DNA of 39,319 nucleotides. Origin: an uncultured Actinomycetes bacterium (GTDB lineage Bacteria > Actinomycetota > Acidimicrobiia > Acidimicrobiales > Acidimicrobilacustridaceae). The stretch is from positions 1 to 39,319 of the forward strand of contig CAMFLJ010000002.1 in the NCBI GenBank assembly GCA_945957335.1, read 5' to 3'. Made by a program: the position numbers and the translations under genes. The first letter of the stretch is position 1. Each line of letters opens with the position of its first letter. Positions 1-39,319 of the stretch are shown piece by piece. The notes below the pieces were generated by a model that saw nothing but the letters and a program-made list of their open reading frames with translations, was not told the origin of the DNA and did no database searches.

Positions 1-46
1 CGGCGCCGGTGACCACGGCGACGGGTCGGTCCCCCTGTGCGCTCAT
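1..46 (-). CDS. SDR-family oxidoreductase, N-terminal fragment only (runs off window start)
   Basis: Reverse translation from ATG at 46: MSAQGDRPVAVVTGAG; VVTGAG is the start of the SDR TGxxxGxG nucleotide-binding motif. Confidence 0.55.
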   Translation of the reverse strand, partial: MSAQGDRPVAVVTGA

Positions 47-79
47 CGGGGCGATCCTACGGTGCGCCCCGACCGGGGG

Positions 80-1651
80 TCACCCAGCGGTGTCCGGCTC
101 GCCGGGCACCTGGAACATGGGCTTCCAGGGCGACTCGGGCCCGACCGGGAACTGGGTGGAGGGGGCGTCACCCTTCGTCGTCCAACGGGCCTGGTACGGC
201 AGGCCGTCGAAGGCGACGGCGGTGCCCTTCTCGTAGAGGGTGGTCGGGTCCCAGACCGGGAGCGAGCCCGGCGGCACGGTCGTGATCGTGGGGGCGGTGT
301 CGCCGGCGCGCACCGGGCCGATCAGGGCCCAGGGCGTGTCCCACTGGCTGGCCGCCGCCGACGACGGGTCGGCGCCCTGGTTGAACCACTTGGCCTGGTA
401 GACGTTGCCCTTCCAGACGACCTTGTAGCCCTCCGGGTACTGGGCGGTCGGCCGCCACACCGGGTACGGGCTGTTGGCCGGGTCGTCGGAGGTGGCGGCC
501 TGGTCGGGGACGGTCACCGCGTCGGTGGCCGACGCGTTCGGGGCGCGGCCCGGGAGGGCGTTGAAGGTGGTGGCGAAGGCGAGCGGCTCCTGGGCCACCC
601 CGCTGCAGGTGTTGGAGTGGACGGCCACGTCGCTGAAGGTGGCACCGCACGCCCGGTCACGGTTGAGCGACCACATCGACACGCGGGCCACGCCCTTGCC
701 GCGGGCGTAGGCGGTGAGACCCTGCGCGTCGTCGAGCGTGAACACCTCGCCGTCGACGTCGTTCTGGCCGATCATCGGGGTGGCGCCGATGCGGGCCCAC
801 CGCTCGGCGTCGGTGAGCGGGGTGCCGATGGCGCGGTAGGCGTCACCGACCTGGGTGGCCGTGGCCTCGAGGGCCGACTTCGACGCCGAGAGCATGTTGG
901 TGGTCGGGTGGACCTTGTCGCCGAAGTCCATGGTCATGGCGTTGACGCCGAGGATGTCGAGGCCGCCCGCGAGCATGGCGCGCAGCACCGACTGCCCGTC
1001 GGCGGTGAGGCCGGTGGTGGCCACGGGCAGGGTGAGCCACACGTCGAGCGTGCGGCCGTCGGCCCGGCGCTCCTGCTGGAGGGCGGCGAGGGCGGCGACG
1101 CGGCGCTCGATCGACGCGGTGTCGGTCAGGGCCGAGCCCTCGAGGTCGAGGTCGATGACGGTGGCGTCGTAGCGCTCGATGACGGTGCGGTAGGCGCCGG
1201 TGAGCTTCGCCTGGTCGTCGCAGGCCACGGCCAGCTCGGACCCGTCACGACCACCGAACGACACCATGGCATCGCCGCCGACGGCTCGCAGCTGGGCGAT
1301 GCGCCGGTCGAGCTCGAGCTCGTCGCCGGCCTGGGCGAGCGTGTAGGCGCCGCCCCACGACGGGGTGCACGCGCCCTTCGGGTCGGCCACCACGAAGGCC
1401 AGCGCGACGTCACGGGAGGGGTTCGCCTGCGGGTCCTGGAACTGGTACGTCGGGGTCAGGGTGACGTCGACGTACGGGACGCTCCACGACTTGGCGCGGG
1501 GCTCGGCGTTGGCGACCGCCTTGCGGACGCCGGTGAACGCCACGCCCACCACCGCCACCACGATCAGCACCACGATGCCGAGGCGCACGAACGAGAGCTT
1601 CTCGGTCGGTCCCTGTTGCGTGGTCGTGCCACCCGCCGTGCTGCCGTCCAT
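80..1651 (-). CDS. Membrane-anchored GH18 chitinase-like glycoside hydrolase with two C-terminal CBM5/12-like chitin-binding modules
   Basis: Start reassigned to MDGSTAGGTTTQQGPTEKLSF; N-terminal TM (LGIVVLIVVAVVGVAF); GH18-like VIDLDLEG catalytic strand and VSMWSLNRDR; tandem W..Y..G..V.F.G..YQA.W...G..P modules at the C-terminus. Confidence 0.8.
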   Translation of the reverse strand: MDGSTAGGTTTQQGPTEKLSFVRLGIVVLIVVAVVGVAFTGVRKAVANAEPRAKSWSVPYVDVTLTPTYQFQDPQANPSRDVALAFVVADPKGACTPSWGGAYTLAQAGDELELDRRIAQLRAVGGDAMVSFGGRDGSELAVACDDQAKLTGAYRTVIERYDATVIDLDLEGSALTDTASIERRVAALAALQQERRADGRTLDVWLTLPVATTGLTADGQSVLRAMLAGGLDILGVNAMTMDFGDKVHPTTNMLSASKSALEATATQVGDAYRAIGTPLTDAERWARIGATPMIGQNDVDGEVFTLDDAQGLTAYARGKGVARVSMWSLNRDRACGATFSDVAVHSNTCSGVAQEPLAFATTFNALPGRAPNASATDAVTVPDQAATSDDPANSPYPVWRPTAQYPEGYKVVWKGNVYQAKWFNQGADPSSAAASQWDTPWALIGPVRAGDTAPTITTVPPGSLPVWDPTTLYEKGTAVAFDGLPYQARWTTKGDAPSTQFPVGPESPWKPMFQVPGEPDTAG

Positions 1652-1754
1652 GATCCCTCGCCGTCGGTCTCGTCGATCACCCGTGATCCGGGTCGAGGGT
1701 GTTCTCGGCCCGTCGCGCCCCGGTCCTGAGCAGTTCTCTCGTCCAGATGTGTCA

Positions 1755-1768
1755 CAGCGAATTCGCTG
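1755..1768. promoter_or_regulatory. 14-bp perfect palindrome CAGCGAATTCGCTG in the divergent intergenic region
   Basis: Self-complementary by direct reading; lies between two divergent genes. Confidence 0.45.
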
Positions 1769-1856
1769 AAGTCGGGGCCCGCTGAGGCCGAAGGTCCCTT
1801 CTGATACCTCCTGGTCCAAGCACGGGAGGCACGACGGCGAACGATCAGGAGACGGC

Positions 1857-4800
1857 ATGGCAGCCACGACGGCGGAGACGGCGCGACGACGCCAGTGGGG
1901 CAGCGACAGGCGTGACCGCCCGCTGCCCACGGTTCCGCCCCCGGTGTCGGACCGGCGCATCCGGATGGGCCGCCTGGCGATCGTGCTGACGGTGTCGGCG
2001 TGGGTCGCCTACATGTGCTTCACGATCTTCCAGCAGTTCATCGAGGGCCGCGCCGACAGCGCCCGCCTGGTGATCGAGGCGATCGTCTACATGGTGGTGG
2101 TGACCGCGCTGACGGCCTCGGCCATGGCGTACCTCATCACCCGCATCGGCTTCTTCTACCGGAGCCGGGTGCACCGCCGGGCGCCCCGCGCCGTCATCGA
2201 CGACTTCTTCGAGCAGACCATCCCGACGGTGACGGTGCTCGTGCCCTCCTACCAGGAGGACGAGCGGGTGGTGCGCACCACCCTGCTGTCGGCGGCGCTG
2301 CAGGAGCACCCGTACCTGCGCATCGTGCTGCTCGTCGACGACCCGCCCGAGCCGTCGTCGGACGCCGCCCGCGACATGCTCGAGCGGGCGCGGAGCCTGC
2401 CCGGCCGGGTGCAGGACCTGCTGGCCGAGCCGTGCGGCCGCTTCCAGGCCGCCCTCGACGCCTTCGAGGAGGCCCAGCGCGCCGAGACCGTGCCGAGCGT
2501 CGATGACGTGCTCGCGGTGGCCGACCACTACCGCCACGCGGTGGGCTGGCTGCGCGACCTCGCCGCCGCGCAGGAGATCGTGGACCACTCCGACACGTTC
2601 TTCGCCGACCACGTCGTGGGCGCGCTCGCGGGTGACCTCGAGGTGATCGCCGCGGCCCTCGAGGCGGCCGCCGCCGACGGCGCCACCCTGCCGGCCCGCC
2701 GCCTGCGCCAGCTGCACCGCCGCCTGGTCGCCACCTTCCGCGCCGAGCTCACCAGCTTCGAGCGCAAGCAGTACGTGTCGCTGTCGCACGCCCCCAATAA
2801 GGCGATGAACCTCAACAGCTACATCGGGCTCATGGGTGGCTCCTACAAGGAGGTCGCCACCCCGCTCGGCACCGCGCTGGTGGCCTGCGCGCCCCGCTCG
2901 GCCGACCTCACCGTGCCCGACCCCGACTACGTGCTCACCCTCGACGCCGACTCGGTGCTCCTGCCCGAGTACACCGTCCGCATCCTCCACCTCATGGAGC
3001 AGAGCGCCCACGCCAAGGTGGGTGTGGCCCAGACCCCGTACAGCTCGTACCCGGGCTCGGCCACGCGCATCGAGCGCATCGCCGGTGCCACCACCGACCT
3101 GCAGCACATCGTCCACCAGGGCATGACCCACTACGACGCCACGTTCTGGGTCGGGGCCAACGCCATCCTGCGCAAGCGGGCCCTCGAGGACATCGTCGAG
3201 ATCGACTACGAGGGCGACTGGGAGATCCGCCGCTACATCCAGGACCGCACGGTCATCGAGGACACCGAGTCGACCATCGACCTCGGCGTGCACGGCTGGT
3301 CGTTGCTCAACTACCCCGAGCGCCTCGCCTACTCGGCGACCCCGCCGGACTTCGGCTCGCTGTGCATCCAGCGCCAGCGCTGGGCCAACGGCGGCCTGCT
3401 CATCCTGTCGAGGCTGCGGCGCCAGTCGAAGGCCCGCAAGGCCCGGGGCGAGCCCAACCGCTTCGGCGAGGTGTTCCTGCGGGTCAACTACATGGCGTCG
3501 ATCTTCTGGTCGTCGCTGTGCCTGCTGATCATGCTCTGCTACCCGTTCAACGCCGGGCTGCTGAACCCGATCCTGCTGCTCGTCGCCCTGCCGTACTTCG
3601 TGATGATGGCGAGCGACCTCGCCTACTGCGGCTACAAGCGCCTCGACGTGCTGCGCATCTACGGGTTCAACCTGATCCTGCTGCCGGTGAACCTGTCGGG
3701 CAGCTTCGCCTCGATCCTGCAGCTCGTCACCGGCGAGAAGAGCGCCTTCAAGCGCACCCCCAAGGTGCGCGACCGCACGACCGCCCGGGCGCTCTACATC
3801 CTCGCCCCGCTCGCGCTGATCGCCTTCGCGACCTACACGATCTTCCTCGACCTCCGCCTCCACCGGTGGGAGAACCTCGTGTACGCCGCGCTCAACGCGG
3901 TGCTCGCGCTCTACGCCATGGTGGCGTTCGTGGGGCTGTGGAACTGCGTCGTCGACCTGTGGCTCACCCTGCGGAGCTGGCTCTACAAGCCGGTGCCGCC
4001 GCCGAAGCCCGCGCCCGCGCCGGTCGCGGTGCCGGGCGGTGGCCCGGTTGTGGTCACCGACTGGGCGTCGGTCCTCTACTACGGCACCGCCGACGCGGCG
4101 AAAACCGCGGTGATCGCCCGGCCGACGTCGCGCCAGGCCGAGCGGGAGGCCCGGGCCGACCGCGCCCCGGCCGCCGCGGCTCCGTCGTCGGTGCCCGTGC
4201 CTCCGGCCGCCGCCGGCGTGTTCGAGGAGTTCGCCTTCTTCACCGTGTTCCAGCCGATCGTCGACCTCGAGACCGGCACCGCGGTGGGCTTCGAGGCCCT
4301 GACCCGCTTCGCCGACGGGCGCTCGCCCGACGTCGCGCTCGCCGACGCCGACGCCACCGGCCGGGCGGTCGAGCTCGACGCGGCGCTGGTGCGCTCCGCG
4401 GTGGCTGCCGCCGTCGGCCTTCCCGTCGGCGCCTGGGTGTCGATCAACGTGTCGGTCGCGCTCGCCGGGCGCCCGGAGGTGCTGGCCGAGGCGCTGGACG
4501 GCGCGCCCTGCCCGGTGGTCGTCGAGTACAGCAACGACGGCGTCACCGACCCGGCGGAGTGGGTGGCCACCCTGCCGGAGAACGTGCTCGTGGCCGTCGA
4601 CGACGCCGGGGTGGGCTACGACAGCCTCGCCCTGCTCGAGAACCTGCAGCCGTCGTTCATGAAGCTCGACCGCACGACGGTCACCGGCATCGAGATCGAC
4701 GCCGCCCGCCGGGCCTTCGTGGGCACCCTCGCCGCCTTCGCCGAGGAGCACGGCTGCGAGGTCATCGCCGAGGGCATCGAGACCGAGTCCGAGCGCATCG

Positions 4801-4904
4801 CCCTGAAGGAGGCCGGCGTGCAGCTCGGCCAGGGCTACCTGCTCGGCCGACCGGCGCCGATCGCCCAGGCCGTCGAGCCCGACCGCGGCACGGCGGTGGC
4901 CTGA
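1857..4904 (+). CDS. Processive-type GT2 glycosyltransferase, multi-TM, fused to C-terminal EAL (c-di-GMP phosphodiesterase-like) domain
   Basis: 1015 aa. GT2: VTVLVPSYQEDERVV, LTLDADSVLLPEY, VIEDTES, IQRQRWANGG and multiple TM helices. EAL: FQPIVDLETGTAVGFEALTRF, SINVS, VDDAGVGYDSL, MKLDRTTV, VIAEGIET, LGQGYLLGRPAP. Confidence 0.9.
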   Translation: MAATTAETARRRQWGSDRRDRPLPTVPPPVSDRRIRMGRLAIVLTVSAWVAYMCFTIFQQFIEGRADSARLVIEAIVYMVVVTALTASAMAYLITRIGFFYRSRVHRRAPRAVIDDFFEQTIPTVTVLVPSYQEDERVVRTTLLSAALQEHPYLRIVLLVDDPPEPSSDAARDMLERARSLPGRVQDLLAEPCGRFQAALDAFEEAQRAETVPSVDDVLAVADHYRHAVGWLRDLAAAQEIVDHSDTFFADHVVGALAGDLEVIAAALEAAAADGATLPARRLRQLHRRLVATFRAELTSFERKQYVSLSHAPNKAMNLNSYIGLMGGSYKEVATPLGTALVACAPRSADLTVPDPDYVLTLDADSVLLPEYTVRILHLMEQSAHAKVGVAQTPYSSYPGSATRIERIAGATTDLQHIVHQGMTHYDATFWVGANAILRKRALEDIVEIDYEGDWEIRRYIQDRTVIEDTESTIDLGVHGWSLLNYPERLAYSATPPDFGSLCIQRQRWANGGLLILSRLRRQSKARKARGEPNRFGEVFLRVNYMASIFWSSLCLLIMLCYPFNAGLLNPILLLVALPYFVMMASDLAYCGYKRLDVLRIYGFNLILLPVNLSGSFASILQLVTGEKSAFKRTPKVRDRTTARALYILAPLALIAFATYTIFLDLRLHRWENLVYAALNAVLALYAMVAFVGLWNCVVDLWLTLRSWLYKPVPPPKPAPAPVAVPGGGPVVVTDWASVLYYGTADAAKTAVIARPTSRQAEREARADRAPAAAAPSSVPVPPAAAGVFEEFAFFTVFQPIVDLETGTAVGFEALTRFADGRSPDVALADADATGRAVELDAALVRSAVAAAVGLPVGAWVSINVSVALAGRPEVLAEALDGAPCPVVVEYSNDGVTDPAEWVATLPENVLVAVDDAGVGYDSLALLENLQPSFMKLDRTTVTGIEIDAARRAFVGTLAAFAEEHGCEVIAEGIETESERIALKEAGVQLGQGYLLGRPAPIAQAVEPDRGTAVA

Positions 4905-4934
4905 CCGGTCCCGTCCTGCGCTGCGGCCGTCGGC

Positions 4935-5369
4935 TCAGTCCGGCGGCCGCAGGTCGACCTCGGTGCCGTCGGTGTCGACGGCCGCGGCCAACCGGGCGGT
5001 GCTCGGCGCGCCGGCGACGGTGAGCGCGGCCAGCACCTCGAAGGCGACGTCGGTGGCGGTGGTGCCGGGAGGCTGGCGCAGGGTGGCCCCCTCGCCGTCC
5101 TCGTCGAGCTGCCACCCGCGCCGGCCGAGGGCGTCGGCCACGTTGCGCAGGCGCGACATCGACAGCTCGTTGAAGCGCACCACGATCACGCTGCTCCCAC
5201 CGGGCTTGGCGGTGATGACGACCCGGTGCCAGCCCTCGGGCGCGTCGACGGCGACGGCGGTGTCGAGGCCGGTGGTCATCACGTGCGCCCGCACGTTGAC
5301 GACGGCGTCGCTGAACACGCCGACGGCGTCGAAGTCGGACGGGTCGACGGTGATCGGTGCGGGGGCCAC
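4935..5369 (-). CDS. Hypothetical protein
   Basis: Coherent soluble protein (VAPAPITVDPSDFDAVGVFSDAVVNVRAHV...). GTG start at 5369 avoids overlap with the neighbouring CDS. Confidence 0.6.
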   Translation of the reverse strand: MAPAPITVDPSDFDAVGVFSDAVVNVRAHVMTTGLDTAVAVDAPEGWHRVVITAKPGGSSVIVVRFNELSMSRLRNVADALGRRGWQLDEDGEGATLRQPPGTTATDVAFEVLAALTVAGAPSTARLAAAVDTDGTEVDLRPPD

Positions 5370-5412
5370 CTCCAGAGCCTGCCACCGGCCCCGGTCGACC
5401 CGCGTCCGCGGG

Positions 5413-5634
5413 TCAGTCGCCGCCGGTGCCGGGCCCGTGCGACTCCTGCTCGAAGCGCCGCTCGGCCTCCTCGGCGTCGCCACCGGTCTCGTCCATCAAC
5501 CGGTCGGCCAGCTCGGCATCCTGGTCGACGGCCTGGCCGAGGGACTTGTCCTCGTAGCCGGGCTGCTCGTAGTGGGCGTCGGGATCGGTGCCGGTCGGGG
5601 TGTCGGTCCCGGGCTGGGGGGTGTTCTCGCTCAT
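5413..5634 (-). CDS. Small acidic hypothetical protein (73 aa)
   Basis: MSENTPQPGTDTPTGTDPDAHYEQPGYEDKSLGQAV...; natural composition and fits between neighbouring genes. Confidence 0.6.
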   Translation of the reverse strand: MSENTPQPGTDTPTGTDPDAHYEQPGYEDKSLGQAVDQDAELADRLMDETGGDAEEAERRFEQESHGPGTGGD

Positions 5635-5679
5635 GGTGGCGACCTACCCGGTCGCGCCCGGTCCACGACCGACCGTGGC

Positions 5680-7281
5680 TCAGGGCGCGTCGACCTCGAC
5701 CAGCCCGACGGCGCGGAGCTCGAGCCAGCGGGAGGGGGAGAGCGCACGCAGGAACGGCAGGTCGTGGCTCACCACGACCATCGTCCCGAGGTGGCCCGAG
5801 AGCGCCTCGGTGAGGTGGCGGACGCTCTCCATGTCGAGGTTGTTGGTGGGCTCGTCGAGCAGCAGCAGCTGAGGGGTCGGGTCGGTGAGCAGCAGCGCCG
5901 CCAGCGTGGCCCGCAGCCGCTCGCCGCCCGACAGCGTGCCGACGAGGCGGTCCGCGTCGGCGCCCCGGAACAGGAGCCGGGCCAGCCCGGCCCGCACCTC
6001 GTTGGTGGTGGCGCCGGGGGTGAGCCGGCCCACCCCCTCGGCGAGCGTCGTGGTGTCGTCGAGCAGGTCGAGGGCCTGGGGCAGGTAGCCGACGGGCACC
6101 GGCACCTCGACGGTGCCGGCCTCAGGGACCACCAGCCCGGCCAGGGTGCGCAGCAGCGTGGTCTTGCCCACCCCGTTGTCGCCGAGGAGGGCGATGCGCT
6201 CGGGCCCCTGCACGTCGAGCGAGACGGTGGGGCCGTGGGGCAGCACGACCTCGTCGAGGTGGACCACGCGACGGCGGGTCGGCACGGCCGAGCCCGGGAG
6301 GTCGAGGCGGATGGTGGCGTCGTCGTCGACCGCGGCGCGGGCGTCGGTGAGGCGCTCGGCGGCGTCGGCCACGCGGCCCTCGTGGACGCCGCGCACCCGC
6401 CCGCTGGTGGCCTCGGCCCGCCGCTTCATGCCGCCGAGCACGATCTTGGGCGTGCCCCCGCGGGCGGCCAGGTCGCGGCCCTGGCGGGCGCTGCGGGCGA
6501 GCTTGGTGCGGGCCTCGACCAGGTCGCGCTCCTGGCGCCGCAGCTCGCCCTCGGCGGTGGTGACGGCCCGCTCGGCGGCGGCCTGCTCGATGGCGACGGT
6601 CTCCTCGTACGAGGCGAGATCACCCGTGTGGAGGCGCAGCTCACCCCGCCGCAGCTCGGCGATGGCGTCGACGGTGCCGAGCAGCTCCCGGTCGTGGCTC
6701 ACGACCAGGGCCACCCCGCGCCAGCCGTCGAGCACGGCGAAGAGCCGGGCCCGGCCCCGACGGTCGAGGTTGTTGGTCGGCTCGTCGAGGAGCAGCACCT
6801 CGGGGCGCCGCAGCAGGCGGCCGGCCAGGCCGATGAGCGTGCACTCGCCGCCCGACAGGCCGCCGACGGGTCGGTCGAGGTCGATGCCCCCGAGACCCAG
6901 CCGGTCGAGCTCGGCGGCGGCGCGCTCCTCGACGTCCCAGTCGTCGCCGAGCGCGTCGAAGTGGGCCGGGTCGGTGTCGCCGGCCTCGATGGCGTGGAGG
7001 GCGGCGCGGGCGCGGTCGATCCCGAGCAGCTCGTCGACCCGCGTGTCGGCGTGGCGGGGGAGGTCCTGGGGCAGGAGGGCGACGACGCCGCTCACCGTGA
7101 CGGTGCCGGTGGTGGGTGCGAGCTCGCCGGTGACGAGTCGCAGGAGCGTGGACTTGCCGGCGCCGTTGGCACCGATCAGGCCGGTGACAGCGAGGCCGAA
7201 GGAGGCGTCGACGTGGTCGAGCACGGCCGTGCCGTCCGGGAAGGCGAACGACGCGTCGGCGAACGTGACGGATGGGGGCAT
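5680..7281 (-). CDS. ABC-F family ATPase (two ABC domains, no TM)
   Basis: Walker A GANGAGKST and GDNGVGKTT; signatures GLSGGE and LSGGERLR; Walker B LLLDEPTNNLD twice. Confidence 0.9.
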   Translation of the reverse strand: MPPSVTFADASFAFPDGTAVLDHVDASFGLAVTGLIGANGAGKSTLLRLVTGELAPTTGTVTVSGVVALLPQDLPRHADTRVDELLGIDRARAALHAIEAGDTDPAHFDALGDDWDVEERAAAELDRLGLGGIDLDRPVGGLSGGECTLIGLAGRLLRRPEVLLLDEPTNNLDRRGRARLFAVLDGWRGVALVVSHDRELLGTVDAIAELRRGELRLHTGDLASYEETVAIEQAAAERAVTTAEGELRRQERDLVEARTKLARSARQGRDLAARGGTPKIVLGGMKRRAEATSGRVRGVHEGRVADAAERLTDARAAVDDDATIRLDLPGSAVPTRRRVVHLDEVVLPHGPTVSLDVQGPERIALLGDNGVGKTTLLRTLAGLVVPEAGTVEVPVPVGYLPQALDLLDDTTTLAEGVGRLTPGATTNEVRAGLARLLFRGADADRLVGTLSGGERLRATLAALLLTDPTPQLLLLDEPTNNLDMESVRHLTEALSGHLGTMVVVSHDLPFLRALSPSRWLELRAVGLVEVDAP

Positions 7282-7494
7282 GCGGGGGCTCCGAGGGTGC
7301 GGTGGCGGATGACGTCACCCGGCCGCGGCACAGTGGCGGTGGACGCACCTCGTGAGGCGGTCTCCACTCGCCGGCACGGCCGGCCCTCAGCTCTTCAATG
7401 CACCGACCTCCACTCGACTGACGTGATCACGGTAGGGCGGTGTCGCTCCGGAACGCGGAGGATTTTCGGCAGTGGGGGCTCCTACGCTCCGGCC

Positions 7495-8799
7495 ATGGCG
7501 GAACTCGGTGACGCGGCGGAGCGCTTCCTCGACCCCCGGTGGTCGACGGTGCGGGGGACCTTCCGGGAGTGGAGCCCCGACGGAGGGTTCCACAGCCAGG
7601 TCGGGCCCTTCGGTGGCCCCGGCTTCCCGTCGCCGGGCATCGGCCGGATGGGCATCGGCATCAGCCGCGTGGTCGCGATCGGCGGTGGGAGCCCGACGCC
7701 CCCTCGTCCCGGAGAGGGCTTCGAGCAGTGGCAGCGGGTCACCCTCCGGCGCTCGGACGGGGCCTACCGCCTCGAGCACGTCCGTCCCGGGGCTCCCGAG
7801 CCCGACCTGACCATGATCAACGGCCCCGACGGCGGCTTCCTCGTGGCCGACGAGGCGGATCCCCGACGCGTCGACGCCGGGCCGCCCCCGGTGCCGTGGC
7901 TCACCGACACCTCGCTGCTGGCCGGCGTCTACCGCCTCGACCTCGAGCCGTCGGAGCCGTTCGCCGGTCGGTCGGTGGTGCGGGCCGTCGGGCGCGTCCG
8001 GCCCCACCATCGCGACATGGTGCTGGGTGCGGGGCCGATGTTCATCGGCTTCGTGCTGGGCGGCACGTGCGAGCTCACGATCGACCAGGCCACCGGCCTG
8101 TGCCTGCGAGTGGCCACCTTCGAGAGCGACCGCCTGGTGGGTCTGCGCCAGTTCACCGAGGTCGAGATCGACGTCGAGGTGTCCGACGACGCGTTCACCT
8201 ACGCGCTGGCACCGGGTCAGCGGTTCCGCACCCATCGCGACGACCAGCTCGACGTGCTGCGGGGGCGAGGCGTCGACGTCGACGACATCGACGTCACCGA
8301 CGACGTGGCCATCGAGCGGGCCGTGATGGACCTCCGACGGCGTGACATGGAGCGTCACGGCGGCATGCGTCCGGGGATGGGTCTGCAGCGGACGGTGTCC
8401 GAGCTGGTGGCGCCCCTCGGGCCAGGCCCCGATGATCCCGAGGCGGCGAGGGCGGCGATCCAGGCCACGCTCGACCTCCTGGGTGACGACGACCTGCCCC
8501 GAGCCGACGCGATCGAGCGCGGCGAGATCCTCGACCGCGACGCGGAGGCCGGCAACGGGCCGGGACCGCACCCGATGCTCGGCGGCCAGACGGTCACGTT
8601 CGTGCTCGACGACGTGGCGTTCGTCCGGGCCGACGAAGCCCTGATCGAGTTCCAGATCCGGCTCTCGGGCGGGGGCGCGTTCCCGGTGAAGGGCCGTGCC
8701 GTCCTCACCGGGGACGGGTGGCGGCTGAGCTACGAGACCTGGGCCGGCCTGCAGCAGATGGGCGGCTACCGCGTGCCGCCCGTCTCCGGCGACGACTGA
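7495..8799 (+). CDS. Hypothetical protein (434 aa), apparently two-domain
   Basis: ATG at 7495 within the long ORF; MAELGDAAERFLDPRWSTVRGTFREWSPDGG... consistent globular composition to the stop. Confidence 0.7.
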   Translation: MAELGDAAERFLDPRWSTVRGTFREWSPDGGFHSQVGPFGGPGFPSPGIGRMGIGISRVVAIGGGSPTPPRPGEGFEQWQRVTLRRSDGAYRLEHVRPGAPEPDLTMINGPDGGFLVADEADPRRVDAGPPPVPWLTDTSLLAGVYRLDLEPSEPFAGRSVVRAVGRVRPHHRDMVLGAGPMFIGFVLGGTCELTIDQATGLCLRVATFESDRLVGLRQFTEVEIDVEVSDDAFTYALAPGQRFRTHRDDQLDVLRGRGVDVDDIDVTDDVAIERAVMDLRRRDMERHGGMRPGMGLQRTVSELVAPLGPGPDDPEAARAAIQATLDLLGDDDLPRADAIERGEILDRDAEAGNGPGPHPMLGGQTVTFVLDDVAFVRADEALIEFQIRLSGGGAFPVKGRAVLTGDGWRLSYETWAGLQQMGGYRVPPVSGDD

Positions 8800-9437
8800 G
8801 GCGCGGGCCCCGGGGGCGCCGCGGGCTCGGTCGGGGCGGCGGCGAGGAGGAGCTGGGCGAACTGGGTCGAGAGCGCGGGCATCGACGGGCCGAGGCGGTC
8901 GACGGTGACCTGCAGCACGAGTCCGTTGGCGACGGCGACGAGGAGCGTGGCCATCGTGTCGGGGTCGACCCAGGCGCCGACGTGGCCGTCGGCCTTCAGG
9001 GCGGTGAGGTGGGCGGCGAGCTGGCGGCGCAGGTCGGACCACAGGTCGAGGACCGCGGTGCGCAGCTCGGGCATCCGCGGGGCGAGCGCGAGCGCCTCGA
9101 GCAGGGCGGGTGCGTCGCTCCGCCGGCGCTCGAAGCGCTCGGTGAGGGCCTGCACCGCCGACAGCATCTGGGTCGTGGGGTCGCCCGGGGCGGCCATCAC
9201 CTCGAGCGCCGGCTCGACCCACTCGCGCACGGTCTCGACCAGGGCCCGGGCCACCAGCCGGTCCTTCGAGCCGTAGTGGTAGGTGATGGCCTGGAGGTTG
9301 GTGCCCGCCGCCGTGGCGATCTCGCGGGACGTGGCTCCGGCGACGCCCTGCTCGGCGATGCAGGCGCGGGTGGCCACCAAGAGGCGTTCGGCCGTCGGCC
9401 CGGATCCGCCCCTGACCAGGACGTTCGCCTCACTCAT
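8766..9437 (-). CDS. TetR/AcrR family transcriptional regulator
   Basis: N-terminal TetR HTH: AERLLVATRACIAEQGVAGATSREIATAAGTNLQAITYHYGSKDRLVARAL. Confidence 0.88.
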   Translation of the reverse strand: MSEANVLVRGGSGPTAERLLVATRACIAEQGVAGATSREIATAAGTNLQAITYHYGSKDRLVARALVETVREWVEPALEVMAAPGDPTTQMLSAVQALTERFERRRSDAPALLEALALAPRMPELRTAVLDLWSDLRRQLAAHLTALKADGHVGAWVDPDTMATLLVAVANGLVLQVTVDRLGPSMPALSTQFAQLLLAAAPTEPAAPPGPAPQSSPETGGTR

Positions 9438-9449
9438 ACGATCGAATGA
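9434..9449. promoter_or_regulatory. Candidate TetR operator TCATACGATCGAATGA overlapping the tetR start
   Basis: 16-bp palindrome with a single mismatched pair, overlapping the start codon at 9435-9437. Confidence 0.4.
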
Positions 9450-9506
9450 TACGACAGGCGTCGAGCACGGCGTGGCTCCTCGACAGCCAGGTCGGGGGGC
9501 GCCGGT

Positions 9507-10010
9507 TCAGAGCTCGGAGAGGGGGATGACCTTCACGTCGAACACGACCTGCTCGTTCTCGGGCCCGTCGACCTGGGTCCGCGAGTATGAGCTGTAGCGG
9601 CGGCGGGCGATCCACCAGCGCCCGTCGGGGTCCTGCTCGAAGCGGTCCTGGTAGACGCCGAAGGCGTTGGTGCGGCGGCCGTCGCTCACGTTCTGGCGCA
9701 GCTCCTGCATGTACATCCGCGCTCCGGCCGTGCCGGCGTCGACGTCGACCTCGACGACGGTGTTGAGGATCACGAACTCGAAGAACGAGAACGCCTCGAG
9801 CTGCTCGCCGATGAAGTCGCCGATGGCGCCCGGCCCGTCGAAGGCCAGCTCCCGGTCGCCGAGGTCGAGGGTCAGGCGGCAGTCGGGCCGCATGACCTCG
9901 TGCAGCTCGCCCCACGTGCGGCGGTTGACGATGTCGGCGTAGCGGTCCTGCAGGCGCCGCACCGCCACGTACTCGATGGTCTCCGCCAGTCGGCGCTCGT
10001 CGATCCCCAC
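9507..10010 (-). CDS. SnoaL-like / NTF2-fold protein
   Basis: GTG start; RRLQDRYADIVNRRTWGELHEVMRPDCRLTLDLGDRELAFDGPGAIGDFI... typical SnoaL_4-like pattern. Confidence 0.75.
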   Translation of the reverse strand: MGIDERRLAETIEYVAVRRLQDRYADIVNRRTWGELHEVMRPDCRLTLDLGDRELAFDGPGAIGDFIGEQLEAFSFFEFVILNTVVEVDVDAGTAGARMYMQELRQNVSDGRRTNAFGVYQDRFEQDPDGRWWIARRRYSSYSRTQVDGPENEQVVFDVKVIPLSEL

Positions 10011-10057
10011 GGTGTCCCCCTCGTGTCGGCGCCCGACGCTAGTGCCCCCAAAGGGGG

Positions 10058-10906
10058 CTACCCGGCTGCGTCGCCGGCCCACCTCCGCAACGCCGCGGCT
10101 GCGCCTGCCGGATCCAGCTCCGCCCGGACGGCGGCCCAGGACGGCAGGAGCCCGGCGGCCAGGAGCAGCTCGTCGGCGTCGAGCCCGAGCACGACCGCAG
10201 CCCTGAGGAGCAGCTCGCGGCCAGCCGGCTCCTTGCCCGACTCGACCTTCGACAGATGAGGCGCTCCGACGCCGAGCTGGGTCGCCACCTCCCGCTGGGT
10301 GAGGCCGCGCGCCGCCCGGGCCTGCCGGAGGAGCTCGCCCATCGACACGGCCTCGGCGTCGCGGGAGTTGGGTGATGACACAAGTCTCTGCGCGTCCTCG
10401 AGGGAGGGCAGCCGCCCGGCGCCGAGGAGGTCGACCAGGCGTCCGAGGGGCGGGACGAGATCGGACACGTCGTCGACCCCGGCGGTGGTGAAGGTGTCCT
10501 GGAACGCGTCGATCATCCGGACCAGGCCGGCCGCCTCGCGGCGGTGGCCCTCGGGTGTGAGGGCCACGATGGTGGCCCGCCCGTCGTCGGGGTCGGCGAG
10601 GCGCTCGACCAGGCCGTTCGCCTCGAGCCGGCGGACGGTGCGGGTGACGCCGCTCGGGGTCTGGGCGAGCAGGTGACAGAGGTCCCCGTGGGCGAGGAGG
10701 TGCTCGGGGCGGGTCTGGGCGAGCGCGTAGAGCACCGCCAGCTGGGAGCCGTCGAGCCCGATCGGTCGCAGCGCCCGTTGGAGGACGAGCTCGGCCAGGC
10801 GACCGCTGCGCACGGCGAGGAGCACCACCTCCGTCGCGCCGGAGACCCGTTCGTCGAGGGTGTCGGCCAGCTCTTCGGCCTGAGCCGCCATGGAGGTGCG
10901 CGCCAT
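10058..10906 (-). CDS. MarR-type winged-helix regulator fused to C-terminal XRE (Cro/C1) HTH domain
   Basis: N-term: LAQTPSGVTRTVRRLEANGLVERLADPDDGRATIVALTPEG (MarR wing). C-term: MGELLRQARAARGLTQREVATQLGVGAPHLSKVESGKEPAGRELLLRAAVVLGLDADELLLAAG (XRE). Confidence 0.85.
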   Translation of the reverse strand: MARTSMAAQAEELADTLDERVSGATEVVLLAVRSGRLAELVLQRALRPIGLDGSQLAVLYALAQTRPEHLLAHGDLCHLLAQTPSGVTRTVRRLEANGLVERLADPDDGRATIVALTPEGHRREAAGLVRMIDAFQDTFTTAGVDDVSDLVPPLGRLVDLLGAGRLPSLEDAQRLVSSPNSRDAEAVSMGELLRQARAARGLTQREVATQLGVGAPHLSKVESGKEPAGRELLLRAAVVLGLDADELLLAAGLLPSWAAVRAELDPAGAAAALRRWAGDAAG

Positions 10907-10925
10907 GGTCGTGATGCTACGCGAT

Positions 10926-10945
10926 CTCATTGCCTGAGCAACGAG
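10926..10945. promoter_or_regulatory. Inverted repeat CTCATTGC-CTGA-GCAACGAG, candidate MarR operator
   Basis: 7/8 complementary arms containing TTGC-N4-GCAA, in the divergent region between marR-xre and the SBP gene. Confidence 0.45.
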
Positions 10946-11000
10946 GCGCGTTTAGGCTGGCGACCTCGCTGGTCCGAGGACCGTCAACGAGGGGGAATCG

Positions 11001-12401
11001 ATGGCTCATCCGAGACCGCACCGCGGTGCGCTCGTGGCCGTGGTCGCAGCGACCGTCGTCGCGCTGCTCGCTGGTGCATGCGGCAGCGGCCGGTCGTCCG
11101 ACGGCGCATCGTCGGACACCACCGCCACGGCGAACCAGACCGGGGTCGAGCAGTTCGGCGACCTCGCCAGCCCGTGCTCGCCGGGCGACCCGTCGGGCGC
11201 GCCCGACAAGGCCGTCGACGCCACCAGCGTCACCATCGGCTACGGCGACGACGCCGGGTTCCAGGGCAACCCCGGCACCAACCACGAGATGAGCGACGCG
11301 GTGAAGGCGCTCATCGACTGGTGCAACCAGCAGGGCGGCATCAACGGCCGCCAGGTGAAGGGCGTCTACTACGACGCCAAGATCACCGAGGTCAACAACG
11401 TGATGACCGAGGCGTGCGGCCAGGTCTTCATGCTCGTCGGCCAGGGCTTCGCTCTCGGCGCCGGTGGTGAGGTCACCCGGCTGGGCTGCGGCCTGCCGAC
11501 GGTGCCGGGCCTGCTCGGGGGCACCGACGTGGCCAACGCCCCGCTGATGGTCACGCCCGCGCCGCAGCCGGTCGACTACCTGAACGTCCAGGGTGCGGCG
11601 GCCGTCGCCCAGGCCTACCCGGACGCGGTGAAGAAGGTCGGCGTCATGGAGCCCAACTTCCCGGCGACCATCGACTACACGCAGCGGGCGATGGGCACGT
11701 TCCCGTCCGTCGGGTGGCAGTTCCTCGACTGCACGCAGAGCTACGCCATCAGCGGCGTGAGCGACTTCCGCCCCTACCTCCAGAAGCTCAAGGACTGCGG
11801 CGCCCAGGTCGTGCTCAGCACCGACACGGGCAACAACCTGCAGAACGCGCTCGACGCCGCGAAGCAGCTCGACTTCCACCCGATCTGGTTCGTCACCAGC
11901 GCGGTGTACGCCACGTCGTTCGCCAACTGGAACGTCAACGGCAACGCCGACCAGGTGTACTTCGGCAACGCGTTCGTGCCGCTCGAGGACACGACCCCCG
12001 GCACCGCCAACGCCGCCTACGTCGACATCGTGAAGGCCCACGGGGGCGACGTCTCCTACACCGGTCAGCAGTCGGCCAGCGCGTTCCTGCTCTGGGCCAC
12101 CGCCGCCAAGGCCTGCGGCAACGACCTGACCCGGGCGTGCGTCATGCAGCAGCTGAAGGGCGTGCACGACTGGACCGCCGGCGGCATGAGCTCGTCGCAG
12201 GACCCCGGCGCCAACATGCCCGGCGACTGCGGCCTCACGATCAAGCTCGACGGCACGGCGTTCGTGCAGTGGCAGCCCGAGGCGCTCGGCACCTTCGCCT
12301 GCGACCCCTCCTACGTGGCCAAGGTCGACCCGCCGGCCGACAGCGCCGCCGCGCTGAAGCTCGACGCCGGCCGCGTCGCCCACAAGAACGAGGCCGGCTG
12401 A
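11001..12401 (+). CDS. Substrate-binding lipoprotein, branched-chain amino acid ABC transporter type
   Basis: Lipobox LLAGACGS; VTIGYGDDAGFQGNPGTNHEMSDAVKALIDWCNQQGGINGRQVKGVYYDAK typical of Peripla_BP_6 proteins. Confidence 0.85.
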   Translation: MAHPRPHRGALVAVVAATVVALLAGACGSGRSSDGASSDTTATANQTGVEQFGDLASPCSPGDPSGAPDKAVDATSVTIGYGDDAGFQGNPGTNHEMSDAVKALIDWCNQQGGINGRQVKGVYYDAKITEVNNVMTEACGQVFMLVGQGFALGAGGEVTRLGCGLPTVPGLLGGTDVANAPLMVTPAPQPVDYLNVQGAAAVAQAYPDAVKKVGVMEPNFPATIDYTQRAMGTFPSVGWQFLDCTQSYAISGVSDFRPYLQKLKDCGAQVVLSTDTGNNLQNALDAAKQLDFHPIWFVTSAVYATSFANWNVNGNADQVYFGNAFVPLEDTTPGTANAAYVDIVKAHGGDVSYTGQQSASAFLLWATAAKACGNDLTRACVMQQLKGVHDWTAGGMSSSQDPGANMPGDCGLTIKLDGTAFVQWQPEALGTFACDPSYVAKVDPPADSAAALKLDAGRVAHKNEAG

Positions 12402-12422
12402 CGCCGCCTCGAACCGACCGCT

Positions 12423-12451
12423 ACGGTCCGGGGCGGCTCGGCCCCGACCGT
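12423..12451 (+). terminator. Stem-loop after the SBP gene
   Basis: ACGGT-C-CGGGGC / GGCTCG / GCCCCG-ACCGT: 11 bp stem with one bulge. Confidence 0.5.
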
Positions 12452-12495
12452 GTTCATCCGATCCAACCGTCGAACCGATCCCAGGGGGACAACAG

Positions 12496-13611
12496 ATGAC
12501 CGACGCGCCGCTGTCGCGTGCCAAGTACAACGAGCTGGTCCAGCTGCTGCAGCGGGCCGGTGACGAGTGGGTGCAGCCCGGGCCGGGGATGAGCGACGAC
12601 GACGTTGCCGAGGGCTTCCGGAACCTCACCCACATCCTGCAGAGCGCCCTCTACAGCCACCAGGAGTTCGACCCCGAGCGGCCGGTGTTCAACCGCATCG
12701 TGTCGCCGACCCGCAGCTTCACCGGTGACAACTCCGACGCCGTCTACTTCGAGACGCCCGTCGCCCCGGGCCGCGAGTACATCGTGCGCGGCAACCTCGC
12801 CGGCGCGGTCTACACCTCGTTCACCATGGAGTCCGGTGCCGCAGGCGGCGCCTACGCCACCCAGACGTCGGGCGTGCTGAACGACACCCAGATGGACATC
12901 GACGCCGACGGCAACTACGAGATCCGCCTCGGCGGCGCCCCGGCCGAGCGCAACTGGCTCGGCATCCCCGACGACGGCGGGCGCATCACGACCCGCCACT
13001 ACTTCGAGTTCCCGTGGTCGGCCTCCGCGTCGCAGACCCTGCACGTGCCGATCAGCATCGAGGTGCTCGACCCGCCGCCCCCGCCGCCGCGGTGGAGCGA
13101 CCAGCGCGTGGCCGACAGCCTCCAGCACGTCATCAACCACGTGCAGCAGAAGACCGTCGACGCCCCCAAGCCGCAGCCCGGCGTGTCGCCGGCGCCGTTC
13201 GTGTCGATCACGCCGAACGACTTCCCGCAGCCGGTCGTGCCCGGGAACATGGCGTTCGCCGCATTCGACGCCGCCTACTCGATGGCGCCGTACCTCATCG
13301 GCCCCGACGAGGCCCTGGTGATCACCGGCCGCTGGCCCGAGTGCGTGTTCGCCAACGTCTGCCTCTGGAACCGCTGGTCGCAGATGTACGACTACGTGAA
13401 CCGCCAGGTCAGCCGCAACCGGGCCAACACCACCCTGGAGCCCGACGGCAGCTTCAAGATGATCCTGGCCCACGAGGACCCGGGCCTCCCGAACTGGATC
13501 GACACCGAGGGCCGCCCCCTCGGCACCGTCTTCTGGCGCTTCTTCCTGCCCGAGGGCGAGATCGAGACCCCGCAGGCCACCGTCGTGAAGTTCGCCGACC
13601 TGAAGGCCTGA
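12496..13611 (+). CDS. DUF1214-type protein (paralog 1)
   Basis: Shares with paralog 2: Y(R)LRGN..YTSFT.E.G..GG, LNDT..DID..GN(F/Y)E, ITTRHYFE, EALVITGR.P.C.FAN, LAH.DPG.PNW.DT.G...GT.FWRF.LPE. Confidence 0.8.
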   Translation: MTDAPLSRAKYNELVQLLQRAGDEWVQPGPGMSDDDVAEGFRNLTHILQSALYSHQEFDPERPVFNRIVSPTRSFTGDNSDAVYFETPVAPGREYIVRGNLAGAVYTSFTMESGAAGGAYATQTSGVLNDTQMDIDADGNYEIRLGGAPAERNWLGIPDDGGRITTRHYFEFPWSASASQTLHVPISIEVLDPPPPPPRWSDQRVADSLQHVINHVQQKTVDAPKPQPGVSPAPFVSITPNDFPQPVVPGNMAFAAFDAAYSMAPYLIGPDEALVITGRWPECVFANVCLWNRWSQMYDYVNRQVSRNRANTTLEPDGSFKMILAHEDPGLPNWIDTEGRPLGTVFWRFFLPEGEIETPQATVVKFADLKA

Positions 13612-13628
13612 CCCGCCACATGAGCGCC

Positions 13629-13656
13629 CGACGGCCGGCCTCCGGGCCGGCCGTCG
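13629..13656. terminator. Bidirectional intrinsic-type terminator hairpin between convergent genes
   Basis: CGACGGCCGGCC-TCCG-GGCCGGCCGTCG: perfect 12-bp stem, 4-nt loop. Confidence 0.65.
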
Positions 13657-13688
13657 TCGCGCCCGGGCCCGGCGTCGGCCGCGCCGGG

Positions 13689-14549
13689 TCAGCTCCAGTC
13701 GACGGCGGCGAGGGCGTCGAGCACGGCCGCGGCGGCGGGGGAGGTGCGGTCGGGGTCGACCAGCGCGGCGATCGGGTAGCCGAGGACCGGCTCGAAGGGG
13801 CGGAATCCGAGGAGCGGGTTGCCCTCGACGAGCGAGCGGGTGGCGATGGTGGGGGCCACGCCTGACTCGACCGCCTTCAGCAGCACGATGCGGTCGTCGG
13901 CGGCGAAGACCGTCTCGAGCGACCCGCCGGCGTTGGCGACGATCTTCTCGAGCACCTCCAGCCGCTCGGGGACGTCGAGCACGGCGACGCGAAGGGGGCT
14001 TTGGTCGCCCATGCGGATCGCGTCGGGCCAGGCGTCGACGTCGTCGGCGGCGACGGCCAGCACGAGCTCGAGCACGCCGAGGTGGTGGACCCCGAGGTCG
14101 GCCACGGGCGCGAGCGGGGCCTCGCCGAAGCCCAGGTCGGCGCGCCCAGAGCGGAGCAGCGCCGCCATGTCGTCGGTGTCGGTGGCGGTGAGGAGGCGCA
14201 CGGTGGTGCCGGCGGCGCGGGTGAGCTCGGGGAGGCGGCCGGTGAGCATCGTCTGGTGGCTCGGCGACGCGGCGATGGTGACCTCGCGGGCGTGGAGGCG
14301 GTCGGCCACCGTCGACACCTTCTCGACCGCGGCGAGGGCGGCCCGGGCCGCGTCGACCACCGGGGCGGCGTCGTCGCGGACGTGGAGCCGCCGCCCGTCG
14401 AGGGCCACGAGCTCGACGCCGAGGTCGTGCTCGAGGGCCCGGATGGCCCGGGAGAGCACGGGCTGGGAGATGCCGAGGCGCCGCGACGCGGCCGAGAGGC
14501 TGGGGCCGTCGGCCACCTCGACCAGGTAGCGCAGCTGCTGGAGGTTCAT
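13689..14549 (-). CDS. LysR family transcriptional regulator
   Basis: MNLQQLRYLVEVADGPSLSAASRRLGISQPVLSRAIRALEHDLGVELV: classic LysR HTH. Confidence 0.9.
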   Translation of the reverse strand: MNLQQLRYLVEVADGPSLSAASRRLGISQPVLSRAIRALEHDLGVELVALDGRRLHVRDDAAPVVDAARAALAAVEKVSTVADRLHAREVTIAASPSHQTMLTGRLPELTRAAGTTVRLLTATDTDDMAALLRSGRADLGFGEAPLAPVADLGVHHLGVLELVLAVAADDVDAWPDAIRMGDQSPLRVAVLDVPERLEVLEKIVANAGGSLETVFAADDRIVLLKAVESGVAPTIATRSLVEGNPLLGFRPFEPVLGYPIAALVDPDRTSPAAAAVLDALAAVDWS

Positions 14550-14702
14550 GCCCGGAAGGTATCGCCACCCCACCGGAGATGCCCCTTGTCCAAGCAGCCG
14601 GGCGCCGCGAGGCTCGTACCCGAGCGGTCAGGGGGACCGCACGGGGAGGCAGTCGACGTGGATGCTCGGATCGAGGACGTGAGCCCGGCGGGACCGGCGC
14701 CC

Positions 14703-15854
14703 ATGATGCGCCGAGGGCATCGCCAGCGCCCCATGGCCGCCGCGGTGCTGGTGGCCCTGGCCCTGGTGGCCGCGGCCTGCTCGAGCAGCGGGTCCTCGAC
14801 CTCCACCGCCACCACGGTGGCCGCCGCCAAGATCCCGTTCACCGCGGCCAAGGTCCTCCAGGAGGGCAGCACCTACACCGTCAGCTGGGAGTCGCCCGGC
14901 GACGCCGGCGTCACCGTCTACGCCGGCACCGACCCGCAGAACGTGGGCACCGCCCGCCAGGTCGGCACCGGCGCCGCCACCGGCACCATCACCGTCTCCG
15001 ACCTGCCCGACGCGCCCCGGTGGTACTTCGAGCTGGTGCCCGCCGAGGGCGACCCGCTCGTGGTGGCCGACCGCTCGCTGCACCTGGCCTCGGCCCCCAA
15101 CTTCCGCGACGTCGGCGGCTACCGCACGGCCGACGGCCAGTGGGTCGAGATGGGCAAGCTCTACCGGGCCGACAGCCTGGCCAAGCTCACCCCCGAGGAC
15201 ACCGCCAAGCTCGAGGCCATGGGCGTGAAGCTGGTGTGCGACCTGCGCACCGACTACGAGCGCCAGCAGAACCCCGACGTCACCATCCCCGGCTCCGAGG
15301 CGATCCAGCTGAACGTGGCCGCCGACGGTGCCGACCTCACCAAGCAGATCACCGACGCCATCCTCACCGGCAACGCCGCCGCCCAGCAGGAGATCCTGGG
15401 CAACGGCAAGGGCAAGGAGCTGATGATCACCGGCGGCAGCACGTTCGTCACCAGCCCGTCGGCGCAGGCGGCCTACAAGACGATGTACGAGCGCATCGCC
15501 GACCCGGCCAACCTGGCCACCGTCTTCCACTGCAGCGCCGGCAAGGACCGCACCGGCTGGGCGGCGGCGTCGTTCCTCACGATGCTCGGCGTGCCCCAGG
15601 ACGTCGTGTTCAGCGACTACCTGCTGAGCAACGACTACCTCGCCGCCTCCAACGAGGCGACCCTCGCCAAGACCAAGGCGATCATCGACCCGGCCCTGCT
15701 CCAGCCGGTGATCGGCGTGGCCCCCGAGTACCTCCAGGCCAGCTTCGACACCGTGCAGAACGAGTACGGCGGCATCGACGGCTACATGACCGACGGGCTC
15801 GGTCTCTCCCAGGCCACGATCGACCAGATCAAGAGCGAGTTCCTGGCGGGCTGA
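14703..15854 (+). CDS. Secreted lipoprotein tyrosine phosphatase-like protein (Y_phosphatase3 type)
   Basis: Lipobox ALVAAACSSS; NFRDVGGYRT; P-loop HCSAGKDRTG (CX5R). Confidence 0.88.
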   Translation: MMRRGHRQRPMAAAVLVALALVAAACSSSGSSTSTATTVAAAKIPFTAAKVLQEGSTYTVSWESPGDAGVTVYAGTDPQNVGTARQVGTGAATGTITVSDLPDAPRWYFELVPAEGDPLVVADRSLHLASAPNFRDVGGYRTADGQWVEMGKLYRADSLAKLTPEDTAKLEAMGVKLVCDLRTDYERQQNPDVTIPGSEAIQLNVAADGADLTKQITDAILTGNAAAQQEILGNGKGKELMITGGSTFVTSPSAQAAYKTMYERIADPANLATVFHCSAGKDRTGWAAASFLTMLGVPQDVVFSDYLLSNDYLAASNEATLAKTKAIIDPALLQPVIGVAPEYLQASFDTVQNEYGGIDGYMTDGLGLSQATIDQIKSEFLAG

Positions 15855-15879
15855 ACGCCCGGTCCGACGAGCCCTCGGC

Positions 15880-17022
15880 TCACCCCCCGAGCGAGCTCAG
15901 CTGCACGACCTCCGTGTGGAGGTCGTGCAGCGGCTCCTCGGGCAGCAGGAACCGCCAGAACATGGTGCCGTGGTGCAGGCCGCGGGTGTCGAGCCAGTTG
16001 GGCACGCCGGGGTCGCGGTGGGCGAGCACCATGCGGAAGGTGCCGTCGTCCTCGTGCACGGTCTGCACCCGGTTCAGCGACACGAGGCGCCGGTCGTAGT
16101 TCGGCGTCTGCATGTGGTTGTTGAACAGCACGATGTTGGCGAAGCGGCAGCGCGGGAACCGGCCGGTGATCACCAGCGCCTCGTCGGGGTCGAGCGCCCA
16201 GCGGGCGCTGCGGTAGACGTTGTCGGCGGCGGCGTAGCCGATGGCGAGGTTGCCGTCGTCGGGCGGCGGGTTGGTGAAGGCGTTCGGCTCGGCCGACACC
16301 CACGGGATGGCGCCGGGCGGCATCGGTGTGTGGCCCCAGTCGACGGTGACCGAGCGCAGGAAGGTGATGGCGCGGCGGATGTTGGCCGCGGTCAGCGCGT
16401 CGTCGGGCACCGGGGGCGGGCCGGGGTCGTCGAGCGGCACGATCGACAGCGGCACGTCCATGCCCGGGTCGAGCGCCACGCAGCGCTCCCACTCGAAGTA
16501 GTGGCGGGTCGTGATCGACCCGGCCTCGGGGTCGAGGCGCAGCCAGTTGCGGGGGCCCGACGCCGGCTCGTCGGGGCCGACGATCAGCTCGAAGTTGCCG
16601 GCCGCGTCGATGTCGAACTCGGTGTCGTTGAGGGTGTGGCCCAGCGCCCTGCTCATGGCGCCGCCGGCGGTGCCCAGCTCGACGGTGAACGACGTGTAGC
16701 AGGCGTTGGCCGTGTTGCCCCGCAGCCGGTAGGTGCGGGTGGGGTCGATGACGGTGCCGTAGTAGACGGTGTCGGGGTTGTCGCCCAGCAGCTTCAGGGT
16801 GGGGGAGAACCAGCGGTGGAACCACGGCCGGGCCGGGTCGGCCTCCAGCCAGAACTGCAGCGCGTGGTGCAGCGAGTGCATGGCGAACTCGCGGTACGAC
16901 GCCCGGTCCTGCTGGTCGACGAAGTTCCAGCGCTCGTGGTGCGAGTCGACCTCGATGGCGGCGATCAGCTCCGCCAGCTCGCCCATCGCCGCACTCGACT
17001 CGTCGCCGCTGCCCTCAGCCAT
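15880..17022 (-). CDS. DUF1214-type protein (paralog 2)
   Basis: MAEGSGDESS... start; co-linear motifs with the 12496-13611 protein. Confidence 0.8.
   Translation of the reverse strand: MAEGSGDESSAAMGELAELIAAIEVDSHHERWNFVDQQDRASYREFAMHSLHHALQFWLEADPARPWFHRWFSPTLKLLGDNPDTVYYGTVIDPTRTYRLRGNTANACYTSFTVELGTAGGAMSRALGHTLNDTEFDIDAAGNFELIVGPDEPASGPRNWLRLDPEAGSITTRHYFEWERCVALDPGMDVPLSIVPLDDPGPPPVPDDALTAANIRRAITFLRSVTVDWGHTPMPPGAIPWVSAEPNAFTNPPPDDGNLAIGYAAADNVYRSARWALDPDEALVITGRFPRCRFANIVLFNNHMQTPNYDRRLVSLNRVQTVHEDDGTFRMVLAHRDPGVPNWLDTRGLHHGTMFWRFLLPEEPLHDLHTEVVQLSSLGG
15900..15931. terminator. Perfect 14-bp hairpin inside the 3' end of the DUF1214 paralog 2 CDS
   Basis: GCTGCACGACCTCC-GTGT-GGAGGTCGTGCAGC; overlaps codons for ...LHDLHTEVVQL..., just before the stop at 15880. 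Confidence 0.55.
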
Positions 17023-17164
17023 CTGGTCCCCCCGGATCGTCGGTCGGGGCAGCTTGCCAGACCGAACCCGGAGAAACCGCGCCACCATGTCGAGGAGCGT
17101 CCGTCGGCTCCGACCGGGGGGTGAGCGGCACCGAGGGGGTGCCCCGACGCCAGGAGGCGACACC

Positions 17165-17530
17165 ATGAAGTTCCTGCTCAGCATCTACGGCGACGACGAG
17201 ACCTGGACCTCGCTGGCCGACGACGTGCGCGACGACCTCATCGCCCGCACCGACGCCCACAACAAGGCGCTGGTCGAGACCGGCGAGCTCCTCGGCGCCT
17301 TCGGCACCTCCGAGCGGGGGAACATCCGCCAGGTCCGCAACACCGAGGCGGGCCGGGTGGTCACCGACGGGCCCTACATCGAGTCGAAGGAGTACCTCGG
17401 CAGCTTCTACCTCGTCGACTGCGAGGGCCTCGACCGGGCCCTCGAGATCGCCGCGGCGATGCCGTCGGCCGACCTGGTGCAGGTCGAGGTGTGGCCGCTG
17501 ATGCACGGCGGCACGGCCGACGAGCTCTGA
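17165..17530 (+). CDS. YCII/DGPF-domain protein
   Basis: MKFLLSIYGDDETW...GELLGAFGTSE...VTDGPYIESKEYLGSFYLVDCEGLDRALEIAAAMPSA...EVWPL. Confidence 0.88.
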   Translation: MKFLLSIYGDDETWTSLADDVRDDLIARTDAHNKALVETGELLGAFGTSERGNIRQVRNTEAGRVVTDGPYIESKEYLGSFYLVDCEGLDRALEIAAAMPSADLVQVEVWPLMHGGTADEL

Positions 17531-17546
17531 GCCCGACCGCCCGGTC

Positions 17547-18830
17547 GTGAGCGCCGATGCCACCGTCGAGGGCCTGCTGCGCGAGCTCGCGCCGCAGGTC
17601 CTCGCCGCGCTGGTGCGGCGCGACGGTGACTTCGCGGCGTGCGAGGACGCCACCCAGGAGGCGCTGCTCGCCGCCGCCCGGCAGTGGCCGGGGGAGGGGG
17701 TGCCCGCGAACCCGCGCGGCTGGCTGGTCACGGTGGCCTCGCGGCGCCTCACCGACGAGGTGCGGGCGTCGTCCGCCCGCCGTCGGCGCGAGGACGCCGA
17801 CCACGCCGCCCGCCCCGGTGGATGGCAGGTGCTGGCCCCTCCCGGCGAGCCGGTACCGGACCCCGACGACGAGCTGCTCCTGCTGCTCCTGTGCTGCCAC
17901 CCGGCCCTCACGCCGTCGTCGCAGGTGGCGCTCACCCTCCGGGCGGTCGGCGGCCTGACCACGGCGGAGATCGCCGCCGCGTTCCTCGTGCCCGAGTCGA
18001 CGATGGCGCAGCGCATCAGCCGGGCCAAGCAGCGCATCGCCGAGGCCGGGGCCCGCTTCGAGCGGCCCGCGCCCGACGAGCTCGACGGCCGCCTCGACGC
18101 AGTGCGCCGGGTGCTCTACCTGATCTTCAACGAGGGCTACTCCGCCACGAGCGGCGACGAGCTCCAACGGCGCGACCTGGCCGCCGACGGCATCCGCCTC
18201 GCCCGCCGGCTCCTGGCCGTGCGCCCCGACGACACCGAGTCGGCCGGCCTCCTCTGCCTGATGCTGCTCACCGAGGCCCGCCACGCGGCGCGGGTCGGCC
18301 CCTCAGGGGAGCTCGTGCCGCTGGCCGAGCAGGACCGGTCGAGGTGGGATCGCGACCTGATCGGGGAGGGGGTGGCGCTCCTGCTCACCACGCTCCCGAA
18401 GGGCCGGGTCGGCCCGTACCAGCTGCAGGCCGCCATCGCCGGGGTGCACGACGAGGCGGCATCGGTCGACGACACCGACTGGGTCGAGATCCTCGGCCTC
18501 TACGACCTGCTCCGACGGATCGACCCGAGCCCGGTCGTGTCGCTCAACCGCGCCGTCGCGCTGGGTGAGGTCCAGGGGCCGGTGGCGGGCCTGGCCGAGG
18601 TCGACCGGCTGGTGGCCGACGGGCATCTCGCCGGCCACCACCGGCTGCACGTGGTGCGGGCCCACCTGCTCGAGCGGGCGGGTGACGTCGAGGGCGCCCG
18701 CGCCGAGCTCGACCAGGCGATGAGGCGCACCACGTCGGTGCCCGAGCGGCGCCACCTCGAACGGCGGGCCCGGGAGCTCCCGCCGACGGACGACGGTCAG
18801 GCCGCGGCCGACGGGCAGGACTCGGCGTAG
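17547..18830 (+). CDS. ECF42-like RNA polymerase sigma factor with long C-terminal extension
   Basis: sigma2 FAACEDATQEALLAAARQWP; sigma4 LTTAEIAAAFLVPESTMAQRISRAKQRI; long C-terminal domain (YLIFNEGYSATSGDELQRRDLAADGIRLARRL); preceded by a DGPF protein. Confidence 0.9.
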   Translation: MSADATVEGLLRELAPQVLAALVRRDGDFAACEDATQEALLAAARQWPGEGVPANPRGWLVTVASRRLTDEVRASSARRRREDADHAARPGGWQVLAPPGEPVPDPDDELLLLLLCCHPALTPSSQVALTLRAVGGLTTAEIAAAFLVPESTMAQRISRAKQRIAEAGARFERPAPDELDGRLDAVRRVLYLIFNEGYSATSGDELQRRDLAADGIRLARRLLAVRPDDTESAGLLCLMLLTEARHAARVGPSGELVPLAEQDRSRWDRDLIGEGVALLLTTLPKGRVGPYQLQAAIAGVHDEAASVDDTDWVEILGLYDLLRRIDPSPVVSLNRAVALGEVQGPVAGLAEVDRLVADGHLAGHHRLHVVRAHLLERAGDVEGARAELDQAMRRTTSVPERRHLERRARELPPTDDGQAAADGQDSA

Positions 18831-19387
18831 CCCCAGAGCGAGTCGACCCACTCGGAGGCCGGCCCCACCCACGTGCCGTAGAGCTCCGGGTAGGCGGCCC
18901 GTTGCACGGCCTGGATCGCGTCGGCCGTCGGCATCGTGCTCCACCCCGGCACCGCGTCGAGGCGGTCGAGGAAGGCCCGGGTGGCCGCCGCCGGATCCAT
19001 GACGTCGACCCCGGGGTAGAAGCGGGGGCGCTGCTGGAAGAGGCCCCGGCTGTCGGGCCCGGCCTCGTCCCCGTGGTCGAGGTTGAGCAGGGCCGACTCC
19101 TGCATCGCCGTCGTCACCGCCACCACGGCGGCCTGCCGCGAGCGGCCCGTGGCCATGGCGGTCCGCACGATGGTGTCGGCGTTGGCGATCTGGGGATCGG
19201 CGAGGGGGATGGTCCCGATGTCGGACGGCGCGGTCAGGTGCAGGTCCCGGGACGGACCGCGGCACGAGGCGGCCGCCTGGTCGCGGGTGAGGGCCAGCCA
19301 GCCCCACGCGCCCACGACGAGGAGGACCGTCGTCGTCAACGCGATCAGCAACGGGCTCGAGGGCCGGCGGGGGGAACGGGACGCCAT
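18797..19387 (-). CDS. Membrane-anchored lytic-transglycosylase-like protein
   Basis: MASRSPRRPSSPLLIALTTTVLLVVGAWGW TM; VVAVTTAMQESALLNLDHGDEAGPDSRGLFQQRP motif typical of actinobacterial lysozyme-like proteins. Confidence 0.7.
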   Translation of the reverse strand: MASRSPRRPSSPLLIALTTTVLLVVGAWGWLALTRDQAAASCRGPSRDLHLTAPSDIGTIPLADPQIANADTIVRTAMATGRSRQAAVVAVTTAMQESALLNLDHGDEAGPDSRGLFQQRPRFYPGVDVMDPAAATRAFLDRLDAVPGWSTMPTADAIQAVQRAAYPELYGTWVGPASEWVDSLWGYAESCPSAAA

Positions 19388-19448
19388 GGAGCCCCGGACG
19401 CTACCGACCACCCGGACCGTCGTGGCCGCGGTGTGCTCACATGGGCCG

Positions 19449-20333
19449 GTGGCCCCCCAGAAGATCCGCTTCGCCGTGTCGGTGCCGGTGTCGGCCCCCG
19501 ACCCGCGCCCGTTCGTCCGCCTGGCCGAGAGCATCGGCTTCGACTCGATCTGGCTGTCGGACCTGCCGCTGATCGCGGCCTCCGACCCGGTCGTCGCCCT
19601 CGCCGCGCTGGCCGGCGCCACCGAGAAGGTGCACCTCGGCGTGAACCTGGTGCCGTTCGGCCGCAACCCGGTGGTGCTGGCCCGCCAGCTCGCCCAGATC
19701 GACCAGCTCTCCGGCGGTCGCCTGCTCGTCACCCTCGTGCCGGGCATCGACCGACCGGGCGAGCGGGCCGCGCTCGGCCTCGGCCCCGGCGACCGCGGCG
19801 TCGTGCTGGAGGAGATGGCCGACCTGCTGCGCCGGCTGTGGTCGGGCGAGGCGTTGACCCACCACAGCGACCGGTTCGACCTCGACGACGTGGTCGTCGA
19901 GCCCCGACCGGTGCAGGAGCCGCTCGAGATCTGGTTCGGTGGGCACGGGCCCAAGGCCCTCGACCGGGTGGGTCGCGTCGGCGACGGCTGGCTCACCGCC
20001 GGCATCGACCCGGCCACCGCGGCACGCGGCCGGGAGGCCATCGAGGCGTCGGCCACCGCCCACGGGCGCACCGTCGACCCCGAGCACTTCGGCATCTCGC
20101 TGCCCGTCGCCCGCCACGGTGTGTCCGATGAGGCCCGGGCCCAGATGGCCGCCCTCTACCCGGGGCGCGCCGTCGAGGAGCTCCTGCCGGTGGGCGCCGA
20201 GGGCCTGCGCGACCACCTCGAGCGCCACGTCGAGGCCGGCCTGTCGAAGTTCGTGCTGCGCCTCTCCGACCCGACCGACGACGCCGACGACCTGCGCTGG
20301 TTGGCCGAGGCGGCCCTCCCGATGCAGCGCTGA
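19449..20333 (+). CDS. LLM-class (likely F420-dependent) oxidoreductase
   Basis: IRFAVSVPVSAPDPRPFVRLAESIGFDSIWLSDLP...LGVNLVPFGRNPVVLARQLAQIDQLSGGRLLVTLVPG: luciferase-like monooxygenase family. Confidence 0.85.
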   Translation: MAPQKIRFAVSVPVSAPDPRPFVRLAESIGFDSIWLSDLPLIAASDPVVALAALAGATEKVHLGVNLVPFGRNPVVLARQLAQIDQLSGGRLLVTLVPGIDRPGERAALGLGPGDRGVVLEEMADLLRRLWSGEALTHHSDRFDLDDVVVEPRPVQEPLEIWFGGHGPKALDRVGRVGDGWLTAGIDPATAARGREAIEASATAHGRTVDPEHFGISLPVARHGVSDEARAQMAALYPGRAVEELLPVGAEGLRDHLERHVEAGLSKFVLRLSDPTDDADDLRWLAEAALPMQR

Positions 20334-20412
20334 GGGCGGCGCGGGCCCCGGCCACGCCTTGGGAGCGGGAGGGGCCCACCGGTAGAGTCTCCGAGTTCCG
20401 GAGGAGGCTCTG

Positions 20413-21588
20413 ATGGCTGGTGGTTGGTTCGAGACGGTCGCGGTGGCGCAGAAGCGGGCCAAGCGGCGCGTCCCGTCGTCGGTCTACAACGCCATCATCG
20501 GTGGCGCCGAGAAGGGCGTCTCCCTCAACGCCAACCTGGGGTCGTTCGACCAGCTCGGGTTCGCCCCCCACGTCGCGGGCCTCCACGCCGAGCGCTCGAT
20601 GGACACCAAGGTGATGGGCCTCGACCTGTCGATGCCGGTCATCCTCTCGCCCACCGGTGTGCAGGCCGTGCACCCGCTCGGCGAGATCGCCGTCGCCCGC
20701 GCCGCCGCCAACCGCGGCGTGCCGCTGGGCCTCAGCTCCTTCGCCTCGAAGCCCATCGAAGAGGTCGTCGAGGCCAACCCGAACACCCTGTTCCAGATCT
20801 ACTGGTCGGGCGGGCGCGACGTCATGGTGCAGCGCCTCGAGCGGGTGAAGGCGGCCGGCGCCAAGGGCGTCATCGTCACCCTCGACTGGACCTTCTCGAA
20901 CGGTCGCGACTGGGGCAGCCCGTTCATCCCCGAGAAGATGGACCTCAAGACGATGATCAAGCTGGCCCCGCAGGCGCTCTCGCGCCCGGGCTGGTTCGCC
21001 TCCTACATCAAGCACCTCCACATCCCCGACCTCACCACGCCGAACATGGCGGCCCCCGGCGAGGCACCTCCGGCGTTCTTCGGCGCCTACTACGAGTGGA
21101 TGCAGATGACGCCGCCGAGCTGGGACGACATCGCCTGGCTGCGCTCGCAGTGGGACGGCCCGTTCATGGTCAAGGGCGTGTGCCGCGTCGACGACGCCAA
21201 GCGCGTCCGCGACATCGGCTGCACCGCGCTGTCGGTCTCGAACCACGGCGGCAACAACCTCGACGGGACGCCGTCGCCCATCCGGGTGCTGCCCTCGATC
21301 GTCGACGCCGTCGGTGACGAGATCGACGTCGTGCTCGACGGCGGCGTGCGCCGCGGCTCCGACGTGGTGAAGGCGCTGGCCTTCGGCGCCAAGGCCGTGA
21401 TGATCGGCCGGGCCTACCTGTGGGGCCTCGCCGCCAACGGCCAGCCCGGCGTCGAGAACGTGCTCGACATCCTCCGGGGTGGCATCGACGCCTGCCTGCT
21501 GGGCCTCGGCAAGTCGAGCATCGGCGAGCTGTCGGCTGACGACATCGTCGTCCCGCCCGACTTCTTCCTCACCCTCGGCGACAAGTAG
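20413..21588 (+). CDS. mftD: Pre-mycofactocin synthase, FMN-dependent LldD-family protein
   Basis: WFETVAVAQKRAKRRVPSSVY...LGFAPHV...SPTGVQAVHP...GLSSFASKPIEEV...DWTFSNGRDWGSP...SVSNHGGNNLDGTP...LDGGVRRGSDVVKA...ENVLDILRGGID; closely resembles mycobacterial MftD/LldD1 as recalled. Confidence 0.88.
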   Translation: MAGGWFETVAVAQKRAKRRVPSSVYNAIIGGAEKGVSLNANLGSFDQLGFAPHVAGLHAERSMDTKVMGLDLSMPVILSPTGVQAVHPLGEIAVARAAANRGVPLGLSSFASKPIEEVVEANPNTLFQIYWSGGRDVMVQRLERVKAAGAKGVIVTLDWTFSNGRDWGSPFIPEKMDLKTMIKLAPQALSRPGWFASYIKHLHIPDLTTPNMAAPGEAPPAFFGAYYEWMQMTPPSWDDIAWLRSQWDGPFMVKGVCRVDDAKRVRDIGCTALSVSNHGGNNLDGTPSPIRVLPSIVDAVGDEIDVVLDGGVRRGSDVVKALAFGAKAVMIGRAYLWGLAANGQPGVENVLDILRGGIDACLLGLGKSSIGELSADDIVVPPDFFLTLGDK

Positions 21589-21618
21589 CCCACCCGCCGG
21601 CGGGCGCCTCCGCCGCCG

Positions 21619-22374
21619 TCAGAAGACCGAGCGGCGCAGGCCGCCGTCGACCCCGATGACCTCACCGGTGATGTAGCCGGCGAGCGGTGACGCCAGGAAC
21701 GCCACGAGCGCGGCGGCCTCGATGGGCTCGCCGACGCGGCCCATCGGCACGATCTGCAGGGCCTCGGCCAGCGCCTCGGGCGTCGGGTAGGCCTTCCGGA
21801 TCTGCTCGCTGTCGATCACGCCGGGGACGATGGTGTTGGTGGTGATGCCGTGGCTCGCCACCGCCTGGGAGAAGCCCTTGAAGTAGACGGTGCGCGCCGC
21901 GTTCATCGCGGTCGTGGCGTTGATCGGGCCGTGCAGCTCGAACAGGCCGCCGACGTTGAGCACCCGGCCGTAGCGGCGCTCCTGCATGCCGGGCAGCAGC
22001 GCCTCGGCCAGCTGACGGGTGGCCACGACCCGCAGGGCGTAGGCGTCCGACCACGCCGACTCGGGCGCCCCGATGCCCACCGGCTGCGACGTGCCGGCGT
22101 TGTTGACCAGGATGTCGACCCCGCCGAGCTGCTCTTCGGCCACCGTCGCCACGGTCGTGCCGGCGTCGGGGGTGGTGAGGTCGTAGGGGATGACGACGGG
22201 CTCGCGGCCGGGGGCCGCCGGCAGCTCGGCGGCGACGCTGCGCAGGAGCTCCTCCCGGCGTCCCACGATGGCGACGCGCACGCCCTCAGCGGCGAGGACG
22301 CGGGTGATCTCCAGTCCGATCCCCGTGCCGGCGCCGGTGACGAGGGCCGTCATCCCGTCGAGCTGCAGGTCCAT
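21619..22374 (-). CDS. SDR family oxidoreductase
   Basis: ALVTGAGTGIGLEITRVLA; NNAG; C-terminal GYITGEVIGVDGGL. Confidence 0.88.
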   Translation of the reverse strand: MDLQLDGMTALVTGAGTGIGLEITRVLAAEGVRVAIVGRREELLRSVAAELPAAPGREPVVIPYDLTTPDAGTTVATVAEEQLGGVDILVNNAGTSQPVGIGAPESAWSDAYALRVVATRQLAEALLPGMQERRYGRVLNVGGLFELHGPINATTAMNAARTVYFKGFSQAVASHGITTNTIVPGVIDSEQIRKAYPTPEALAEALQIVPMGRVGEPIEAAALVAFLASPLAGYITGEVIGVDGGLRRSVF

Positions 22375-22511
22375 GGAAGCCTCCGGAGGGTGGCCCGGGA
22401 GTGGGTGGATCGGGCCGGGCTCACCCTAGTGAGGTCCCGTCGGGCGCAGGCCGGGGTCGAGGGGGCCGGGAAAGTGCTCATCCGCCACCGCCGGACGCCG
22501 ATACCTACCGG

Positions 22512-23528
22512 GTGTTCGTCATCCCCGATCCCGACCTCGTCCTCGTCTGCGTGCGGGGCGTGCGCTCCGGCGCCGCCGCACCCGATGGCCTGACCGAGGT
22601 CCAGGCCGACGTCATCGGCGCCGTCGCGGCCCAGGTCTTCCACCACCCCGTCGACGACCCCTCCACCCTCGAGCCGATCTCGCCGGCGGAGCTCGCCGAC
22701 GCGGTCGCCGACCCGGCCGTGCGCCACCAGATGGTGGTGGGCATGCTCGGCCTGTCGCTCATGGCCCACCCGCCCGACCCGGCCGGCCCCGACCGCATCG
22801 AGGCCTACGCGAGCGCGCTCGGCGTCGACGAGGGGCTGCTGGCCGCCACCCGCCGCTACGTCGAGGGCCACCGGCGCTGGATGCTGTTCGACTTCGCCCG
22901 CCACAGCGTGCTGCGCGACCTGGCCGAGCGGCAGGTGCGCGAGCGGGGCCCGATCCCGCTGCTCGAGCAGGTCGGCGCGCTGAAGGGCGTGAGCGAGGAC
23001 GCCGCCCTGGCCGAGCGGTTCCGCGGCCTCGAGGCCTACCCGCCCGGCTCGTGGGGCCGGGTGCTCTGGGAGTTCTACGACCAGATGGGATGGAAGTTCC
23101 CCGGTGAGAAGGGCGCGGTGCCGCAGGTGACGAGCGAGCACGACTGGGTGCACGTGCTCAGCGGCTACCCCCCGACCCCGATGGGCGAGATCCAGGTCAC
23201 CGCCTTCATGGCCGCCAACCTGCGCGACGACGTGGCTTTCTCGATCCTGTTCTTCGCCATGGGCATCTACGAGACGGGCGCGATCCACGTGCCGCTGGCA
23301 CCCAGCCACGTCGGCACCATGGCCTCGGTGCCCGACGGCGGCGCCCAGTTCGCCGACGCCCTGCGTCGTGGTGGGGCGTGCACGGCCGACTCGCTGCTGA
23401 TGGACCACTGGGCGATGGCCGAGCGGCCGCTCGCCGAGGTGCGCGAGGAGCTCCACGTCGGCCCCAAGCACCTGCCGGGCGAGGACCCGGCGCCGTCGGT
23501 GCCGACGCTGGTGGTGCCGCAGGGCTGA
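22512..23528 (+). CDS. COQ4-like zinc-motif protein with N-terminal TerB-like helical region
   Basis: GTG start; HDWVHVLSGYPPTPMGE matches HDxxHx11E; helical N-terminal part (LTEVQADVIGAVAAQVF...). Confidence 0.7.
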   Translation: MFVIPDPDLVLVCVRGVRSGAAAPDGLTEVQADVIGAVAAQVFHHPVDDPSTLEPISPAELADAVADPAVRHQMVVGMLGLSLMAHPPDPAGPDRIEAYASALGVDEGLLAATRRYVEGHRRWMLFDFARHSVLRDLAERQVRERGPIPLLEQVGALKGVSEDAALAERFRGLEAYPPGSWGRVLWEFYDQMGWKFPGEKGAVPQVTSEHDWVHVLSGYPPTPMGEIQVTAFMAANLRDDVAFSILFFAMGIYETGAIHVPLAPSHVGTMASVPDGGAQFADALRRGGACTADSLLMDHWAMAERPLAEVREELHVGPKHLPGEDPAPSVPTLVVPQG

Positions 23529-23580
23529 TCCACCGGGCGTCTCGCGGGCGGGGCGATCGGCGCGCGGGCAAGATGGCCCG

Positions 23581-24294
23581 ATGTCCGGCATCGAGTTGGG
23601 TCACGCCCTCATCACCATGATCGAGCCCGATCGCGAGACGATCCTCGAGTACCACCGCTGGTACGAGAAGGACCACTTCCTCGCCGGCGTGCTCACCGGC
23701 CCGGCCGCCTTCGCCGGCCAGCGGTGGGTGGCCACCCGCGACCTCAAGGCCCTGCGGCGCCCGGCCGAGTCGGAGGTGGCGTCGCCCGTCGACGACGGCT
23801 CGTTCATCACCCTCTACTGGATCGAGCGCGACAAGCTCTCGGACCACACCGACTGGGCGTTCCCCGAGGCGGCCCGCTTCGCGGCCGAGGGCCGCATGGA
23901 CCCCCGCCGCCACCACGTGTCGACCTCGTACTACGACCTGGTCGAGGTCGTGGCCCGCGACGCCGACAGCGCGCCGGCCGAGCTGGCGGTGCACCGGCAG
24001 TACCCGGGCCTCGTCGTGGTGTGGGCCGACCCCCGCGCCGTCGACCCGGCCTCGCTGGTGGGTGGGCCGGTCGACCAGGTCGTCACGTTCCGGTCGATCT
24101 CGCTGCCCGACCCGCTGCCGGCGATGCCCGGCGCGGTGATGTCCGACCCGGCCCGCCCCATCGACGTGCACCTGTGCTTCGTCGACGACACCAGCGGCGA
24201 CTGGGCCACCCGCCACGATCCCGAGGGCGCGCTCCTGGTGGCGCCGTTCATCCCGACCGTGCCGGGCACCACCCGCTACCTCGACGAGCTCTAG
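23581..24294 (+). CDS. EthD-like/dimeric alpha-beta barrel hypothetical protein
   Basis: GHALITMIEPDRETILEYHRWYEKDHFLAGVLTGPAAFAGQRWVATRD. Confidence 0.6.
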   Translation: MSGIELGHALITMIEPDRETILEYHRWYEKDHFLAGVLTGPAAFAGQRWVATRDLKALRRPAESEVASPVDDGSFITLYWIERDKLSDHTDWAFPEAARFAAEGRMDPRRHHVSTSYYDLVEVVARDADSAPAELAVHRQYPGLVVVWADPRAVDPASLVGGPVDQVVTFRSISLPDPLPAMPGAVMSDPARPIDVHLCFVDDTSGDWATRHDPEGALLVAPFIPTVPGTTRYLDEL

Positions 24295-24341
24295 GCGCCC
24301 GCCCCGGCACCCGCCGCCCCGGCCCCCGCTCTGTCCGCGAC

Positions 24342-25352
24342 CTACGGGTCGAGGCCGGCGCGGCGGAGCAGCTCGGCGCCGTCGCGCCGGAGCGTGGGCC
24401 GGGCCCTTCGGTGCAGGTCCTCGCGAGGGTCGATGGCGTGCTCGCACCGGCTCGTGTAGGCGAGCTGGTAGACGACCGAGGCGTAGGCCGAGGCCCTGAC
24501 ATCGGTGTCGAGGGGCATCGGCCACGCGGTGAGCCATGCCTCCACGTCGTCGACATCCGGCGCGGCGTCGTCGCCTGCCTCGCCCGTCGAGCGCCAGGTG
24601 GTCGCACCGTTGGCCAACGCCATCGAGAGGGGGACGATCGAGAGGCTGTCCATGTCGTAGATGGCGCGCACGCCCGCGGCTGACAGCCGCACGTTGCGGG
24701 CAGACCAGTCGGAGTGGGCGACGACCTCCGGACCGACCCCGAGACGAGGAAGAGCCTTCGTGGCCAGGGCGTCGATCCACTCGGCGCCGGCAGCGGTGGA
24801 CTCGAAGTCGAACTCGGGAGAGTGGGGTGGGGGGTAGAGCGCATCCGGTGGACCCGACTGCATCGGATGGCCGCGGAGCCCTTCTGACCAGGGTGCCGCG
24901 CCCACCAGGGCGCAGAGGCCACGGGCCGAGGCCTCCATCTCTGCCGGGCCGAACTCGGACGGCTGACCCGGGTCGTCGAGGTGCTCCTCGGCCGTGGCCA
25001 ACCCGGCCCCGAGTGGTTCCGGCCCGGCGATCGGGGAGGCACAGGGCACCCCTGCGGATGCCAGGCCTCGCTGGGTCGAGACGACGGCAGACAAGAACCG
25101 CGAGGTGCAGTGCGGCTGGTAGGCCTTGATCACCACGGTCGACCCGTCGTCGAGGACGACGCCCGTGACCGATCCGGCGGACACGACGTGGAACGTCGCT
25201 TCGGCGACGCCCTGGCCCAGCACTCGATGGCACCAGACGACGACCTGGTCAGCGATCAGCGACGGGTCCTCGGTGCCGTGCACGGCTCTGTGGACGGCGA
25301 TCGGTCGGCCCCACCGTTCGATCTCCGTCCGGACCGCGTCCTCGACGTCCAT
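24342..25352 (-). CDS. Aminoglycoside phosphotransferase (APH)-like kinase
   Basis: MDVEDAVRTEIERWG (start approximate); VVIKAYQ; catalytic-like VVAHSDWSARNVRLSAAGVRAIYDMDSLS (HxDxxxxN ... D). Confidence 0.75.
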   Translation of the reverse strand: MDVEDAVRTEIERWGRPIAVHRAVHGTEDPSLIADQVVVWCHRVLGQGVAEATFHVVSAGSVTGVVLDDGSTVVIKAYQPHCTSRFLSAVVSTQRGLASAGVPCASPIAGPEPLGAGLATAEEHLDDPGQPSEFGPAEMEASARGLCALVGAAPWSEGLRGHPMQSGPPDALYPPPHSPEFDFESTAAGAEWIDALATKALPRLGVGPEVVAHSDWSARNVRLSAAGVRAIYDMDSLSIVPLSMALANGATTWRSTGEAGDDAAPDVDDVEAWLTAWPMPLDTDVRASAYASVVYQLAYTSRCEHAIDPREDLHRRARPTLRRDGAELLRRAGLDP

Positions 25353-25410
25353 CCGGGCCTTCCCTTCGGGTGGGGCGACCCCGGGGGCGTCGCCCGGCGC
25401 ACCGGATCGG

Positions 25411-26544
25411 TCAGAGGATGGTGACGGGGATGCGCTTGCGGCCGACGCCGATCGGCTTCGAGTGGTCGTGGCTGACCGTCGGGCGCACCGCGCCGCCATC
25501 GGCATCGAGCGCCTTGAGGGCTTCCTCGCCGTAGCCGAACACGCACTCCGGGTCGGGGGCGTCGAGGGGCAGGCCGGTGAAGAACTTGGCGGCCATGCAA
25601 CCGCCGCCGCAGGCGTCGAAGCTGCCGCACGAGGCGCAGGCCCCGGGGCTCGAGGGCTCGCGCAGCGAGGTGAAGAGGTCGGACGAGCGCCAGATGGCGG
25701 CGAACCCGCCCTCGTCGCGCACCGAGCCGGCCATGAACTCGTCGTGCAGCACGAACGGGCAGGCGTAGACGTCGCCCACCGGGTCGATGAGGCAGACCAC
25801 CCGGCCGGCGCCGCACAGGTTGAGGCCCGGCAGCGGCTCGCCCAGCGCCGAGAGGTGGAAGAACGAGTCGCCGGTGAGGACGTGGGGGCGCTCGAGGAGC
25901 CAGTGGTAGAGGCGCACCTGTTGCTCGGAGGTGGGGTGCAGCTCGTGCCAGGTGTCGATGCCGCGGCCCGAGGGGCGGAAGCGGGTGAGGCGGAGCTCGG
26001 CGCCGTACTCGTCGGCCAGGGCCTCGTAGGCGTCGACCTGGTCGACGTTCTGGCGGGTCATGACCACCGAGAGCTTGAACTGGGGGTAGCCCGCCGCCTT
26101 CAGGTGGTCCATGGCCTGGCGCACCCGGGCGTGGGTGCCCTCGCCGCGGATGAGGTCGTTGGTCTCCTCGTCGACGCCGTCGAGCGAGATCTGGATGTCG
26201 ACGTAGTCCATCGCCGCCAGGCGCTTCGCGTTCTCGGCGGTGATGCGGCCGCCGTTGGTCGAGAACTTCACGCCGACGCCGCGCTCGACGCAGTACTCGA
26301 CGATCTCGAAGAAGTCGGGGCGGAGCATGGGCTCGCCGCCTCCGATGTTCACGTAGAACACCTGCATCTCGGCGAGCTGGTCGACGATGCCCTTCATCTC
26401 CTCGGTGCTGAGCTCGCGGGGGTCGCGGCGGCCCGAGCTGGAGAGGCAGTGGACGCACTGCAGGTCGCAGGCGTAGGTCCACTCCCAGGTGAGGCAGATG
26501 GGGGAGTTGAGGCCCTGGGCCAGCTGGTCGGTGAGCGCGGTCAC
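25411..26544 (-). CDS. mftC: Mycofactocin radical SAM maturase
   Basis: LTWEWTYACDLQCVHCLSSSGRRDPRELSTEE (CxxxCxxC), NIGGGEPMLRPDFFE, SPASM-like C-terminus CGAGRVVCLIDPVGDVYACPF...CASCGSFDACGGGCMA. GTG start overlaps the mftB stop. Confidence 0.93.
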   Translation of the reverse strand: MTALTDQLAQGLNSPICLTWEWTYACDLQCVHCLSSSGRRDPRELSTEEMKGIVDQLAEMQVFYVNIGGGEPMLRPDFFEIVEYCVERGVGVKFSTNGGRITAENAKRLAAMDYVDIQISLDGVDEETNDLIRGEGTHARVRQAMDHLKAAGYPQFKLSVVMTRQNVDQVDAYEALADEYGAELRLTRFRPSGRGIDTWHELHPTSEQQVRLYHWLLERPHVLTGDSFFHLSALGEPLPGLNLCGAGRVVCLIDPVGDVYACPFVLHDEFMAGSVRDEGGFAAIWRSSDLFTSLREPSSPGACASCGSFDACGGGCMAAKFFTGLPLDAPDPECVFGYGEEALKALDADGGAVRPTVSHDHSKPIGVGRKRIPVTIL

Positions 26545-26840
26545 GAGGACTCCTCGGGGACGATGAAGTCGCCGGCGGCGAGCGACGTGAGGGCCTTCTC
26601 GAACGACGGCCAGCGGCGGTCGTCGATGCCGGCGGCGGTGAAGGCGGCCCGCGCGCTCGGCTCGTCGGCGAGGCGCTCGACCAGGTCGACGAGGTCGGGC
26701 GAGCGCAGGAAGGTGAGGCGCCGGTTGCCGTAGTGGTAGGCCAGCGCGCCGAAGGGCTCGGGGCGCAGGGCCACCCGCTCGTGCAGGTGCCACCGGCGAT
26801 CGGCGTCGAACGTGGTGGTCACGGTTGTCGCGGTGGTCAT
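26541..26840 (-). CDS. mftB: Mycofactocin biosynthesis chaperone (RRE-type)
   Basis: WHLHERVALRPEPFGALAYHYGNRRLTFLRSPDLVDLVERL; position between mftA and mftC; GTGA overlap with mftC. Confidence 0.9.
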   Translation of the reverse strand: MTTATTVTTTFDADRRWHLHERVALRPEPFGALAYHYGNRRLTFLRSPDLVDLVERLADEPSARAAFTAAGIDDRRWPSFEKALTSLAAGDFIVPEESS

Positions 26841-26901
26841 GACGGTGCCGTGCCGGTGGTCCCGCGAGGCGGGACCGGGGCCGGACGGGCGAGGCGTCGG
26901 C

Positions 26902-27018
26902 TCAGTAGACGCCGCACATGCCGTCGATGGAGATCTCCTCGACGAGGAGCTCCTCTTCGGCGGTGTCGTCGTCGGTGACCAACTCGTCGGTCTCGGTGTG
27001 CTCGAGCGTCTGCTCCAT
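26902..27018 (-). CDS. mftA: Mycofactocin precursor peptide (38 aa)
   Basis: Manual translation: MEQTLEHTETDELVTDDDTAEEELLVEEISIDGMCGVY*; C-terminal IDGMCGVY is the MftA core. Missing from the supplied ORF track. Confidence 0.93.
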   Translation of the reverse strand: MEQTLEHTETDELVTDDDTAEEELLVEEISIDGMCGVY

Positions 27019-27096
27019 GTCCCCTCCAGAGGAAGCGGCGGTGCGCCCATCCTACCGGCCCCGCCCGGCCCGCCTGTAGCCCGGCCCCGGCCTGTC

Positions 27097-27143
27097 CCTC
27101 TGGTTCGGTTCATGAGCCCATGGGCGACGTGCTGTACCAGAGG
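27097..27143. repeat. 47-bp imperfect palindromic repeat, copy 1
   Basis: CCTCTGGTTCGGTTCATGAGCCCATGGGCGACGTGCTGTACCAGAGG; 44/47 identical to copy 2; complementary 12-bp ends (2 mismatches). Confidence 0.85.
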
Positions 27144-27224
27144 GGCCGGCGGGGCGCGCGGTGGCGCGCGTTTGTGCGCGCGGTATCCACCACGCTGTCA
27201 CACCCCCTGGGTACCGTCGCCGAC

Positions 27225-27407
27225 GTGGCCCGACCCCGCACCTTCGAAGAGCCGCGCGTGCCCACCGCCGTGCGCCTGCCCGAGTCGCTGCACGACCGCC
27301 TCCACCGCGAGGCCTCGGCGCGCGACGTCTCGGCCAACCTGCTCGTCACCAAGGCGCTCGAGGCCTACCTCGAGAAGCTCCCTCCCGTCGAGGAGGTCGC
27401 CCCGTGA
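27225..27407 (+). CDS. Small ribbon-helix-helix (Arc/CopG-like) DNA-binding protein
   Basis: VARPRTFEEPRVPTAVRLPESLHDRLHREASARDVSANLLVTKALEAYLEKLP; GTG start chosen so the upstream repeat stays non-coding. Confidence 0.7.
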   Translation: MARPRTFEEPRVPTAVRLPESLHDRLHREASARDVSANLLVTKALEAYLEKLPPVEEVAP

Positions 27408-28897
27408 CCGAGCCCAAGAAGCGCACGCGGACCGTCACCTCCAACTTCGGGTCGTCGCGGCGGGAGAGCCACGACGCCACCGCCTTCTACGACCGCTTCG
27501 TGGCCCCCGAGGTCTCCTCCGACGACACCGTCGAGCTCAACGACCCCGGCGTGGTCGACACCATCCACCTCGGCGACATCTCCGAGGTGCAGAACCTCAA
27601 GCCCAACTCGGTGGCCCTCGTGGTCACCTCGCCGCCCTACTTCGCGGGCAAGGCCTACGAGGAGAGCCTCGGCGAGAACGGCGTGCCGGCCGACTACTTC
27701 GAGTACCTCGCCATGCTCGAACGGGTCTTCGCCGAGTGCGAGCGCGTGCTCGAGCCGGGCGGGCGCATCGCGGTCAACGTCGCCAACCTCGGCCGTCGCC
27801 CCTACCGGTCGCTGGCCGGCGACGTCACCCAGATCCTCCAGGACCTCGGCCTGCTGTTGCGGGGCGAGGTCGTGTGGTGGAAGGGCCGGGCCGCCGGCGG
27901 CTCGTGCGCATGGGGCACGTTCCAGCGCCCCTCCAACCCGGTGCTGCGCGACGTCACCGAGCGGGTGGTCATCGCCAGCAAGGGCCGCTTCGAGCGGGCG
28001 CTCACGCCGGCCCAGCGCGAGAAGCGCGGCCTGCCCCACGAGTCGACCATCTCCAAGGACGAGTTCCTCGAGGCCACCACCGACCTCTGGGAGATGCCGC
28101 CCGAGAGCGCCACCCGGGTCAACCACCCGGCGCCGTTCCCGGTCGAGCTGCCCGAGCGGCTGATCCACCTCTACACCTACAAGGGCGACCTCGTGCTCGA
28201 CCCGTTCATGGGCTCGGGCAGCACCGCGGTGGCCGCCGTGCGCACCGACCGCCACCACGTGGGCTACGACCTCGACCCCGAGTACGTCGCCCGGGCCGAG
28301 GCCCGCATCGCGGCCGAGGTCGAGCGCCTCGGCGCCATCGACGTCGACCAGCTCTCGCTGTTCAAGGTCACCCTCCCGGCGGTGAAGGTGAAGGACCAGC
28401 CCGAGCCCGAGCCCGGCGACTACCAGTCGCGGGCCGTGCGCGAGGGCCGCCAGGCCAAGGAGATCGCCGAGGCCCTGCTCAAGGACTGCGGCTTCGACAT
28501 CAAGGGCCACGACGTGGGCATGCCCGGCGGCGTCGAGGTCAACATCGTGGCCGCCGACGCCAACGGCACCGACTGGGCCTTCGACGTGTCGGGCGCCTTC
28601 ACCTCCAACCGGGCCGGGCTCAAGCGCACCGACACCCTCTGGAAGGCGCTGGGCAAGGCGTCGGTGCTCTCGCTCGACCCCACCTTCGACATGCCCGTGG
28701 TGCTGCTCACCACCGACAAGCCGGCCAAGGGCAGCGCGGGGGCCAAGGCCCTGGCCGCCTCCACCGGATGGCACCCCGGCCGCGAGCGCCGCCGGCCGGT
28801 GGCCGCGGTGGTCGAGATGCTCGACGCGCAGGGCCGGGCCGAGCTCACGCGCTACGCCGCCGAGGGCCGCATCGCCCTGCCGCACCTCCCCGACTGA
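27404..28897 (+). CDS. Beta-class site-specific DNA methyltransferase (N4-cytosine or N6-adenine) with C-terminal extension
   Basis: VTSPPYFAGKAYEE (motif IV) precedes VLDPFMGSGSTAVAA (motif I); WEMPPES...NHPAPFPVELPERLI; GTGA overlap with the RHH gene. Confidence 0.92.
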   Translation: MTEPKKRTRTVTSNFGSSRRESHDATAFYDRFVAPEVSSDDTVELNDPGVVDTIHLGDISEVQNLKPNSVALVVTSPPYFAGKAYEESLGENGVPADYFEYLAMLERVFAECERVLEPGGRIAVNVANLGRRPYRSLAGDVTQILQDLGLLLRGEVVWWKGRAAGGSCAWGTFQRPSNPVLRDVTERVVIASKGRFERALTPAQREKRGLPHESTISKDEFLEATTDLWEMPPESATRVNHPAPFPVELPERLIHLYTYKGDLVLDPFMGSGSTAVAAVRTDRHHVGYDLDPEYVARAEARIAAEVERLGAIDVDQLSLFKVTLPAVKVKDQPEPEPGDYQSRAVREGRQAKEIAEALLKDCGFDIKGHDVGMPGGVEVNIVAADANGTDWAFDVSGAFTSNRAGLKRTDTLWKALGKASVLSLDPTFDMPVVLLTTDKPAKGSAGAKALAASTGWHPGRERRRPVAAVVEMLDAQGRAELTRYAAEGRIALPHLPD

Positions 28898-28903
28898 CCG
28901 GCC

Positions 28904-29998
28904 GTGTCGGCCGACCGCACCTTCGTCACCGAGCTGGCCACCGGCCTCGGCATGCTCCTGCCCCCCGAGGGCGAGGTGGCGGAGCTCGGCGCGCTCATCG
29001 ACGCCCGCCCCCCGCAGCTCGCCAACCTCGGACCCGACGGGTGGCAGCGCCTCGCCGAGCTGTGGGCCGGTGGGGCCTTCGCCGACGACTTCGCCCACGG
29101 CGCGGCCAACGGCCGGGCCTTCGCCGCCGCTCCCGACGCCCTCAACGGCCGGCCACCGCGCATCGTCGAGTGGACCGGCCCCCGCCGGGCTCCCGGCGAC
29201 GAGGTCGTGCCTGCCGACCTGCGCGTCGACCACGTCTACCTCGTGAGCTGCAAGTACCTGTCGAAGGTGCTGCACAACGCCTCGCCTCCCCGGCTGGTCG
29301 ACGGGCTGCTGGCCCAGGGCCCGGTCGAGGAGCGCGGCGACTGGTACGCCGCGGTCGCACCCGCCGAGCACGCCGAGCTCTACGCCGCGTGCACCGACGC
29401 CCTCGGCGGCGGCTGGCCGGCGCGGGCCGACGAGCTCGACACCGAGCAGCGCCGCGCCCTCGCCACAGCCCTGCGCGGCGCCTGGCCCGACGACGCGGTC
29501 GAGCCCTACGGCCGTCTGTGCGCGGCCGTGGCCTCGGCCACCGTCGCCCGCTGGTCGGCCCGCATCGACGCGCGCTCCCGCGAGGCGCTGCTCTGGCGGC
29601 TGCTGCGCATCGGCTCGGCCCCCTACTTCGTGCTCGGCAGCAGCGCCTCGGGGCCGATGCGGCTCCGCATCGACACGCCGTGGGACTGGCGCCAGCGGTT
29701 CGCCCTGCGGGGCTTCGAGGTCGAGGCCCAGCCCGGCGGCCAGCCGCGCGTGGCCTGGCGGGGCCACTACCGGGTGCTCGCCACCGGCGACGACCGCACG
29801 GTCGAGGGCCACGTCGAGCTGCGCTGGAGCCACGGCCGCTTCAGCGGGCCGCCCGAGGCCAAGGTCTACCTCGACACCCCTCACGACCAGGTGCCCGGCT
29901 ACCACCCGCTCGACGGCGGGCCCGTGGCCCCGGCCGATCCACCGCCGCCGGCCGATGGCGACGTCGACGGCGACCTCGACCTGACCCTGTTCGGCTGA
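28904..29998 (+). CDS. Putative nuclease / restriction-endonuclease-like protein, partner of the methyltransferase
   Basis: Starts 6 bp after the methyltransferase stop, same strand; VPADLRVDHVYLVSCKYLSKVLHNASPPRLV resembles a PD-(D/E)xK core strand. Function inferred from context. Confidence 0.5.
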   Translation: MSADRTFVTELATGLGMLLPPEGEVAELGALIDARPPQLANLGPDGWQRLAELWAGGAFADDFAHGAANGRAFAAAPDALNGRPPRIVEWTGPRRAPGDEVVPADLRVDHVYLVSCKYLSKVLHNASPPRLVDGLLAQGPVEERGDWYAAVAPAEHAELYAACTDALGGGWPARADELDTEQRRALATALRGAWPDDAVEPYGRLCAAVASATVARWSARIDARSREALLWRLLRIGSAPYFVLGSSASGPMRLRIDTPWDWRQRFALRGFEVEAQPGGQPRVAWRGHYRVLATGDDRTVEGHVELRWSHGRFSGPPEAKVYLDTPHDQVPGYHPLDGGPVAPADPPPPADGDVDGDLDLTLFG

Positions 29999-29999
29999 G

Positions 30000-30015
30000 C
30001 CGCCTCCGGAGGCGG
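30000..30015. terminator. 16-bp perfect palindrome between convergent genes
   Basis: CCGCCTCCGGAGGCGG between stops at 29998 (+) and 30018 (-). Confidence 0.5.
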
Positions 30016-30017
30016 GG

Positions 30018-30647
30018 TCAGGCCTCGTCGTCGGCGAGGGCGAGGCGCCTGTTGCGGCGCCGGGCCTTCACCACGAGGTACCCGAAGCCGAGCACCAGGG
30101 CCGCGATCACCACGTTGTTGATCACGCCGTGCCACTCGTCGGCGCGCTCCCACTGGTGGCCGAGCAGCTGGCCCACGACGATCCACACCGCGTTCCAGAG
30201 GAGGCTGCCCAGCGCGGTGAGCAGGGTGAAGCTCCAGAACGGCATGCGCTCGGCACCGGCGGGGATGCTGACCACCGAGCGCACGACCGGCACGAGCCGC
30301 CCGAACAGCACGACCTTGGCGCCGTGGCGGTCGAACCACGCGAAGCCGGTGGCGACGTCGTCGGCGGTCAGGCCGATCCACCGCCCGACCCGGGCCAGGA
30401 ACCGCTCGAGGCGCTCGCCGCGGATCCACGCGCCGAGCCCGTAGAGCGCCCACGCGCCCACGACCGAGCCGACGGTGGCGAGCAGGATCGCCGGCACCAC
30501 GCCGAAGCGCCCGGTGTCGACGTTGAACCCGGTGAGCAGCAGCACCAGCTCCGAGGGGATGGGCGGGAAGATGCTCTCCAGCGCCACCAGCAGCGCCACC
30601 CCCGGCAGCCCGATGGCGTCGATCACCTGCGTCGCCCAGTCGATCAC
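30018..30647 (-). CDS. DedA family membrane protein
   Basis: LESIFPPIPSELVLLLTGF, FDRHGAKVVLFGRLVPVVRSVVSIPAGAERMPFWSFTLLTALGSLLWN. Confidence 0.92.
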   Translation of the reverse strand: MIDWATQVIDAIGLPGVALLVALESIFPPIPSELVLLLTGFNVDTGRFGVVPAILLATVGSVVGAWALYGLGAWIRGERLERFLARVGRWIGLTADDVATGFAWFDRHGAKVVLFGRLVPVVRSVVSIPAGAERMPFWSFTLLTALGSLLWNAVWIVVGQLLGHQWERADEWHGVINNVVIAALVLGFGYLVVKARRRNRRLALADDEA

Positions 30648-30806
30648 GGGCGCCCATCCTACGAACCCCGCTTCGTCCGTTGGGGTCGCCCCCCACCACG
30701 GCGCTGGAACCGGGTTTCGGTGCGCCGTGACGGGCGGCCGTACCATGCGGCGGCCGAGCGGGGCCCCACCCGGCGGCGCGACCAGCACGCAGACAGCGAG
30801 GACACC

Positions 30807-31685
30807 ATGGGCTACCCGGACGGCATCGGCGCCATCGACTTGATGATCGGCTTCCCCTTCACCGACAAGAAGGCGACGTACGACTACCTCCGGGCCGGCA
30901 TCAAGGACACCGGCGAGGACGCCTCGGTGATGCCCGCGGGCTACATGTTCAAGGACACGCCCGACGAGGCCGGCGACCGCGACCCCGTCGAGGTCACCTT
31001 CACCGAGATGGACAAGTACGGCGTGGCCGCCGGGCTGTTCGGCGTCAGCGAGAACTCGATCGAGGCCAAGAAGCGCTACCCGAACCGGGTGTTCTTCAGC
31101 ATCGAGGTCGACCCCAACGACATCACGGGCGCGGTGCGCAAGATCCGCGACACCCACGCCGAGCACGGGCTCAGCGCGGTCACCACGTTCCCGGCCGGCT
31201 GCATCCCGCAGGTCCCGGTGAGCGACCGCCGTTACTACCCGATCTACCAGACGTGCATCGACCTCGACATCCCGATCATCTCCAACGCCGGCATCCCCGG
31301 CCCCCGGGTGCCGGCCGAGTGCCAGAACGTCATGCACTTCGACCAGGTCTGCTACGACTTCCCCGAGCTGCGGATCGTGATGCGCCACGGCGCCGAGCCG
31401 TGGGAGGAGCTGGCCGTCAAGCTCATGCTCAAGTGGCCGGGGCTCTACTACATGCCGTCGGCGTTCGCCCCGAAGTACTACCCGGAGGCGATCATCAAGT
31501 ACGCCAACAGCCGGGGCCGCGAGAAGGTCATGTACGCCGGCTACTACCCGGCCGGGCTCACCCTCGAGCGCATCTTCACCGAGATGCGGAACGTGCCGCT
31601 CAAGGACGAGGTGTGGCCGCTCTTCCTGCGGGAGAACGCCAAGAAGGTCTTCAAGATGGACACCGTCCACGAGCTGGGGTCCTGA
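30807..31685 (+). CDS. Amidohydrolase-2-family metal-dependent hydrolase
   Basis: MGYPDGIGAIDLMIGFPF...MDKYGVAAGLFGVSE...YPNRVFFSIEVDPND...IYQTCIDLDIPIISNAGIPGPRVP. Confidence 0.8.
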   Translation: MGYPDGIGAIDLMIGFPFTDKKATYDYLRAGIKDTGEDASVMPAGYMFKDTPDEAGDRDPVEVTFTEMDKYGVAAGLFGVSENSIEAKKRYPNRVFFSIEVDPNDITGAVRKIRDTHAEHGLSAVTTFPAGCIPQVPVSDRRYYPIYQTCIDLDIPIISNAGIPGPRVPAECQNVMHFDQVCYDFPELRIVMRHGAEPWEELAVKLMLKWPGLYYMPSAFAPKYYPEAIIKYANSRGREKVMYAGYYPAGLTLERIFTEMRNVPLKDEVWPLFLRENAKKVFKMDTVHELGS

Positions 31686-32404
31686 TGGCCACCGTCGTCA
31701 TCACCGGGGCCGGCCAGGGCCTGGGGCGCGCGGACGCCGTGCGCCTGGCGGCCGACGGCTGGTCGGTCGTGTGCCTCGACCTCAACGGCGACCTCGCGGC
31801 CGAGACCGCCGAGCTGGTCGGCGGCACGTCGTTCGCCGTCGACGTCACCGACCGCGACGCCGTGCTGGCCGTGGCCGACGAGGTGCCCGAGTGCACGGCG
31901 CTGGTCAACAACGCCGGCATCTGGAAGTTCCACTCGATCCTCGACATGACGCCCGAGCAGGCCCGCTCGGTGTTCGAGGTGAACGTGCTCGGCATCATCT
32001 GGTGCACGCAGGCCTTCGTCCCGAAGATGAAGGCGGCCGGCACCGGCTCGATCGTGAACATGTCGTCGGGCGCGGCGTGGACGAGCTCGCCCGGCCTCGG
32101 GCTCTACCCGGCCACCAAGTCGGGCGTCGAGTCGCTCACCAAGACCATGGCGCTCGAGCTCGGCCCCGACAACATCCGGGCCAACGCCATCGGCCCCGGC
32201 CTGATCGTCAGCGACGGCACCGCCGCCAACTACCAGGGCGACGCCGCCGCCAAGCGGGCCAAGGGCGTGCCCATGGCCCGCGTGGGCGACCCCACCGACA
32301 TCGCCGACGTGGTCGCGTTCCTGTGCGGGAACGACTCGCGCTACGTCAGCGGCCAGGTCATCTACGTCGACGGCGCCGTCACCGCAGGCGCCCTCGCCCG
32401 CTGA
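31685..32404 (+). CDS. SDR family oxidoreductase
   Basis: VVITGAGQGLGRADAVRLA; NNAGIW; YPATKSGVESLTKTMALELGPDNIRANAIGPG; TGATG overlap with the upstream gene. Confidence 0.9.
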   Translation: MATVVITGAGQGLGRADAVRLAADGWSVVCLDLNGDLAAETAELVGGTSFAVDVTDRDAVLAVADEVPECTALVNNAGIWKFHSILDMTPEQARSVFEVNVLGIIWCTQAFVPKMKAAGTGSIVNMSSGAAWTSSPGLGLYPATKSGVESLTKTMALELGPDNIRANAIGPGLIVSDGTAANYQGDAAAKRAKGVPMARVGDPTDIADVVAFLCGNDSRYVSGQVIYVDGAVTAGALAR

Positions 32405-32427
32405 GCCACGGTCCCGCCGAGCGCACC

Positions 32428-33429
32428 ATGGCCACCTCCCTCGACGACCTGCTCGCCCGGCGGGTCGACAAGGTGGGGGAGGTGGCCGTCAGCTCGGGTG
32501 ACGTCCTGCGCTGGAGCGAGGCCCACCGGGTGCGCTCGCCTCGGCACTGGCCCGATCGCACGCCCGGCTGGGTGGCGCCGCCGGCGATGGTCACCTCGTT
32601 CGTGCGGCCCCTCGAGTGGCGGCCCGACCGTGACGGCCCGCCGGGCGACCGCGGCTCGACGCTGCACGAGGAGCTGAAGGCGCTCCTCGGCCTGCCGCTG
32701 GGCATCGCCTCCGGCTACGAGCTCGAGCTGCACGCCCTGCTGGGCGACGGCGACGAGCTGGTGGCGGTCGAGCGCATCGCCGAGGTCGGCGAGCCCGAGG
32801 TGTCGCGCCTGGGCCCGGGTCGGCGCTGGGTGATCGAGAACGCCATCTCGCGGGTCGGCGATGGCGCCCTCGTGGCCGTCGAGCGCTTCCACATGCTCGG
32901 CTACGACCCCGCCGCCCCTCGCCGGCCCGAGCCCTCTTCCTCCTCTGGTTCGGTTCGTGAGCCCAGGGGCGACGTGCCGTACCAGAGGGAGGGGAGCGTG
33001 GTCGCGGTGGAGGAGGTGGACGTCAGTGCGGTGGCGATCGTGATGGGCGCGTCGGCCAACCGGGTGTGGACCCCGGCCCACGTCGACGTCGACGCCGCCA
33101 ACGCGGCGGGCATCGCCGACATGTTCCTCGACACCTCCACCCAGCTCGGGCTGCTGTCGGTGGTCGGTGGCCGGGCCGCGCACGACGACGCCCGGCCGGG
33201 CCGGCTCTCGCTGCGGATGCGCCGGCCGGTCCTGCGCGGCGACCACCTGGTGGTCGAGGCCACCGCCGCCCCGGTCGTGGTCGACGACTCGGGCGTGGCG
33301 TGGGTGGAGGTCGACGTGCGGGCGACCGTCGGGGGCGAGGTCCGTAGCTCGGTCACCGGCCGCTACGCCGTGCCGGGCGGCGATGCCACCGACCCGTGGG
33401 CCCTCGGCCCCGACCGCTGGCACCCCTGA
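32428..33429 (+). CDS. Double-hotdog MaoC/FAS1-like dehydratase-domain protein
   Basis: N-terminal FAS1-like hotdog (ELKALLGLPLGIASGYELELHALLGDGDEL) and C-terminal hotdog (VWTPAHVDVDAANAAGIADMFLDTSTQLGLL...LSLRMRRPVLRGDHLVVEA). Confidence 0.7.
   Translation: MATSLDDLLARRVDKVGEVAVSSGDVLRWSEAHRVRSPRHWPDRTPGWVAPPAMVTSFVRPLEWRPDRDGPPGDRGSTLHEELKALLGLPLGIASGYELELHALLGDGDELVAVERIAEVGEPEVSRLGPGRRWVIENAISRVGDGALVAVERFHMLGYDPAAPRRPEPSSSSGSVREPRGDVPYQREGSVVAVEEVDVSAVAIVMGASANRVWTPAHVDVDAANAAGIADMFLDTSTQLGLLSVVGGRAAHDDARPGRLSLRMRRPVLRGDHLVVEATAAPVVVDDSGVAWVEVDVRATVGGEVRSSVTGRYAVPGGDATDPWALGPDRWHP
32942..32988. repeat. 47-bp imperfect palindromic repeat, copy 2, inside the hotdog-protein CDS
   Basis: CCTCTGGTTCGGTTCGTGAGCCCAGGGGCGACGTGCCGTACCAGAGG; ends complementary over 12 bp with one mismatch; contributes about SSGSVREPRGDVPYQRE in frame. 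Confidence 0.85.
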
Positions 33430-33463
33430 ACGACCGGCGCGGGCTGGCCTAGGTTCTCGGGCC

Positions 33464-34642
33464 ATGCCCGACGCCACGCCGCAGCCCTTCACGATCCACG
33501 TCCCCGACGAGGTGCTCGACGACCTCGACCGCCGGCTGGCGAGCGTGCGCTGGCCCGACCAGGCGCCGGGCGAGGCGTGGACCTTCGGGATCCCCGTCGA
33601 GGTGATGCGGCAGGTCGTGTCGTACTGGCGCGACGGCTACGACTGGCGGGCCCGCGAGGCCGCCATGAACGCATGGCCCAACTTCGTCACCACCGCGGCG
33701 GGCGAGCAGGTCCACTTCCTCCACGTCCGCTCGCCCGAGCCCGACGCCACCCCGCTGGTGCTCACCCACGGCTGGCCCGGCTCGTTCGTCGAGTTCCTCG
33801 ACGTGCTCGGCCCCCTCTCCGACCCGGTGGCCCACGGCGGCGACGCGGCCGACGCCTTCCACGTGGTCGTGCCGTCGATGCCGGGCTACGGGTTCTCGGG
33901 CCCCACCGTGACCGAGGGCGTCGACTCCAAGCGGGTCGCCGACGCGGTGGCCGAGCTGATGGCCCAGCTGGGCTACGACCGCTACGTCGCCCAGGGCGGC
34001 GACTGGGGCGCCATCGTCACCCGCCACCTCGGCGAGAGCTACGCCGACCGCCTGCTCGGCGTGCACTTCAACATGCTCTTCGCCTTCCCCGCGGCCGACG
34101 ACCCCGACCCGATGGGCGGCGTCACCGACGCCGAGCTGGCCCGCTTCGGCGCCGCGGCCGAGCGCATCTCCGACGGCACCGGCTACATGGCCATCCAGAG
34201 CACCAAGCCCCAGACGCTGTCGTACGGGCTCACCGACTCGCCCACCGCGCTGGCGGCGTGGATCCTCGAGAAGTTCCAGGTCTGGAGCGACCTCGACGAG
34301 GGCGGGCTCGAGGCCACCTACGGGTGGGACCGCCTCCTCGACAACGTGATGGCCTACTGGGTGACCGGCACCGCCGGCTCGGCGGCGCGGCTCTACGCCG
34401 AGTCGCGCCGGGCCGGCACGGCGGCCGACCAGCCGTGGGCGGGTCGGGTCGACGTGCCCACCGGCTACTCCCACCAGCCCTACGAGCTGATGCAGACCCC
34501 CCGGGCCTGGGCCGACAAGAAGTACCGCATCGTCCACTGGAACGAGCAGGAGCGCGGTGGGCACTTCGCCTGCATGGAGCGGCCCGAGCAGTTCGTGGCC
34601 GACCTGCGCGAGTTCAACCGCGTGCTGGCCGCCCTCGACTGA
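33464..34642 (+). CDS. Epoxide hydrolase (alpha/beta fold, EHN domain)
   Basis: FTIHVPDEVLDDLDRRLASVRWPD, LVLTHGWPGSFVEFLDVLGPL, MPGYGFSGPT, VAQGGDWGAIVTRHLG, GGHFACMERPEQF. Confidence 0.93.
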   Translation: MPDATPQPFTIHVPDEVLDDLDRRLASVRWPDQAPGEAWTFGIPVEVMRQVVSYWRDGYDWRAREAAMNAWPNFVTTAAGEQVHFLHVRSPEPDATPLVLTHGWPGSFVEFLDVLGPLSDPVAHGGDAADAFHVVVPSMPGYGFSGPTVTEGVDSKRVADAVAELMAQLGYDRYVAQGGDWGAIVTRHLGESYADRLLGVHFNMLFAFPAADDPDPMGGVTDAELARFGAAAERISDGTGYMAIQSTKPQTLSYGLTDSPTALAAWILEKFQVWSDLDEGGLEATYGWDRLLDNVMAYWVTGTAGSAARLYAESRRAGTAADQPWAGRVDVPTGYSHQPYELMQTPRAWADKKYRIVHWNEQERGGHFACMERPEQFVADLREFNRVLAALD

Positions 34643-34654
34643 AGCGAGCGCGGA

Positions 34655-35065
34655 TCAGCCGGCGGCGGCCGAGCGCTGCGCGGCGAGCGGGTTGTAGTAC
34701 TCGCGCTGGCGGCAGATCAGCCCGTCGCGGAACCCGTAGACGATGACGTAGCGGTTCTCGTAGGGCGCCCCGTTGGGCGTGTAGGTGCCGGTGGCGGCGG
34801 CCTCGACGATCAGCTCGTCGGGGTCGACGGTGTCGTGCACCTCGACCACCCGCAGGTCGAGCTCGAACAGCCCGAGCGCGGTGGTGAGGTAGGGCTGCAC
34901 GACGTCCTTGCCCTCGAGCCGCTTGGGCGGGTCGGCAAACGGGAACTCGAGCACGAGGTCGTCGGTGTAGTGGGCCATCTGCCCGGCGGCGTCGCCGGCG
35001 TTGATGGCGCGCACCGCGCCCTCGACCGCGGCCTTGTTGCGGGCCCTCGTCTGGTCGTCCCCCAC
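34655..35065 (-). CDS. SnoaL-like / NTF2-fold protein
   Basis: AINAGDAAGQMAHYTDDLVLEFPFADPPKRLEGKDVVQPYLTTAL...ENRYVIVYGFRDGLICRQREYYNPL. Confidence 0.85.
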   Translation of the reverse strand: MGDDQTRARNKAAVEGAVRAINAGDAAGQMAHYTDDLVLEFPFADPPKRLEGKDVVQPYLTTALGLFELDLRVVEVHDTVDPDELIVEAAATGTYTPNGAPYENRYVIVYGFRDGLICRQREYYNPLAAQRSAAAG

Positions 35066-35114
35066 GGCTCCCCCTGCAACTCGTCGGCGGGCACGGGGCC
35101 CGCCGGTCTCCCGG

Positions 35115-35453
35115 TCAGCCGCGGCCGCGGCCGCCCTTGCCCCGCTCGGGCACCAGGGCCACGAGGCGGGCGCCGACGGTCGAGATGACCTCGTCGGAGG
35201 GGGTCACGTCGTCCTCGACCAGCTCCAGCAGCGCCTCGTGCTCCTCGGCGGTGAGGGCGAGGAGGCGGCCCTGGTAGCGGGCGGCGCTGGTGCGGGTGAA
35301 CACGCGGGGCGAGCGGAGCTTGGAGGCCACGGCGTCGAGGACCTCCTCGTCGGCGTCGCCCGGCGTGTCGTTGACGAGGTCGAGGAGCTCCCAGATCTGG
35401 CGCGGCGTGAGCACCACGCCGAGCAGGTCGGTTTCGGACGTCGTCGTCGTCAT
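35115..35453 (-). CDS. Hypothetical protein (112 aa)
   Basis: MTTTTSETDLLGVVLTPRQIWELLDLVNDTPGDADEEVLDAVASKLRSPRVF...; natural composition. Confidence 0.65.
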   Translation of the reverse strand: MTTTTSETDLLGVVLTPRQIWELLDLVNDTPGDADEEVLDAVASKLRSPRVFTRTSAARYQGRLLALTAEEHEALLELVEDDVTPSDEVISTVGARLVALVPERGKGGRGRG

Positions 35454-35594
35454 CGCGGGTGTCTCCGGGGGATGTGCGTGCGTGATCTCTGCGTTCAGGA
35501 CGCCCGGGCGCTGCGGTTCATTCCCGTCGCCCGCCGCCCGGCGTCGACACCCCCGTTCCTAGTGCCATCGCACCGGCGCGTGCACGTCGGCGGC

Positions 35595-36056
35595 TCACGA
35601 GGCTCCGGACGGCCCCATCGCCCGGTCGACGAACTGGCGGGCACCGGTGTCGAGGACCCAGTCGTGGCCCCGCCGGACGAGGGGCTGGGCCAGCAGGGCG
35701 AAGGCCTGGAGCGCCGCGTTGCCGGGGGCGAGGTCGGACACGAGGTGGACGCGGGAGCCGGTGCCGGCGTCGGTGAGCTCGAGGCGGGCGTCGCCCACGA
35801 CGTCGCCGTCGACGGCGGCCTCCACCGCGTTGGGCGCGTCGACCAGGGTGAGGTCGAGGGTGAAGCGCACCCGGTAGGGGAGCGGCGGCGCGACCGTGCA
35901 GGCCCACCGCCGGCCCTGGGCCAGCTCGTCGCCGTCGAAGGCGACGAGCCACGGCCACCACTCCCGGAACCGGCCGGGCCGGGCGAAGGCGTCCCAGACG
36001 TCGTCGCGGCGGGCGGGGACGTCGTACCAGCGGTCGGATCGCACGCGCACGGCCAC
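35595..36056 (-). CDS. SRPBCC / polyketide cyclase-like protein
   Basis: VRVRSDRWYDVPARRDDVWDAFARPGRFREWWPWLVAFDGDELAQGRRW... Confidence 0.8.
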   Translation of the reverse strand: MAVRVRSDRWYDVPARRDDVWDAFARPGRFREWWPWLVAFDGDELAQGRRWACTVAPPLPYRVRFTLDLTLVDAPNAVEAAVDGDVVGDARLELTDAGTGSRVHLVSDLAPGNAALQAFALLAQPLVRRGHDWVLDTGARQFVDRAMGPSGAS

Positions 36057-36182
36057 TCCCTTCCCCCTCCGGCGGCCCCCGTGCCCTGGTCGGGCCCGGG
36101 TTTCCCCTGGTCAGAAGGCTGTCACACCCCCTCCGTAGGGTCACCGGTGAGCCTTCCTCACAGACCTACGATCGGACGGGCG

Positions 36183-37493
36183 ATGCGGATCCTCCACACG
36201 AGCGACTGGCACCTCGGGCGCAGCTTCGGCCCCGTGTCGCTCCACGCCGACCAACAGGCCTTTCTCGACTGGCTCGTCGAGCTGGTCGTGGCCGAGCGCG
36301 TCGACCTTGTGGTGGTGGCGGGCGACCTCTACGACCGGGCCATCCCGCCGACGGAGTCCGTGGCGCTCCTGCGCGACACCCTCGAGCGCCTGGTGGCCCA
36401 CCGGGTCAGGGTCGTCGCCATCGCCGGCAACCACGACGGGCCCGACCGCCTCGCCGCCTACGACGGGCTCACCGACCTCGCGGGCGTGGTGGTGCGCGGC
36501 GGGTTCGGCCGGGCCGGCGCCCTCACCACCCTCGAGCTCGACGACGGGCCGCTCGACGTCGTGGCCGTCCCCTACCTCGACCCGGTCCTCGTGCCGCCGG
36601 CGTGGGCCGAGCAGGCCGCGGAGGCGGCATCCGCCGAGGTCGCGGCGCCGCCCGTCGCGCCCTCCCCGGTCGAGCCGGCGGACGACCGCGAGCCCACCAA
36701 CCTCTTCGACTTCCTCGAGGCCTCCACCGCCCCCGAGCCCGAGGCGGCCAACCTGCCCGCCGCGGGCGCCGCCCCGCTGCGCACCCACCACGCCGTCCTG
36801 GCCGAGGCGCTGCGCCGGACCGCGGCCGAGCAGCGCTCGCCCCGTCGCCTGGCGGTGGCCCACGCCTTCGTCTCCGGGGCGCTGCCCTCCGACTCCGAGC
36901 GGCTGCTCACCGTGGGCGGCACGGCCGAGGTCGGCGTCGAGCTGTTCGACGGGTTCCACTACGTCGCCCTCGGCCACCTCCACCGGCCCCAGCGGGTCAC
37001 CGCAGGCGTCGACCACGTGCGCTACTCCGGCACCCCGCTGCCCTACTCGTTCTCCGAGACCCACCCCAAGCAGGTCGTCCTCGTCGACATGGCCCCCGAC
37101 GGCGCCACCGAGGTGCGCACCGTCGAGGTGCCGGTGGGCCGCGGCGTCGCCACCGTCACCGGCACCCTCGCCGAGCTGCTCGACGACCCCACCCACCACG
37201 AGGCCACCGACCGCTTCGTGCGGGCCGTGCTCACCGACCCCGGCTACGTCGTCGACGCCAAGAGCCGTCTGCAGGCCCGCTTCCCGCACGTCGTCGAGGT
37301 CGTCCTCGCCCCGGTCCGGCCCGACACCGTCGCACCCCAGGGCGCCGCTGCCGGCGCGGTGCGCCGCATGGCACCGCTCGAGGCTGCCGTCGGGTTCTGG
37401 CTCGACGTCACCGGCGACGAGCCCACCGAGGTCGAGCGCTCGCTGCTCGAGTCCGCACTCGCCCACGTGGCCAGCGCCGAGGCCCGGGCATGA
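36183..37493 (+). CDS. sbcD: Exonuclease SbcCD subunit D
   Basis: MRILHTSDWHLGRSF, VVAGDLYDRAIPP, AIAGNHDGPDRLA, YVALGHLHRPQ: Mre11/SbcD phosphodiesterase motifs. Confidence 0.95.
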   Translation: MRILHTSDWHLGRSFGPVSLHADQQAFLDWLVELVVAERVDLVVVAGDLYDRAIPPTESVALLRDTLERLVAHRVRVVAIAGNHDGPDRLAAYDGLTDLAGVVVRGGFGRAGALTTLELDDGPLDVVAVPYLDPVLVPPAWAEQAAEAASAEVAAPPVAPSPVEPADDREPTNLFDFLEASTAPEPEAANLPAAGAAPLRTHHAVLAEALRRTAAEQRSPRRLAVAHAFVSGALPSDSERLLTVGGTAEVGVELFDGFHYVALGHLHRPQRVTAGVDHVRYSGTPLPYSFSETHPKQVVLVDMAPDGATEVRTVEVPVGRGVATVTGTLAELLDDPTHHEATDRFVRAVLTDPGYVVDAKSRLQARFPHVVEVVLAPVRPDTVAPQGAAAGAVRRMAPLEAAVGFWLDVTGDEPTEVERSLLESALAHVASAEARA

Positions 37494-39272
37494 GGCCCCA
37501 CGAGCTGCGCCTCACGGCGTTCGGCAGCTACCCCGGCACCGAGCACGTCGACTTCGACGCCCTCGCCCGGCTCGGGCTGTTCACCGTCACCGGCCCCACT
37601 GGCGCGGGCAAGACCACCCTGTTCGACGCCATGGCCTTCGCCCTCTACGGCGGGGTCCCGGGCGACCGGCCCACCGCCGAGGTGCGCTCGCACCACGCCG
37701 GCCCGGCCGAGCGCTGCTCGGTCGAGCTCACCTTCTCGGTCGAGGGCACCACCTACCGCGTGGCGCGCACCCCCGAGCAGGAGCGGCCCAAGCGGCGCGG
37801 CGCCGGCACCGTCGTCGAGCCCGCCACCGCTGAGCTCCACCGCCTCGACCCCGACGGCCGGGTCACCCCGGTCGCGTCCGGCACCCGGCAGGTCACCGAT
37901 GCCTGCACCGCGCTGGTGGGCCTCGACGCCGGCCAGTTCGAGCGCGTCGTGCTGCTGCCCCAGGGCAAGTTCCAGCAGTTCCTGCTGGCCGGCACCAAGG
38001 AGCGCCGGCCGCTCCTCCAGAAGCTGTTCGGCACCGCGCTCTACCGCGACGCCGTCGAGGAGCTCAAGCGCCGGGCGGCCGACCTGCGCCGCCGGGTCGA
38101 GCAGGTCGACACCGAGATCGACCACCACCGCCTCAACGCCAAGGACCACCTCCGCGCGGTGGCCGCCGGCCTCGCCGACGCCGAGCTCGACGGGGTCGAG
38201 CCCGACGACGACATCGAGCTGCTCGAGGGCTTCTGGCAGAAGCTGGCGCCCGGCGTGGCCGAGGCCGAGCGCGACGCCGCGGCCCTCACCGTCCGTGCCG
38301 CGGAGGCCACCCGCGCCGCCGAGGCGGCCCGTTCCGTCGCCGAGCAGTGGGCCCGTCGGGCCCAGCTCGTCGCCCGGTCCGAGGTGCTGGCCAAGGCCGG
38401 CCCCGATGTCCAGGCGGCCCGTGAGCGGGTCGCCGCCGCCCGACGGGCCGCGCCCGTGGTGGCCGCCGCCGAGGTCCTGGCCCTCACCCGCCAGGGCCTC
38501 ACCACCGCCGAGCAGGCCGTCACCCGGGCCACCTCCGCCCTGGCCGACCAGCTCGTCGGGCTGGGCCTGGCCGAGCCGGGCGAGCCCGTCGACCCGGCCG
38601 GCGCCGACACCGCCTTCGGGCAGGCCACGGCCGAGCTGGTGCGGTCGGTCGAGCAGGTCAAGGCGCTGGCCGCGGCGGTCACCGAGCACCAGGCCGCGGT
38701 GTCGGTCGTCGAGCGCCTGCGGGCCGACACCACCCGCCATGCCCAGGCGCTCGAGGCCGTCGAGCGCGAGCGGGGCTCGCTCGCCGCCCGCCGCACCGCC
38801 CTCGAGCCCCTCGCCGCCGGCGCCGCGGTGCTGGCCGAGCGGGTCGAGGCGTCGGCCACCCGGGTCGAGCAGCGGCGCACCCTCGAGCGGGCCCGCCAGG
38901 TGCTCTCCCGCCAGGAGGCCGCCCGCCTCGAGGCCGAGTCGGCCCTGGCCCACGTCCTGGCCGACTTCGTCGCCGGCGCCGCCCCGCGCCTCGCCGCCAC
39001 GTTGCGTGCAGGCGAGAGCTGCCCGGTGTGCGGCAGCGTCGAGCACCCCGAGCCCGCCGGCGCCGACCTCGACGGCACCGTCGACGTCGCCGTGCTCGAG
39101 CGGGCCCAGCGGGCCACGGCCAAGGCCGCCTCCGACCTCGCCGACACCACCTCGGCCGTCCGCACCCTGGCCGAGGGCCTCGGGGCCGACGCCGACCGCC
39201 CCCTCGACGAGCTGCTCGACGCCCACCGGGCCCTGCTGGCCGAGGCCACCGCCGCCGAGGGCGCGGCCACCG
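37490..39272 (+). CDS. sbcC: Exonuclease SbcCD subunit C, 3'-truncated by adapter
   Basis: MRPHELRLTAFGSYPGTEHVDFDALARLGLFTVTGPTGAGKTTLFDAM; LLPQGKFQQFLLA; zinc hook ESCPVCGS; ATGA overlap with sbcD. Open to the end of biological sequence, hence absent from the track. Confidence 0.93.
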
Positions 39273-39319
39273 CTGTCTCTTATACACATCTCCGAGCCCA
39301 CGAGACTAAGGCGAATCTC
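39273..39319 (+). other. Illumina Nextera adapter contamination (transposase end, read-2 adapter, index, start of P7)
   Basis: CTGTCTCTTATACACATCTCCGAGCCCACGAGAC + TAAGGCGA + ATCTC. Confidence 0.98.

Follow-up and report, generated by a model that had tools for sequence, protein, structure and literature searches.

The locus examined here raises the question of whether a small regulator, a DNA methyltransferase and a protein outside the named families, encoded by three coupled genes, form a restriction-modification (R-M) system, and which of the proteins would cut DNA. The genes lie in a window of 39,319 nucleotides, the whole stretch of DNA that was analysed, within contig C2 of a 3.7 Mb genome in 444 contigs that belongs to the class Acidimicrobiia. 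The first-pass annotation had suggested either a Type II-like restriction partner or a modification-dependent effector as the third gene product. The evidence favours the former and nothing favours the latter, and we consider it probable that the operon is a Type II-like R-M system, which is the best supported reading.

All three genes stand on the same strand, as had been described, with the stop of the ribbon-helix-helix (RHH) gene and the start of the methyltransferase (MT) gene overlapping in GTGA and a gap of 6 bp between MT and the third gene, P3 (Table 1). For the RHH gene, homologs favour the GTG start at 27225 over a longer open reading frame from 27120. The regulator is present here but is no fixed part of the operon, being found upstream of MT in 17 of the 102 loci with enough upstream sequence (13/45 with P3 versus 4/57 without P3). 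The operon neighbours are of ordinary metabolism, namely radical SAM/SPASM, VTT-domain, amidohydrolase, short-chain dehydrogenase and epoxide hydrolase proteins; the radical SAM/SPASM gene and a small ORF upstream of it form a pair that we take to resemble a mycofactocin-type maturation cluster. A 48-bp element with inverted ends (CCTCTGG...CCAGAGG) and a strong predicted hairpin (z about -3) occurs twice in the window, one copy being 80 bp upstream of the RHH start, and six times genome-wide at up to 3 mismatches, with no occurrence of the reversed-pattern control; an Rfam scan over the locus, including the copy upstream of RHH, found no family.

Table 1. Positions of the operon genes, their motifs, neighbouring elements and features of related loci
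Feature	Sequence	Positions	Strand	Basis
RHH regulator, 60 aa	window	27225-27407	+	Pfam HicB PF05534, E 8.3e-6, above cutoff; homologs upstream of MT in 17/102 loci
MT, beta-class DNA methyltransferase, 497 aa	window	27404-28897	+	PF01555, E 1.2e-36; PADLOC MTase_II PDLC03350, E 8.2e-85; TTHA0409 fold, Foldseek E 1e-20
MT motif IV TSPPY, residues 75-79	window	27626-27640	+	translation; invariant in alignment
MT motif I DPFMGSGST, residues 266-274	window	28199-28225	+	translation
MT C-terminal nuclease-like domain, eroded active site, residues 340-491	window	28421-28876	+	predicted topology; homology to stand-alone N proteins; catalytic columns lost; 1/31 members matches UPF0102
P3, candidate restriction endonuclease, 364 aa	window	28904-29998	+	no Pfam/NCBIfam family; weak PADLOC REase_II match in 55/59 homologs; AlphaFold pLDDT 91.7
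P3 E89, candidate catalytic residue	window	29168-29170	+	58/59 homologs
P3 P103-x-D105...S115-C-K117, candidate PD-x-(S)xK site	window	29210-29254	+	P103, D105, K117 in 59/59; S115 in 58/59
P3 C-terminal signature RWSHG..PEAK, residues 307-320	window	29822-29863	+	invariant columns; overlaps region matched by PADLOC PDLC03456; shared with viral-contig fragment beside m5C methyltransferase
48-bp hairpin element	window	27097-27144 and 32942-32989		inverted ends; predicted hairpin
Radical SAM/SPASM gene	window	25411-26793	-	
Small ORF upstream of it	window	26541-27113	-	
N, candidate nuclease	L123	5640-6062	+	follows MT
N, candidate nuclease	L129	1469-1888	-	follows MT
P3 split by frameshift	L029	6001-7066	+	
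P3-like C-terminal fragment and m5C methyltransferase	viral contig L087/L088	76-1680		P3 profile

MT (METHYLTRANSFERASE) is clearly a beta-class methyltransferase. Residues 70-298 match N6_N4_Mtase in Pfam, the nearest PADLOC profile is MTase_II PDLC03350 (E 8e-85, residues 3-308), and the protein is closest to TTHA0409 of Thermus, whose fold it matches in Foldseek. The two motifs named in the first-pass annotation are indeed there, and because TSPPY stands before DPFMGSGST, their order is that of the beta class; MT thus offers what the modification half of a Type II R-M system calls for, a methyltransferase with intact motifs I and IV, as PF01555 and PDLC03350 also indicate. TSPPY usually accompanies N4-cytosine methylation, and it suggests that N4-methylcytosine may be the product here. 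A cell-cycle methyltransferase of the CcrM type was rejected, the NCBIfam CcrM equivalog reaching 54.7 bits against a cutoff of 830.

P3 has no family in Pfam or NCBIfam, in keeping with the earlier remark that it lacks an obvious common domain. Its residues 103-121 (PADLRVDHVYLVSCKYLSK) had been likened to a PD-(D/E)xK strand with a non-standard SCK, and this likeness is upheld by conservation, P103, D105 and K117 being kept in every aligned homolog, but not by fold comparison, since a Foldseek search of the P3 model against the PDB gave no solved nuclease and no match at E <= 0.001. A fold unlike that of a nuclease had been named beforehand as a point against the idea, and to the extent of this search the point stands in part. 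Sequence searches of the PDB, by single sequence and by profile, gave nothing meaningful either. S120, N125 and P128 are likewise invariant (59/59), and in the AlphaFold model, a confident one (pLDDT 91.7), E89, D105 and S115-x-K117 lie on or beside short strands. P3 therefore has the acid...acid/variant-x-K pattern, deviant with S for D/E, and because no solved member matches its fold, we do not file it as a PD-(D/E)xK member and say only that it may work like one. The serine is no strong objection, since PD-(D/E)xK sites often deviate, their two parts being not invariant and 4 to 51 residues apart, and an acid or lysine may be recruited from elsewhere (PMC4081073).

A restriction function is also suggested by the PADLOC "Type II restriction enzyme" profile REase_II PDLC03456, which matches 55 of the 59 P3 homologs weakly (best E 2.3e-5); the P3 of the window matches it at E 0.0024 over about 28 of 387 profile positions, confined to the C-terminal signature. 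When the same profile was run over 297 genomes of the phylum and 14 control genomes, it gave no match. Eleven close pairs show purifying selection on P3 (dN/dS 0.01-0.18), which, together with the spread of its homologs and the invariant residues, marks the observation as more than chance; in the pair formed by the window and L029 the ratio is higher, about 0.5 for both MT and P3. In L029, from a relative of the same genus, a frameshift near residue 73 interrupts P3 ahead of the candidate catalytic motif, which reflects either a pseudogene or an assembly error.

Relatives of P3 were also sought in viruses. Among the viral contigs searched, one relative was found, a P3-like C-terminal fragment directly upstream of an m5C DNA methyltransferase, with a second m5C methyltransferase nearby (E 7.6e-15 against the P3 profile in a search of that one contig), and this setting is what membership of the C-terminal part in a wider family of restriction enzymes would predict. 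With P3, the P3 consensus or the viral fragment as query, tblastn gave no credible match among plasmids and phages. In BFVD, Foldseek aligned the P3 model with seven uncharacterised or unnamed viral proteins (E 4e-8 to 4e-4, TM up to 0.51, about 10% identity), including proteins of uncultured Caudovirales, a Synechococcus phage and Satyrvirus, with no function attached.

The distribution of the two genes shows that P3 depends on MT. P3 homologs occur in 49 of the 296 genomes of the class, and in the phylum sample outside the class they were found in two genomes of one genus only, one of them as a short match. An MT of the family is present in all 49 P3 genomes; 44 of them have the C-terminal domain described below and five have the MT core, which in one of these five (G203) is seen only as an incomplete copy at the edge of a contig. 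The two genes adjoin on one strand in most loci. P3 is therefore adjacent to and dependent on the methyltransferase, as the restriction gene of a Type II system is, and could fill that role. The pairwise distances of MT and P3 correlate across 47 loci, the rows left after gappy and broken ones were dropped (Pearson 0.76, Spearman 0.49; largest of 1000 permutations 0.13 and 0.19), whereas an earlier comparison of 51 uncurated rows gave a weak correlation (r 0.29) that was exceeded in at least one of 500 permutations; because both ignore species relatedness, these correlations show shared history at most.

The dependence runs in one direction. A methyltransferase widely solitary, lacking this partner, had been anticipated as evidence against the R-M reading, and this was found in part, as the MT C-terminal domain occurs in 122 of the 296 genomes of the class, which places MT in at least 122 against 49 for P3. 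MT could then be primarily a solitary regulatory methyltransferase, with P3 an occasional accessory such as a reader or other DNA-binding protein and no restriction enzyme, and the absence of a nuclease fold match for P3 agrees with this. In addition, among 56 MT loci without P3 no restriction partner recurs apart from the second nuclease type described below; as judged by eye, the neighbours of solitary MTs include proteins of DnaK-like and HNH type. Orphan methyltransferases that lack a partner are commonly found in lineages (PMC12707154), and since MT is often solitary, it may have functions of its own. However, MT is patchy in its distribution and its flanking genes vary, P3 matches a restriction-enzyme profile and keeps a nuclease-like motif, and a second nuclease type fills the same slot. 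On the MT tree, moreover, the presence of P3 needs 19 changes, a count slightly too high because L038 was labelled as solitary though its P3 had been merged with a neighbour by a simple gene caller, and at least 9 changes are forced by well-supported branches; such scatter fits repeated loss or gain of the restriction gene. We therefore regard the solitary regulatory role as unlikely, and an MT that can lack the nuclease, with a nuclease that never lacks the MT, is what one expects if the two are a protecting methyltransferase and its restriction enzyme.

Downstream of its catalytic core, MT carries an extension of about 150 residues that the first-pass annotation had missed. Residues 340-491 have the predicted topology a-a-b-b-b-a-b-a-b-a, and among 31 members of this domain there is no match to a Pfam family, except for one that matches UPF0102 at 1.8e-4, a family listed in the PD-(D/E)XK clan (PMC1913061); in the Foldseek search with MT, the methyltransferase part dominates the matches. 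The identity of the domain is indicated by a stand-alone protein of about 140 residues, N, which follows MT in five genomes (L123, L129, L130, L139 and L140) and aligns with it along the full length (hhalign E 5.7e-25). N has the motif GVE(I/V)D...WFEYKGS, and the candidate catalytic residues D44, E58 and K60 of this D...(D/E)xK arrangement are each kept in 5/5. In the 31 MT-fused copies, the first of these columns is mostly N (D in 5/31), D predominates in the second, and all 31 have S, A, T or C in the third, the window MT having N380, D394 and S396. The active site of the fused domain is eroded and its catalysis has probably been lost. Since N is homologous to the fused domain and keeps the D, E and K that the fused copies have lost, MT bears a decayed form of a nuclease which, in some relatives, persists as a gene of its own that is apparently still live. 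A single-chain Type IIC/IIG enzyme was accordingly rejected, as the MT chain lacks an active nuclease site.

In a search of the class, full-length N was found only beside an MT of the family, with a short broken remnant in a sixth genome (G072), and P3 is absent from all N genomes. Because N takes the place of P3 in the five genomes, the candidate nucleases paired with this one methyltransferase family are of two unrelated kinds; P3 showed no detectable homology to either N or the MT C-terminal domain (hhalign probability <1%). A further conserved ORF of about 105 residues, SP, absent from the window, lies between MT and either nuclease gene in many loci, namely before N in L123, L129 and L130 and before P3 in L044, L045, L052, L053, L055-L057, L059, L061, L062, L065-L067, L069 and others. 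Its consensus resembles YAVV..DPP.V..AED...L.R.LAL..VA, and three members searched against Pfam gave no significant match.

That the MT C-terminal domain is homologous to N, a small protein whose D...ExK is intact, also brings up an arrangement in which P3 would be a specificity or docking subunit, with cutting done by the fused domain or by a two-protein complex. Migration of the lysine to another motif is known in the superfamily (PMC1913061), and an arginine after the third core strand is invariant in the fused domain. Nevertheless, the fused copies keep the motif II acid in only 5/31 and the motif III lysine in 0/31, and three P3 genomes that were examined (G134, G283 and G004) have the MT core with no C-terminal domain found, so that we hold this arrangement to be very unlikely. 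That P3 is a Type IV-like nuclease cutting DNA with foreign methylation is extremely improbable, for nothing specific speaks for it beyond its compatibility with a nuclease gene beside a methyltransferase, and a cognate host methyltransferase would then be needless, yet P3 always co-occurs with MT.

Under the Type II-like R-M reading, we propose that MT would modify a short sequence in host DNA and so protect it, while P3 would recognise the same sequence, unmodified, in incoming DNA and cut there. The metal-dependent site of P3 could consist of E89, D105 and K117, with S115 replacing the usual acid, in a nuclease fold that the conserved motif suggests. The RHH protein likely tunes expression, and the MT C-terminal domain may serve DNA contact, dimerisation or docking. 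More tentatively, and as a reading that we think rather doubtful, these loci may represent a modular R-M platform of Acidimicrobiia, wherein the MT bearing a dead nuclease would act as the scaffold for recognition and for the docking of unrelated nucleases, either P3 or the live homologue N, and some lineages would add an adaptor of about 105 residues. What is new is an essentially undescribed candidate nuclease family outside Pfam and NCBIfam coverage, a methyltransferase family that carries a pseudo-nuclease in fused form, the live counterpart of which is a separate gene in relatives, and the exchange of nuclease partners. Within one bacterial class, the family illustrates how the nuclease of a restriction system may be lost or exchanged as the methyltransferase stays in place, and it provides concrete proteins for testing shared target recognition by MT and nuclease.

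Compared with known systems, the operon resembles Type II R-M systems with a beta-class methyltransferase, of the PvuII, RsrI and HpyAVI type, in the methyltransferase fold, the adjacent candidate restriction gene and the small upstream regulator, which recalls C-protein control. However, the nuclease here belongs to an unnamed family, an RHH protein takes the place of a helix-turn-helix C protein as regulator, MT has a C-terminal pseudo-nuclease, and the nuclease partner varies among relatives. PDLC03456 is the sole known restriction-enzyme profile matched by P3 homologs, in the C-terminal signature, but the similarity is weak and the N-terminal candidate active site lies outside the match. 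With the CCGG-family enzymes (NgoMIV, Cfr10I, BsaWI), which have a PD...K...E site, P3 shares an N-terminal glutamate, a PD-type aspartate and a lysine that is not preceded by an acid at the -2 position (PMC4652773); membership of that family (NgoMIV/Cfr10I; PDx21-53Kx12-13E) was rejected, as D105 and K117 are 12 residues apart, no conserved acid stands at K+12 or K+13, and the fold search gave no match. Finally, BtgZI-like fusions (Type IIC) also join an N-terminal methyltransferase to a C-terminal variant PD-(D/E)xK-type domain (PMC4081073), whereas in the present system the methyltransferase is of the beta class, the fused domain seems to have no catalytic activity left, and MT is followed by a separate gene for a candidate nuclease.
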